NCBI GenBank assembly: GCA_029984855.1
Contig: JARQZL010000002.1
Span: 1-53,667, forward strand
From: Archaeoglobales archaeon
GTDB taxonomy: Archaea; Halobacteriota; Archaeoglobi; Archaeoglobales; Archaeoglobaceae
Reading direction: 5' to 3'
DNA: 53,667 bases
The notes below the pieces were generated by a model that worked only from the letters and a program-made list of their open reading frames with translations, did no database searches and was not told the origin of the DNA. Each line of letters opens with the position of its first letter. Position 1 is the first letter of the stretch. Below, piece after piece: positions 1-53,667 of this stretch. Position numbers and translations under genes: made by a program.

Positions 1-1254
1 GGTGATACAGCAAGTGGCACGCTAACAATAACAAATGCAGGGACGTCAAGCATTAGAGTGACAGGTATCACGTTCTTCTCCGATCTGAGCATTGAACCAA
101 AGAGTATCTCTTCGATAGGCTATATCCCTCCATCTGGAAGCTACGAACTGCCATTCAGAGTTAAAGCCGAGAAGGCCGGTCTGTATACTGTCGAAGCTTT
201 TATCTATACAGACAACGGCACACTGAAGCAGCTAATCCTCGTTGATGTCAGAGATTCAATGCCCGAAATCATATTGACATCAGTCATAACACTGAATGAA
301 GTTAACACGGTTAACTTCAAAATATCAGACCCGATAGGCGTTAGCAATCTCAAAATTGAGCCGCTATTCGATGCAGAACCCGGAGTAATTTATCCATCCG
401 GCTCAGAAGGTTCCTTCACTTACTATCCATTCGAGAAAAAAGAGCTCAAATTCAAGATAAGCTTTTACAATGGTGAAAACTACCATGAGGTTACTCAGAC
501 AATTATGCCAAAGTACCGGGTAAGTAAGGGCGTCCTCATGAACGTCAGTCTCCCATACAACGTTGTTTATCTTAAAGACGTGGTACCTGTCAGAATAGAA
601 CTGGCAAACCTTAGAGGCGACAGTGTATATTCTCTGAATGTAACAGTAAACTCCAAAAATTTCACAAAAACTGCCAAGATTGCCAAGCTGGACAGCATGG
701 AGAGCAAATCCGTTGAGCTCATCTGTCCCACAGAATCTCCGGGAGAGCAGAATGTCTCAGTTAGTTTGAGCTTTAAAGACTCAATGGGCAACCTCTACGA
801 AAGCAAAGGGCATGCAAAATTCACAGTTCTAAGAGAGGAGGCAGTTTCGGTCAGCAATATCGATGTGAAGTGGAGTAACGGAGTGAGCATCTCAGGGGAT
901 GTCAGCAACAACGGCAAAAGTAAGGTTTACAACGTTATGGTTGCTCTGCAGAGCGGTAAAACAGTGAAGATGTACTACCTTGGTACAATAAATCCATCAG
1001 ATTTTGATTCGTTTGAATTCTCTGCCGAAAGTCTGGGTTCGCCAGCAGGTAAGTTTAACGAGAGTATAACACCAAAACTCGTCATATTCTGGAACAACGA
1101 GCTGGGTGAGAGGGCGAGTGAAGTTGTTTCTATTCCCCCTCCCCAAAAGCCAGAGTTCAGAACAGAATCAAATCCGACACCTGTAGTAATTTCAGCAGCA
1201 GTATTCGTAGCAGTTGTTGCAATCGTCGCTCTTGCATGGATGAGAAAGAAATGA
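1..1254 (+). CDS. S-layer-like (COG1361-type) surface protein, 5'-truncated
   Basis: The reading frame is open from the first base (GDTASGTLTITNAG...), so the gene starts upstream; the GTG at 58 is internal. The visible part is a run of beta-rich extracellular modules, with stretches typical of the COG1361/CARDB-like domains found in archaeal surface proteins. It ends in one membrane segment (about the last 25 residues, PVVISAAVFVAVVAIVALAW) and a basic tail RKK, so the bulk should face outside. The stop overlaps the start of the ABC ATPase by 4 bases (ATGA), and an FtsX-type permease follows. This suggests an accessory subunit of a MacB-like exporter. The substrate is not evident. Confidence 0.75.
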   Translation, partial: GDTASGTLTITNAGTSSIRVTGITFFSDLSIEPKSISSIGYIPPSGSYELPFRVKAEKAGLYTVEAFIYTDNGTLKQLILVDVRDSMPEIILTSVITLNEVNTVNFKISDPIGVSNLKIEPLFDAEPGVIYPSGSEGSFTYYPFEKKELKFKISFYNGENYHEVTQTIMPKYRVSKGVLMNVSLPYNVVYLKDVVPVRIELANLRGDSVYSLNVTVNSKNFTKTAKIAKLDSMESKSVELICPTESPGEQNVSVSLSFKDSMGNLYESKGHAKFTVLREEAVSVSNIDVKWSNGVSISGDVSNNGKSKVYNVMVALQSGKTVKMYYLGTINPSDFDSFEFSAESLGSPAGKFNESITPKLVIFWNNELGERASEVVSIPPPQKPEFRTESNPTPVVISAAVFVAVVAIVALAWMRKK

Positions 1255-1916
1255 AGGTAATTGAACTCCAAGACGTTAAAAAAATCTATGAAGTTGGTGC
1301 TGAGAAAGTCTATGCCCTTAACGGGGTTAACATGAGTGTGGAACGGGGCGAATTCGTGGCAATTATGGGACCGTCTGGAAGCGGGAAATCAACACTGCTA
1401 AACCTCATAGGTTGCCTTGACAGACCAACAGAAGGTAAAGTTTACATCAACGGCATCGATACTTCAGAGCTATCCGGCAGGGAGCTTACAGAGTTGAGAA
1501 GGGATACGATTGGCTTCGTATTCCAGCAGTACAACCTGATTCCAACTCTTACCGCATTCGAAAATGTTGAACTTCCAATGATCTTCAAGAATGTTGCCAA
1601 ACATGAAAGGGAAAAGAGGGCCGAAGAACTTCTCAACCTTGTTGGGCTCGGAAAGGAGTTACAGAGAAAGCCAAGAGAGCTGAGTGGTGGGCAGCAGCAG
1701 AGAGTGGCTATAGCAAGAGCTCTCGCAAACGAGCCATCGATCCTTCTATGCGATGAGCCAACTGGAAATCTTGACACAAAAAGCGGTAGGCAGGTTATGG
1801 AGACGATAAGCGATCTAAACAGAAGAGGAGTTACAATCGTACTTGTAACCCACGACCCTTCCACAGCGGCATTCGCCGGTAGGACTGTCAGAATAACTGA
1901 TGGCAGGCTGATCTGA
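1251..1916 (+). CDS. ABC transporter ATP-binding protein, MacB/LolD type
   Basis: This is a 221-residue nucleotide-binding subunit. It has Walker A GPSGSGKST at residues 40-48, the Q-loop within FQQYNL near 91-96, signature LSGGQ at 144-148, Walker B ILLCDEP at 164-170 and the switch histidine in VTHD. Size and spacing match the LolD/MacB class, which pairs with FtsX-fold permeases; one follows directly. I chose ATG 1251 because it overlaps the upstream stop by 4 bases; an in-frame ATG at 1236 is possible. It probably powers a mechanotransmission-type exporter rather than an importer. Confidence 0.9.
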   Translation: MKVIELQDVKKIYEVGAEKVYALNGVNMSVERGEFVAIMGPSGSGKSTLLNLIGCLDRPTEGKVYINGIDTSELSGRELTELRRDTIGFVFQQYNLIPTLTAFENVELPMIFKNVAKHEREKRAEELLNLVGLGKELQRKPRELSGGQQQRVAIARALANEPSILLCDEPTGNLDTKSGRQVMETISDLNRRGVTIVLVTHDPSTAAFAGRTVRITDGRLI

Positions 1917-3041
1917 ATGTACTTCCAGCTGGCAAGAAGAAACCTGATGAGAAACAAGGCGAGAAGCTCCCTTGCAATTATCGGGATAGTTATCGGTGTG
2001 ATGGCCATATCGTCAATAGGTGTCTTCGGGGAGAGCTTGAAAGCAACAGTTATGGAGAACTTTCAGAACGTTGCCAATGAGGTGATAGTCACCCCTGCTT
2101 ATTCATCAGGCTATACAAGCATTGATAGGAGTACTGTCACAAAAATAGAGAAGATGCCTTTTGTTGACAGGGCGATGCCGGTCAAAACCGAGTTGGGAAG
2201 CATAAGTGTAAGGGGCGAGAGGGGGGCTCTGACAGTATACGGGATGGATGAGAGTGCTGTAAAAGACCTTTTCAAGGCTGAAAAAGGAAGCATAAGACTC
2301 AAGGGTGATTGTGTTGTTGGAAAACACGTTGCAGAGCGTTTTAAGCTCAGAGCAGGGAGTAAGATTATTCTCGGAGGAGAAGAGTTCAGAGTTTCTGCAA
2401 TTCTCAAAGAAGAGGGTGCAAGATTCGATATAAACCCGAACAATGCGGTAATTCTCTCAATAAAGGGCTTTAACAAAATCTTCAGCAGAGATTATTCGAT
2501 AATCATAGTTAAGCTGAAGAGTATTGAGAACGTAGATTCCTTCAAAGAACTGGTTAAAAAGACTATCAATTCGAGAGAAAAGAAGGTCTCTGTTTTTGAG
2601 CTCAGAATGGTTCTTGAAAGAATAGAAAAGACATTTAAACAGATTACGTTATTCCTGATGGCAATTGCCGGAGTTTCGCTGCTCGTGGCGGGTGTCAGCA
2701 TTCTGAATATAATGTTAATGTCCACACTCGAAAGGACGAAGGAGATAGGCGTCATGAGGGCAATTGGGGCTTACAGTGAGACAATTCTCAAGATATTTCT
2801 GCTTGAGGCTTTAATACTCGGTCTCTTCGGAAGTGTTATTGGCAGCGCCCTCAGCATAGCCGGTGGATATGCAATAGATATGCTCATCCTGGGTTCTGCA
2901 AAGTACGTTTTTACTCCCCAGGCAGCATTATATCTACTTGAGGGATTCTTGTTCGGTGTTATAACGGCAGTACTCAGTGGACTTTATCCGGCATGGAAGG
3001 CAAGCAGACTCGAACCGATTGAGGCATTGCGTTACGAGTGA
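1917..3041 (+). CDS. ABC transporter permease, MacB/FtsX family
   Basis: This 374-residue membrane protein begins one base after the ATPase stop. It has one membrane segment near residues 18-40, a large MacB-type outer domain (about 45-240), then three C-terminal membrane segments (about 245-270, 295-325, 335-365). The C-terminal PAWKASRLEPIEALRYE is the usual ending of MacB/FtsX permeases. With the ATPase and the S-layer-like partner it forms a three-gene exporter operon. Its 3' end overlaps the convergent shikimate kinase gene by about 10 bases. Substrate unknown; lipoprotein, peptide or small-molecule export are all possible for the family. Confidence 0.9.
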   Translation: MYFQLARRNLMRNKARSSLAIIGIVIGVMAISSIGVFGESLKATVMENFQNVANEVIVTPAYSSGYTSIDRSTVTKIEKMPFVDRAMPVKTELGSISVRGERGALTVYGMDESAVKDLFKAEKGSIRLKGDCVVGKHVAERFKLRAGSKIILGGEEFRVSAILKEEGARFDINPNNAVILSIKGFNKIFSRDYSIIIVKLKSIENVDSFKELVKKTINSREKKVSVFELRMVLERIEKTFKQITLFLMAIAGVSLLVAGVSILNIMLMSTLERTKEIGVMRAIGAYSETILKIFLLEALILGLFGSVIGSALSIAGGYAIDMLILGSAKYVFTPQAALYLLEGFLFGVITAVLSGLYPAWKASRLEPIEALRYE

Positions 3042-3889
3042 TTAAGAAAGAGATCATCAGAGATTTTAACATCTTCAGCAGGTCTTTCTGCAAGCTTGGT
3101 TCTGATAACTCTACCATACTCCTTCCACATGCTCTCTACTTCTTTTATATTGCTTGAATTTCCAAACGCCACATAAGCAGGTCCATTGCCCGATAAACCC
3201 GCATGCACGTCGAATTCAAGTGCCCTCTCCACTGGTTCAACCGGGTAGCCAATTGCACTGCAGTAGTGTTTTGAGTTGTTCAGCATTGCACTGCGATAGT
3301 CCCCACTCATCGCATTTGCTATAGCCCGAGAAACAAGTGATGTATCACTCCTTATTCTCTCAAGAGAGACTTCACCTCTTTTCCAGGATGGAATCAGAAT
3401 AACCGCTCTTCCACTGAGCTTTTTCCATTTTATGAGTCTCATCTCTGGATTATTTGAAATAACCAGCCCCCCGAGAAGTGATGCAGAGGCGTCATCAAAA
3501 GCTCCAGTATAACTTATTCTACATTCTAACGAGCTTCTGGCATTCATTGAGAGTATTATCGATGCGTCAAGTTCTTGCCCGAATGCTTTGAATGCTGCTG
3601 TTATGAGGGCGTTCATGAAGGCACTGCTGCTTCCAAGACCGCTTCTCCTCGGGATGTCGCTTTCCACCTCCACAACTGCTTTACCAAAATTTTTCAGAGT
3701 TCTGCTCACAAGAGAAGGATTGCTTTTTCTTCCATTTATATACAGTGCAGAGTGCTTTAAATCTTCTTCAAACGTAACTTTAACCCTTGTTTCAAGCTCT
3801 ATTCCAAAAGCCGAACCAATGCCTGTAGCAAGAGCGTTTATTACAGTTCCTGCGGCAAATGCTCTTGCACTTCCTTTCGCCTTCACCAC
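3032..3889 (-). CDS. aroK: Shikimate kinase, archaeal GHMP type
   Basis: This 285-residue protein should phosphorylate shikimate with ATP in the aromatic amino-acid pathway. It belongs to the GHMP kinase superfamily, not the bacterial P-loop AroK. The ATP-binding motif PRRSGLGSSSA is at about residues 80-90, and the N-terminal GSARAFAAGTVINALATGIG matches the archaeal enzyme. It starts at GTG 3889, 22 bases after the TOPRIM gene, and is the last gene of the rps17e-dapA-dapB run, so it is probably co-transcribed with lysine-pathway genes. No alternative function is suggested by its motifs. Confidence 0.9.
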   Translation of the reverse strand: MVKAKGSARAFAAGTVINALATGIGSAFGIELETRVKVTFEEDLKHSALYINGRKSNPSLVSRTLKNFGKAVVEVESDIPRRSGLGSSSAFMNALITAAFKAFGQELDASIILSMNARSSLECRISYTGAFDDASASLLGGLVISNNPEMRLIKWKKLSGRAVILIPSWKRGEVSLERIRSDTSLVSRAIANAMSGDYRSAMLNNSKHYCSAIGYPVEPVERALEFDVHAGLSGNGPAYVAFGNSSNIKEVESMWKEYGRVIRTKLAERPAEDVKISDDLFLNHS

Positions 3890-3911
3890 GAATCCATTTG
3901 GATTGCTGGAT

Positions 3912-4304
3912 TTAAGTTTTCTGTCTCCGCCCGGCTTTAAAGTAAAAAGAGGATAGATTTTCTACAGATGTTACTTCTCTGCTTACAAGAGTAAATATTC
4001 TTTTCCTTACTACTGTATCTGGAGTTACCCCCCAAGAGGAGAACTTTCCAATAAGCTCTTTGAGGAGCAATTCTCCCCTCCTGTCCCAGTCTGTGAGTAT
4101 TATCACCTCTTTATTCATTCTACCAACTTTATCAACTATTGCAGAGGTGGGAGCAGAGGATGCTCTTACTATTATACCGCTGATCCCGAGTTCTCTCAGA
4201 GCAGTAACATCCTTTGAACCCTCTACTATTATAATTGCCCCCTCCTCTGACCTCTTTTTGAGGTCTTCTACAATCCGTGAGAACTCTAAAAATTCCTGAC
4301 TCAT
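3912..4304 (-). CDS. Small TOPRIM-domain protein (UPF0292-like)
   Basis: This 130-residue protein consists almost entirely of a TOPRIM fold. The conserved glutamate is in IIVEGSKD (E28) and the DxD in LTDWDRRG (D72, D74), the metal-binding pattern of DnaG-type primases, topoisomerases and nucleases. The length matches the archaeal UPF0292 family of standalone TOPRIM proteins, whose function is not established. It overlaps the DUF167 gene by 4 bases, so translational coupling is likely. It may act on nucleic acid, but nothing here shows the substrate. Confidence 0.8.
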   Translation of the reverse strand: MSQEFLEFSRIVEDLKKRSEEGAIIIVEGSKDVTALRELGISGIIVRASSAPTSAIVDKVGRMNKEVIILTDWDRRGELLLKELIGKFSSWGVTPDTVVRKRIFTLVSREVTSVENLSSFYFKAGRRQKT

Positions 4305-4585
4305 GCTGAAAGTCTCTCCACTACCTCCTCCACTGTCGCACCCTGAACAAAGAGGACTTTCTGGCTCGAGGTCTGGCCTTTGACGATTTCAACCTTTCTT
4401 CCGAGAATTTTCCTGAAGAGCTCCACAAGTTCAGAGTTTGCTTTTCCACCCTTTGGCGGGGATCTGACCTTAACAGAGATGATCTTCCTCCACTCATTGT
4501 ATTCAATTCTGCTCCGAGATGAGCCAGGCGTAACATCAATCAGTATATAAACTCCATCGCTTCCCGCTTTTATCGCATCCTTCAT
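4301..4585 (-). CDS. DUF167/YggU family protein
   Basis: This 94-residue protein has the family features: an N-terminal strand region ILIDVTPGSSRSRI, the conserved VKVRSPPKGGKAN block near the middle, and VEIVKGQTSSQKV before the C-terminal helix. DUF167 (YggU/UPF0235) proteins are widespread and lack a settled function. The gene overlaps dapB upstream and the TOPRIM gene downstream by 4 bases each, which indicates one transcript. Confidence 0.85.
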   Translation of the reverse strand: MKDAIKAGSDGVYILIDVTPGSSRSRIEYNEWRKIISVKVRSPPKGGKANSELVELFRKILGRKVEIVKGQTSSQKVLFVQGATVEEVVERLSA

Positions 4586-5358
4586 ATGCCCAGAACATCC
4601 GACATTCCATACATTCCCGGCCTGTCAACGCCTGCTATCCATTTAACAGCTCTTATTGCCCCCTTTGCAAATGCCTGCCTGCTCCAGGCTCTATGAGTTA
4701 TCTCCACCCTCTCTCCCGTCCCGATGAAAAAGACTGTGTGTTCACCAACAACATCTCCGCCTCTTATCGCAAAGACGCCTATCTCATCTCCACGGAGACA
4801 TTCACCATCTCTACCTGTTACGATTTTTTTAGCATTCACGATGTTCCTTATGATTTCCGCAGCCTTGACAGCAGTCCCACTCGGAGCATCCTTCTTAAAG
4901 CGGTGGTGCATCTCTAAAATTTCTACGTCGTATGGGAGCAGTGATGCAGCTCTTTCCAGCAGCTTCCAGAAAACGTTCACACCAATACTGAAGTTTGGAG
5001 ACACCACTGCCGGTACTTTTTTGCAGCAATCTTCGAGCTTTCTTCTCTGTTCTTTACTGAATCCAGTTGTGCCGATGACAAACTTTACCCCCTTCCGGGA
5101 AGCCACTTCAGCGTTCTCAACTGCAGCACTTGCTACCGTAAAATCCACAAGAACGTCAGCCTCAAGCTTTGATTCCATCTCAGATGCGTGGGTTATACTG
5201 ACACCAGTTCTACCAATTCCAGCAAGCTCCCCAGCATCTTTTCCGATTTCACGCACGTCGAAGGCTTGGGCGAGCTCAAGTTCCCCGTCTTCCACAACGT
5301 TCTTAGCTATAAGCCGACCCATCCTTCCCGCTGCTCCTGCAACTGCAACACGTGTCAT
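4582..5358 (-). CDS. dapB: 4-hydroxy-tetrahydrodipicolinate reductase
   Basis: This 258-residue enzyme catalyses the NAD(P)H-dependent second step of the diaminopimelate/lysine pathway. The Rossmann loop GAAGRMG is at residues 8-14, and the catalytic signature EMHHRFKKDAPSGTA is at about 149-163, with the two histidines and the lysine expected for DapB. It overlaps dapA by 4 bases, so consecutive enzymes are translationally coupled. Length is normal for the family. Confidence 0.95.
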   Translation of the reverse strand: MTRVAVAGAAGRMGRLIAKNVVEDGELELAQAFDVREIGKDAGELAGIGRTGVSITHASEMESKLEADVLVDFTVASAAVENAEVASRKGVKFVIGTTGFSKEQRRKLEDCCKKVPAVVSPNFSIGVNVFWKLLERAASLLPYDVEILEMHHRFKKDAPSGTAVKAAEIIRNIVNAKKIVTGRDGECLRGDEIGVFAIRGGDVVGEHTVFFIGTGERVEITHRAWSRQAFAKGAIRAVKWIAGVDRPGMYGMSDVLGI

Positions 5359-6227
5359 ATCAGATTGAGGGATTTCAGAACTTCTTTAAGCTTTTCAGTC
5401 ATGTTTTCATCCAATTCAACTAAAGGTAACCTTGGCTTTCCTGCTGCAAGTCCCATCAGTTCTAACGCTTTCTTTACCGGAATAGGATTTGTGTCTATGA
5501 AGAGCGTGCTGAAGAGGGGCATGAGTCTGTAATGAAGCTCCCTCGCCTTCGCAAAATCTCCGTTCTTAAAGGCGAGGTACATCTCCTTCATCAGATGTGG
5601 AGCAACGTTTGCAGCGACACTTATAACGCCCCTCCCTCCAAGAAGCAGAACTGGGAGAGTGAGAAAGTCATCACCTGACAGCAAAACAAAATCTTCAGGA
5701 GTTCTCCGGATTATTTCCGCTATCTGCCTGAGATTTCCACTCGCTTCCTTTATCCCGATTATGTTATCTATCTGTGAAAGTCTTTCCACAACATCTGGTG
5801 TTATATTACATGCAGTTCTGGTTGGAACATTGTAGATTATTACGGGAATTGAAACCTCATTTGCTACAGATGTGTAATGCTGATAAAGCCCCTCAGCGTT
5901 CGGCTTGTTGTAGTAGGGCGTTACAAGCATTGCTGCATCTGCTCCAGCCTTCTCCACCTCCTTTGCCAGATAGATTGCTTCCCTTGTTGAATTTGAACCA
6001 GCTCCACCTATAACCGGAACCTTGGAGACTTCTGCAACGTAGCGGACAACTTCTATGTGCTCCTCGTAGCTGAGGGTTGCAGCCTCACCTGTAGTTCCAG
6101 CTGGAACCACAGCATCCACATGCCTTTCGAGAAAATCGAGGTTCTTCGCCATACCTTCATAGTCTACCTCAAGGTTCTCCTTGAAGGGTGTAACCAAAGC
6201 AGGAATTATACCCCCGAATTCAGGCAT
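5355..6227 (-). CDS. dapA: 4-hydroxy-tetrahydrodipicolinate synthase
   Basis: This 290-residue TIM-barrel lyase condenses pyruvate with aspartate semialdehyde. Visible active-site residues are the Thr pair in AGTTGEA (T45, T46), Tyr132 and Arg137 in [10 protein letters not shown], and the Schiff-base lysine K160 in IGIKEASGN. The ATG overlaps the end of rps17e by 8 bases and is preceded by AGGGTTGAT. Family members that act on KDG or sialic acid exist, but the adjacent dapB makes the lysine-pathway assignment firm. Confidence 0.95.
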
Positions 6228-6417
6228 TTATCAACCCTCTGTTTACCCTTCTGGTTATGTAACCTGCTACTCTGTTTCTTACGCCCTTGCTGGTAATGTT
6301 GGTGAGCTGTGCCACAAGCCTCTTGTTTTCATCAAAATCTTCTGTAAACCTATCTGGATGTTTTCTCAGCAACTCTCCTGCGATGACTTTGATGTATGCG
6401 GGCTTTACCGTACCCAT
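6220..6417 (-). CDS. rps17e: Small-subunit ribosomal protein S17e
   Basis: This 65-residue basic protein matches the archaeal/eukaryotic S17e family, with the conserved core of a PDRF...DFDENKRLV block followed by [13 protein letters not shown] chose ATG 6417 ([11 protein letters not shown]) because GGGGTGAT lies just upstream and family members begin near this point; ATG 6432 would add five residues. A TATA-like CTTAAATAA lies upstream on the minus strand. It heads the operon leading to dapA and aroK. Confidence 0.93.
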
Positions 6418-6530
6418 ACTATCACCCCGCATCCTTTAGCACACTGCTTATTTAAGGCTTTCTTTGATGTGGCCTGTTGGCAGAAATTGAGTTAAACGGC
6501 TGCCAATATTAAATAAAAAATAAGAAAAAG

Positions 6531-7721
6531 CTAAAGCTCATCAAACGTGATGACTCTCACGCTTGTAGGAACTTTAACAACACTACCAAGCCTGACGCCA
6601 ACAAGATATGCGATGTTTTTCTTTGCCGCAAGGTCGATTACTCTCTGCGTGATGACTCCATCAAAGACAACACTCGAAGCTTTTGTATTGTTCGTCTTCA
6701 GAACCTTCACGAGGTCTCTCACTGGAACTTCTTTGAGCACGTCAAGGCTCTTCGACAGAAGTCTCGCGACCAGCTTGCCCTCCACTTCCTCTTTGTGCTT
6801 CTTCAGCACGTTAACAGCGTCCTCCATCCTCTCTGATTTCACTTTTTCAGCTTTTTCTTCTTTAGATTCTTTATACTCCCTCTTCTCTTCTTTGGCTCTT
6901 AAAATATGAATTTGCTCTACCGGAACTTTATTTCTGAGGGCTTTCACAATCTCCTTCTGTGTTAAATCTTCGACTCCCTTGCCTTCAGGGGCCTTTGCAA
7001 CATAGTCTATGTCTGCGATCTGCAGCAGTTCCTTCAGTATCAGGTCACCGCCTCTGTCTCCATCAAAGAAGGTTGTTACCGTCTTCTTCTTGCTCAACTC
7101 CACGATGGTTTTTGGAATATTGGTTCCCTCTACTGCAATCACATTTTTTATTCCATGCCTGAGGAGGTTCAGAACGTCAGCCCTGCCTTCCACAACAATA
7201 ATTGCATCGCTCTCATCAACTGCTGGCCCAGCTGGAAGTTTCTCCTCTCCATACACTGTTACTTCTTCCGCTCTAACCGCCTGTCTCACCAGGTCGGTAA
7301 TTCTTTCGGATTCAATCTCTGGTTCTTCAACGAGTTCTCTTAGGATATCCTTTGCCCTTTCAATTATCTTTCTTCTCTTACTGGCTCTAACATCCTCAAT
7401 TTTGAGTATTTTTATCCTTGCAGAACAGGGTCCAACCCTCTCAATTGTTTCAAGGGCTGCCGCAAGGATGGCCGTCTCAACCTTATCAAGGCTTGAGGGC
7501 ACCTTAATCTCCCCAAAACTCCTACCACCTTTGCTTTCAACTTTAACTTCGATTCTCCCTATCCTGCCTGTTTTCTGCAGCTCCCTTAAATCGAGGTCTT
7601 CTCCCAGCAGGCCTTCTGTTTGTCCAAATATCGCACCAACAACATCAGGCCGTTCAACAACACCTTCCGCAACAATCTCTGCGTGTACCAAGTACTTTGT
7701 TGTATCACTCGGTGCTTTCAT
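6531..7721 (-). CDS. dnaG: Archaeal DnaG-type TOPRIM protein
   Basis: This is a 396-residue archaeal DnaG. The N-terminal part ([28 protein letters not shown]) is diagnostic. The TOPRIM domain near 170-250 shows VVEGRADV and the DGD motif in [10 protein letters not shown] charged, lysine/glutamate-rich linker of about 35 residues follows, then a conserved C-terminal part. In archaea the protein associates with the RNA exosome and also has reported primase activity. I chose ATG 7721 ([10 protein letters not shown]) because of a strong GGAGGAGTGAT site; ATG 7751 or 7748 upstream would add about ten residues. Confidence 0.93.
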
Positions 7722-7973
7722 TGATATCACTCCTCCATTATCCTCCATCATGGTATCACTGTTCTTACATTAATTAATTCGTAAGTGCATTATAAATAGT
7801 TATTTGTCAAGTGGTTGCTCTACAGAATTACTGTGTAATTTCGCAGATTGCTGAAATCAAACCCTGCTCGAGTGTTGGGGAACACTACCACGAAAAGCAG
7901 ACAGAGGTAAGACTCGGGATTGGCAGTGAGTAGTATCTGGCTAAGACTGGCGATATCTTTTTATGTAAGCCTT
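7722..7973. other. Intergenic region between dnaG and the broken methyltransferase
   Basis: This stretch holds the dnaG promoter and little else I can assign. TATAAATA at 7791-7798 reads as a TATA box on both strands. On the plus strand, a GTG at 7811 begins a 40-codon frame ending at 7933, which resembles no family I recognise. No tRNA, hairpin terminator or repeat was evident. Confidence 0.4.
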
Positions 7974-8774
7974 TCAGCGATCCCTGAAAGCAATCAGAAA
8001 CAACCTGTTAAACTTTAGTTCCACACCATCTGCAGTCTGCTCGTAGAAGGCTTGCATAACTATCTCTTTAAACGCATTTATGTAATCTTCGGTCAGCTCA
8101 ACAGTGTAAAACTCCTGATTCAGGTAGCCAGCAATTGCACCGGAAGAGAAGATTATCAAAAACCTCTTCGGGCGTGTGTCTCGTCTTCACGCATTCGATC
8201 TTCGAGAAAACAACCCTGAAACCGAATTTCTCAAACAGCTTTCTGTATTCCTCAGCCGTTTCGAGGAAGAACCATGGGCTTTTGAAGTGTTTGAAGATGT
8301 CTCTAGTTCTTTCATCCCTCTTAACCCTCTCAATCGCCTCTATAAAGTTCGGGCAGTAAACCTTTTTTGCGGGAGCCTGAATTCCAATTCTTCCTCCAGA
8401 CTTCAAAGCTCTAAAACAGTTTTCTATGGCCTTTTCTGGCTCTCTAAACCACTGAAAAGCAGAGTTGCAGAAGATTACATCAAAGTGATTCTCGTAGTCC
8501 AGCTCTTCTGCGCTCTTTACCTCAAAAACTATCCCTTCACTCCTCTTTTTTGCCTCCTCAATCATGCCCGGAGAAGGGTCAATGCCAGCTACTTCCCCCT
8601 CGTCAACTTTCGTATCTTTCTTGTTAAGCTGCCAGTTCCACATCCTAAGTCAAGGACATCTTCATCTTCGCAAATCCTCAACATTGCCAAGAGAATTTCA
8701 CCAGCAGATTTCTGCAGTGAGGAGAGCTCCTCATACTTTCTGGAGATTGATGAAAAGGTTGTATCTTCTTTCAT
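7974..8774 (-). pseudogene. Class I SAM-dependent methyltransferase, two frameshifts
   Basis: The pieces add up to one methyltransferase of about 265 residues. The N-terminal piece (ATG 8774) has the SAM motif VLDLGCGTGSLT. The frame then shifts at a run of five G (minus strand; 8595-8599), where one missing G restores RGEVAGIDPSPGM. The middle piece has the post-I and motif IV region (DVIFCNSAFQWF). At 8158-8162 a run of five T (minus strand) carries one extra base, and the last piece (FSSGAIAGYLNQEFY...) ends at 7974. The two indels compensate each other. Either a decaying gene or homopolymer sequencing errors; the substrate cannot be named. Confidence 0.75.
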
Positions 8775-8790
8775 AATCTACTTCGCCCCC

Positions 8791-9906
8791 TCAATCTAAA
8801 CAACCTAAAACTTCATTAAACTCTGAAATAAAATTTTTAACGACCTCTTCGGTTACATGGGGCATCACCACAAACCTGATTGCCCTCGGATTTCTTATCG
8901 TGGAGATAACCCACCTCCTTCTGTATAACTCCTCCTTTATCTTCTCTGCTTTCTCTGTCTTAAAGCAAGCAACGTTCATAACCGGCTCTATTACCGGTTC
9001 GAAGCCGAGTGCTGTCATATCTTCAACGAGGATGGCTGCTACTCGTAGGCATTCGTCAACTATGTGTTTCATCCCCTCAAAGCCAAGCTGTTTCAGAACA
9101 GCATAAGCTGAGGCTACGCCCGTTCCGGGCCTCGTTCCTGTAAGCGTATACTGATGTCTGGATGTCAGATATGGCGTTTCCACGATGAGTGTATTCAAAA
9201 ACTCTTCATCTCTGAAGAGGATGCCTCCAGCAGGAATTGTGGCCATCCCCATCTTGTGAGGGTCTACGGTTATCGATGTGACGCCCTCAAGCTCAAAATC
9301 GAATGGATAGAGTTTGTCCATGAAGGGTATTACAAGCCCACCGAAAGCTGCATCGACGTGCAGCGGGATGCCGAAATCTAAAGCTAGCCTAGAGAGCTCC
9401 TCTATCGGGTCTATCTGACCCAGTTCTGTTGTGCCCGCTATGCCCACAACTGCAATTGTGTTCTCGTCCACGAGCGACTCAACACTACCAGCATCAACTC
9501 TGTATTCTTCATCCAGTTCAGCCCTCCTCACCTCAACTCCGAGGATGTCTCCGGTCTTCTCGAACGAGAAGTGGGCAGACTCTGGAACAACGATATTCGG
9601 TCTGTCGATTTTTCTCTCCCTTCGCATCAAGTTCCTTGCAGCCCTTATAGCCTGTATATTCGCTTCAGTCCCTCCAGAGCATATGTACCCCTTCGCGTTG
9701 GGGTTGTGCAACAGCTCACCAAGCATTCCTATCAGCTTTTGTTCGAGCTTCCATGTACCCGCAAATATCCCCGGATCCCCGAGATTCGTTTCGATGAAGA
9801 GTTCATGGGCTTTAACTGCAGTTGGGTGAGGGATTGTACACATCGAGCTTAAAACCCTTGAGTATGATATATCCTCCTGCCTTATACTTCTGAGCTCGTC
9901 GAGCAT
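8791..9906 (-). CDS. mfnA: L-tyrosine/L-aspartate decarboxylase MfnA
   Basis: This 371-residue PLP-dependent group II decarboxylase has the PLP lysine K218 in TVDPHKMGMA, the PLP-binding aspartate in HVDAAFGG (D185) and SGGTEANI at about 77-84. In methanogens MfnA makes tyramine for methanofuran; in other archaea the homolog makes beta-alanine from aspartate for CoA. Archaeoglobales use methanofuran, so either or both reactions are possible. The ATG lies about 28 bases from the TATA element at 9930-9940 with no Shine-Dalgarno, so a leaderless transcript is likely. Divergent from mobA. Confidence 0.9.
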   Translation of the reverse strand: MLDELRSIRQEDISYSRVLSSMCTIPHPTAVKAHELFIETNLGDPGIFAGTWKLEQKLIGMLGELLHNPNAKGYICSGGTEANIQAIRAARNLMRRERKIDRPNIVVPESAHFSFEKTGDILGVEVRRAELDEEYRVDAGSVESLVDENTIAVVGIAGTTELGQIDPIEELSRLALDFGIPLHVDAAFGGLVIPFMDKLYPFDFELEGVTSITVDPHKMGMATIPAGGILFRDEEFLNTLIVETPYLTSRHQYTLTGTRPGTGVASAYAVLKQLGFEGMKHIVDECLRVAAILVEDMTALGFEPVIEPVMNVACFKTEKAEKIKEELYRRRWVISTIRNPRAIRFVVMPHVTEEVVKNFISEFNEVLGCLD

Positions 9907-9929
9907 CAGAGCGAGGCATTGCAGTGGTC

Positions 9930-9940
9930 TTATATATGTA
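9930..9940. promoter_or_regulatory. TATA element apparently shared by divergent mfnA and mobA
   Basis: TTATATATGTA reads as a TATA box in both directions. Its centre is about 28 bases from the mfnA ATG (9906, minus) and about 24 from the mobA GTG (9958, plus). These are the usual distances from archaeal TATA box to transcription start, so both mRNAs would be leaderless. No other TATA-like sequence lies in the 51-base gap. Confidence 0.6.
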
Positions 9941-9957
9941 TCCGTAGTAGCTCGCCT

Positions 9958-10569
9958 GTGAACGTGGCCATACTTGCCGGCGGAGGTGCTACGAGGCTTG
10001 GTGGTTTAGAGAAAGGATTGCTGAATATTTGCGGAAAAAGATCCATTGAAAGGCTACTCTGCACATTCCACGACTGCAAAACTGTCATCGTTTGCAGAAA
10101 CTACGAACAGACCAAACTGTATTCTGATATGGCTACAGCAATCGCCGACAGATATATAAACTCCGGGCCGCTTGCGGGAATACACGCAGCACTGGACTAC
10201 TTCAAGTCGAGAGCGCTCGTTGTTGCTGTGGACATGCCGTTTGTAAAGAGAGCTGTGGCTGAAGCGATATATGGAGAGGCAAAGAAAAGTAATGCAGATG
10301 CCCTGATTCCCGTGTGGAGTGACGGTAAAAAGGAGCCGCTTCTCGCCTGCTACTCCTATTCTGCAATAAAAGAGATTGAAAAAAGCCTTGTGAGAGGAGA
10401 GAAAAAAATTATGACACCAGTTCAGGGGCTGGAAAGAGTTATCTTCTATCCGGTTGAAAAATTGAAAGGTGTGGATAGAGAGCTCGTGTCCTTCTTCAAC
10501 GTCAATACGCCAGAGGATGTCAGGAGGGCTGAAGAGATATGCTCATTGACAGATTTGGAAGGAGAATAA
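9958..10569 (+). CDS. mobA: Molybdenum cofactor guanylyltransferase-like protein
   Basis: This is a nucleotidyltransferase of about 203 residues. The GTP-binding loop LAGGGATRLGG is at the N terminus, followed by the family's conserved lysine (LEKGLL) and VAVDMPFV. MobA adds GMP to molybdopterin to give the bis-MGD cofactor used by many archaeal oxidoreductases. I chose GTG 9958 (VNVAILAGGG) because it fits the TATA box at 9930-9940 and the family N terminus; TTG 9919 would lie upstream of the transcription start. Its end overlaps moaA by 31 bases, so both are on one transcript. Confidence 0.85.
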   Translation: MNVAILAGGGATRLGGLEKGLLNICGKRSIERLLCTFHDCKTVIVCRNYEQTKLYSDMATAIADRYINSGPLAGIHAALDYFKSRALVVAVDMPFVKRAVAEAIYGEAKKSNADALIPVWSDGKKEPLLACYSYSAIKEIEKSLVRGEKKIMTPVQGLERVIFYPVEKLKGVDRELVSFFNVNTPEDVRRAEEICSLTDLEGE

Positions 10570-11432
10570 CAAATCTCCGCATCGCTGTAACAAACAGGTG
10601 CAATCTGCACTGCATTTACTGCCACAGGGAGGGTGAGGATAATCCAGGTAAGGAGATGGATATAGAAGATATCATCAGAATTAGCAGAGCGTTTTACGAG
10701 CTTGGAGTTAAAAAGGTAAAGCTGACCGGGGGGGAGCCTCTTCTGAGAAGTGATATCGTGGAAATTATCAATTCCCTACCTCCTTTTAAGGAGATTTCTC
10801 TCACAACCAACGGCGCATTTCTCGCAAGAATGGCCGATGATTTAAAAGAGGCTGGCCTCAACAGGGTTAATGTCAGCCTTGATACGCTGAAAGAGGATGT
10901 TTATAGCTTTATTACAGGGGGGAGTTGTGTTCAGGCAGTAATAGATGGGATTGAGGCTGCATGTAATGCCAGACTTACGCCCGTCAAGGTCAATATGGTT
11001 GTCATGAGAGGCTTGAATGAGAATGAGGTGAATGATCTGCTTGAGTTCACGGGCAGATTCAACAGAAATGGAGTGAATGTCATACTCCAAGTCATAGAGC
11101 TTCTCAAGCTTCCAGGTCTTGAGAAATACTACTGTGATATCATCCCAATAGAGAAGCTATACGCCAGCAGGGCGAAGATCGTAATTATTCGCAGTATGCA
11201 CAGGCGCAGACAGTATATTCTGGGTAAAGCTGCCATAGAGTTCGTCAGACCACTCGACAACTCTGAGTTCTGTCTGCACTGCAATCGCATAAGGGTGACT
11301 TCAGATGGAAAAATAAAGCCCTGCCTGCTCAGAAACGATAACCTCGTGGATGTTCGGGGCCTTAACGGAGGCGAGCTGATTAAAGCTATAAAAAGAGCTG
11401 TAGAGCTGAGAGAGCCTTACTTCAAAGGATGA
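10539..11432 (+). CDS. moaA: GTP 3',8-cyclase (molybdenum cofactor biosynthesis)
   Basis: This 297-residue radical-SAM enzyme carries out the first step of molybdopterin synthesis. The SAM-cluster motif CxxxCxxC is C21, C25, C28 (CNLHCIYC). The second 4Fe-4S cluster, which binds GTP, is C245, C248 and C262 near the C terminus. KLTGGEPLLR is the usual GGEP motif. The ATG lies inside the mobA frame, 31 bases before its stop, so the two Moco genes are tightly coupled. The protein ends without the GG tail seen in some MoaA; length is near that of archaeal homologs. Confidence 0.92.
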   Translation: MLIDRFGRRITNLRIAVTNRCNLHCIYCHREGEDNPGKEMDIEDIIRISRAFYELGVKKVKLTGGEPLLRSDIVEIINSLPPFKEISLTTNGAFLARMADDLKEAGLNRVNVSLDTLKEDVYSFITGGSCVQAVIDGIEAACNARLTPVKVNMVVMRGLNENEVNDLLEFTGRFNRNGVNVILQVIELLKLPGLEKYYCDIIPIEKLYASRAKIVIIRSMHRRRQYILGKAAIEFVRPLDNSEFCLHCNRIRVTSDGKIKPCLLRNDNLVDVRGLNGGELIKAIKRAVELREPYFKG

Positions 11433-11440
11433 TTGAATAA

Positions 11441-12532
11441 TTAAACCCTGTAACCACCATACTTTGCCCAGATGTTGCATGTGCCCTCGAAACTGACCAT
11501 GCACGGCCCTACAGGATCTTTTGGTGTGCATGCTTTCATGAAAAGTGGACAGTCTGAGGGAGCTATTAATCCTCTCAGCACTTCTCCGCATCGGCATGCC
11601 TTCTTTCTTGCATCTTCTTTAGCCTCGAAATCCTTAAACACATCTTCAAACACCTTCATCGCATCGTATTCCTCATATTTCCTCTTTATCGCTCCTCCCG
11701 ATGCTGGTACAACTCCAAGTCCTCTCCACTCCCAGTCATAACTGTCAAATACTTCGTCCATGGCTTTCTGCGCTTTTGTATTGCCCTCATACTTCACAGC
11801 TCTCGTGTACTCGTTGAGCAATGCTCTTTCTCTGTTCTTCACAGCCTTTACGAGGTGATAAACTGCAAGAACAACATCATATGGCTCGAATCCCGCTATC
11901 ACCTGTGGAACTCCATATTTCTCTTTTATTGGCTCGTATGCCTTAACGCCGACTATGGTTGACACATGGCCCGGGTTTATGAAGCCATCAATCCTTGCCT
12001 TGCCAAGAGAGAGAAGATGTTCCATTGCGGGAATAAAGAAACGATGAGACGAGAAGATGTGAAAGTTTTCAACGCCATCAAGAACTGCAAGAGCAGTAGA
12101 GGGCATTGTTGTTTCAAAGCCTATCCCGAAGTGGACAACTGGCTTTTCGCTCTGCCTCGCTATTTCCATGGCATCAAAGATGCTGTACACAATCCTTATA
12201 TCATAGCCTTTTGACCTGTAGTAAAAAAGGGATTTGCCCTCAAACGGCACTCTTGCCATATCTCCAAACGTTGTGAACGTTATTTTCGCATTCTTTATCA
12301 GATGGAAAACCATTTGCAAATCCATATCGGGAATTATGCAAACCGGGCAGCCGGGTCCACTGAGCAGCTTGAGGTTATCAGGGAGGAGGCTCCGGAGATT
12401 GAATCTGGTTATTGTATCTTCGTGAGTTCCACACAGGTGCATAAGCCTTATCTCATCCTCTCCCTCCATCTCCTTCCTTATTCTCACTGCAAGCTCCTTT
12501 ATACCAGCTTTAGCCTTTTCAAGCGAGATCAC
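11441..12532 (-). CDS. hypD: Hydrogenase maturation protein HypD
   Basis: This 363-residue iron-sulfur protein works with HypC as the scaffold for building the Fe(CN)2CO unit of [NiFe] hydrogenase. Conserved motifs are CGTHED (C34) and GPGCPVC (C62, C65), plus the C-terminal cysteine set that binds a 4Fe-4S cluster (around CRCGEV, CPLF, KACTPKDP, GTCNIWAKYGG). It starts at GTG 12532, with GGAG seven bases upstream and 14 bases after the hypC stop. Last gene of the hypA-hypB-hypC-hypD run. Confidence 0.96.
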   Translation of the reverse strand: MISLEKAKAGIKELAVRIRKEMEGEDEIRLMHLCGTHEDTITRFNLRSLLPDNLKLLSGPGCPVCIIPDMDLQMVFHLIKNAKITFTTFGDMARVPFEGKSLFYYRSKGYDIRIVYSIFDAMEIARQSEKPVVHFGIGFETTMPSTALAVLDGVENFHIFSSHRFFIPAMEHLLSLGKARIDGFINPGHVSTIVGVKAYEPIKEKYGVPQVIAGFEPYDVVLAVYHLVKAVKNRERALLNEYTRAVKYEGNTKAQKAMDEVFDSYDWEWRGLGVVPASGGAIKRKYEEYDAMKVFEDVFKDFEAKEDARKKACRCGEVLRGLIAPSDCPLFMKACTPKDPVGPCMVSFEGTCNIWAKYGGYRV

Positions 12533-12546
12533 ATTACCACTCCATG

Positions 12547-12768
12547 TTACCCGGATTCTATGAATATTTCTGCAAGCATTTCTTCCAGCTTCTTCGCCTC
12601 TTCCTTGTCAACCTTGTGAATCGCAAAGCCAACATGAACGAGGACGTATTCTCCTGGCCTTACATCGTCAACGAGATCTATTCTCACTCTCTTCTTTGTT
12701 CCGCTGAAATCAACGGTTGCAAAGGGGTATTCAACGCTTTCAACCATGCCAGGGATTGCAAGGCACAT
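12547..12768 (-). CDS. hypC: Hydrogenase maturation chaperone HypC
   Basis: This 73-residue protein begins MCLAIPG, the HypC signature in which Cys2 contacts the iron centre and HypD. A small OB-like domain (FSGTKKRVRIDLV, VRPGEYVLVHVGFAI) follows, then a helical tail. It starts one base after the hypB stop. Confidence 0.96.
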   Translation of the reverse strand: MCLAIPGMVESVEYPFATVDFSGTKKRVRIDLVDDVRPGEYVLVHVGFAIHKVDKEEAKKLEEMLAEIFIESG

Positions 12769-12769
12769 T

Positions 12770-13426
12770 CTAACACATTCCTCCTATTACTTCTTGAAGC
12801 CACTCAATCCATTCATCAAACCCTGTGTTATTCTTCAAGTCCATTTTGATGACCTTCGCCCTTGCATTGAGCCTTCTTGCATCACTGATCATCTTGTCAA
12901 CATCAGCCTCTACAGCATCAGCTAAGGCAACCTTGTTTATGATTATCACGTCTGCAAGGCGAAATATTTCGGGATGTTTTTCAACAACATCATCCCCCTC
13001 TGTAACACTCACAATCACAACCCGGTAATCTTCTCCCAGGTCAAAGTCAACGGGGCAGATGAGATTTCCGACGTTCTCCATGAACAGTAAATCCACATCA
13101 TCGAACTTCTCTATCGCATGGTGGATGAGGTGGGCATCGAGGTGACATTCCTTGCCCGTGTTTATCGCTTCAGCTTTAACTCCGTGCCTTGCAACCCTCT
13201 CATAGTCCGCCTTGCCGACAACATCGCCAAGAATAGCTCCCATTCTGACCCCGTCGCTAAGCGTATCAGCAGTCTTCTCAATCAGAAGTGTTTTACCACT
13301 GCCAGTAGCCCCCATTATGTTGATGGCAGTAACACCATTCTTTTTCAGGAATTCCCGGTTCTCCGCAGCAAGCCTCTTATTAACTTCAAATAAATCAATT
13401 TCAGCGTCAACTTCAATTCTGTGCAT
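12770..13426 (-). CDS. hypB: Hydrogenase nickel-insertion GTPase HypB
   Basis: This 218-residue GTPase helps HypA insert nickel into hydrogenase. The P-loop GATGSGKT is at residues 39-46, the guanine-base motif NKVALAD is in the C-terminal third, and the G-domain metal site includes C94, H95 and C124. The N terminus lacks the histidine-rich nickel store and CxxCGC motif of E. coli-type HypB, as is usual in archaea. It follows hypA with 3 bases between. Confidence 0.95.
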   Translation of the reverse strand: MHRIEVDAEIDLFEVNKRLAAENREFLKKNGVTAINIMGATGSGKTLLIEKTADTLSDGVRMGAILGDVVGKADYERVARHGVKAEAINTGKECHLDAHLIHHAIEKFDDVDLLFMENVGNLICPVDFDLGEDYRVVIVSVTEGDDVVEKHPEIFRLADVIIINKVALADAVEADVDKMISDARRLNARAKVIKMDLKNNTGFDEWIEWLQEVIGGMC

Positions 13427-13429
13427 GTT

Positions 13430-13762
13430 TCACACCTCCATTTCAACTCTTCTGATGAGCATATCCTTACCGCCCTCCACTTTGATTATTCCACCGCACT
13501 CACATATCGCAATAGGCTCACTGTACTTTTTTCCACACATCAGGCATTCTATAACAGGTTTCGTAAATTTAAGTTCAAGTTCTGCTCCTTCTGCAATTGT
13601 GCCATGGCTCGCAACCTGAAAACAGAATTCGAGCTGTTCAGGATTTATAAGGAGGAGTTCACCAAGCTCGATCACAACCCCTCTAACTTTCTTTGCCTTT
13701 TTCTCTTCTGCAAGCCTGAGGACGTTCTCAACAATCGTCTGTGCAAAGCTCATCTCATGCAC
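13430..13762 (-). CDS. hypA: Hydrogenase nickel chaperone HypA
   Basis: This 110-residue protein begins MHE, the nickel-binding N terminus with His2, so ATG 13762 rather than the internal Met4 is the right start. The zinc domain shows two CxxC-type pairs (CLMCGKKY and CECGG) near residues 74-91. First gene of the hyp run. No hypE or hypF is present in the window, so those are elsewhere. Confidence 0.94.
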   Translation of the reverse strand: MHEMSFAQTIVENVLRLAEEKKAKKVRGVVIELGELLLINPEQLEFCFQVASHGTIAEGAELELKFTKPVIECLMCGKKYSEPIAICECGGIIKVEGGKDMLIRRVEMEV

Positions 13763-13929
13763 AGATATGATTTCTCAAAAGAGGTTATAACATTTCCGTC
13801 TGATGGTCTGACCTTGTCCAGATAAAAATATACATTTGATGCCCTTGCAGGTTTTTTATTAAGCTTTTTGTTAACTCAAACGTTCCGTATCGAAAATATC
13901 AATAAGGACTAAAATTCCTTAACGAACTC

Positions 13930-14188
13930 ATGGAAAAAGATGTCTTGGCAAAGATGAGGACGAGGTATGCAAGTGAGAGGACTACTCTTGCGTGGATAAG
14001 AACAGGGTTGACAATTGTCGTATCTGTTATCGTCCTGATGGCCTGTACGGGGTCTGCTTCAGAGTACAGAGTCTCACGGTCATACCTATTGGGCTGGTTC
14101 GCTGATGGTGGGTTATGGCGTATACCGTCTTTACATGTCCCTACGAATAGAAAGAGTTGTAGAAAAAGAGATTGGAAAGAGAAGATAG
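13930..14188 (+). pseudogene. DUF202 (YidH-type) membrane protein, frameshifted
   Basis: The first frame (ATG 13930) reads MEKDVLAKMRTRYASERTTL followed by AWIRTGLTI, a good match to the DUF202 N terminus. After about 38 codons the sense moves to another frame (YGVCFRVQSLTVIPIG, from about 14044), and again at GGG 14091-14093 to AGSLMVGYGVYRLYMSL, ending with a basic tail at 14188. Each junction is repaired by adding one base. The repaired protein would be about 86 residues with two or three membrane segments. It could be a decayed gene or sequencing errors; the family has no settled role in archaea. Confidence 0.65.
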
Positions 14189-14215
14189 CACTGAAACAGA
14201 GAATAAAAAATAAAA

Positions 14216-14623
14216 TCAGACATTTACGAGTTTGTGCACGTCAAGCCAGAGTATCAGTTCTACGCTGTCATTTATTTTGTCCTTTATTATGCCCTTTGTA
14301 TACTCTCCAACGCCCTCCTCCACCTGATCAGGAGGTACATCATCAACTGAAAGCACTTCATCAACTTTAATACCAACGTTTCCAACATCGAGCACTATTA
14401 TTCTTTGCTTGTCCTTATTAACTTCAGACGAGTTGACATTCAACAGTATCTTCGGGTCTATGATTGTGCAGACTTCTCCTCTCAGATCCATTATACCTTC
14501 CACGTGCGGAGGGGAATTTGGAATTCTCGTTATGCTCTGCAGCTTCACAACTTCTTTAACGTCGTTGACCGAAACGGCGAAATACTCCTTTCCGAGTTTG
14601 AATTTAACCACCTTGTCCGGCAT
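14216..14623 (-). CDS. cheW: Chemotaxis coupling protein CheW
   Basis: This 135-residue protein is a single CheW domain, with the N-terminal strand VKFKLGKEYFAVSVNDVKEV, the conserved RIPNSPPHVEGIMDLRGEV block and an IVLDVGNVGIKVDEVLSV segment. CheW links chemoreceptors to the CheA kinase. It lies 19 bases after the receptor gene on the same strand. No cheA or cheY is in the window. Confidence 0.92.
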   Translation of the reverse strand: MPDKVVKFKLGKEYFAVSVNDVKEVVKLQSITRIPNSPPHVEGIMDLRGEVCTIIDPKILLNVNSSEVNKDKQRIIVLDVGNVGIKVDEVLSVDDVPPDQVEEGVGEYTKGIIKDKINDSVELILWLDVHKLVNV

Positions 14624-14642
14624 GTTAAATCACTCTAATGGC

Positions 14643-16373
14643 CTATTCAGCCTTGAACCTCTTCACTATATCCATCAATCCCTCAGACATCCTCGCAAGT
14701 CCTTCTGCAGCACTTGTTATTTCGTCTATGCTTGATGCCTGTTCTTCTGCTGCCGCAGCTGTATTTTCTACTTCCTTAGCATTTTCTATTGCAACCTGAT
14801 AGACCTTATCAGAAAGCGAGGCAAGGTTCTGTATATCGTTTGCCTGATCATCCATTGCCTTCTTTATCTCCTTCATTCCCGTTACTGTCTCGTCTATAAT
14901 TTCTTTTATCTTCTCTATCTTCTCCACTATATCGCTCACACTTCTGACAGCATCTTCTGTCTTCGCATTTGAGTTCTGAACAGATTCTGCAAGCCTGTGC
15001 ATGCTATCCTGTATCTCCTTGATGAGCATTGCTATGTTCTTTGCCGATTCCTGCGTCTCGTTTGCAAGCTTTCCAACTTCTCCTGCCACAACTGCAAATC
15101 CTCTTCCCTGCTCACCAACCCTTGCTGCCTCTATATTGGCGTTAAGAGCGAGCAGGGACGTTTGTTCTGCAATCTTCGTGATTATATCTACAATCTCTCC
15201 AATCTGTTCTGCTCTTTTGACGAGTTCATTAACCTCACGTGCTACAAGCTGGTTGGCACTTGCAAGCCCATCCATATCCCTTATAACTGCATTGGAGGCT
15301 TCAACTCCTTCCTCAGCAGCATTCTTGGCTTCATTGGCTATATTCAGTACGCTTTCAGCACTGCTTGCAGTTTCCTCTGCTATTCCTGAGATGCCTTCCA
15401 TCAGCTTATTGGATTTCTCGATCTGTGATGTCTGTTCTTCAGCTCCAGCAGATATCTTCTGAGCAGACTCAGAAACTGACTTTGATGCTGAATTGATTTC
15501 TTCAATGCTTGCCGAAAGCTCTTCGCTTGCTGAAGACAGCTTGTTGACAGCTTCGTTGAGATTTTCGACAATTGATCTGAGATTGGAGTGCATGTTTCTA
15601 AACGCTTTAACGAGTCTATCGAGTGCATCGCCTTCCCTTGTCTCTATGGCTATCTCCTGGGTCAGATCTCCTTCCGCTGCTGCCTCAACTATCGGGAGGA
15701 GGGAGTTGACCACGTTTTCGACGTATTCTTTTTCTTCCTGAAGCTCTTTTTCTCTCTCTTCCATAATTTCCACTGCCCTCTTAATTTCGTTTTCAGCTTG
15801 CTTGAGTCGAGTTACATCAACAAGAAAACTAAGACAGCCTGCCAGCTCGTTATCAATACGTATTGGGATGCCAGAAACGAGTAAGTACACATTTTTTCCA
15901 TCTTTTGTCTTTGCAGGCATCTCCTTTCCAATAATCTCCTCTCCACTATCGAGAACTTCTTCAGCTACTGTTCTAACACCGAGGACTTCGGATAACTTCT
16001 TTCCGATTATGCTCTTTGCATCATACTCTGTAAAGTCCTCTGCAAATGCATCGCTTGCATATTTAATCACACCATCCCTGTCTACGAAGTAGATATAGCC
16101 CGGCCGGGGGAAGCTTTTAAAGATCTCAGCAATCAGTTCTTTTTCTCTTCCATCTTCTTCTGCAAGCCTTGCAGTATATTCAACACTTCCGGTGATTCCT
16201 CCACCATTGTCAAAAATTGGTGAGACCATTCTAATTGTGAGACCTCTGCCAACAGAGACGACTGGAGCTCCAGCACTGCGGAGTATTCTCTGAAGCTCCT
16301 CATCTTTCTGTTTTAACTCGTTGATGACTTTTTTGATGTCCTTTTTTACTTTCGTACCATCCTTCTTTGCCAT
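14643..16373 (-). CDS. Soluble methyl-accepting chemotaxis protein with PAS
   Basis: This is a 576-residue chemoreceptor with no membrane segment, so it should sense inside the cell. In order: a short N-terminal coiled coil, a shortened PAS-like region (about 30-70), a full PAS domain (about 85-195: [15 protein letters not shown] to [10 protein letters not shown]), a coiled coil, a HAMP-like stretch (about 225-275), and the signalling hairpin whose tip is near [21 protein letters not shown] chose ATG 16373 (MAKKDG) because GAGGTG lies six bases upstream; ATG 16406 would add 11 residues. CheW follows. The ligand is unknown; PAS domains of this type often bind heme, flavin or small molecules. 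Confidence 0.92.
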
Positions 16374-16577
16374 ATTGCCCACCTCTATCATTATTGTAAT
16401 AATCACAAATAGTATAAAAAGTTATCTCATGATTGTTACAAGAAGAGAACACCGACTTGCTGGAGAGATTTAGCCGGAAAATAAAAGTCTGTCATATTCC
16501 AAAAGATTAGATAACGTGCTATTGAAAACAGCTCTGCAACCAAAAGCCAGATATACTCTCATGTCAGATGAATCCTC

Positions 16578-16742
16578 ATGTGTAAAAAAGCTGAAGGGGA
16601 GGAGCCAGCAGACGACGAGTTGCTGGAAAAACTTGCCAACCAGCAAATAAGGGCAGACTACAGGAAAGCTCTCGGCAAAGAACATGCGAGATTGAGCTGG
16701 GATATTGAGATAAAGAAAGTCTTTAAAAAATCCGATAAGTAA
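16578..16742 (+). CDS. Small charged hypothetical protein (54 aa)
   Basis: ATG 16578 opens 54 codons rich in Lys and Glu (MCKKAEGEEPADDELLEKLA at the N terminus), predicted mostly helical and soluble. GATATACT at about 16549-16556 could be a TATA box 25 bases upstream, fitting a leaderless small gene. The composition and lack of hydrophobic runs look like real coding, unlike the antisense frame here. I recognise no family. It fills the otherwise empty 456-base gap between the chemoreceptor and the DsrE-like gene; the rest of that gap shows only the receptor promoter (TTTTATAC near 16415, minus strand). Confidence 0.45.
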   Translation: MCKKAEGEEPADDELLEKLANQQIRADYRKALGKEHARLSWDIEIKKVFKKSDK

Positions 16743-16829
16743 ATTTACAGATTCCTTATTTCATTTCTTCAGTTGCACCTCCATTAAATCGAGCCAAGAC
16801 GATTTTTTGCATTAGTGCATATAAACTCT

Positions 16830-17171
16830 CTATGGCTTTATGTAGGCATATCCTGCCTGCTGCAGCTCCACGAGCTTGGTTATTCCGGCTGGCACAACCT
16901 CGCAGAACTTGAAGACGTCCTCCCTGTCAATCCTGTGTGCGTTCAGGGCATTGTTGCAGACGTAGAACTTCACTCCCTTCTTATGAAGCTCCTCAAGTCT
17001 TTCTCTGAACTTCTCATTTGCACCCTTCACAAAGAGCTTAACGGCAAAGCCGTTGGCGAGCAGGGCTACTTCTGCGTCGCCCACGTCCTTCAGGAAGTTC
17101 GTTATGTTGGCCAGTGTGAGCTCGAAAACAGGTGTGTCATCCATATCTACGTGAAATACTGCCTTGTACAA
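16830..17171 (-). CDS. DsrE/DsrF-like small protein
   Basis: This 113-residue protein has the DsrE-family pattern: an N-terminal strand YKAVFHVDMDD, an ALLANGFAVKLFVKG segment, and the conserved single cysteine in VKFYVCNNALNA. Family members include sulfur-transfer proteins and many of unknown role. I chose TTG 17171 because GGAGGTGAT lies just upstream and homologs begin with YKAV; ATG 17210 would put the ribosome site inside the gene. Sulfur relay is plausible in a sulfite reducer but not shown. The gene stands alone. Confidence 0.8.
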   Translation of the reverse strand: MYKAVFHVDMDDTPVFELTLANITNFLKDVGDAEVALLANGFAVKLFVKGANEKFRERLEELHKKGVKFYVCNNALNAHRIDREDVFKFCEVVPAGITKLVELQQAGYAYIKP

Positions 17172-17347
17172 AATATCACCTCCTGACAAGCAGTATGGCT
17201 GAGCGGACAACTTAAAAAATTTGTGGTGATTAAATGTGATAATTTCTTAAGGTTCATTGTTTGCTGCTTTCCCTAAGAGAATTCCTGCGATGAAATATTT
17301 AAAAGTCAGAAGAGAACTCGTAGAAGTTACCCATGGAGGCTGGCTGT

Positions 17348-18304
17348 ATGGAGGCTTACGTTCACGGTGATGTCATCTGGACAAAGACAACCAAGAACCT
17401 GGAAAAAAGGGGTTTTGGTGTAAAGAGAGAGGATAAGATAGTTCTTCATCCTGTCGAAGCTGTTTACCTCTCCTTTAAAGAGATCATCACCGTAAAAAAA
17501 GGGGATAAGTTGCTGAGCCCTGAAGAAGTTTTGGAGTGGTGTACAGGTCTGAATCCCTCATTCACTCCGATGTACTTTGTTTATTACGATTTAAGGGAGA
17601 GAGGCTACAGAGTGAGGCCAGAGGAGGGAATGCTTGTTGGAAGAGAGTTTTTCATTCCTGTATCTGAAAGAGAACACCTGAACCTCTGCGGGATTATGAA
17701 TATTTCCCACATGAAACCGGTTCTGGCTGTGGTTGATGAGGAGAGTGAAGTGACCTATTTCAGAGTGTATGAGCCAGATATGGCAGGAAGACAGAAAGAA
17801 GAGATAGAAAGGTTTTCCGGTGTTTTTGCTGGGGACAGAGTGGTCACAGATAACAGAGATGTTTTCGAGAAGCACTTCTACGGTAGCTTCAGCGGAACGG
17901 TAACGCTTTCGCTGATAGAGTCGCTGTACCTCCTTGAATCGAGAGTTCTTGATGTATTCTCCGGAGGAGAGAAACTCACATTTCAGGAGCTGTGGAAAGT
18001 CTCGCTCTCCTTAGAGGACAATCTTGAAAGACGTTACAGTGTCTACAAAGATCTGAAGAGCAGAAAATTTGTTGTGAAGACAGGTTTCAAGTTTGGAGGG
18101 GATTTCAGGCTGTACGAAGAAGTTAAGGGAGTTGAGGAGCTCCCGCATTCCACTTACCTTGTCTCCATAGCAGACAGGCCAATGCCGATGAGAGAGGTAG
18201 CAAGGGCAGTAAGATTGGCACAGAACGTCAGAAAGAAAATGGTCTTTGTATTCAGTGATGGAAAGAAGAACAGATATTTATGTATTGAGAGAATCAGGGT
18301 TTAA
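17348..18304 (+). CDS. endA: tRNA-splicing endonuclease, two-unit (alpha-prime dimer) type
   Basis: This 318-residue enzyme cuts introns out of pre-tRNA at bulge-helix-bulge sites. It contains two tandem endonuclease units in one chain, as in the homodimeric Archaeoglobus type. The catalytic triad is in the C-terminal unit: Y256, H267 (in LPHSTYLV) and K297 (in AQNVRKKMVF). The N-terminal unit is degenerate and structural. I chose ATG 17348 because GGAGG lies eight bases upstream and homologs start near there; ATG 17333 adds five residues. TATA-like AATATTTAAAAG is at about 17294. Convergent with the DUF1405 gene, overlapping by 11 bases. Confidence 0.93.
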   Translation: MEAYVHGDVIWTKTTKNLEKRGFGVKREDKIVLHPVEAVYLSFKEIITVKKGDKLLSPEEVLEWCTGLNPSFTPMYFVYYDLRERGYRVRPEEGMLVGREFFIPVSEREHLNLCGIMNISHMKPVLAVVDEESEVTYFRVYEPDMAGRQKEEIERFSGVFAGDRVVTDNRDVFEKHFYGSFSGTVTLSLIESLYLLESRVLDVFSGGEKLTFQELWKVSLSLEDNLERRYSVYKDLKSRKFVVKTGFKFGGDFRLYEEVKGVEELPHSTYLVSIADRPMPMREVARAVRLAQNVRKKMVFVFSDGKKNRYLCIERIRV

Positions 18305-18893
18305 AGCTGTCAATTTTAAAACTGCAAGATTCAGCAATGAGCCATGTCAGAAAGAAGGAGAAAAACGTGAGCGAAACTGTAACAGAGGCGACAATTCCGA
18401 TTCCTTCAGACGGAATGTAGGGATGAAGACCAAGTCCATAATCACAGAAGTCATTAAAGAGTAACCATGCAAGAGCCAAGAGGTGCACCTTTCGTCTGCG
18501 CACCGTGTGGGCAAGAGGCAATGCCTCAACCGCCATGAGAGAGTGCGTGATGAAAATTCCTGTATAGAGGAGTCTGTTTCCCTGAGAAAAGAAAAAAGAG
18601 CGATGGAAAAGCAGAACAAAACACGTCCACAGTCCGTACTTTACGAGGCTCGAAGATGCGAGAAATGAGATGAAGTCGCTCTTTTTACCTTTCAAGATTA
18701 GGATAACTGCGATAGTAAACAGCAGTGTTGAATTCGGGCTGTCCGTAATCACCGGCCATGTATAAACGGGATTGCTGGCGAGCTGGATGTGGTAGTAGTA
18801 CCATCCATAAACTGTACCGGCTGCGTTCGCTAAAATGGCGAAACGTATCAGCTTTTTCATCTTCAGCTCTTCGAAGAGTTCAAGAAAGTTCAT
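18294..18893 (-). CDS. DUF1405 membrane protein
   Basis: This 199-residue protein has about six hydrophobic segments and matches the DUF1405 family (AANAAGTVYGWYYY-like start, LFNDFCDYGLGLHPYIP near the C terminus). The family is found in archaea and Bacilli and has no known function. Its ATG is 25 bases from CTATATAAATACC at 18911-18924 with no ribosome site, so the mRNA is probably leaderless. It is divergent from tbp. Confidence 0.8.
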   Translation of the reverse strand: MNFLELFEELKMKKLIRFAILANAAGTVYGWYYYHIQLASNPVYTWPVITDSPNSTLLFTIAVILILKGKKSDFISFLASSSLVKYGLWTCFVLLFHRSFFFSQGNRLLYTGIFITHSLMAVEALPLAHTVRRRKVHLLALAWLLFNDFCDYGLGLHPYIPSEGIGIVASVTVSLTFFSFFLTWLIAESCSFKIDSFKP

Positions 18894-18910
18894 ACGTGTG
18901 AAATAAGCAA

Positions 18911-18933
18911 AGGTATTTATATAGTTTATAAAC
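18911..18933. promoter_or_regulatory. Overlapping divergent TATA boxes for DUF1405 gene and tbp
   Basis: AGGTATTTATATAG reads on the minus strand as a consensus TATA (CTATATAAATACC) placed for the DUF1405 ATG at 18893. TTTATATAG and GTTTATAAAC, overlapping it, face tbp at 18953. GTTTATAAAC is itself a perfect 10-base palindrome. The product of tbp must bind here, so autoregulation is possible. Confidence 0.55.
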
Positions 18934-18952
18934 CCTATCTCAGGGGGATAAA

Positions 18953-19504
18953 ATGAAAGATTATAAAATTAAGATTGAAAATGTCGTTGCTTCAACCCAG
19001 ATTGGAGAAAATATAGATCTTAACAAAATAGCAAGAGAAATTAAGGATGCTGAGTACAAGCCGAAGCAGTTTCCAGGTCTTGTTTTAAGAACCTCAGAAC
19101 CCAAGGCAGCGGCTCTGATTTTCAGAAGCGGCAAGGTCGTATGTACGGGTTCAAAGTCAGTTGAGGATGCCAACAAGGCTGTCAGACAGGTTGTTAGGGT
19201 AATAAACAAGCTTAAAATCCCTGTAATCCTTGAACCAGAGGTCAAAGTTCAGAACATTGTGGCTTCCGCTGATTTGGGTGTCGACTTGAATCTCAATGCC
19301 ATAGCCATAGGTCTTGGCCTCGAAAATATCGAATACGAGCCTGAACAGTTTCCGGGACTCGTTTACAGGCTCAACAATCCACGTGTTGTTGTTTTGATAT
19401 TCGGCTCCGGAAAGATGGTGGTTACAGGAGGAAAGAACCCGGAAGATGCTGTTAAAGCCGTTGAAAGAATTGCTGAAGAGCTTTCTGCTCTTGGTCTGAT
19501 GTAA
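18953..19504 (+). CDS. tbp: TATA-box-binding protein
   Basis: This 183-residue general transcription factor recognises promoter TATA boxes and recruits TFB and RNA polymerase. It shows the two direct repeats of the TBP saddle (about 1-90 and 93-183); each carries the matching blocks KPKQFPGLVLR / EPEQFPGLVYR and FRSGKVVCTGSKS / FGSGKMVVTGGKN. It lacks a long acidic tail. AGGGGGAT precedes the ATG. T-rich sequence follows the stop. Confidence 0.98.
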   Translation: MKDYKIKIENVVASTQIGENIDLNKIAREIKDAEYKPKQFPGLVLRTSEPKAAALIFRSGKVVCTGSKSVEDANKAVRQVVRVINKLKIPVILEPEVKVQNIVASADLGVDLNLNAIAIGLGLENIEYEPEQFPGLVYRLNNPRVVVLIFGSGKMVVTGGKNPEDAVKAVERIAEELSALGLM

Positions 19505-19540
19505 CTTCCTTCAGTTTTCTGATCTAATTTGTTCATAAGA

Positions 19541-19595
19541 ATTTAATTACTTTTTATAAAGTTTTTAATCTTTTATTAATATTTTTAAAAATTTT
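19541..19595 (+). terminator. T-rich tract downstream of tbp
   Basis: Several T runs of four or five (around 19551-19587) follow the tbp stop by about 40 bases. Archaeal termination is driven by such oligo-T tracts. The same AT-rich DNA also carries the thioredoxin promoter. Confidence 0.45.
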
Positions 19596-19640
19596 GAAAA
19601 AACCAGTAAAAGTTATATACCGCCCAGCATGAATTTTCGT

Positions 19641-19961
19641 ATGGAAGATCTGAACGGGAACTTCGAGGAAGTAGTAGATAAGGACAGGCTCGTCGTTGTT
19701 GATTTCTATGCCAACTGGTGCGCACCGTGCAGATATCTGTCTCCCGTACTTGAGAAACTTGAAAAAGAGTTTGAAAATGTGGAATTTATCAGAGTGAACG
19801 TTGATGACCACAGAGAACTTGCATTCGAGTTTGGCATATCAAGTATCCCGGCTGTACTGATGTTCTACAGAGGCAAAATCGTGAATTCGTTCATTGGAGC
19901 ACTGCCGGAAGGAGCAGTGAGAGCTGAAGTAACAAAAGCCCTTCAGGCTATAAGCTCATGA
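19641..19961 (+). CDS. trxA: Thioredoxin
   Basis: This 106-residue protein is a single thioredoxin fold with the redox motif WCAPCR after VVVDFYAN and the cis-proline segment ISSIPAVLMF. It reduces protein disulfides in the cytoplasm; no signal peptide is present. I chose ATG 19641 because TTATATAC at 19613-19620 is about 25 bases upstream (leaderless); ATG 19629 adds four residues but would precede that transcription start. The stop overlaps the next gene's start (ATGA), so the thioredoxin and the HTH regulator are coupled. Confidence 0.92.
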   Translation: MEDLNGNFEEVVDKDRLVVVDFYANWCAPCRYLSPVLEKLEKEFENVEFIRVNVDDHRELAFEFGISSIPAVLMFYRGKIVNSFIGALPEGAVRAEVTKALQAISS

Positions 19962-20320
19962 TGTCCATACGGGAAGCGATAACCGTCTTAAGCTGTGAAA
20001 ACGTGCTTGAATGCTTTTTTGGCCTGAATGAGCTTGACATTTCAATTTACAGAGCATTGCTCAAGCTTGGCAGCATGAGAGTTGAGGGGTTTGCAGAGGT
20101 AACAGGCAGAAGCGAGAATACCATATACAAGTCCCTGCAAAAGCTTATGCTGTGTGGGATAGTCTCCAGAGAGAAGAGGACTGCTGAGGCGGGCGGATAC
20201 TACTACATGTATACTGCTGCAGAGCCAGAGAAGATTACTGCAGAGATGCGAGAGATGTTCAAAAAACTGTGTAAAAAAGTTGAAAGAGCAATAGATGAAT
20301 TCGCTGATGAATTTTCTTAA
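19958..20320 (+). CDS. TrmB-like winged-helix transcriptional regulator
   Basis: This 120-residue protein has an N-terminal helix-turn-helix near residues 25-75 (LDISIYRALLKLGSMRVEGF, then VTGRSENTIYKSLQKLMLCG, the recognition part), followed by a wing and a short helical, possibly dimerising C terminus. It resembles the DNA-binding half of TrmB without the sugar-binding domain. It carries four cysteines (C13, C19, C53, C91 by my count). Because it overlaps thioredoxin by 4 bases, a thiol-responsive regulator is an attractive inference, not shown. Confidence 0.75.
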   Translation: MMSIREAITVLSCENVLECFFGLNELDISIYRALLKLGSMRVEGFAEVTGRSENTIYKSLQKLMLCGIVSREKRTAEAGGYYYMYTAAEPEKITAEMREMFKKLCKKVERAIDEFADEFS

Positions 20321-20332
20321 AACAACTGGAAA

Positions 20333-20713
20333 CTAATTACCTTTCACAATTAGCCATGCGTTCTTTCCTGCTCTGGGAAACTTAACGAGAATATATTCTC
20401 CTCTCAGCTTCTCTCCCATGAATTTGACCTTTATCTCGCTCTTACTTCTTTTTAAAAGCTCATACTCGCCTTTGTCCCATATGAGTACTCTGCCAGCCCC
20501 GTACATGCCCTCGGGTATCTCGCCCTCGAAGTCCATGTAATCGATGCTGTGGTCTTCAACCTGAATTGCCAGCCTCTTTTCGCCCCTCTCCAATGGCAGA
20601 CCTTTAGGAACTGCCCAGCTTTTTGCAACACCATCCATCTCCATACGGAGATCGTAGTGGTGATGTGTTGCGAAATGCTCCTGAACTGAGAACTTCATAT
20701 TTCTGGTTTTCAC
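20333..20713 (-). CDS. Standalone DNA ligase D-type 3'-phosphoesterase
   Basis: This 126-residue protein corresponds to the phosphoesterase (PE) domain of bacterial LigD, here without ligase or polymerase domains. The conserved block FSVQEHFATHHHYDLRMEMD carries the metal-binding histidines and aspartate, and VEDHSIDYMDFEGEIPEG and YGAGRVLIWDKGEYE are also typical. PE domains process 3' ends of DNA breaks by removing 3' phosphate or ribonucleotides. The ligase partner must be elsewhere. Met6 (MKFSVQEH) is an alternative start. Followed 8 bases after the archaemetzincin gene on the same strand. Confidence 0.9.
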   Translation of the reverse strand: MKTRNMKFSVQEHFATHHHYDLRMEMDGVAKSWAVPKGLPLERGEKRLAIQVEDHSIDYMDFEGEIPEGMYGAGRVLIWDKGEYELLKRSKSEIKVKFMGEKLRGEYILVKFPRAGKNAWLIVKGN

Positions 20714-20721
20714 TTTAACGG

Positions 20722-21249
20722 TTAAAGTTTTATTCTAACTCCCTTCTTCAAAAGCTTTTCTGTGCAAACCTCGCAGTACCTCCAGTCCTTTAAATCTGTA
20801 TCGAATACAGAGTTGGAGAAATGCATAACACACTTCTGATTTGGACAATGAGTCAAACCAAGAACATGGCCAATTTCGTGCATTGCCTCCTTTAACGCCC
20901 TAAGTTTCAAAAGATTGCCGTTTTTCATCCCATATTCGTCTGGCCTCAGCCTTCTGAGAGAGATTATCGCCTTTGAACCGTTAAGCTCCGCTTCGCCAAA
21001 AACGAAGCTGAAGTTTCCAGCATAGATATCTTCCCCGATAACTCCAAGCACTATCTGTTCTCCTTTCACTTCAATACTCTCAAGAATTGACGAAGACCTG
21101 TACTGCCTTCTCATGGGATTGTAAGCCTGTGAAGGTATCTCCACAGGTAGCACAATTTCACACTCTCCAAATATTTCTGCCAGCCTCTCCTGCAGAAACT
21201 CGAGGACAGATGCGTCAACAACGCCGAAGGGTTTTATGCAAACTCGCAT
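20722..21249 (-). CDS. amzA: Archaemetzincin zinc metalloprotease
   Basis: This 175-residue metzincin has the catalytic zinc motif HEIGHVLGLTHC (H124, E125, H128, H134), followed by C140, the met-turn M142, and the second, structural zinc pair C159/C162. This arrangement defines archaemetzincins. The protein has no signal peptide and should be cytoplasmic; the physiological substrate is unknown. It lies just upstream of the phosphoesterase gene in the same direction, so the two may share a transcript. Confidence 0.93.
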   Translation of the reverse strand: MRVCIKPFGVVDASVLEFLQERLAEIFGECEIVLPVEIPSQAYNPMRRQYRSSSILESIEVKGEQIVLGVIGEDIYAGNFSFVFGEAELNGSKAIISLRRLRPDEYGMKNGNLLKLRALKEAMHEIGHVLGLTHCPNQKCVMHFSNSVFDTDLKDWRYCEVCTEKLLKKGVRIKL

Positions 21250-21381
21250 TATACTGGATTAATTTTAATCCAATAAATATTTTTTGATGCCTATACTCTC
21301 AAAATTGCTTCACGAAAAATTTAGATTGAATCTCTCTCCCGAGAAGAAACTGTCATTCGCCTCCATTATCCGCCTCGAAAA

Positions 21382-21392
21382 CTTTTAAAAAA
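21382..21392 (+). promoter_or_regulatory. glyS TATA box
   Basis: CTTTTAAAAAA lies with its centre 27 bases upstream of the glyS ATG, which has no Shine-Dalgarno. This fits a leaderless transcript. Confidence 0.55.
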
Positions 21393-21413
21393 CAAGTCAC
21401 CAGCAGAGCAAGC

Positions 21414-23117
21414 ATGAGTGAAGTCATAGAGATGCTCATCAGAAGAGGTTTCCTCTGGCAGTCATTCGAGATATATGGTGGAATGGCAGGATTCATAGAT
21501 TATGGCCCTCTTGGCAACGGGCTGAGAAGAAAACTCGAGAATCTGTGGCGGGAATACTTTGTGGTTAACGAGAGAGCTGTAGAAATAGATACGCCAACCA
21601 TAGGCGTGGAAGACATTTACATAGCCTCTGGTCACGCAACGTCGTTTACGGATGTAGCCATAGAGTGTAAAAAATGCGGGAGAGTTTACAGGGCAGACCA
21701 TTACATAAAGGAGAAGTTGGGAATTGAGGCTGACGAGACAGTTGAATCGGTTAAAGAGATTATCGACAGCTTTGGACTGAAATGCGAGTGCGAGGGTGAA
21801 TTTTATGAACCAAAACCCCTGAACCTGATGTTCAAAACGAAGATAGGACCTGGAAGAGGCAAAAAAGGCTATTTAAGACCTGAAACTGCACAGGGCATTT
21901 TTATAGCATTTAAAAGGATTGCCGACTATTTTAGAGGTTGCCTGCCCTTCGGCGTGGCACAGATCGGAAGAGCCTACAGAAATGAGATAAGCCCAAGACA
22001 GGGTGTTATAAGACTAAGAGAGTTCAATCAGGCTGAACTGGAGTTCTTTGTTCACCCAGATGAAAGATCTCACCCCGGCTTTAGCATTTATGCGAATGAC
22101 AGAGTGAAACTTGTGGACAAAAACGGGAGAGAGCACAATTTAACGCTGAAAGAGGCAATTGAAAAGAGGATAATACCAAACCAGATTCTCGCATACTTCA
22201 TGGGCAAGACCAGAAGATTCCTGATCAAGGCAGGAATAGATGATGCGAAACTGAGGTTCAGACAGCACAGAGATGATGAAAGAGCTCACTACGCCTCAGA
22301 TTGCTGGGATGCCGAAGCTCTTACGAGCTATGGCTGGATAGAAATCGTGGGAATTGCAGACAGGGGAGATTACGATCTCTGCAGACACTCGAAGTATAGT
22401 GGAGAAGACTTAAGCGTCTTTGTACCATTTAAAGAACCCGTAAGGGTTAAAAGAAGAAAAATTTTTCCTAAAATGAATAAGATTGGGCCGGTATTCAGAC
22501 AGAGGGCAAAGAGGATTTCAGAGTTACTTTCCAGTGTTGAGGCGCCTTTAGATGTGGAGTATGTTGAACTGGAGATCGACGGAGAGACTTTACGGGTTGA
22601 CAGAGAATTCTTTGATATCCGGGAAGTGGAAGAAGAAATACATGGAGAGAAGGTTTTTCCCCACGTGATAGAGCCATCTTTCGGGCTTGACCGCATAACC
22701 TTTGCAGTGCTCGAGCACTCATTTGACAGGGACATAATTGAGGGGGAGGAAAGGAGAGTTTTAAGGCTGAAGAGATGCATTGCCCCTGTTCAGGTAGCAG
22801 TACTGCCTCTTCTATCTAAGAAAAATTTTGAGGAGAAAGCAAGGGAGATTACAGTAATGCTTAAGAATGCAGGAATTTTTACCGAGTACGACGACTCAGG
22901 AAGCATAGGGCGGAGGTACAGGAGGTTTGACGAGATTGGCACGCCGTTCTGCGTAACAGTAGACCATCAGACCTTAGAAGATAACACGGTAACGATAAGA
23001 GACAGAGACACAACCCGGCAGATAAGGATTGAGCTGACAGCCCTTGTTCCTGCACTCAACGAGCTTTTAGCAACAGAGAAGGACATTTCAGAGTTTGGAG
23101 TTATTTTTAAAGAGTGA
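21414..23117 (+). CDS. glyS: Glycyl-tRNA synthetase
   Basis: This 567-residue class II synthetase is of the archaeal/eukaryotic alpha-2 type. Motif 2 is in AQIGRAYRNEISPRQG with the following REFNQAELEFF. GYLRPETAQGIF is the glycine-binding region. A zinc-binding-like CxxC pair (ECKKCGRVY) and a CEC motif lie in the N-terminal insertion, and motif 3 is in EPSFGLDRITFAVLEH. The anticodon-binding domain fills the last 100 residues. ATG 21414 fits the TATA at 21382. Confidence 0.97.
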   Translation: MSEVIEMLIRRGFLWQSFEIYGGMAGFIDYGPLGNGLRRKLENLWREYFVVNERAVEIDTPTIGVEDIYIASGHATSFTDVAIECKKCGRVYRADHYIKEKLGIEADETVESVKEIIDSFGLKCECEGEFYEPKPLNLMFKTKIGPGRGKKGYLRPETAQGIFIAFKRIADYFRGCLPFGVAQIGRAYRNEISPRQGVIRLREFNQAELEFFVHPDERSHPGFSIYANDRVKLVDKNGREHNLTLKEAIEKRIIPNQILAYFMGKTRRFLIKAGIDDAKLRFRQHRDDERAHYASDCWDAEALTSYGWIEIVGIADRGDYDLCRHSKYSGEDLSVFVPFKEPVRVKRRKIFPKMNKIGPVFRQRAKRISELLSSVEAPLDVEYVELEIDGETLRVDREFFDIREVEEEIHGEKVFPHVIEPSFGLDRITFAVLEHSFDRDIIEGEERRVLRLKRCIAPVQVAVLPLLSKKNFEEKAREITVMLKNAGIFTEYDDSGSIGRRYRRFDEIGTPFCVTVDHQTLEDNTVTIRDRDTTRQIRIELTALVPALNELLATEKDISEFGVIFKE

Positions 23118-23186
23118 CGCCCAGAATACCGTAAAACAACGTAAACAGTTAAACAGTACAAAAATTTAAAAATTTTTTATTGGTTT

Positions 23187-23211
23187 GGTTATTAGGATAT
23201 GCCTAATAATC
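23187..23211. promoter_or_regulatory. Inverted repeat upstream of the nonaheme cytochrome gene
   Basis: TTATTAGG-atatg-CCTAATAA is a perfect 8-base inverted repeat (23189-23209), extendable to 10 bases per arm with one G-T pair. It lies about 50 bases upstream of the cytochrome ATG and just before the probable TATA (CTTTTAAAA near 23226). No T run follows on the plus strand, so an operator is more likely than a terminator. Confidence 0.5.
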
Positions 23212-23260
23212 AAAAAAAAATTTAAGCTTTTAAAATTCTTAAATTAATATGGAGGCTAAT

Positions 23261-24337
23261 ATGGGGCGCAAGATTTTCCTGCTTGTGGTATGTGGAATCC
23301 TAATGTTGTCCGGAGTTGCAACTGCTGAGGAGACATGCAGGATTTGCCATCCTGATATCGCCAAAAACTTCAGTACATCACTGCACCACACAATTGCAGG
23401 GATATACGCTGAATTTAATAAAGGTGCAGGAAAGGAGTTTAGAATGTCTCTGCCTGCTGGCTGTACAAAATGTCATATTGATAACTGTACAACCTGTCAC
23501 GAGGGATATGGGGGGTATCCGGGGGCACATTACAACAGAGCAGTAAACATGAGTTTATGTGTTGAGTGCCACCATGCAAGAGCGGGTGTGAACTATGTAG
23601 GGTATCTTGGCGGTCATAAAAAGAGGGGGCCGAGTGCAGACATCCACTATCAACTTGGTTTAAACTGCACGGATTGCCACACGCCTTCCGAGATACATGG
23701 AAACGGAGAACTGTATAATAGTGAAAAACAGGCGGTGAAGGTAAGGTGTGAGGACTGCCACAGCAGCCCGGGAACCGGGAAGGTTGTCAACGGGATGCAA
23801 GTAATGCAGTTCTCAACCGAAATACCGGCACACAGAATACATGCGGGAAAACTTGATTGCTCGGCATGCCACGCTGCATGGATGCAGACATGCTACAATT
23901 GCCATTTGGAGACAAAGAAAGTCGATAAATCATACGTGGATAAGTTCTATCTCGGCGTTGGTTATGAGGGGAAGATAAAACCATTCTACTATCAGAGAGT
24001 GAGCAAGGGAAATAAGTCATACGATAGATGGGTCGAATGGACTCCACACACGATTTCCGCAAAGGCGCATAACTGCAGCTTCTGCCACCTCAACAAAGAG
24101 GTTCTTGGAGCCGAAAGAACCGGAATCATTCTCGGCCCGGAAGGGGCGTCATTCATACCGGAGAAAACAATAGACGAGATATACGGAGTGACATCTGCGC
24201 CGGCGCCCGGTGCAACAGCAAAACCAACTGTTACTACATCGCCAACCACTGCAGCAAAGCCCACATCAGGATTTGAACTCGTTCTTGCAGCAATCGGAGT
24301 TAGTGCAGCCCTGCTGGTGAGAAAAATTAAAATGTGA
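23261..24337 (+). CDS. Secreted nonaheme c-type cytochrome with C-terminal anchor
   Basis: This protein of about 358 residues has a signal peptide (MGRKIFLLVVCGILMLSGVA, cut near TA-EE) and nine CxxCH heme motifs: CRICH, CTKCH, CTTCH, CVECH, CTDCH, CEDCH, CSACH, CYNCH, CSFCH. A Thr/Pro-rich linker (about 305-335) leads to a C-terminal hydrophobic segment and RKIKM, resembling an archaeal surface-anchor or sorting tail. It should be an outside-facing electron carrier, for example with metals, sulfur compounds or other cytochromes. I chose ATG 23261 because GGAGG lies five bases upstream; ATG 23249 adds four residues. It stands alone with its own promoter. Confidence 0.9.
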   Translation: MGRKIFLLVVCGILMLSGVATAEETCRICHPDIAKNFSTSLHHTIAGIYAEFNKGAGKEFRMSLPAGCTKCHIDNCTTCHEGYGGYPGAHYNRAVNMSLCVECHHARAGVNYVGYLGGHKKRGPSADIHYQLGLNCTDCHTPSEIHGNGELYNSEKQAVKVRCEDCHSSPGTGKVVNGMQVMQFSTEIPAHRIHAGKLDCSACHAAWMQTCYNCHLETKKVDKSYVDKFYLGVGYEGKIKPFYYQRVSKGNKSYDRWVEWTPHTISAKAHNCSFCHLNKEVLGAERTGIILGPEGASFIPEKTIDEIYGVTSAPAPGATAKPTVTTSPTTAAKPTSGFELVLAAIGVSAALLVRKIKM

Positions 24338-24366
24338 TTTTATTTTAACTAATCCCAATCTCAAAT

Positions 24367-25272
24367 TTAATCGCCAAAGGTTATAACTGGAGCCGTGGCG
24401 ATGCGTTTTGCCCCCATATCTCTCAACACGGGCTTCAAGAACTTTACCTTCGCCCTGTCGATGATTATATGCATTGCAACACCGCCCTTTGCAAGCCTTG
24501 ACACTGTCGGATCAAAGCCTTCTTTCGTGAGGAAGTCCACAACGGGCTGGATATCTTCTTCTTTTGGAACGTTAAAGAGCAGGCTTATGAGGTTCTTTGA
24601 TGCGAGTACTTCCCTCACATCGGTGATCAGGTTGTCCATGAGCCTCTTCTTCTTTGCATCTCCGTAGGATTCCCTGCTGGCTATGAAAACAGAGTGCACG
24701 GGATCTTTAAACACATCGATTATGCGGCAGCCGTTCTCTCTTAACGTGGTTCCAAATTCCGTGACTTCAATGATGAGGTCGGCTTCCGGACGGGGAGGGA
24801 GAAGTGAAGCTTCAGTCTTACCGATGGGGTCAAACACGATGGCATTAATGCCGTGCATTTCAGCATACTTCTTCGCAAGCTCGGGAAACTCAGAGGCGAA
24901 CATGACCTGTCTGCTACCAGCCACCTGTTTAAAGTCCTCTATCGTCTTCACATCAGGATAAATTTCCTCAGATACGGCAACAACGAGCTTTGTAGGCCTG
25001 AAGGGCAATTTTTCAACCACTACAATGTTGTTAAGGCCATGCTTGAGCCTTGCATTTTCGAGAATGTCCTCACCGGTGAAGCCCGCATCACCCCTCCCCA
25101 TCATAACGTAGAATGGCATTATCTGGGGGCGAACCTGCTTGAAAACTATTTCTGGATGATCAACTCCAATCAGGTATCCCCTCTGACTCTTCTTCAGCTT
25201 GTAACCTGCCTCTATTAATGCATTCCATACAGGCTTCTCCAGATGACCGTCAGGAAAGTAAACCTTTATCAT
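24367..25272 (-). CDS. hisG: ATP phosphoribosyltransferase, long form
   Basis: This 301-residue enzyme catalyses the first step of histidine synthesis. It carries the catalytic periplasmic-binding-like domains (GRGDAGFTGEDI, ADLIIEVTEFGTTLRENG) and the C-terminal regulatory ACT-like domain (about 225-301, VAMHIIIDRAKVKF) that defines the long, HisZ-independent form. This domain normally mediates feedback inhibition by histidine. It is not near the other his gene of the window (hisH-hisF at 49404). Confidence 0.95.
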   Translation of the reverse strand: MIKVYFPDGHLEKPVWNALIEAGYKLKKSQRGYLIGVDHPEIVFKQVRPQIMPFYVMMGRGDAGFTGEDILENARLKHGLNNIVVVEKLPFRPTKLVVAVSEEIYPDVKTIEDFKQVAGSRQVMFASEFPELAKKYAEMHGINAIVFDPIGKTEASLLPPRPEADLIIEVTEFGTTLRENGCRIIDVFKDPVHSVFIASRESYGDAKKKRLMDNLITDVREVLASKNLISLLFNVPKEEDIQPVVDFLTKEGFDPTVSRLAKGGVAMHIIIDRAKVKFLKPVLRDMGAKRIATAPVITFGD

Positions 25273-25412
25273 GACCTATGCCCTTGTGTTGAGATATAAC
25301 TGTTTTACGGCTCAAATAGAGTGTACAGGCAACACCTGAAAATCAAACATGTTATGAATGCTGAATTCATACAGGTTTCATTACGACCATTTTTACAATC
25401 GTATCAAAAAAA

Positions 25413-25419
25413 TTATATG
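25413..25419 (+). promoter_or_regulatory. alaS TATA box
   Basis: TTATATG is centred 26 bases upstream of the alaS ATG at 25442, which has no ribosome-binding site. A leaderless transcript is likely. The remainder of the gap after hisG (25273-25410) shows nothing I can assign. Confidence 0.5.
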
Positions 25420-25441
25420 AATTCGCAAAGGCAAGCAAACG

Positions 25442-28168
25442 ATGAGCCTTGAAAAAGAGTATCTCAATATAACGTTCCTTCAGGAAAATGGATTTGTGCG
25501 AAAGAAGTGTCCTAAATGTGGCAAATACTTCTGGACTGCTGGCGATCACGAAATCTGCAACGACCCCCCATGCGGAAGCTATACGTTTATAGAGAATCCT
25601 GTTTTCAAAAAACCCTTCAATCTCGACGAAATGAGGGAATACTACCTCAGCTTTTTTGAAAAGAGAGGGCATACAAGAATTGGCCGTTATCCGGTCGTCG
25701 CAAGATGGAGGGACGATATATATCTGACCATTGCATCCATCGCTGATTTCCAGCCTTTCGTAACATCCGGAGTCATTCCTCCGCCAGCAAACCCACTCAC
25801 AATCTCACAGCCGTGCATAAGGATGGATGATCTGGATAGCGTTGGAAGAACAGGAAGACATCTGACGCTCTTCGAAATGATGGCTCATCATGCCTTTAAC
25901 TATCCCGAAAAGGAAATCTACTGGAAAAATGAGACTGTCGAGCTCTGCACCGAATTGCTTGAGGAGCTTGGTGTTCCCAGAGAGGACATAATCTACAAAG
26001 AGGAGCCCTGGGCTGGAGGGGGAAATGCTGGACCCTGCCTTGAAGCTATTGTTAGCGGTATAGAACTCGCAACCCTCGTTTTCATGAACCTCGTAGCCAG
26101 CCCAGACGGTGATATAGAAATCAAGGGTGAGAGGTACAGGAGGATGGACAGCTATATCGTTGATACTGGCTACGGATTAGAACGCTTTGTGTGGGCGAGC
26201 CAGGGAGCGCCTACAGTTTACGATGCCATATTCCCAGAAGTCCTTGAGTTCATTGAGGATAACAGTAACATAAAATTTTCCCGTAAAGATGATGAGGTCA
26301 GGAGAATCATTGCAGAAAGCTCCAAGCTCGCCGGAGTTATGAGTTCTCTGAGGGGCAAAGCCCTTGAAGAGTTCAGGCTTAATGCAGCTAAAAAGCTTGG
26401 TATATCTGTTGGCAAGCTGATGAGCATCGCTTCGCTTGAGAAAGTTTACGCTTTAGCAGACCACAGCAGAACCATTCTATTCATGGTCGGCGATGGTCTC
26501 ATTCCATCAAATGCCGGCGGAGGATATTTAGCGAGGCTCATGATAAGAAGAAGCTTGAGGCTTGCTGAAGAACTTGAACTCTCTGCCTCCCTTTTTGATC
26601 TCGTCGAGCTCCATAAAAAGCTCCTGACAGCGTTTTCTTTTGATATTCCGATGGAGACTATTCAGGAAATCCTTGAGCTTGAAGAAAAGAGATACAGAAC
26701 AACAATAGAAAAAGGACTGAGAATGGTCAGCAGAATTATGGCAAAGAAGAAACGAATAGAAAAGAGTGATTTGATTGAATTTTATGATTCCCACGGAATT
26801 CCGGTCGAGCTTGTTTCCAGAATTGCCGAAGACAAAAACGTAGAGGTTGAGGTGCCGGAAGACTTCTATGCGGAACTGACATCGAGGCACGTTAAGGCGG
26901 AGAAGAGGGAGGAGGAAAAGAGGCTGAGGAGTTCGTATTCACCTACTGAAAAGCTGTACTACGACTCCTCCATCATGGAATTTGAAGGCGAGGTTGTAGG
27001 TGTCGAGGGTGATTACGTAATTCTAAACAGAACGGCCTTCTATCCCGAAAGTGGAGGTCAGGATAGCGATACCGGCTATTTGGTTGTTAACTCAACAAAA
27101 ATTCCAGTGGTTGACGTATTCGTGGAGGATGGTGTTGTGGTTCACAAAGTCAAGGGCACCCTTACCGCTGGTGTTAAAGTCAGAGGAATGGTAGACAGAG
27201 AGCGTCGCCTTAGACACATGAGGCATCACTCCGCAACTCATCTCCTTCTTTATGCAATCCAGAAAGTTCTCGGAAAGCATGCCTGGCAGAGTGGTGCAAG
27301 GAAGGAATGGGGGAAGGCAAGACTCGATGTGACGCACTACAAAAGGCCAAGCGAGGAGGAGGTTCTCGAAATAGAGAAGATAGCAAATGAAGAGGTTATG
27401 GCAAACAAACCCGTAACATGGGAGTGGATGGACAGAATAAAAGCGGAAAAGCAGTATGGCTTCAGGCTGTATCAGGGTGGTGTTCCTGCCGGCAGGAAAA
27501 TCAGGGTTGTGAGAGTGGGTGATGATGTTCAGGCATGCGGCGGGACTCATTGCAGCTCAACTGGAGAGATAGGAGTCATAAAGATACTTAAAGTGGAGTC
27601 AATACAGGATGGAGTTATCAGATTCGAGTTCGCTGCCGGAGAAGCAGCTTTAGAGCATATTACCAGAAATGAGGTTCTGCTAAGGAATGCAAGCAGAATT
27701 CTGCGTGTAGAGCCTTCGAGACTTCCAAAGACCGTTCAGAGATTCTTTGACGAATGGAAAGAGCAAAAAAAAGAGATAGAGAGATTGCTTGCCGAGATTG
27801 CAAGACTGAAGGCTGAAAAACTTGTAGAGAACGCAGAGGAGTTCAACTCTGTAAAACTCGTGGCTGAAATAATTAATGCACCGATGAACGAGCTTGTGAA
27901 GATTGGTAGCGAACTTGCAAAGCTGGGCTGCGTTGGCTCACTTATGTCGCAGCACGACGGCGTGAAGATTGTAACTTTCAGCGGTATCAGTGATATAGAC
28001 GCAAGGGAGCTGATAAGAGAGATAGGAAGACATGTAAAGGGGAGCGGAGGAGGAAAACAGGATGTGGCTCAGGGAGCGGGTCAGATTGCAATCGACAGAG
28101 ACAGACTGATGGACGTCATATTCACGTTCTTGCAGAGAGGCATAGAGAGGCATGAAGAAGGAGATTAA
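25442..28168 (+). CDS. alaS: Alanyl-tRNA synthetase
   Basis: This 908-residue class II synthetase is of the archaeal form. It has an N-terminal zinc-like CPKCGKYFW...C segment near 20-45, the aminoacylation core with CIRMDDLDSVGRTGRHLTLF, and the editing domain with HSATHLLL and CGGTHCSSTGEIG, whose His and Cys residues bind zinc and clear mischarged Ser/Gly. A coiled coil and the C-Ala domain with a glycine-rich stretch (GSGGGKQDVAQGAG) close the protein. Its end overlaps cofE by 17 bases, so cofE and the next genes are probably on the same mRNA. Confidence 0.97.
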   Translation: MSLEKEYLNITFLQENGFVRKKCPKCGKYFWTAGDHEICNDPPCGSYTFIENPVFKKPFNLDEMREYYLSFFEKRGHTRIGRYPVVARWRDDIYLTIASIADFQPFVTSGVIPPPANPLTISQPCIRMDDLDSVGRTGRHLTLFEMMAHHAFNYPEKEIYWKNETVELCTELLEELGVPREDIIYKEEPWAGGGNAGPCLEAIVSGIELATLVFMNLVASPDGDIEIKGERYRRMDSYIVDTGYGLERFVWASQGAPTVYDAIFPEVLEFIEDNSNIKFSRKDDEVRRIIAESSKLAGVMSSLRGKALEEFRLNAAKKLGISVGKLMSIASLEKVYALADHSRTILFMVGDGLIPSNAGGGYLARLMIRRSLRLAEELELSASLFDLVELHKKLLTAFSFDIPMETIQEILELEEKRYRTTIEKGLRMVSRIMAKKKRIEKSDLIEFYDSHGIPVELVSRIAEDKNVEVEVPEDFYAELTSRHVKAEKREEEKRLRSSYSPTEKLYYDSSIMEFEGEVVGVEGDYVILNRTAFYPESGGQDSDTGYLVVNSTKIPVVDVFVEDGVVVHKVKGTLTAGVKVRGMVDRERRLRHMRHHSATHLLLYAIQKVLGKHAWQSGARKEWGKARLDVTHYKRPSEEEVLEIEKIANEEVMANKPVTWEWMDRIKAEKQYGFRLYQGGVPAGRKIRVVRVGDDVQACGGTHCSSTGEIGVIKILKVESIQDGVIRFEFAAGEAALEHITRNEVLLRNASRILRVEPSRLPKTVQRFFDEWKEQKKEIERLLAEIARLKAEKLVENAEEFNSVKLVAEIINAPMNELVKIGSELAKLGCVGSLMSQHDGVKIVTFSGISDIDARELIREIGRHVKGSGGGKQDVAQGAGQIAIDRDRLMDVIFTFLQRGIERHEEGD

Positions 28169-28910
28169 AATCAGCGGTATTGAACTGCCTCTCATACCTA
28201 TAAACTCAGGGATAAAAGCACTTGCAGACCTTTTAGAGCCCCATGTCGGGGATGGAGATGTTGTTGCTGTCTGCTCCACGATAATATCTAAGGCCGAAGG
28301 CAGGGTGAGGAGGCTTGAAAATTACGTGCCTACCGGCAAAGCTATGGAAATCGCAAAAAAGACGGGAGAAGACCCGAGGTTCGTTCAGGCTGTGCTGGAG
28401 GAGAGCGAAGAGATACTGATTGACCATCCATTCCTTCTTGTCAAGGCAAGGTTCGGCAACGTCTGTGTAAATGCCGGAATAGATAGAAGTAACATCGAGC
28501 CGGGCTTTATCCTTCTTCCCCCATCAAACCCGGATGAAAGTGCAGAAAGGCTGAGGAAAGAGCTTGAAAAAGCCAGAAAGAGAGTTGCAGTTATAATAAC
28601 GGATACCAACGGGAGGTGTTTCAGAAGGGGTGTTACCGGCTTTGCTATCGGTATTTCTGGCATGAGTCCCATGAAGGACTGGAGGGGAAGGAAAGACCTG
28701 TATGGAAATGAACTCACAAAAACAGAAGAGTGCATTGCAGATGAAATCGCTGCTTTTGCAAACCTTGTAATGGGGGAAGGCGATGACGGTATACCCGTCG
28801 TAATTTTCAGAGGACTTGAAACACATGGCAAGGGAGATATGAGCCTCATTTATAGGCGGGAGGAGGAAGACGTAATAAGAAAGGTTCTGAGAGGCCTGAT
28901 TTCCAGATGA
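28152..28910 (+). CDS. cofE: Coenzyme F420-0:L-glutamate ligase
   Basis: This 252-residue GTP-dependent ligase adds glutamates to F420-0, the last steps in making the deazaflavin coenzyme F420. Diagnostic segments are DGDVVAVCSTIISKAEGR near 35-52 and ITDTNGRCFRRGVTGFAIG near 148-166, with metal-binding aspartates. It overlaps alaS by 17 bases and the ATP-grasp gene by 4. Archaeoglobales use F420 in the methylene- and methenyl-H4MPT steps. Confidence 0.95.
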   Translation: MKKEIKISGIELPLIPINSGIKALADLLEPHVGDGDVVAVCSTIISKAEGRVRRLENYVPTGKAMEIAKKTGEDPRFVQAVLEESEEILIDHPFLLVKARFGNVCVNAGIDRSNIEPGFILLPPSNPDESAERLRKELEKARKRVAVIITDTNGRCFRRGVTGFAIGISGMSPMKDWRGRKDLYGNELTKTEECIADEIAAFANLVMGEGDDGIPVVIFRGLETHGKGDMSLIYRREEEDVIRKVLRGLISR

Positions 28911-29905
28911 AGGTCGTTGTTGCCGGAACCAACATCAGAAACGTTGCTGAGTCGGCAAAAAAAGCGGGATGGAGGGTTTTTGCTGTAACAAAGCACTGCG
29001 ATGCTGACCTCTACCTCTACGCTGACGAAGTTGTATATGTCTCTGGTAAGAACGTGGCCAAGGAGACTGTAAGGCGCATAGCAGAATCACACAACGCCCA
29101 TGTGGTGCTATCCACAGGCTTTGAAGACTTAAAAGTTGATAATACACTTGGAAGAGCAGATAGAGACGTACTCGACAAAAAGAGGTTTTACAGGGTTCTT
29201 GAGAGAGCTGGAGTTCCCGTTCCCGGCAAGGGGAGTCCATGGATAGTAAAACCGAGAAGAGGTGGTGGAGGCACAGGTGTTTTTCTCTCAGAGGAGCCTG
29301 TGAACTCAAAAGAATTTGTATGTCAGCGTTACATCAACGGCGTCCTGTGCTCTGCATCCCTTCTATGCGGGAGAGAGATAGAAGTCGTTACACTCAACCA
29401 CCTGCTCTCAGGATGGAAAGAGATGAACGCCCCTGATTTTGTATACTCCGGAAATATAACACCTTTTATCTGTGATCCCGACATCAAAAAAGAAATATGT
29501 AAAATTGCAGTTGAGACGGCCGAACTCTTTGATTTGCAGGGATCAGTTGGTGTTGATTTTGTTATTGCAGATAAACCATACGTTCTCGAGTTGAACCCGA
29601 GATTTCAGGGCAGCCTTGATAGCGTGGAATGGAGTCTGGATGTCAACCTCTTCTCCCTACATGTCGCAAGCTGCGAGGGTAAAAGCGTTCACATTCCAAA
29701 GCCCAGAAGGACTGCCGGAAGGGCAATTCTCTTTGCCGACAGGGAATTGAAGTTAAATATACCACCAACCCATCCATTTTTCGCAGATATACCTGCAGGA
29801 AATACGGAAAAAGGAGAGCCCGTTCTTTCAATTCTGGCATCCGGCAACAACATCATATCAAAAATTCTGGTCAGGAAGAGGCTTGTATACGAAATGCAGT
29901 TATAG
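28907..29905 (+). CDS. ATP-grasp family ligase of unknown substrate
   Basis: This 332-residue protein has an N-terminal Rossmann-like domain (VVVAGTNIRNVAES), an ATP-grasp core with the glycine-rich loop WIVKPRRGGGGTGVF near 105-120, and the metal-binding block FVIADKPYVLELNPRFQG near 210-228. It looks like the archaeal COG2232-type carboligases related to biotin carboxylase. ATP-grasp enzymes join a carboxylate to an amine or thiol through an acyl-phosphate. Its 4-base overlap with cofE and the following aldolase suggest a role in cofactor synthesis (F420 or methanofuran), but the reaction is not known. Confidence 0.8.
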   Translation: MKVVVAGTNIRNVAESAKKAGWRVFAVTKHCDADLYLYADEVVYVSGKNVAKETVRRIAESHNAHVVLSTGFEDLKVDNTLGRADRDVLDKKRFYRVLERAGVPVPGKGSPWIVKPRRGGGGTGVFLSEEPVNSKEFVCQRYINGVLCSASLLCGREIEVVTLNHLLSGWKEMNAPDFVYSGNITPFICDPDIKKEICKIAVETAELFDLQGSVGVDFVIADKPYVLELNPRFQGSLDSVEWSLDVNLFSLHVASCEGKSVHIPKPRRTAGRAILFADRELKLNIPPTHPFFADIPAGNTEKGEPVLSILASGNNIISKILVRKRLVYEMQL

Positions 29906-29925
29906 CCACCGGAAGAAGTAATGGC

Positions 29926-30459
29926 ATGCTTCGCGAGGCAATAGAGGTTGGAAAGAAGCTTGCCGCCTACAGGCTGGTAGACGGCGCAAGCGGAAATTTA
30001 AGCTTCAGAGAAGGCAATAAGATTACAATAACGAAGACAGGCGTTATGCTCGACGAACTCGACGAGAGCTCATTTGTGGTGCTCAGAATTGGAGAAAAAA
30101 ATGATGAGGCTTCAAGTGATCTAATCGTTCACGAAGAAATTTACAGGAGGACCAATTTCAGAGCGGTTTTACACTGCCACGGCATCTTTAACGTCGTTCT
30201 TTCCTTTAGGACAGATAAAATCGTTCCTTTAGACCTTGAAGGCAGAATGCTCATCGGCGATGTGAGGGTTGTCGAGGGCAGATTTGGGAGCAGAGAACTT
30301 GCGGAAAGGATAGCCGGAAACATAGCAACGAGGGGCATAGTTACCGTCAGAGGTCATGGAATGTATGCCGCAGGAGAGAGCTTTAAAGAGGCATTCAAAC
30401 TTGCAAGCTACGTTGAGCACTCGTGCGAAATACTATATCTTAACGAGAACTTAAAATAA
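29926..30459 (+). CDS. Class II aldolase (L-fuculose-phosphate aldolase-like)
   Basis: This 177-residue zinc aldolase has the family signature: GNLSFREGNKITITKTG near 25-41, the catalytic glutamate in SSDLIVHEEIYRR, zinc histidines in VLHCHGIF, and the third in VRGHGMYAAG. The methanogen homolog makes lactaldehyde from fuculose phosphate and has been linked to the lactate moiety of F420, which fits a position two genes after cofE. Addition of other ketose phosphates is possible. The previous gene ends 20 bases upstream. A short overlapping ATG (29921) is closed by a stop after seven codons. Confidence 0.85.
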   Translation: MLREAIEVGKKLAAYRLVDGASGNLSFREGNKITITKTGVMLDELDESSFVVLRIGEKNDEASSDLIVHEEIYRRTNFRAVLHCHGIFNVVLSFRTDKIVPLDLEGRMLIGDVRVVEGRFGSRELAERIAGNIATRGIVTVRGHGMYAAGESFKEAFKLASYVEHSCEILYLNENLK

Positions 30460-30460
30460 T

Positions 30461-31126
30461 CTATACTTCAAAATATTCCTTTTCAATCTCTTGCAGTTCG
30501 CTGGTTTTACCTTCCCTTACGACCTCGCCATTAACAAGAATGTAGGCCCTCGATGCAACCCTGAAAGCAAGGTGAATGTTCTGCTCCACGATAAGAATAG
30601 ATATTCCAAATTCATCCCTTATTCTGGAAATTGCATCACCTATTGCCCCTACAACTATAGGTGCAAGTCCTGTGGATGGTTCATCCAGCATCAGAAGCTT
30701 CGGCTTGAGCATCAGCGCTCTGGCGATGGCAACCATCTGCTGCTCTCCACCACTCATCGTTTTCACGAGCTGCTTTCTTCTTTCTCTGAGCCTTGGAAAG
30801 AGAGAATAAGCCACATCCAGGTCGTTGCCAGCAAGAAGGAGATTGTCTTCAACAGTGAGATTTGAGAAAAGTCTTCTACCTTCAGGGCATATAGCCATTC
30901 CAAGTCTTATTCGCTCATGTGTTTTCATTCCGTTTATTTTCTTCCCGTCAAATGTTATTTTTCCCCTGCACCTCACAAGACCGCATATCGCACGGAGCAG
31001 TGTTGTCTTTCCCGCACCATTCGGACCGAGAATTGCAACCGCCTCTCCCTTTCCAACAGATATATTCACCCCTCTCAGGACTTCAGCCTCGTCGTAGAAT
31101 GCTTTCAGCCCCTTAACATCCAGCAT
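30461..31126 (-). CDS. livF: Branched-chain amino-acid ABC transporter, ATPase LivF
   Basis: This is an ATPase of about 221 residues with Walker A GPNGAGKTT, signature MSGGEQQMVAIARAL and Walker B LLMLDEPSTG. YDEAEVLRGVNISVGKGE and the missing ECV-like extension identify LivF rather than LivG. I place the start at ATG 31126 (MLDVKGLKAF), slightly inside the livG 3' end; ATG 31135 is equally possible, and the longer frame back to 31210 is unlikely. It works with LivG, LivH, LivM and LivK, whose permease and binding-protein genes are in the divergent operon. Confidence 0.9.
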   Translation of the reverse strand: MLDVKGLKAFYDEAEVLRGVNISVGKGEAVAILGPNGAGKTTLLRAICGLVRCRGKITFDGKKINGMKTHERIRLGMAICPEGRRLFSNLTVEDNLLLAGNDLDVAYSLFPRLRERRKQLVKTMSGGEQQMVAIARALMLKPKLLMLDEPSTGLAPIVVGAIGDAISRIRDEFGISILIVEQNIHLAFRVASRAYILVNGEVVREGKTSELQEIEKEYFEV

Positions 31127-31796
31127 GAGTACCATTCCCGAGGTAAGCTTCGATGACGCTTTTATCCCTAACAGCATCTTCCGGTGAGCCCTCGAAGATG
31201 ATCTGACCAAAATTTAAAACGATGACCCTGTCGGCAAGTCTGAAGAGTTCCTTAAGCTTGTGTTCAATAATAACGAGGGAAATCCCATCATTCATCAGCT
31301 CTCTGATTATTTCATCAAGTTCTTCCGATTCGAGCTTGCTCAGGCCAGAGAACGGTTCATCAAGCATGAGAAGCCGGGGCTTTGTCGCAAGTGCAATACC
31401 TATGCTCAGCCTCCTCAACTCTCCCTGAGAGAGCTTGCTTGCAAGAATATTTCTTTTCTTCCAGAGCCCTATCTTCTCAAGAACATCGCTATTGCCATCT
31501 GCTGCGAGTATATTTTCTTCCACGCTCATGTGCCTGAAAACCTTGATGAGCTGGAAAGTCCTCACAAGACCCATTCTGACGAGAGTGCTTGGTCTCTTTC
31601 CGATTATACTGACACCCTTAAATCTGACGTCTCCGCTGTCAGGCTTTGTAAATCCTGAGATGATATTGAAGAGCGTGGTCTTTCCAGCACCATTCGGACC
31701 TATTATACCGAGACATCCCTCGCCGGCTCTGAAGGCTACTCCATTAAGGGCCACGATTTCTCCAAACTTCTTTGATATACCTCTAACTTCCAGCAT
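31113..31796 (-). CDS. livG: Branched-chain amino-acid ABC transporter, ATPase LivG
   Basis: This 227-residue ATPase has Walker A GPNGAGKTT near 34-42, signature LSQGELRRLSIGIAL and Walker B LLMLDEPFSGLS. VRTFQLIKVFRHMSVEENIL is typical of LivG. Compared with bacterial LivG (about 255 residues) it is short, lacking the extra loop. Its ATG is about 31 bases from the palindromic TATA region at 31819-31834. Confidence 0.92.
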   Translation of the reverse strand: MLEVRGISKKFGEIVALNGVAFRAGEGCLGIIGPNGAGKTTLFNIISGFTKPDSGDVRFKGVSIIGKRPSTLVRMGLVRTFQLIKVFRHMSVEENILAADGNSDVLEKIGLWKKRNILASKLSQGELRRLSIGIALATKPRLLMLDEPFSGLSKLESEELDEIIRELMNDGISLVIIEHKLKELFRLADRVIVLNFGQIIFEGSPEDAVRDKSVIEAYLGNGTHAGC

Positions 31797-31818
31797 GGTA
31801 CAATGCCACTCAATAACA

Positions 31819-31834
31819 CAATACTTAAATATTG
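31819..31834. promoter_or_regulatory. Near-palindromic promoter between livGF and livKHM
   Basis: CAATACTTAAATATTG matches its own reverse complement at 14 of 16 bases. The TTAAAT/ATTTAA core can act as TATA for both livG (ATG 31796) and livK (ATG 31854), about 31 and 27 bases away. Only 57 bases separate the two operons, so one symmetric element probably serves both, and a regulator bound there would control both. Confidence 0.5.
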
Positions 31835-31853
31835 CTGTGCATGGCGGAGGGCT

Positions 31854-33086
31854 ATGAGGAGAGTAATTCTTCTCCTCCTGTGCTGTGTGTTAATTCTCGG
31901 CTGCACCGGAGGAGGCCCGAAGGCAGGAAAAGAAGTTGTTAAAATCGGCGTTATAGGGCCGATGGATACAAAATACGGAATTGCTATGGAGAGAGCTGCA
32001 AAAATTGCTGCTGAAGAGATCAATGCACAAGGCGGCATCAACGGCAGGCAGGTTGAAGTTATTACTGCAGATACCAAACTGAATCCGGATACGGCAACTT
32101 CTGAATTCAGAAGACTTGCATCGCAATCGAACGTGGTCATAGGCGGGTTTTCGAGTGGCGTAGCTCTATCAATGCTTGAAGTTATGGCTGAAACAAAGAC
32201 GCTCTGGCTCGGAGATGCATCCTCCCCAAGACTGACAGACAAGGTTGCCCAGGATTACGAGCACTACAAGTACTTCTTCCGTCCTCTCGTCACAAACGCT
32301 TCAACATTTCCGCTTGACATGGCGGAGATGCTGGACTACCTGAACGATCAGGGCGTAAAGATCAAGAAGGTGGCAATACTCAGAGATGATGCCCTCTGGA
32401 CTGATGACGTGATGAAAGTTCTCAGACCCCTCCTTGAAAAGAAGGGGTACGAGATTGTAATGGATAAGAAGGTTCAGAAAGGTACAGAAGACTTCTCTAC
32501 ACTCCTGCTTGAAGCCCAGGACAAGGCTGACGTGATAATGCCAATCATTGCCCATGTAAAGGGTGTAGCACTTGTCAAACAGTGGAAGGATATGGGGATA
32601 AAGCTGCCAATAGCAGGCCACGACCTGTCAGCAATAGACCCTGACTTCTGGAATGCAACTGAAGGAAAGTGCATTGGAGAGATATACACGGCAGATGGAG
32701 GGGGAGTGCCAACACCGCTGAACAGCAAAATGGCGCATTTCATCAGTGCATATCAGGAAAAATATGGAAAGCTGCCCGAAGCTTACAGTGCCTATGGCGT
32801 GTACGATGCAGTTTACATCTACAAGGCTGCGGTTGAAAATGCTGCAAAAGCCGGTGAGAAGAACCCGTTTGATGCAGATACGCTGATATCCTATCTTGAG
32901 GCTTTCAACACCCAGCATCCATTCGAGGGTGTAAGGGGCAAAGTTGCCTTCACCTCCAACCACGACCTTGCATGGGGCAGCGAATTTGTGAGAAACTACA
33001 TATGTCAGTGGCAGGATGGCAAGCAGGTTGTACTCTATCCTGCCGATAAAGCGACAGGACAGCTAATAACGCCGTGGGCTGAATGA
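31854..33086 (+). CDS. livK: Branched-chain amino-acid ABC transporter, binding lipoprotein
   Basis: This protein of about 410 residues is a Leu/Ile/Val-type periplasmic-binding-fold protein. It has a lipoprotein signal (MRRVILLLLCCVLILGC, lipobox LILGC) and then VKIGVIGPMDTKYGIAMER. Two lobes with AEEINAQGGINGRQVEV and VYDAVYIYKAAVENA are typical of type I binding proteins. I chose ATG 31854 because GGAGG lies just upstream and it gives a proper lipobox. It should be anchored outside the membrane and feed LivHM. Ligand may be a branched-chain amino acid, another amino acid or an amide. Confidence 0.9.
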   Translation: MRRVILLLLCCVLILGCTGGGPKAGKEVVKIGVIGPMDTKYGIAMERAAKIAAEEINAQGGINGRQVEVITADTKLNPDTATSEFRRLASQSNVVIGGFSSGVALSMLEVMAETKTLWLGDASSPRLTDKVAQDYEHYKYFFRPLVTNASTFPLDMAEMLDYLNDQGVKIKKVAILRDDALWTDDVMKVLRPLLEKKGYEIVMDKKVQKGTEDFSTLLLEAQDKADVIMPIIAHVKGVALVKQWKDMGIKLPIAGHDLSAIDPDFWNATEGKCIGEIYTADGGGVPTPLNSKMAHFISAYQEKYGKLPEAYSAYGVYDAVYIYKAAVENAAKAGEKNPFDADTLISYLEAFNTQHPFEGVRGKVAFTSNHDLAWGSEFVRNYICQWQDGKQVVLYPADKATGQLITPWAE

Positions 33087-33952
33087 ATTTAGTGGAAATA
33101 GTGGTGCTTGGAAGCATAATTGGCGGGATATGGGCTCTCGTTGCATCTGGTTTCAGCTTAGTCTTTGGTGTCGCCAGAATACTGAACTTTGCACACGGAA
33201 CGTACTTTGCTCTGGGAGCATACTTTGCAATAGTGCTGGATAGGGAGCTGAAGTATTTAATGCCAGAATTGCCTTCCCTTATTTTTTCGATTATTTTTTC
33301 AATTCTTATCGTTGGCCTGATCGGTGTTGCAATCTACAAAACATGCATAAAACCCGTAAGGAAATATGAAGTGATGGTTATATTGATCACTCTTGCTATA
33401 GCCCTGCTGTTTGAGAAAATTCTTCTTGCAATTTTCAGGGACACGTCAGTATCCGTTCCATTTCCCATTTCAGGTGTAATAACTGTTTCTGGGATACCCA
33501 TACCGTACACAAGGCTGATGGCCCTACTTGTTGCCATTCTCATTATTATTCTGCTCGAAAGATTCATAAATGCAACAAAAACAGGAAAGGAGACAATAGC
33601 AACTTCTCAGGATATGGAAGCTTCCATGCTCATCGGAATTGACGTTGAAAAAGTATACACCATTGTAATGTTCCTCTCTGCTTCTCTTGCAGCAGTTGCA
33701 GGCATTCTTTATTCCCAGATATACGCTGTGAATCCGCAAACGGCTTTAAGGGTTCTGATATATGCATTTGCAATAGTCATTCTTGGAGGGCTTGGAAGTG
33801 TTAGAGGAAGTATAATAGCTGCATTCATCATCGGTTTCATGCAGGTTACGGTTTCAATAGCCCTTGAGGCAAGATGGGCCGAAATTGCTGCTATGGTTGC
33901 AATAATCGCAATTCTGATAGTAAGGCCGAGGGGTCTCATGGGGGTGGAGTGA
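33083..33952 (+). CDS. livH: Branched-chain amino-acid ABC transporter, permease LivH
   Basis: This 289-residue permease has about eight membrane segments. The N-terminal VASGFSLVFGVARILNFAHG and the coupling-helix part RETIATSQDMEASMLIGID-like sequence are family marks, and the C-terminal GGLGSVRGSIIAAFIIGFMQ is the LivH EAA-like region. It overlaps livK by 4 bases and livM by 1, so the three genes are coupled. Confidence 0.93.
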   Translation: MNLVEIVVLGSIIGGIWALVASGFSLVFGVARILNFAHGTYFALGAYFAIVLDRELKYLMPELPSLIFSIIFSILIVGLIGVAIYKTCIKPVRKYEVMVILITLAIALLFEKILLAIFRDTSVSVPFPISGVITVSGIPIPYTRLMALLVAILIIILLERFINATKTGKETIATSQDMEASMLIGIDVEKVYTIVMFLSASLAAVAGILYSQIYAVNPQTALRVLIYAFAIVILGGLGSVRGSIIAAFIIGFMQVTVSIALEARWAEIAAMVAIIAILIVRPRGLMGVE

Positions 33953-34905
33953 TGAAGGCATCACTCTATATTGCAATATCTCTGGTAATAGCAGTTTTTG
34001 CAGTCATGCCATTAATATCATCCAGTTCCATCGCATACATGCTTGGTTTGGCCTTCATCTTCGTCGTGTACTGTGTGAGCTGGGATATAGTGGCAGGCTA
34101 CACGGGACAGGTTAATCTCGGCCACACTGTTTTCATAGGGATTGGAGCATATACCACAGCCTTACTCAGCAGCGGAAGAATAGGAATGCACCTTCCCATC
34201 TGGATTACCATACCGACCGGGGGTGCTATAGCACTTCTCTTTGGTCTGTGGATTGGTGTCATCTGTCTCAGACTGAAGGGATACTATCTCGCTCTCGTTA
34301 CGGCAGTACTCCCTCTGATATTTATCCAGCTCGCAAACATATTCTCCGGAATTTTCGGTGGTTACGAGGGTTTCTCTGTCGGGTTATCAAGAGGGTTTTC
34401 TCCCGATATCAGTGTAAGGTACTACATAGCCATGCTGTTCATGCTCGTCAGTATTGCTGCAATGTACGCAATTGTCAAAAGCAGAATGGGTGTAAAATTC
34501 AGAGCTGTCAGAGATGATGAGGAACTTGCAGAGGCAGTCGGTATAAACATTGTCAGATACAAGCTAATTGCCTTCTGCATCAGTGCGTTCTTCGCTGGCA
34601 TGGCTGGGGCAATGACCGTCCATTACCGCCTCACAGTCGGTGTTGACCTCTTTGACATACCTCTCATGCTTGCAGTAATCCTAAGTGTAATCACCGGTGG
34701 AATTGGAACTTTTTATGGAGCGGTAATCGGGGGCTTTGCAATATTCATAGCCAAGAACTGGTTTTTCAGGATGCTTGCAGATGCACTTCCGGTTCCAGTT
34801 TCCGATGATCTCCTGCTGTATGTTCTCCTGATAGTGCTGATACTCAAAATGCCGGAAGGGGTTGTCAACAGGCTGGAGGCTTTCTTAAGCTCTCGAAGCC
34901 AGTAA
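33952..34905 (+). CDS. livM: Branched-chain amino-acid ABC transporter, permease LivM
   Basis: This 317-residue permease has eight to ten hydrophobic segments, with WDIVAGYTGQVNLGHTVFIG and FRAVRDDEELAEAVGINIVR typical of LivM. I chose ATG 33952 (MKASLYIAISL), one base inside the livH stop; the longer frame back to 33874 would lie inside livH. It completes the permease pair for the LivFG ATPases. Confidence 0.93.
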   Translation: MKASLYIAISLVIAVFAVMPLISSSSIAYMLGLAFIFVVYCVSWDIVAGYTGQVNLGHTVFIGIGAYTTALLSSGRIGMHLPIWITIPTGGAIALLFGLWIGVICLRLKGYYLALVTAVLPLIFIQLANIFSGIFGGYEGFSVGLSRGFSPDISVRYYIAMLFMLVSIAAMYAIVKSRMGVKFRAVRDDEELAEAVGINIVRYKLIAFCISAFFAGMAGAMTVHYRLTVGVDLFDIPLMLAVILSVITGGIGTFYGAVIGGFAIFIAKNWFFRMLADALPVPVSDDLLLYVLLIVLILKMPEGVVNRLEAFLSSRSQ

Positions 34906-34949
34906 AAAAGAGGAAATTGATTCTTACGTTTACTATCGATTATTCATCT

Positions 34950-35141
34950 TTACTCACAGCCCTCAACGGTTATAGCTTCATTGGGGCAGCTCTCAACACA
35001 TGAGCAGCACTGCTCGCAATCTTCTGCCCTGACAGGGACGGCCTTATTCTCGTCATCAAGCTCCCAGACGTCATTCGGGCAGACAGAAACGCATTCTCCA
35101 CACCCATCACACTTATCACGATTTACGGCAATGTCCACCAA
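34950..35141 (-). CDS. Dsr-linked 2[4Fe-4S] ferredoxin, copy 1
   Basis: This 63-residue ferredoxin has two CxxCxxCxxxCP motifs (CDGCGECVSVCP and CEQCCSCVESCP); the second has an extra cysteine beside the second ligand. I chose TTG 35141 because GGAGGTGAT lies 8 bases upstream and it aligns with the ATG of copy 2; GTG 35150 would put the ribosome site too close. It lies downstream of dsrABD and a near-identical paralog, so it probably passes electrons to or from the sulfite reductase system. Confidence 0.88.
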   Translation of the reverse strand: MVDIAVNRDKCDGCGECVSVCPNDVWELDDENKAVPVRAEDCEQCCSCVESCPNEAITVEGCE

Positions 35142-35221
35142 ACCAATCACCTCCTTTTGCTATGGGATATCGGATAAGTGGGTACTTAACTCTATCGATA
35201 AGCAACGAGAATGAATGAAGA

Positions 35222-35232
35222 GCTTATAAATA
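35222..35232 (-). promoter_or_regulatory. Probable TATA of ferredoxin copy 1
   Basis: ATTTATAAGC on the minus strand could start transcription near 35200, leaving a leader of about 60 bases before the TTG at 35141. It lies just after the T run that may terminate copy 2. Confidence 0.4.
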
Positions 35233-35234
35233 CT

Positions 35235-35242
35235 AAAAAAAA
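35235..35242 (-). terminator. Oligo-T tract after ferredoxin copy 2
   Basis: Eight consecutive T residues on the minus strand follow the copy 2 stop by 12 bases, a typical archaeal termination signal. Confidence 0.5.
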
Positions 35243-35254
35243 GAGGGGAATTTT

Positions 35255-35446
35255 TCACTCACACTCATCGTTGGTTATAGCTTCATTGGGGCAGCTCTCA
35301 ACACATGAGCAGCATGCATCACAGTCCTCTGCATGGACAGGTTCAGACTTCCCCTCGTCGTTAAGTTCATATACGTCATTCGGGCAGACAGAAATACATT
35401 CTCCACACCCATCACACTTGTCGTGGTCTACAACTATGTTTACCAT
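35255..35446 (-). CDS. Dsr-linked 2[4Fe-4S] ferredoxin, copy 2
   Basis: This 63-residue ferredoxin is a close paralog of the one at 34950. It has CDGCGECISVCP and CDACCSCVESCP motifs, the second again with an extra cysteine. ATG 35446 follows GGAGGTGAT by 8 bases; ATG 35461 would overlap the ribosome site. AGTTTAAATT at about 35488-35497 (minus) is a likely own TATA box. It lies 115 bases after dsrD. Confidence 0.9.
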   Translation of the reverse strand: MVNIVVDHDKCDGCGECISVCPNDVYELNDEGKSEPVHAEDCDACCSCVESCPNEAITNDECE

Positions 35447-35524
35447 TCTTATCACCTCCACTCAGGGTTTCGCAGGATGAGAACACAATTTAAACTTTTT
35501 GATTTAACTTCCACAGAAAGCAGC

Positions 35525-35550
35525 AAACAAAAACAAAAAAGAAAGATAAA
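35525..35550 (-). terminator. T-rich terminator of the dsr operon
   Basis: On the minus strand, runs of T (six, five and shorter) follow the dsrD stop by about 12 bases. This is the expected end of the dsrABD transcript, and the ferredoxin promoter lies beyond it. Confidence 0.5.
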
Positions 35551-35561
35551 ACAGAGGGAGG

Positions 35562-35801
35562 TTAGCCTTCAGCTCTCCTCCTCTCATACTCCTCGATGTA
35601 CTCTGGTGTTGAGTAGTACGTTGTCGAACCTGAAGACCAGTACGCTGCTTTCCCCTCCTCAATCAGATCCATCACAATCTTCTGCACCACTTTCTTGTTG
35701 ATTTTAAGGATTTTTGCAAGATCCTTGATCTTCCAGGTCTTCTGACCGAGCTTATCAAGAACTTTCTGCTTCTCCTCTTCCGTATACGTTATTTCTGCCA
35801 T
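35562..35801 (-). CDS. dsrD: DsrD, sulfite reductase-associated winged-helix protein
   Basis: This 79-residue winged-helix protein (TWKIKDLAKILKINKKVVQK, then a wing AYWSSGSTTYYSTPEY) matches DsrD, which follows dsrAB in dissimilatory sulfite reducers. DsrD has been reported to activate DsrAB rather than act on DNA. Its presence indicates the reductive rather than the oxidative Dsr pathway. 43 bases separate it from dsrB. Confidence 0.95.
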   Translation of the reverse strand: MAEITYTEEEKQKVLDKLGQKTWKIKDLAKILKINKKVVQKIVMDLIEEGKAAYWSSGSTTYYSTPEYIEEYERRRAEG

Positions 35802-35844
35802 TTACTGGTCACCTTATTTTTCTCTGCCGTCACACTATTTAAAG

Positions 35845-36954
35845 TTACCACCTGAAGTTCGTTCCAACTCTGTACGATGCATATGCGAACGGTGGCACCC
35901 TGAAGTCGTCAATAAGATGCCATGAGAACTCGAGGTCTGCAAGCTCAAAGAAGCGCTCCCAGCCGATTCTCTCTATGAACTCTATCATTCTTTCATGCTT
36001 CTTTGCATTGTTTGCCCATGCAAGGAAGATCTTCTTTATTGTGCTTACAAGGGTTGGCCATCTTGGTGGTTCATTGGGTATCCACGGCACAACAACTTTC
36101 GACAGTTCTGGATCGTGCCTCGCACCTGAAACTTTACCAGCTACAAGAACTGCCGCTCCATCGTTCTCTGGGTCAAAGAGAGGCATACCCGGACACATTG
36201 TGTAGCAGTTTCCACAGAACATACACTTTTCTCCATCCACTTCGAGCGTTTTCTCCTTAGCCTTGACCTTAATTGCTGCATTCGGACATGAAGCAGCCGT
36301 TGTGGGCAGTTCACACATCCTCCTCACTGCATCATCATCGACAAGCGGAGGAGTTCTGTGAATACCGACAATTGAGATGTCCGATGCATGAACCGCACCA
36401 CACATGTTTGCACAGCATGCAAGACTGATCCTGCACAACGCTGGAAGCTTCATCTCGGTAAAGTACTCGTAGAGTTCATCCATTATGGCCTTCACAATAC
36501 CTGAGGCGTCGATGGCGGGCGTGTGGCAGTGCACCCAGCCCTGAGTGTGAATGATGTTTGAAAGCCCGTACTTGGCATGCGGAGCATCCCAAGTACCACC
36601 GCACGGGAAGCCAGTAGTCTCCTGAACCTCCTTTATTATGTCGTCAATCTTGCTCTCATCTGTAGTTATAAGCTCGACATTGTGTCTGCTTGTCCATCTG
36701 AGGTGACCATCACAGTACTTGTCCGCAATATCGCAGAGCTCTCTAATTGTGTAGATGCTTATCAGCCTCGGAGTTCCAAATCTAATGGTATATACTGTAT
36801 CACCGCTCTCAGCAACTCTTTTTATCACACCGGGCCTTATAACCTCATGGTATGCCCACTTTCCGTAGTTCTTCTTAACAACCTCTGGAAGAAAGAGGTC
36901 GTATTTTGGAGGGCCAAAATCAGTTTTCCACCAAGATGGTTTTTCTGTTGCCAT
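35845..36954 (-). CDS. dsrB: Dissimilatory sulfite reductase, beta subunit
   Basis: This 369-residue subunit pairs with DsrA to reduce sulfite in the cytoplasm. Siroheme/cluster cysteines are in [13 protein letters not shown] near 190-202, and a ferredoxin domain with [15 protein letters not shown] follows after CPNAAIKV. The N-terminal [19 protein letters not shown] is typical. I chose ATG 36954 (MATEKPSWW) because GAGGAGGAG lies just upstream; the frame back to 36975 runs inside dsrA. One base separates the genes. Confidence 0.97.
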
Positions 36955-36955
36955 T

Positions 36956-38245
36956 TTACTCCTCCTCCTCCTCACGCTCTAAAGTCTTGAACTTCATACC
37001 TCTCTTCGTGTGCTCCTCGACAACCTTCGAAGGCCTGAGTTCGCTCTTCTCAAAGTACATGAACGGGTTCGTTCTCGGGTGCTTTATCATCCTGACATCC
37101 GCATCCTGGCCGATGACTCTGAGGAATTCACCCATTCCCTTTCTCCAGAGGAATTCACCGACTCTCTCCCTGAATTTACCTTCGTCGTCCCACCACTCCC
37201 ATAAAGGCTCAACTATTTCCTTAACTCTCTCTTTCAATTTATCTGCCGGTATGAACGGTATGGCGACCCATCCTATAATCGCACCTTCAACACACGGAGC
37301 CTTTGCACCGATACAGACTGTTGCCCCTCTCTCCTTGCCCGGCTTCAATGCCTTTGGCATCTTGTTTATGCAGTGCATACACCTAACGCAGTTCTTGTTG
37401 TCTATTTTCAGCTCATTTCCATCCCATGTAATTGCACCCGTCGGGCACAGCTTTACTACCTCGTTTTCAATATCCATCCACTTCGCATACTCCTTCACGG
37501 CTTCCTGGTCAATCTGGATGTCATCCTTCCAGGTTCCAATAATGGCAAAGTCAGACCTTGCCTTTGCAGCAACGCAGTCGTTCGGACAGCCAGAGAGCTT
37601 GAACTTAAACTTGTAAGGCCACATTGGCCTGTGGAGTTCGTTCTGGTACTCCATTGTCAGATCATAGCACAGATCAAGGGTGTCATAGCATGCGAATTCA
37701 CAGAGAGCAGGGCCCATACATGCTGAAGGAGTTCTAAGGTCTGAACCTGAACCACCGATGTCAAAGGGTGGATCCATCTGCATCATTTCCTCAAAGAGTG
37801 GCTGCAGGTGCTCACTCTTCGTCCCGAGGTATACAAAGTCACCTGTCGAGCCGTGCATGTTTGTAAGCCCACTTCCCCACTTCTCCCATGCATCGCAGAG
37901 CTGTCTCAATGCCTTTGTTGTGTAAAACCATCCAGCAGGCTGGTTGACACGTATCGTGTGGAAGTGGTGTACCTCAGGAATCTCTTCTCCGAGGTCAGAG
38001 TACCTTCCAATAACTCCTCCACCATATCCAACAACCGAAACTATCCCACCATGCTTCCAGTGAGTCTTCTTATCCTTGTAACTTATTTCAAGCTGTTTGA
38101 GTAAACCCTTCGCACAACCGGGCATTTTTACATCTTTACCCTCCGCCTTGGCTTTTTCCATTCCCTCTGCAGTCTTTCTAATTTCTCTGACAAAACTTGG
38201 CCAGGGGCCATCTGGCACTTGATCAAGCAAGGGCGTTTCTGACAT
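36956..38245 (-). CDS. dsrA: Dissimilatory sulfite reductase, alpha subunit
   Basis: This 429-residue siroheme-[4Fe-4S] subunit has the ligands [11 protein letters not shown] and GCPNDC (the Cx5C...Cx3C pattern), plus an inserted ferredoxin domain with CPTGAI and [18 protein letters not shown]. It is the key enzyme of sulfate and sulfite respiration. ATG 38245 follows GGAGGTGAG closely. Upstream (minus) TATATATTG at 38281-38290 is the TATA box, with a small inverted repeat just downstream. Confidence 0.98.
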
Positions 38246-38271
38246 TAACTCACCTCCATTTGGTTTTTAAC

Positions 38272-38290
38272 ATTGTTTTACAATATATAA
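38272..38290 (-). promoter_or_regulatory. dsr promoter with inverted repeat next to TATA
   Basis: On the minus strand TTATATATTG (38281-38290) is a TATA box about 40 bases from the dsrA ATG, giving a short leader that holds the GGAGGTGAG site. Touching its downstream edge is ATTGT-AAA-ACAAT (38272-38284), a perfect 5-base inverted repeat. In archaea, repressors often bind between TATA and the transcription start. Confidence 0.5.
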
Positions 38291-38398
38291 GTCTTTCGAA
38301 GTTTGTTTTTATCCCTTTAGATTGTTAAAAGCAGTTTAAGAAAATGGGAATAGCAAAACTTATTATGTATTTTTCTCCTTCCTCAAAAAGGTGTTGCC

Positions 38399-39133
38399 AT
38401 GCACGGAAAGGTTTACATCGTTGGAGCGGGGCCAGGAGACCCCGGTCTGCTTACAGTTAAGGCTATAAGAGCAATAGAGAAAGCTGATGTTATATTATAT
38501 GATAAACTTGTTGGGGATGAAATCATTGAAATGATTAAACAAATGAATAAAAAAATGATTTACGCTGGAAAGAGAAGTAACGAAAGGGGTCTTGAGAGAC
38601 AGAAAGAAATCAACGAGCTAATGAAGAAGTATGCACTTGAGGGGAAGATAGTTGTCAGACTTAAGGGCGGCGATCCTTTCGTTTTCGGAAGAGGATGCGT
38701 TGAAGCAGAGTTCCTCTCAAAAGAGGGTATCCCGCTTGAAATAATTCCAGGAGTTAGCTCCATAAATTCTGTACCTGCCTATGCGGGCATACCCCTGACA
38801 CATCCCGAGCTATCGTCATCCGTTCTTGTTGTCACGGGCAGAGACGACATTGAGGCATGGAAGCAGACGCCCCTGCAGGGAACTATAGTCATACTGATGG
38901 GTCGCGATACCCTCCCGGGAATTTGTGAGAAGCTAATTAACGCAGGCAGAGGGCCATCAACTCCCGTTGCAGTAATAGAGAAGGGGACGACAAGGGAACA
39001 GAGGGTTATCATCGGAGTGCTGGAAGATATAGTGGAAAAAGTGAGAAGGGCAAAACTGAAAGGAGCGACGCTCGTCGTTGTGGGAGATGTGGTGAATTTT
39101 TCAAATATTCTCAATGGTAGCAAAAAAATTTAA
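38399..39133 (+). CDS. cobA: Uroporphyrinogen-III C-methyltransferase (SUMT)
   Basis: This 244-residue enzyme methylates uroporphyrinogen III twice to precorrin-2, the branch point to siroheme, cobalamin and the alternative heme pathway. Marks are VGAGPGDPGLLTVKA near residues 7-21, VVRLKGGDPFVFGRG near 80-95, and the PGVSSINSVPAYAGIPLTHP segment. AGGTG precedes ATG 38399. It is divergent from dsrA by 153 bases, which couples siroheme precursor supply to the siroheme enzyme. No CysG-type dehydrogenase domain is fused. Confidence 0.95.
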   Translation: MHGKVYIVGAGPGDPGLLTVKAIRAIEKADVILYDKLVGDEIIEMIKQMNKKMIYAGKRSNERGLERQKEINELMKKYALEGKIVVRLKGGDPFVFGRGCVEAEFLSKEGIPLEIIPGVSSINSVPAYAGIPLTHPELSSSVLVVTGRDDIEAWKQTPLQGTIVILMGRDTLPGICEKLINAGRGPSTPVAVIEKGTTREQRVIIGVLEDIVEKVRRAKLKGATLVVVGDVVNFSNILNGSKKI

Positions 39134-39157
39134 GTATCTTCTCACTTCTCGCTCTCC

Positions 39158-41002
39158 ATGAAGCTTTTGCTGATTCACGCTGATTATATCGAATATGAGG
39201 TAAAGAGGGCAACAAAGTATGCTGAGCCCTTTGAGGGTGAAGGAGAGAGAGTGAGTGAAGCACTTGTTGCCTTTACATCTGTGGAGAAAGGAGACAATAC
39301 AGATGTAGCAAAGCTGGCAGCAAAGGAGATTTCTGAGGTTGCAAAAAAGGTTGGAGCCGAGCGCATTGTTATCTATCCTTACGCCCACCTTTCGTCGGAG
39401 CTTGCAGATGCAGAAAAAGCTGTTGAAGTTCTCAAATCAATGGCAGAAAACATTGAGGGTTTTGAAGTGCATCGCTCTCCATTTGGATGGTACAAAGCAT
39501 TCAAAATCTCATGTAAGGGCCACCCGTTAAGCGAGCTATCCAGAGAAATTAAAGGAGACAGCGAAATTACACAGGCTCTGAAAGCTGAAGAGAGAGTTAA
39601 GAGCTACTGGTACATTCTCACGCCCGATGGCGACCTTGTGGATATTGACAGATTCGATTTCACCGGGTATGACAACCTGAAGAGGTTTGCAGATTATGAG
39701 ATTAACAAAAGAAGAGCTGTGGATGCTGTTCCACCACACGTTGAATACATGAGAAGGCTTCAACTTGCAGATTACGAGGAGGCGAGCGACTCCGGGCACA
39801 TGAGATTTTATCCAAAAGGAAGACTTGTAAAGAGCTTGCTTGAGGAGTTTGTAACCCGGAAGTGCATCGAATATGGGGCAATGGAGGTTGAAACACCAAT
39901 AATGTACAGCAGGGAGCACCCAACGCTTCGCCGGTATCTCGAGAGATTTCCTGCAAGGCAGTACCTGATAAAAGGTGATAAAAGGGATTTCTTTCTGAGA
40001 TTTGCAGCCTGCTTCGGCCAGTTTTTAATGGCGAGCGATGCAACAATAACGTACAGAAATCTCCCACTCAAGATGTACGAGCTCACGAGGTACTCTTTTA
40101 GAAAAGAGCAGAGAGGCGAGCTTGTTGGGCTGAGAAGACTCAGGGCTTTTACAATGCCGGATATGCACACAATAGCAAGAGACATGGAACAGGCGAAGCA
40201 GGAGTTCATGAACCAGTACAGGCTCGGCGTCGAGACCCTCAAAGAGATCGGGCTGCAGCCCGAGGAGTACGAGGTAGCGATAAGAATTACAAAAGACTTT
40301 TACAGCAAAAATAGAGAATTTGTACATTCGCTCGTTAACATACTCAATAAACCGATACTCATTGAAATGTGGGATCAGCGCTTCTTCTACTTCGTTTTGA
40401 AGTTTGAGTTCAACTTTGTGGATGCTTTAAACAAAGCTTCTGCCCTCTCAACAGTGCAGATAGATGTCGAGAATGCCGAAAGATACGGAATCACATACGT
40501 GAATGAAAGAGGAGAGAGAGAATATCCGCTCATACTCCACTGCTCGGCGAGCGGAGCGATAGAGCGATGCATCTACGCTTTACTCGAAAAAGCCCACATG
40601 AACAGGGAGGGGGGGCGACTGCCAATGCTTCCCGTATGGCTTTCTCCAACTCAGGTCAGGATAATTCCCGTCTCTGAAAAACACCTTGAGTATGCTATCA
40701 GGGTTGCCGAAGAGCTTGAAGGGATAAGGACTGATGTCGATGACAGGGACGAAACACTTGGAAAGAAGATAAGAGAAGCGTCGATGGAATGGATTCCCTA
40801 TATAGCGGTTGTCGGAGAAGCAGAGGAGAAAGAAAGAATGTTAACAGTAACAATCAGAGCTGAATCCACGCTGAAGAAGCAGAAGAGGGTTAAAATGACT
40901 CCCGAAGAACTTGCCGAGAGGGTGAAGAATGATTGCAAGGGCAAACCCTTTAAACCCCTTCCATTGCCCATGAAACTATCATCAAGACCCAGCTTCAGGT
41001 GA
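39158..41002 (+). CDS. thrS: Threonyl-tRNA synthetase, archaeal type
   Basis: This 614-residue class II synthetase has the archaeal N-terminal editing domain (about 1-140, D-aminoacyl-tRNA deacylase-like, starting [14 protein letters not shown] with [18 protein letters not shown]), which removes serine from tRNA-Thr. The catalytic core shows motif 2 [20 protein letters not shown], and the anticodon-binding domain begins around 515 ([15 protein letters not shown]). It contacts the EMC6-like gene at its end. Confidence 0.95.
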
Positions 41003-41007
41003 TGCAG

Positions 41008-41247
41008 ATGATAAAAACATTGATGTCCGTATTGCTCGGAGGAATAGCCGGAATAATTTCATACCTGATATCCAGAGGGGGGATGAGAGATCCTCTCGGA
41101 ATAATCGTACTGGTTTTCATGATCTACCTTCACAAGCTCATACTGCCAAAATTTGATATAAAGCCGGAAGGAAAGGACTGGGCCATGATATCCGTTTTAT
41201 CATTTGCAGCCTGGTATGTGGTGTGGACTTTTCTTCTCAACGCGTGA
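41008..41247 (+). CDS. EMC6-like small membrane protein
   Basis: This 79-residue protein has three hydrophobic segments (about 5-22, 28-45, 57-77) and the archaeal EMC6-type ending DWAMISVLSFAAWYVVWTFL. Eukaryotic EMC6 is a subunit of the ER membrane insertase; archaeal homologs are taken to be insertase-related but are little studied. I chose ATG 41008 because AGGTG lies six bases upstream; ATG 41002 or GTG 40999 are possible. It sits between thrS and rli1, close to both. Confidence 0.7.
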   Translation: MIKTLMSVLLGGIAGIISYLISRGGMRDPLGIIVLVFMIYLHKLILPKFDIKPEGKDWAMISVLSFAAWYVVWTFLLNA

Positions 41248-41253
41248 TGGGTC

Positions 41254-43014
41254 ATGCGCATCGCAGTTGTTGATGATAAGCGATGCAAGCCAAAGCGTTG
41301 CAGCCGGGAATGTATCAAATACTGTCCTGTAGTTAGAACTGGAGCTGAAGCAGTGGTTGTCGACGATAAAGCAGTGATATCTGAAGAGCTCTGCGTTGGG
41401 TGTGGTATATGTGTCAGAAAGTGCCCCTTTAAGGCCATATCTATTGTAAACTTACCAGAGAGGCTTGAGGGAAGGGAAGTTCATCGCTACGGCACCAATG
41501 GTTTTGTTCTTTACAACCTCCCAATTCCCAGAAGGGGTTATGTGGTTGGTCTGCTCGGAGCGAACGGCACGGGCAAGAGTACTGCCATCAGGATTCTCTC
41601 CGGTCAGCTAAAGCCAAACCTCGGAAAAAAGGAGGCTACATGGGATGAAATATTTGAAAGATTTGCCGGAACTGAGCTGCTTGATTATCTGAAGGCGCTT
41701 GCGGATAAAAAGATAACAACTGCCGTTAAACCACAGTACATTGAAGCAATACCCAGAGTCTGGAAAGGCAAAACCCTGAACTTGCTGAAAAAGGTTGATG
41801 AACTCGGGATAGTTGATGAACTCGTGGTGAAGTTAAACCTTGAGAATTCACTGAACAGAGAGATTTCTGAGCTGAGTGGGGGGGAGTTGCAGAGGCTGGC
41901 CATTGCCGCCTGTCTTGCAAGAGATGCAGACTTTTACTTCCTGGATGAGACCACATCCTATCTCGACATATACCAGAGAGCCATAGCTGCAAAGGTGATA
42001 AGAGAGATGGCCAAAAAAAAGCAGGTGTTAATCGTTGAACACGACATAGCAATTCTGGATATGCTTGCAGATTCCATTCATATAAGCTATGGAGAGCCAG
42101 GAGTGTATGGAGTTGTGACAAATCCAAAAGGGGCCAGGGTTGGGATCAACCAGTACCTGCGAGGTTACCTGCCGGACGAGAATGTGAGAATCAGAGAAAA
42201 GCCCATAGAATTTGAAGTTTTCCAGCCGAGAGAGAGCGGGTCTGAAAAGATCCTTGCAGAATATCCATCATTTAAAAAGAGTTATCCCGGATTTGTTCTC
42301 CATACTGAGGGAGGGGACATCAGAGGGGAGGAGGTGCTCGGCGTTGTTGGAGCAAATGCAACGGGGAAGTCAACATTCGTAAAGGTGCTGGCTGGAGTTG
42401 CTGAGGATGATGAAAAGAAGGTAAAACTCGAGCTAAAGGTATCATACAAGCCCCAGTACGTAAAAGCGGATGTAGATATGCAGGTTGGAGCTTTTCTCAG
42501 AAGCATAAATCCCTCCGTCACCTCTTCATACTACAGAACAGAGTTTCTGAAGCCATTGCGGATAGAGGAGCTGATGGACAGAAGTATCAATGACCTGAGT
42601 GGGGGAGAGCTGCAAAGAGTTGCAGTTGTTGCTTGCCTGCTGAGGGATGCAGATCTCTACTTACTCGACGAACCATCAGCTCACTTAGACGTTGAGCAGA
42701 GGAGTGAAGTTGCAAGACTGATAAGGCGCTTCGCATTAAACATGCAGAAGAGTGCTCTGGTTGTGGATCACGACATATATCTTATAGACATGGTCAGCGA
42801 CCGTCTCCTTGTTTTTGAGGGGGAGCCGGGAAAGAAGGGTGTTGCGAGAAGGCCGAGAAGTATGAGAGACGGTATGAATCTCTTTTTGTCGAATCTCGGC
42901 ATAACCTTCAGGAGAGATGAAGAGACAAGAAGGCCGAGAGTTAACAAGCTCGGCTCAAGACTCGATAGGGAGCAGAAGGCTAAGGGAGAGTACTATTACT
43001 GTAAAACCCATTGA
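41254..43014 (+). CDS. rli1: Ribosome recycling ATPase ABCE1/Rli1
   Basis: This 586-residue protein splits terminated ribosomes. It has an N-terminal pair of [4Fe-4S] motifs (CKPKRCSRECIKYCP and CVGCGICVRKCP), then two ABC domains. Walker A sites are GANGTGKST and GANATGKST; signatures are LSGGELQRLAIAACL and LSGGELQRVAVVACL. The hinge and arginine-rich C terminus are typical. Six bases after the EMC6-like gene, in the same direction. Confidence 0.97.
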   Translation: MRIAVVDDKRCKPKRCSRECIKYCPVVRTGAEAVVVDDKAVISEELCVGCGICVRKCPFKAISIVNLPERLEGREVHRYGTNGFVLYNLPIPRRGYVVGLLGANGTGKSTAIRILSGQLKPNLGKKEATWDEIFERFAGTELLDYLKALADKKITTAVKPQYIEAIPRVWKGKTLNLLKKVDELGIVDELVVKLNLENSLNREISELSGGELQRLAIAACLARDADFYFLDETTSYLDIYQRAIAAKVIREMAKKKQVLIVEHDIAILDMLADSIHISYGEPGVYGVVTNPKGARVGINQYLRGYLPDENVRIREKPIEFEVFQPRESGSEKILAEYPSFKKSYPGFVLHTEGGDIRGEEVLGVVGANATGKSTFVKVLAGVAEDDEKKVKLELKVSYKPQYVKADVDMQVGAFLRSINPSVTSSYYRTEFLKPLRIEELMDRSINDLSGGELQRVAVVACLLRDADLYLLDEPSAHLDVEQRSEVARLIRRFALNMQKSALVVDHDIYLIDMVSDRLLVFEGEPGKKGVARRPRSMRDGMNLFLSNLGITFRRDEETRRPRVNKLGSRLDREQKAKGEYYYCKTH

Positions 43015-43058
43015 TTTAATCAAGTAAATTTTAAAAGGCTCTCGATACAGCAGTAAGC

Positions 43059-43745
43059 ATGAGGATCTGCATTTATCAGATGGAGGACAGGGGGAGCGTT
43101 GGGGATAACATCAGGGCTGCATGCAAAATCATACCAAAGGTGAAAGCAGATTTTCTCTGCTTTCCAGAATTCTTTGCTCTTCCCGCAGGCCATTTAAATC
43201 CCGTGAAAAGAGCTTATGAGGAGAGCAGACATGCACTGGACGAAGTTGCCAGAGCAGGTAAAGAATTCAGCGGATATATCATAGCAGGAAGCGTTATCGA
43301 GAAAGGCAATGCATTTTACAACACGTGTTATGTGCTCAGAAAAGGGGAAATCGTTGCAAAATACAGGAAAATCAATATTACCGAAGAAGAAAAGCTTGCG
43401 GGTATCTCTCCAGGAAAAGAGACGGTTGTATTCGATACGGAGTTCTGCAGAAGCGGTCTGCTTGTCTGTGCAGACTGCCTTAATGATGAAACCGTGAAAA
43501 GCGTCGCAAGCAGAAGCGATGTCGTCTTTCTCCCGATCTCTCTTACATCCCCCCACCATCCAAAGACTGAGGGGCACCCGGTATCAGAGCGCATAGCGAG
43601 AGAGTATGGTGTGACAGTTGTAAAGGCTTCCAGAATTGGCCTGTTCAACGGCATGAAGTTTGGTGTTAAAAGTGCTGTTGTCATGCCAGGCAGAATTGTA
43701 GAGGCAAGCAGCACAGAAGAGGAGATTATCTGCATAACTCTTTAA
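43059..43745 (+). CDS. Nitrilase-superfamily carbon-nitrogen hydrolase
   Basis: This 228-residue protein has the nitrilase triad: Glu in FLCFPEFFALP, Lys in AKYRKINI, and Cys in LLVCADCLND. It should hydrolyse an amide or nitrile; the substrate is not evident. It is shorter than most members (about 260-300). TATA-like ATTTTAAAAG about 28 bases upstream of ATG 43059 and no ribosome site suggest a leaderless mRNA. Confidence 0.85.
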   Translation: MRICIYQMEDRGSVGDNIRAACKIIPKVKADFLCFPEFFALPAGHLNPVKRAYEESRHALDEVARAGKEFSGYIIAGSVIEKGNAFYNTCYVLRKGEIVAKYRKINITEEEKLAGISPGKETVVFDTEFCRSGLLVCADCLNDETVKSVASRSDVVFLPISLTSPHHPKTEGHPVSERIAREYGVTVVKASRIGLFNGMKFGVKSAVVMPGRIVEASSTEEEIICITL

Positions 43746-43804
43746 AGTTTCTACTTATGCTAACTTTTTTAAGTTCAAAATGAGCAAAATGCACGTCAGA
43801 TAAA

Positions 43805-45412
43805 ATGAAAGAAAGGATTGGTTTCTGGGAGGCTTTCAGCATAGGCGTTGGAGGGATGATCGGTGGAGGCATATTTGCTGTTCTGGGCTTGAGTATTCAG
43901 TTATCCAAAAGCGGTGCCCCATTAGCTTTTCTTTTAGCTGGACTTGTAGCTCTGGCAACTGCCTATTCCTACGCCAGACTGTCCGTGAGATATCCGAGTG
44001 AGGGGGGAACAATAGAATTCATTACGAGAGCATACGGAACCGGTTTGCTTTCTGGCACCCTCAATGTGCTGCTGCTTGCAAGCTACATCATCATGATATC
44101 CCTATACGCCTATGCTTTCGGCAGCTATGGTGCAAACGTTCTCAACTTCATAGATCCTGTTTTGGCAAAGCATCTGCTGATAACGTTCGTTGTTGTTTTG
44201 TTCACAGCAATAAATGCTCTCGGGGCTGTTATCAGCGGAAAGACCGAAGATGCACTTGTAGCATTTAAGCTCGCCATACTTTTAATCGTGGCCTCTGCCT
44301 GCATGGCCTCTATAAATTCCGCCAAACTTTCACAGTCAAACTGGGCAGATCCGTTGAGTATTGTTGCCGGAGGGATGATAATATTTCTTGCGTATGAAGG
44401 TTTCGAACTGATAGCAAATACGGGAAGTGATATTGAGGATCCCTCGATTCTCCCTAAGGTATTTTACTCTGCTGTTCTTCTCGTAATAGCTGTTTACATA
44501 ATGGTGGCGATTGCCACGGTTGGAAGTCTACCGTATGACGTGATTATAAAGGCAAGAGACTATGCTCTGGCAGTTGCAGCAGAGCCATCTCTGGGAAAAA
44601 CAGGGTTCTGGCTTGTCACTGTTGCCGCTCTCGCATCCACAGGCTCGGCAATAAACGCAACTCTCTACGGCACTGCAAGAGCAAGTTATATGGTGGCAAA
44701 ATATGGGGAGCTTCCCGAGGCTGTTGAGGAGCCCCTCTGGAGGCAGGCTTATGAGGGTCTGCTTATCATAGGCTTTCTTTCTTTGATACTGGCAAATACT
44801 GCAAGTCTTGAGTCAATATCCGTAGCCGGCAGCAGTGGCTTCCTGCTAATCTTTCTCTCCGTCAACATCGCAGCGTTAAAGCTCCGTGATAGAATCAAGA
44901 TAAATCCGTTAATTCCGGCCGGAGGGAGCATGCTGACTCTTGCTGCTCTCATTATACTAATACACAGAATGGCAGGTACCGACATAAGAAATCTCATTGT
45001 TTTTGTTTGCCTGATCGTCTCATCTTTTTTGATTGAGATAATCTACAGAGCCGTTACAGGCAGAAAGATAGAGGAATACCTCGACATAAGACTGAAAAGG
45101 AGAGAGGAGAATGTACAAAACTGGGGGAGGTGGGTTTACACCGTTATCGATCGTATAATGGATGCTTTTGAGGATGCAGAAGTGTACCTTGTAGGCAGCA
45201 TTGCAAGAGGTGAAGTTCACAGGGCAAACGACGTTGATCTGCTCGTCCTTACAGATAACCCTCCACCAAAAGAGGTAGAAAAAAGTGTTACAAGAGAGGT
45301 TAAACAAAAGGCCGGGCTTACACCCCTGCATTCGGTTGACATTCACTTTGAAAACAAGCAGAAAAAGAAAGAGGCACTCAGACGGGCAAAGCATTACAGG
45401 TTCCTGAAATAG
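43805..45412 (+). CDS. APC-family amino-acid permease fused to a nucleotidyltransferase domain
   Basis: This 535-residue protein has two parts in one continuous frame. Residues 1-418 are an amino acid-polyamine-organocation transporter with about 12 membrane segments (first: GFWEAFSIGVGGMIGGGIFA, the substrate-site GGMIGGGIF motif). Residues 435-535 form a cytoplasmic nucleotidyltransferase-like domain: YLVGSIARGEV (G464, S465), DVDLLVL (D476, D478) and a third acidic site near D512 (HSVDIHFE). That is the full catalytic pattern of minimal nucleotidyltransferases. Regulatory C-terminal domains on APC carriers are common (USP type), but this one is unusual. Neither substrate is known. Confidence 0.88.
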   Translation: MKERIGFWEAFSIGVGGMIGGGIFAVLGLSIQLSKSGAPLAFLLAGLVALATAYSYARLSVRYPSEGGTIEFITRAYGTGLLSGTLNVLLLASYIIMISLYAYAFGSYGANVLNFIDPVLAKHLLITFVVVLFTAINALGAVISGKTEDALVAFKLAILLIVASACMASINSAKLSQSNWADPLSIVAGGMIIFLAYEGFELIANTGSDIEDPSILPKVFYSAVLLVIAVYIMVAIATVGSLPYDVIIKARDYALAVAAEPSLGKTGFWLVTVAALASTGSAINATLYGTARASYMVAKYGELPEAVEEPLWRQAYEGLLIIGFLSLILANTASLESISVAGSSGFLLIFLSVNIAALKLRDRIKINPLIPAGGSMLTLAALIILIHRMAGTDIRNLIVFVCLIVSSFLIEIIYRAVTGRKIEEYLDIRLKRREENVQNWGRWVYTVIDRIMDAFEDAEVYLVGSIARGEVHRANDVDLLVLTDNPPPKEVEKSVTREVKQKAGLTPLHSVDIHFENKQKKKEALRRAKHYRFLK

Positions 45413-45418
45413 AGAGCT

Positions 45419-46633
45419 CTAAGAACCCTCCAGCAATAAGCTGTCAAGCTCCTTTAAAAGCTGGCCAACGCTGCCTATGGATTTTGCATCAATTCCCAGT
45501 TTTCTGAGCTCATCTTTGCTTCTCAAACTGATCACGTTGCTGGATGAGTTCAGCAGTTCCAGATTTCTCCTGTTTATGCTGCCAACGATGAAGCCAGTAT
45601 CGATGACCAGGTCACTGATTTTGGCAAGTTTTAGGGCCCTCTCAAACGCCCTTTCACCTATCTCAGTATAGGGCTCCTCACACACTGCTTTGGCGGCTAT
45701 GAGTCTGGCAACACAGCAATCAACATCACCTTCGTGAACAACTCCGGCTGTGAAAGGGACGCCTTTCTTGGCCAGCAGTCGCATGACGTTCGCTCCGCTC
45801 CCCCCTCCACAGACGATGTGAACTTTTGCATCAGTATCTTTTCTGCCTGTTATTTCAAAAGAGCCGATGGACGGATCAAACCTTGCACTGCCTATCTCGT
45901 ATACATCCCGCACAACATCTTCTGATATTGCCTCTTCCGGATGTCCCTCCACGACTATTTTCCCATTTCTTATCATAACAACTCTATCACATACCCTCAG
46001 TGCAAGCTCAATATCATGAGTTGTGAGCACTATCGCAATCCCCTTCTCATTTGCTATTCTGCGGAGCAGCAGCATTATCTCGACCTTGTGTTTTGCATCG
46101 AGAAAGCTCGTTGGCTCGTCAAGGAGCATGATGCGAGGCTGCTGGGCTAAGGCTCTTGCTATCATTATTTTCTGTCTCTCTCCATCGCTCATCTCAGAGA
46201 ACAGTTTATTTGCGAGATTTTCGGCATTTACGAGTTTGAGAGCTTCTCTCACAGCATTAACATCAGCATTATTGAGTCTGCCAAAGGCATCGACGTACGG
46301 ATACCTGCCCAGACTCACCACTTCAAATCCTGTAAGGAAGCCGGCATCAACTCTTTCAGTAAGCGTTATGGAGAGCAGCTTTGCAAGCTCTATTGGCTTT
46401 ATCTCATGAATTTTTCTGCTCTCAACGTAAACAACGCCTTTCAGGGGCTTCAGATTTGCTGCAAGAGTTTTGAGCAGAGTTGTCTTTCCACTACCGTTTG
46501 GGCCGAGAATGCCAAGAATTTCTCCAGCTCTGGCTTTAAGAAAGACATTTCTCAGAACTTCACTTGTGTAGCCAACGGACAGTTCAGCCGTTTTCATTCT
46601 TTCGTTGGCCTTCACTTCCATTTCCGTCCTCAT
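45419..46633 (-). CDS. Corrinoid/iron-chelate ABC importer ATPase with C-terminal domain
   Basis: This 404-residue ATPase has a normal FecE/BtuD-like NBD in residues 1-250 (Walker A GPNGSGKTT, signature MSDGERQKIMIARAL, Walker B IMLLDEPTS) and an extra domain of about 150 residues (VHIVCGGGSGANVMRLLAKK...). Such extensions are known on archaeal cobalamin-type ATPases; their role is unclear. I chose ATG 46633 because GAGGTG lies six bases upstream; GTG 46642 and ATG 46597 are alternatives. It is the last gene of a three-gene importer. Confidence 0.88.
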   Translation of the reverse strand: MRTEMEVKANERMKTAELSVGYTSEVLRNVFLKARAGEILGILGPNGSGKTTLLKTLAANLKPLKGVVYVESRKIHEIKPIELAKLLSITLTERVDAGFLTGFEVVSLGRYPYVDAFGRLNNADVNAVREALKLVNAENLANKLFSEMSDGERQKIMIARALAQQPRIMLLDEPTSFLDAKHKVEIMLLLRRIANEKGIAIVLTTHDIELALRVCDRVVMIRNGKIVVEGHPEEAISEDVVRDVYEIGSARFDPSIGSFEITGRKDTDAKVHIVCGGGSGANVMRLLAKKGVPFTAGVVHEGDVDCCVARLIAAKAVCEEPYTEIGERAFERALKLAKISDLVIDTGFIVGSINRRNLELLNSSSNVISLRSKDELRKLGIDAKSIGSVGQLLKELDSLLLEGS

Positions 46634-46655
46634 CTTATTCACCTCATTTCAGGCA

Positions 46656-47627
46656 TCACACCTTCTTCCTCTTCAAAACAAGAAATATGACGATTGGAGC
46701 GCCAAATATCGACGTTATCACACTCACAGGCAGTTCAACTGGAGAGAGAAGTGTTCTCGCAACCACGTCACATAACACTGCAATCGATGCCCCGAGCAGG
46801 ATCGTCGCAGGAATTAAGATTCTGTGGTCTGAAGTTCTGAACAGCAGCCTTGCAATGTGTGGCGTTGCAAGCCCTATGAAAGCAACAACGCCTGAAAAAG
46901 CCGTTACAAGGGATGCAAGAAAGCTCGAGACTGCAACAACAGTAACCCTCACAACTCTTATATCGACACCCATGCTCCTCGCATAATCTTCTCCCAGCAG
47001 CATTGCATTGAGGGGCTTTGATAGCAGGAATGTGAGCACAAAAACTGGGATCGAAAGGGTGACAATAGCCCGCAAATCGTTCCATGTTGTCCCTGAAAAG
47101 CTGCCAAATGTCCACAGAACAAACTCATGAACCCTCTCGCTCTCAGCAAGAGTTATCAGAATCCTCTCGAAGGCTGAAAATACATAGCCGAGCATTAAGC
47201 CTGCGATGAGCAGTGTTACAGCACTTCTAACCCTTGCGGCGATATACAGAATAAGAATGGTTGCTATTGCCGAACCTGCAAAAGCTGAGCCCACAATTCC
47301 ATAGCCTCCTCCAATGCCAGCGAGTACATAGAGAGCAACACCAAAAGCCGCTGCCGAAGATATACCGAGAACGTACGGGCCTGCAAGGGGGTTGCGGAAG
47401 TACGTCTGCAAAAGCAAACCGCTGACAGCCAAAGCAGCACCTCCAAAAAATGCTCCGAGCGTTCGGGGCATGCGAACATTCAGAATTATGTAGCCCTTCA
47501 TATTCTCCTTACCATGCAGCGAATCCATCAGGTCTCCAATACCTGCATTTACCGAACCTATGAGTATTCCGGAAAGGATAGAAAGAATAGCAATAAAAGA
47601 TAAAAGAGCAAAAAAGATGGCTCTCAT
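46656..47627 (-). CDS. FecCD/BtuC-type ABC permease
   Basis: This 323-residue permease has about ten membrane segments. The blocks RMPRTLGAFFGGAALAVSGL near the N terminus, NPLAGPYVLGISSAAAFGV, and VAFIGLATPHIARLLF near the C terminus are family marks. It starts one base after the binding-protein stop. It forms the channel for a corrinoid, heme or iron complex; the ligand cannot be fixed by sequence. Confidence 0.93.
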   Translation of the reverse strand: MRAIFFALLSFIAILSILSGILIGSVNAGIGDLMDSLHGKENMKGYIILNVRMPRTLGAFFGGAALAVSGLLLQTYFRNPLAGPYVLGISSAAAFGVALYVLAGIGGGYGIVGSAFAGSAIATILILYIAARVRSAVTLLIAGLMLGYVFSAFERILITLAESERVHEFVLWTFGSFSGTTWNDLRAIVTLSIPVFVLTFLLSKPLNAMLLGEDYARSMGVDIRVVRVTVVAVSSFLASLVTAFSGVVAFIGLATPHIARLLFRTSDHRILIPATILLGASIAVLCDVVARTLLSPVELPVSVITSIFGAPIVIFLVLKRKKV

Positions 47628-47628
47628 C

Positions 47629-48717
47629 CTACGACAGCCTTACAAAGAACCTTGGAGTGTAATTCTCAAAAAGCTCTGGATGTGCTATCGCTGCAAGATC
47701 CTTGATTACAACGTCTTCATGCAGCAACCCGAGCTGCCAGTAATCGGGAGTTATGTTGTAAATTCTCCTCTCCTCAAACACCTTAAGGTCTGCAAGCCTG
47801 CTGTCTATATCCCTGATGTCCTTTAAGCTCTTGACCGTTGAAGAGTAGACCATTACATCAGCATTCTCACCCTTTACAAGCAAATCCTCGAGACTTACGA
47901 TTTTACTGCCCGTACCAGACATGTTAAAGAGGTAGTTGCAGCCAGCGTATTCAGCCATCTTCGCAACGTAACTATCTCCTCCCGGAACGTACACCTTGCC
48001 CCTGTATACCGATGCCCACAGGAGGTTTACCCTCTCTGTCGAATTTACTCTGTCCTCCACTGCTTTAACGTTCTCTTCAATCCTGCTGAAGTACTTTGCC
48101 GCTTCATCTTCCTTATCGAGTAAGGCTGCAAAGAACTTGACCCACTCAACCCTTGCAAGCGGGTCTTTTTCGAGCCACTCACCGTTAGCAATGCACGGAA
48201 TACCCAGTTCCTCAAGTTTTTTCTCGACCTCCCCGTTATATCCAGAAACACAGACCACAAGGTCAGGATGGAGCTCTACGAGCTTCTCATAATCTGGAGC
48301 TCCTGAAGAACCAAGATCGATGATTTCTCCCTTTTTGAGTTTCTCCACAATATCTGGGAAGTAAAGCCTGTATCCTCCCCCATACATGTATCCAGCGACA
48401 CAGTCTGTTGCATTTATCGCCTCAAGCAAAGCAAGATGCGTTGAAGAAGTTACAACAATCCTCTTAACTGGAATTTTAATCGGTATTCCTTCTACATCCG
48501 GCTTTTTGTCGTGATATAGAACATAAGTCTTCCAGATGTCACCGTCCTTTACCTTCAGAATCTTATAATCTCCGTGGTAATCTATGGCAAAATTCTCCGC
48601 ATACTTCACGTTCTTCAAAGCAGACTGCTGCTTTTCAGCGCATCCTGCTACGACAACAGACGCAACGACAGCAAGCACAATTATCGCAATAAAACTCTTA
48701 TTCGATATCATTGACAT
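47629..48717 (-). CDS. Periplasmic-binding lipoprotein of the corrinoid/iron importer
   Basis: This is a TroA/BtuF-fold protein of about 360 residues. It has a lipoprotein signal (NKSFIAIIVLAVVASVVVAGC) and then two lobes: RIVVTSSTHLALLEAINAT, LVELHPDLVVCVSGY, and later VNLLWASVYRGKVYVPGGDS. ATG 48717 or 48711 gives a proper signal; the frame back to 48759 does not. The TATA at 48731-48740 (minus) places the transcription start near these ATGs. Ligand could be cobalamin, heme or a chelated metal. Confidence 0.88.
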   Translation of the reverse strand: MSMISNKSFIAIIVLAVVASVVVAGCAEKQQSALKNVKYAENFAIDYHGDYKILKVKDGDIWKTYVLYHDKKPDVEGIPIKIPVKRIVVTSSTHLALLEAINATDCVAGYMYGGGYRLYFPDIVEKLKKGEIIDLGSSGAPDYEKLVELHPDLVVCVSGYNGEVEKKLEELGIPCIANGEWLEKDPLARVEWVKFFAALLDKEDEAAKYFSRIEENVKAVEDRVNSTERVNLLWASVYRGKVYVPGGDSYVAKMAEYAGCNYLFNMSGTGSKIVSLEDLLVKGENADVMVYSSTVKSLKDIRDIDSRLADLKVFEERRIYNITPDYWQLGLLHEDVVIKDLAAIAHPELFENYTPRFFVRLS

Positions 48718-48730
48718 TGCATCAAACCTG

Positions 48731-48783
48731 CTTGATATAAGGATTTCGATTGTCACCATTCGTGAAAGATATAAATATATATC
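48731..48783. promoter_or_regulatory. Divergent promoters of the importer and the HD gene
   Basis: On the minus strand CTTATATCAAG at 48731-48740 faces the binding-protein gene. On the plus strand GATATAAATATATATC at 48767-48782 faces the HD gene (ATG 48804, about 28 bases). The latter is itself a near-palindrome. Both starts fit leaderless or near-leaderless mRNAs. Confidence 0.5.
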
Positions 48784-48803
48784 CGAAGGTACATGAAAAC
48801 TCC

Positions 48804-49355
48804 ATGAACAGAAATGAAGCTCTTTCCCTTCTCAAAGAGTACGTGAAGGATGAGAAGCTCGTAAAGCACTGCATAGCAACCGCTGCAATAATGCATGAGA
48901 TTGCTGAGGAGCTTGGCGAGGATGCTGACAGGTGGGAAGTTATAGGAATTCTGCATGACATAGACTACGAGATGGTTGGGGGGGATATGCAGAAACACGG
49001 CCCGACAGGCTATGATATCCTGAAAAAACATGGTGTCAGCGAGGAGATAGCAGAAGTGGTAAAGCGACACAATCACACGTTGTTTGGCGATTACGAGAGG
49101 CCTGTTGAAATAGCTCTACAGGCTGCAGATAGCATTTCCGGCCTTATCATAGCCTGCGCCCTCGTGAAAGGAGGAAAGATTACGGAAGTAACACCAAAGA
49201 CTGTTAAGAAGAAGTTCAAGGAGAAGTGTTTTGCCGCCGGCTGTGATAGAGACAGAATAAGAATGATAGAAAAACTGGGCTTTGAACTGCCGGTGTTCTA
49301 CGAGATTGCTATAAGGGGGCTTGTCAGAGTTAAAGATGAGCTTGGCTTGCAGTGA
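48804..49355 (+). CDS. HD-domain phosphohydrolase-like protein
   Basis: This 183-residue protein has the HD pattern: His in VKHCIATAAIMHEIA, HD in GILHDIDYEM, and a later His in KRHNHTLF, enough for a metal-dependent phosphohydrolase. HD proteins act on nucleotides or phosphomonoesters. I chose ATG 48804 because of the TATA box about 28 bases upstream; an ORF back to 48750 would begin before it. It is not part of an operon; the substrate is unknown. Confidence 0.85.
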   Translation: MNRNEALSLLKEYVKDEKLVKHCIATAAIMHEIAEELGEDADRWEVIGILHDIDYEMVGGDMQKHGPTGYDILKKHGVSEEIAEVVKRHNHTLFGDYERPVEIALQAADSISGLIIACALVKGGKITEVTPKTVKKKFKEKCFAAGCDRDRIRMIEKLGFELPVFYEIAIRGLVRVKDELGLQ

Positions 49356-49403
49356 ATTCAGAACCCATTTCCATTGGCTTACTGCCCTATAAAATGAATA
49401 AAA

Positions 49404-50987
49404 TTAAAGCCTGACCTCGATCCCTCTCTCTTTCAGGTATTCCTTGACCTCCTGAATAGAGACCTCTCTTCTGTGAAAAATGCCTGCAGCTAATGCAGCC
49501 TCAACATCTGTTTTTGTGAAAACCTCGTAGAAGTGTTCAACACACCCGGCACCGCTTGAAGCAATCACCGGAACACTTACGGCACTCTTTATGTGGTTTA
49601 TAAGTTCAATGTCGTAGCCGAGTTTTGTACCATCCCTATCTATGCAGTTCAGCAGTATTTCTCCGGCTCCCAGCTTCTCACATATTGTCGCCACCTGCAG
49701 AGCGTCCACATCTCTCCCTTCTCTTCCACCCTTAACTGTACACTGAAACCAGCAGTACTCCTCACCGTTAGGGCCAGGAATCTCAGTCTTTATGGTGTTG
49801 TGATCCGTATCGTCAGGAGATTCTACATAGACTCTTCTCGGATCAATTGAAATAACAACAGCCTGTCTTCCGTAAACTTCTGAAATCTGCTCGATAGAAC
49901 TCTGAGTTTTGCCGTGTTTTAGATATTCTTCAACAGCATAAACAGCATCGCTACCTATGGAAACTTTATCCGCTCCAGATCTGAAGTATTCGGATGCAAC
50001 TTCCAAGGCAGAGTAGTGTGTTCCATCAAAATCCGTGTATTCCCTAATGCCTCCGCCGATGGTAAGGGGGACGAACACGTTTCTGGACGTCAATCTTAGA
50101 ACCTCCAGCATCGGTTGATCCTTAAGGGGAAAATCCCGAAATCCCGTAATGTTTAAGAATACTATTTCGTCCGCCCCTTCCTCGTAATACCTCTTTGCCA
50201 GTTCAACAGGCTTTCCTAAATTTCTGACTCTCCCCCTCTCTCTCACGTCGTATTTGTCTCCCTTTGTAACAACCAGATCGCCTTCATCATTCGTTCTCAC
50301 ATCCAGACAGGCGATGACTCTTTTTGCGAGCTTCGTTTTGCCCCTGCTCTCTGGCAAAAGAGTATGACATTCGCTGAGGTTGCTGTATTCAAGAAAGTTC
50401 TTCAAAATCCTCAGGCCAGCTTTTCCGCTCTTTTCCGGGTGGAACTGCACTGCAACAACGTTTCCCTTCTGTACTGCGCTTATAAACTCTCCTCCATAGT
50501 CTGTAGTAGCTAAAATCCAGTCTTTATTGCTTTTCTCCGGTATAGCCCTGTAAGAGTGCACAAAGTATAGCTTCTCTCCATTGTAGCCTGAAAAAAGTCC
50601 TGAGGACTTCTTTATCTTTATACCGTTCCAGCCAATGTGCGGGACAGACAGATGTCTGTCGTCGAACCTCTTTACGCAGCCCTTTATAATTCCAAGACCC
50701 TGAACACCGGGGCATTCTTCACTTCCTTCAAATAAAGTTTGTAAACCCACACAGATCCCCAGAAATGGTCTTCCAGATTTGATGTAATCAATTAATGGTT
50801 CAACGTAGCCTTTTTCCACCAGCATTTTCATTGCGCTGCCAAAGCTTCCAACCCCAGGAAAGACCAATTTCTTCGCATTTGTTATATCTTCCGGCTTTGA
50901 GACCTCTTTAACGGAGTAACCCAGTTTTGTTATAGCATTTCTGATGCTTCTTATGTTTCCAGCCCCGTAATCAAGCAGTGTTATCAT
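49404..50987 (-). CDS. hisHF: Bifunctional imidazole glycerol-phosphate synthase (HisH-HisF fusion)
   Basis: This 527-residue protein joins glutaminase and cyclase. Residues 1-205 are HisH with the nucleophile C79 in FLGICVGLQ and H183/E185 in QFHPEKSGKAG. Residues 220-527 are HisF, about 310 long rather than the usual 250, with D229 in ACLDV and the second aspartate in VVISIDPRRVYV. The extra blocks (TNDEGDLVVTKGDKYDVRE, FRDFPLKDQPMLEVL, FDGTHYSALEVASEYFRSG, GEEYCWFQCTVKGGREGRD) correspond to those of fungal and plant HIS7. ATG 50987 fits TATA at 51007-51019; the ORF runs open to 51158 but that part is not coding. Archaea normally have two separate genes. Confidence 0.93.
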   Translation of the reverse strand: MITLLDYGAGNIRSIRNAITKLGYSVKEVSKPEDITNAKKLVFPGVGSFGSAMKMLVEKGYVEPLIDYIKSGRPFLGICVGLQTLFEGSEECPGVQGLGIIKGCVKRFDDRHLSVPHIGWNGIKIKKSSGLFSGYNGEKLYFVHSYRAIPEKSNKDWILATTDYGGEFISAVQKGNVVAVQFHPEKSGKAGLRILKNFLEYSNLSECHTLLPESRGKTKLAKRVIACLDVRTNDEGDLVVTKGDKYDVRERGRVRNLGKPVELAKRYYEEGADEIVFLNITGFRDFPLKDQPMLEVLRLTSRNVFVPLTIGGGIREYTDFDGTHYSALEVASEYFRSGADKVSIGSDAVYAVEEYLKHGKTQSSIEQISEVYGRQAVVISIDPRRVYVESPDDTDHNTIKTEIPGPNGEEYCWFQCTVKGGREGRDVDALQVATICEKLGAGEILLNCIDRDGTKLGYDIELINHIKSAVSVPVIASSGAGCVEHFYEVFTKTDVEAALAAGIFHRREVSIQEVKEYLKERGIEVRL

Positions 50988-51006
50988 TGAAGGAGGGATG
51001 CTGACA

Positions 51007-51019
51007 GGTATTATAAAGC
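51007..51019 (-). promoter_or_regulatory. TATA box of the hisHF gene
   Basis: GCTTTATAATACC on the minus strand is centred 27 bases from ATG 50987. It lies in the last bases of, or just after, the upstream gene, so hisHF has its own promoter and a leaderless mRNA. No Shine-Dalgarno precedes the ATG. Confidence 0.55.
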
Positions 51020-51027
51020 AATCGGCT

Positions 51028-52476
51028 TTAGTGAATGAAATTAAGCAATGCCTGTTTTGAGTAAACTCCAAAATTAAGCTCCGCATCCTGTATATAGTTC
51101 TTGCCAAGCAGTGCGGCAATTTCTGCTTTTTGTAACTCTCTTCCCAGATATGCCGCATGATCTAAACGTGAGATCAGGCCTTTCGCTATCACAGTGTCTC
51201 CTATACTCTTTGCATCTCCAGCAACCGTCAGTTTTTCATGGCTGCAAACGATTTTGCCATTGTGAATCCAGATTCTGAAGTCTCCCTCCGGATCCCTGAC
51301 AAACTTTCCGGGTTTGGCCTCAATAGCATTCTCAGGTCTGCAGGTCTCGTAAGTTACTTTCTCTTTCAGTGAGAGCAGATTAAAGCCTAAGTCCTTGGGT
51401 GAGCTCTTGCGGAGCTTCGCTGCCTTTGCCATGTAGCTCGCAACTCTTAATTCTCTGACACTTCCTCTCGTTTTCGGGCTCGCCTCTGTTGTAAACAGCA
51501 AATCTGCTCCAATTTCTTCGGCCATGAACGCAAGCAGAGCGTTCATCCCAATTGAGTCTGCATCGCTCAGCTCGGTTACGTTTCCCACTCCAAGCAGAAC
51601 TGGTGTTTCTCTATCAGCTTCTCTGAAGTGAACATACCGTACAATGGACTGTACAGTCCCGAAGGGGGCATCCAGAATGCAATCTGCTATCACCTTCTCT
51701 GTATGCTTCTTTGCAAGTTCTACAAGCTTTATGAGTTCTCCAACGTTCCTTTCAACCACAACTACAGCAGAATTGCCTATCTTCTCCAGCACTTTTACAT
51801 TCTCTCTGCCAACGCTCATAACCATGTGCACACCCGCTTTAACGCTTTCCTCTATAATTCTTTCATTGAATGTGTCAACGCTTACAGCATTGCAGTAATC
51901 GAGAGCTGTTTTGACAGCTCTAATAGCATCACCGACATTGCATTCAAGAGGGATGCCTATATCCACTATATCAGCTCCATTCTCTAAATAGTATTCTATC
52001 CGCTGAATCAGCTCGTCTCTCTCAAGAAGGGGGGCATCAACAACTTCTGCAACAACCTTCATTCTCGAGTTTCCACCAATCTTGGTATCCCCTATCTCAA
52101 ATGCACAGTCTTCAATGGCATCAACCATTCTGAGGTTTTCCTCAGTCATCACTGCATTCAGCAACCTGCATGCCGGAACTTCATGAGATAATTCAATGCG
52201 ATCGAGATTTTTCAGAATGATCCGGAGATCTGCTGCGTGAATGGGGCCAAGCCTTATCTTTACTCCTTTCTCCTTCTCAAGCTTTTTCCAGTCACCTTTT
52301 GCCAGTCCCGGAACCAGAACGAGATCGTACTTGCTTAAATCGATATTTTTGATGTGGTACGGAGTTATGAATGCTGCGACTTCAACATCTGCAACGTAAA
52401 TATCACAGTCGAATCCCATAGCTGCTTTTCTCACATCCCCTTCAGCAAGCTTTCCAGTAACTGCAAGAACTGGCAT
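51028..52476 (-). CDS. Dihydropteroate synthase-like protein
   Basis: This 482-residue protein has an N-terminal domain of about 150 residues, a pterin-binding TIM barrel (about 150-400) with NGADIVDIGIPLECNVGDA and NAVSVDTFNERII in the positions of DHPS motifs, and a C-terminal domain of about 90 residues. Archaeal proteins of this kind are called dihydropteroate synthase-related; a role in tetrahydromethanopterin synthesis has been suggested but I cannot confirm it for this one. I chose ATG 52476 (MPVLAVTGKL); the frame back to 52560 runs into the PHP promoter. Confidence 0.85.
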   Translation of the reverse strand: MPVLAVTGKLAEGDVRKAAMGFDCDIYVADVEVAAFITPYHIKNIDLSKYDLVLVPGLAKGDWKKLEKEKGVKIRLGPIHAADLRIILKNLDRIELSHEVPACRLLNAVMTEENLRMVDAIEDCAFEIGDTKIGGNSRMKVVAEVVDAPLLERDELIQRIEYYLENGADIVDIGIPLECNVGDAIRAVKTALDYCNAVSVDTFNERIIEESVKAGVHMVMSVGRENVKVLEKIGNSAVVVVERNVGELIKLVELAKKHTEKVIADCILDAPFGTVQSIVRYVHFREADRETPVLLGVGNVTELSDADSIGMNALLAFMAEEIGADLLFTTEASPKTRGSVRELRVASYMAKAAKLRKSSPKDLGFNLLSLKEKVTYETCRPENAIEAKPGKFVRDPEGDFRIWIHNGKIVCSHEKLTVAGDAKSIGDTVIAKGLISRLDHAAYLGRELQKAEIAALLGKNYIQDAELNFGVYSKQALLNFIH

Positions 52477-52552
52477 GTTTTTATCTCTACCGCACTGAAA
52501 AATACTTTTCCTTACATTTTTAAATAACAGTATACAGTATCGGAGGGTACGT

Positions 52553-53185
52553 ATGTTCATAGCAGACCTTCACGTTCACTCAAACCACAGCAATGATGGA
52601 GTTGATTGCGTAAAGGCGCTCATAGCTACCGCTGTTGAAAAAGGCCTTAACTGTATATCCATCACAGATCACAACACGGTAAACGGCTCCCTTGAGGCGA
52701 TTGAGTACGTTGAGGAAGAGCATGTTCCCATTGCGGTCATCCCCGGCATTGAGGTCTCAACAAGTAACGGTCATATGCTGGCCTATGGCATAAAGCAGGA
52801 TGTTGACAAGGAAATGAGTATGAGAGAGACTGCCATGGCTGTAAAAAAACTTGGAGGTATTGCAGTCATGGCCCACCCGTTCCAGCTTCACAGACATGGA
52901 GTTGTTGCTTTCTGGAGAGTAATTGATGTGATTGATGCCATTGAGGTATTCAACGCCAAGTTCTGTATAGGTCTATGCAACAGGCTTTCAGAAGTACTTG
53001 CAAAAAAATATGGCAAGCCCGGACTTGCCGGCAGTGATGCACATTGCAGGCAGGCTGTTGGTTATGGAGTCACAATCATAGAAGGTGCTAACCCTCTTGA
53101 AGCGATCATATCCGGAAGAGTCAGGATAAAAGGGAAAAGAATCCCGCTGAATATCCAGTTAAAAAACTTATTGAAGACCCCATAA
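52553..53185 (+). CDS. PHP-domain phosphoesterase
   Basis: This 210-residue protein has the four PHP motifs: DLHVHSNHSNDG at the N terminus, SITDHNTVNG, HPFQLHRHG, and the final GSDAHC, with PGIEVSTSNGH in between. It should be a metal-dependent phosphoesterase; substrates of family members range from histidinol phosphate to nucleotides. GGAGGGT precedes the ATG by five bases, and TTTTAAATAAC at 52516-52526 is the likely TATA. It is divergent from the dihydropteroate synthase-like gene. A histidinol phosphatase role is possible because hisHF is nearby, but unproven. Confidence 0.88.
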   Translation: MFIADLHVHSNHSNDGVDCVKALIATAVEKGLNCISITDHNTVNGSLEAIEYVEEEHVPIAVIPGIEVSTSNGHMLAYGIKQDVDKEMSMRETAMAVKKLGGIAVMAHPFQLHRHGVVAFWRVIDVIDAIEVFNAKFCIGLCNRLSEVLAKKYGKPGLAGSDAHCRQAVGYGVTIIEGANPLEAIISGRVRIKGKRIPLNIQLKNLLKTP

Positions 53186-53208
53186 ATATAAGAGATATTC
53201 CACAAGAG

Positions 53209-53667
53209 TTATTCCACACGAAGAATTCTCATAGCCCTGTCCGGGTCAGCCTGATACGTGTAGATTATGCTGGCAACATCTTTGAATGCCATTATATTGT
53301 TTTCTGCCATGTACTCCAGGAGTGTGCTTCTCCTGTCCAGCTCTTCCTGAAGTTCTCTTGCACTCCATCCTCTCGTTTTCCTTATATCCTCAAGTGCCTT
53401 GGATGCACCTATCATAACAATTTCATCCTTAACGCTGTCCCACTGGAAGACCGTTGAGGTTCTCAGCATCCTCGTATGCGCATCAAGGCCGACTATTTCA
53501 GCTATCTCTATGTTTCTTCTAACCCTTTTATTGTTTATGTACGTCTGTGCCTGAATGCTGACTATGTCCAGAGCTTCAATCATCGGCCTTGGAACGTTTA
53601 TTGGCGGATTCTCAAGTCTGTGTATGACACCGTTAACAGAATCTGCATGAAGCGTTGAGTAGGTTGT
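53209..53667 (-). CDS. Type IV pilus/archaellum/secretion ATPase, C-terminal part
   Basis: The frame is open to the window edge (53667), so the start lies beyond it. The visible 152 residues begin TTYSTLHADSV, followed by NGVIHRLENPPINVPRP and MIEALDIVSIQAQ. These are the region after Walker B of the VirB11/GspE/FlaI family, with the conserved HA(D/G)S segment. The C-terminal half is the archaeal-specific helical part. It powers assembly of an archaeal pilus, archaellum or secretion system; which one cannot be told from this piece. Confidence 0.88.
   Translation of the reverse strand, partial: TTYSTLHADSVNGVIHRLENPPINVPRPMIEALDIVSIQAQTYINNKRVRRNIEIAEIVGLDAHTRMLRTSTVFQWDSVKDEIVMIGASKALEDIRKTRGWSARELQEELDRRSTLLEYMAENNIMAFKDVASIIYTYQADPDRAMRILRVE

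Follow-up and report, generated by a model that had tools for sequence, protein, structure and literature searches.

ApcT of Methanocaldococcus jannaschii (MJ0609; structures 3gi9, 3gia and 3gi8) is a Na+-independent, proton-coupled amino-acid transporter whose Lys158 has been implicated in proton coupling (PMC12764776). Minimal nucleotidyltransferases (MNTs) are typified by MntA of the type VII HEPN-MNT toxin-antitoxin system MntA/HepT (7bxo, 5yep), in which AMP transfer requires a GSX10DXD motif and two Mg ions are coordinated by D39 and D41 together with a third acid, D71 (PMC7641770); archaeal members of this kind include AF0614 (1ylq), with Glu at the third-ligand position, and 2rff of Sulfolobus solfataricus, both of them stand-alone proteins. 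Domestication of one-time toxin-antitoxin modules as regulatory nucleotidyltransferases is described in a review of the HEPN superfamily, whose passages on the subject name no transporter fusion (PMC3710099). That a nucleotide can act on a carrier of the APC superfamily from the cytosolic side is illustrated by KimA, a proton-coupled K+ transporter (KUP/APC) trapped in an inward-occluded state by c-di-AMP on its C-terminal cytosolic domain (PMC10284832).

The locus described here joins relatives of two of these systems in one protein. The window, a stretch of 53,667 nucleotides from an Archaeoglobales archaeon (assembly GCA_029984855.1, contig JARQZL010000002.1), contains a gene that an earlier note, made from the letters alone, had described as an APC carrier of about 12 membrane segments continuing in frame into a nucleotidyltransferase domain. 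The gene is a single uninterrupted frame of 535 codons with an ATG start, encoding 535 amino acids (Table 1), and Pfam assigns AA_permease_2 to residues 5-384 (E 1.5e-29) and NTP_transf_2 to residues 450-526 (E 2.3e-10, or 9.6e-12 with the tail alone), both far above the curated cut-offs, so that the domain search proposed in the note returned the expected family. An AlphaFold2 model built from 48 homologs (pLDDT 89.7, pTM 0.89) comprises twelve long helices followed by a small alpha/beta domain; the pTM value hints that permease and tail are placed in a definite way relative to one another in the predicted structure. Between them lie joining helices in which R433, E434, W440 and W443 are nearly invariant among aligned homologs. 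Both halves are of known kinds, the permease being related to ApcT and the tail to MNTs. A search of the open-access literature on the fusion and on both domain families recovered no publication on the fusion, in keeping with the note's statement that it knew of no described system of this kind.

Table 1. Coordinates of the fused gene and its features within the window
Feature	Position	Strand	Basis
ApcT-like permease plus minimal nucleotidyltransferase, whole fused gene	43805..45412	+	open frame, Pfam, AlphaFold2
Permease domain, residues 1-417, 12 helices, APC/LeuT fold	43805..45055	+	phmmer, Foldseek
K155 codon, equivalent of ApcT K158	44267..44269	+	pairwise alignment; invariant in 48-row alignment A1
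Joining helices, residues 428-445	45086..45139	+	alignments; AlphaFold2 helices 428-438 and 440-454
Minimal nucleotidyltransferase domain (NTP_transf_2 450-526; fold reaches C-terminus)	45152..45409	+	Pfam, tail-only model, Foldseek
GSX10DXD motif, G464 S465 ... D476 V477 D478	45194..45238	+	counts in 50 homologs
D512-I-H514, third metal-ligand position and near-invariant His	45338..45346	+	homolog counts, tree, strand 511-517 in AlphaFold2

The gene directly upstream in the same direction (43059-43745, +) encodes a nitrilase-superfamily amidohydrolase (CN_hydrolase, 1.9e-16), a pairing that is not conserved at other fused loci. On the opposite strand, positions 45419-46642 encode the ABC ATPase of a FecCD/periplasmic-binding-protein operon (46656-48759); this ATPase is extended at its C-terminus by about 180 residues, to which no separate Pfam family could be assigned.

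Sequence and structural comparisons agree in assigning to the permease half a 12-helix APC/LeuT fold close to that of ApcT: phmmer aligned it to MJ0609 at 8e-62, and in Foldseek the whole model matched 3gi9 (E 1.6e-25, about 33% identity, TM 0.91 over the target), with the lysine of ApcT retained. On these grounds we read the permease half as a predicted proton-coupled amino-acid importer. Unlike the fusion, the 444-residue ApcT chain aligns to the permease only (3-417 to 6-422) and leaves no room for a nucleotidyltransferase tail. Because the related LysP has 12 helices with both the N- and C-termini inside, the nucleotidyltransferase domain would be placed, by homology, in the cytosol at the inner end of helix 12. 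Fifteen positions separate fused from unfused permeases, of which five lie in cytosolic loops, no significant excess over the roughly 2.8 expected. Position 300 lies on the cytosolic side, in the segment that links helices 8 and 9; 43 of 50 fused permeases have Tyr there and unfused ones mostly Asp or Glu; the position is Phe in one clade with Asp at the third metal-ligand position of the tail (Asp-type) and Leu, Ile or Met in one clade with His there (His-type). The Phe-bearing Asp-type clade led us to reject Tyr300 as a universal AMP acceptor and leaves this residue with the status of a candidate contact, not that of an established acceptor. Long APC carriers (740-790 amino acids) encoded in the same genomes resemble the fusion in having a long C-terminal extension, but represent a separate permease family, about 30% identical, with a different tail; we presume that extension to be USP, by analogy with known APC-USP proteins, and the carrier at L016:3078-4577 looks like one.

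The tail has the nucleotidyltransferase fold and the GSX10DXD motif of minimal nucleotidyltransferases of the pol-beta superfamily. Modeled alone (pLDDT 91.7), it retrieved 1ylq, 2rff and MntA 7bxo in Foldseek (E 1.8e-3 to 3.5e-3, probability 1.00); these values are modest for a domain of 118 residues, yet all nine best matches are MNTs, and the archaeal proteins 1ylq and 2rff are its best structure and profile matches. No NCBIfam model for the MntA, GlnD or CCA families scored past its cut-off: the MntA model NF047752 gave 21.2 bits against a cut-off of 60, GlnD models gave superfamily-level matches only, at 14-18 bits against cut-offs above 500, and GlnE models gave no match, so that the protein did not pass as a GlnD/GlnE regulatory enzyme by family-level similarity and companion domains. 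PADLOC likewise returned weak matches only (best E 6e-5), to a candidate defence system whose models also match stand-alone MNTs, and a defence-system reading was set aside.

The active site, in which the tail reads EVYLVGSIARGEVHRANDVDLLVL ... HSVDIHF, reproduces in G464-S465-X10-D476-V-D478 ... D512-I-H514 the exact GSX10DXD of MntA adenylyltransferases together with a third acid. D512 lies at the distance of the MntA third acid and on a strand as expected, and is expected by position and fold, rather than by direct superposition, to be the counterpart of MntA D71. Among 50 fused homologs G464 is present in all, S465 in 45 (Gly in the rest), D476 in 49 and D478 in 50, and H514, on the same strand and two residues past D512, in 47. 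Position 512 itself is Asp in 32, His in 17 (including one truncated copy, excluded from later steps) and Arg in one. A tree built from permease columns only places eight interchanges between Asp and His at this position, at least five of them forced by well-supported branches. Asp and His codons are one base apart, as Asp codons are from those of several other residues; apart from the single Arg, those others were never seen at 512. This pattern fits a position that would have to hold metal or phosphate with no requirement for a carboxylate. The complete catalytic pattern claimed in the earlier note is present in the window protein, but across the family 17 of 50 homologs have His in place of the third acid. 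Loss of the acidic triad in orthologs, which the note had named as telling against its reading, is thus seen in part: GS and DxD are essentially invariant, while the third carboxylate interchanges with His about eight times. The nearest stand-alone MNTs have Glu at the third-ligand position (HPLEIHF, HPFEIHI), where the fusion has Asp or His. Asn occupies this position (RINIHL or RVNIHL) in a further group of stand-alone MNTs (L143, L145-L148, L152, L153, L156, L157, L159, L161, L162, L164 and L165), which had a HEPN partner at most of the loci read; loss of the third carboxylate is therefore not peculiar to the fusion.

A scan of the genome collection revealed dozens of end-to-end homologs in Archaeoglobaceae, Desulfurococcales, Acidilobaceae and Pyrodictiaceae. 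In Archaeoglobaceae the permease occurs in 36 of 55 genomes, fused in 26 and unfused or in pieces in 10, as judged from open-frame lengths and with one copy bearing an internal stop (genome G012) counted among the 26; the two forms were never found in the same genome. In one class of Thermoproteota, a high-scoring tail lying within a frame of about 530 codons or more was counted in about 44 of 229 genomes, such long frames being taken as fused and the loci read individually in part. Fused copies are present in the single-contig genomes or chromosomes G001, G129, G165 and G480. The same continuous frame recurs across dozens of genomes that are independent of one another, several being single contigs, and this rules out chance, an assembly join or the frameshift between two genes that the earlier note had raised against itself. 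Bacteria, Methanolobus and other Archaeoglobi carry a 50-55% identical permease that ends near residue 420-445 and has no tail; unfused relatives in bacteria and Methanolobus often lie near a second, paralogous permease in the same direction (L080, L085, L091, L094, L099 and L110), the pair being in tandem at L080, L085, L091, L099 and L110. The interrupted copy of G012 (contig 1, about 93497-95074; L155:8095-9678) has TGA at the codon for Gly301, a residue present in all other fused permeases, with the remaining frame intact; that genome is a single contig of 2,196,266 bases, and the TGA reflects either a nonsense point mutation or an error in sequencing.

The fusion has a single origin. All fused permeases group in a single clade of a 96-row permease tree, the sole "unfused" row within it being the stop-cut copy of G012. 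A 75-row tree of the tails likewise unites the fused ones in a single clade (support 99/98), whose sisters are the short MNT genes L190 and L191 (98/93), retrieved from the Thermoproteota-class search. A HEPN gene lies directly upstream of L190, L191 and others of the nearest stand-alone MNTs, and of most Archaeoglobaceae MNTs read, and nine HEPN neighbors of stand-alone MNTs were confirmed as PF05168. A W-x-x-W helix ahead of the domain is common to the fused tails and these nearest stand-alone MNTs. Taken together, the tail tree and the HEPN genes upstream of the sister MNTs indicate that one fusion event placed an antitoxin-type MNT behind a permease, which holds the place usual for HEPN. 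The likely source, as judged from sequence, is an archaeal HEPN-partnered MNT antitoxin, a more specific assignment than the GlnD/GlnE-like control of nitrogen proteins suggested earlier; of that suggestion a real and conserved fusion under purifying selection stands, and membership in the GlnD or GlnE families does not. The fusion differs from MntA/HepT in being covalently joined to a permease with no adjacent HEPN partner: no HEPN gene was found on the window's contig, although its genome contains at least seven, and around 50 fused loci no conserved operon partner, HEPN, second nucleotidyltransferase or de-modifying enzyme recurs, barring synteny of near relatives. The functional unit accordingly appears to be the single fused protein.

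The tail is under purifying selection. Where dS was measurable, tail dN/dS was well below 1 (mostly 0.01-0.25, with one pair at 0.36), in Asp-type and His-type pairs alike; the tail nevertheless generally evolves faster than the permease, and the essentially invariant GS and DxD, conserved across two phyla, stand within a domain whose remainder falls to about 30% identity. One genome (G009; L014/L053) has an eroded tail in which some of the domain before GS is gone and a TGA cuts the C-terminus, while its permease is well kept.

We put at about even odds (probability near 0.5) the reading that the fusion is a proton-coupled amino-acid importer of the ApcT type that has captured an archaeal MNT antitoxin domain as a cytosolic Mg-nucleotide switch; that in many heat-loving archaea the importer in some form carries its own built-in nucleotide switch seems probable. 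We infer a scheme in which the captured domain, cytosolic by homology, would use GS...DxD to bind Mg2+ and a nucleotide, ATP being the likeliest; the bound or modified state of the domain would then alter transport, and amino-acid import might thereby be matched to cell energy or stress. The neighbors of the 50 fused loci include none that is conserved and points to what is sensed. KimA, which works in a similar way, is a precedent for the locking of an APC-superfamily carrier by a nucleotide on its cytosolic domain, although its cytosolic domain, substrate and permease family are all different. Nucleotide binding is preferred as the conserved function since the third ligand swaps with His but the residues for binding stay fixed, a combination which argues that Mg-nucleotide binding is what the tail family retains and leaves GlnD/GlnE-like covalent modification as something possible. 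In Asp-type members, including the window protein, AMP transfer to the transporter or a partner might also occur, as from MntA to HepT. The recurrence of Asp-to-His changes could instead signify loss of any nucleotide function, though decay of GS and DxD would then be expected.

The main alternative, which we hold as a minority possibility, has the MNT domain AMPylating its own permease, a neighboring subunit or another protein and so opening or closing import. The three acids disposed as D39, D41 and D71 of MntA (PMC7641770) are as this would predict, the permease holds the 5' place of the modified HEPN partner in related gene pairs, and Tyr300 on the cytosolic side is almost specific to fused permeases; set against these are the repeated interchange that leaves His in place of the third acid in a third of homologs (17/50), the variation of Tyr300 in both an Asp-type and a His-type clade, and the want of any de-modifying enzyme linked to the fused loci. 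Covalent transfer would be most plausible in Asp-type members such as the window protein. The fuller version, an antitoxin-derived and self-contained switch in which the permease replaces the HEPN partner and is itself AMPylated (or a partner is) to gate import, we hold to be only slightly less likely. Improbable is a tail joined by chance that has lost any nucleotide function and now just stabilizes the protein or helps place it in the membrane: drift of the third ligand between Asp and His, the eroded tail of G009 (L014) and the stop within the permease part of G012 are what such a relic might display, but GS and DxD have stayed essentially invariant over two phyla in a tail otherwise at about 30% identity, and dN/dS is low. 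Least probable of all, in our estimate, is a tail that still neutralizes a HEPN toxin encoded elsewhere, with the permease as anchor or sensor; its descent from HEPN-partnered MNTs and the HEPN genes of the window's genome would accommodate this, yet none of those genes lies on the window's contig, no neighbor of the fused gene is conserved, and HEPN genes beside stand-alone MNTs are already partnered.

If the captured domain does act as a Mg-nucleotide switch, it would add a nucleotidyltransferase-type domain to the known cytosolic switches on APC carriers, and would show a toxin-antitoxin module dismantled, its antitoxin half becoming the regulatory domain of a housekeeping transporter and being retained in two archaeal phyla. 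Should AMPylation prove correct, we know of no earlier amino-acid transporter that carries its own nucleotidylating enzyme. The roughly eight replacements between Asp and His constitute a natural set with which AMP transfer by MNT domains could be told apart from nucleotide binding.
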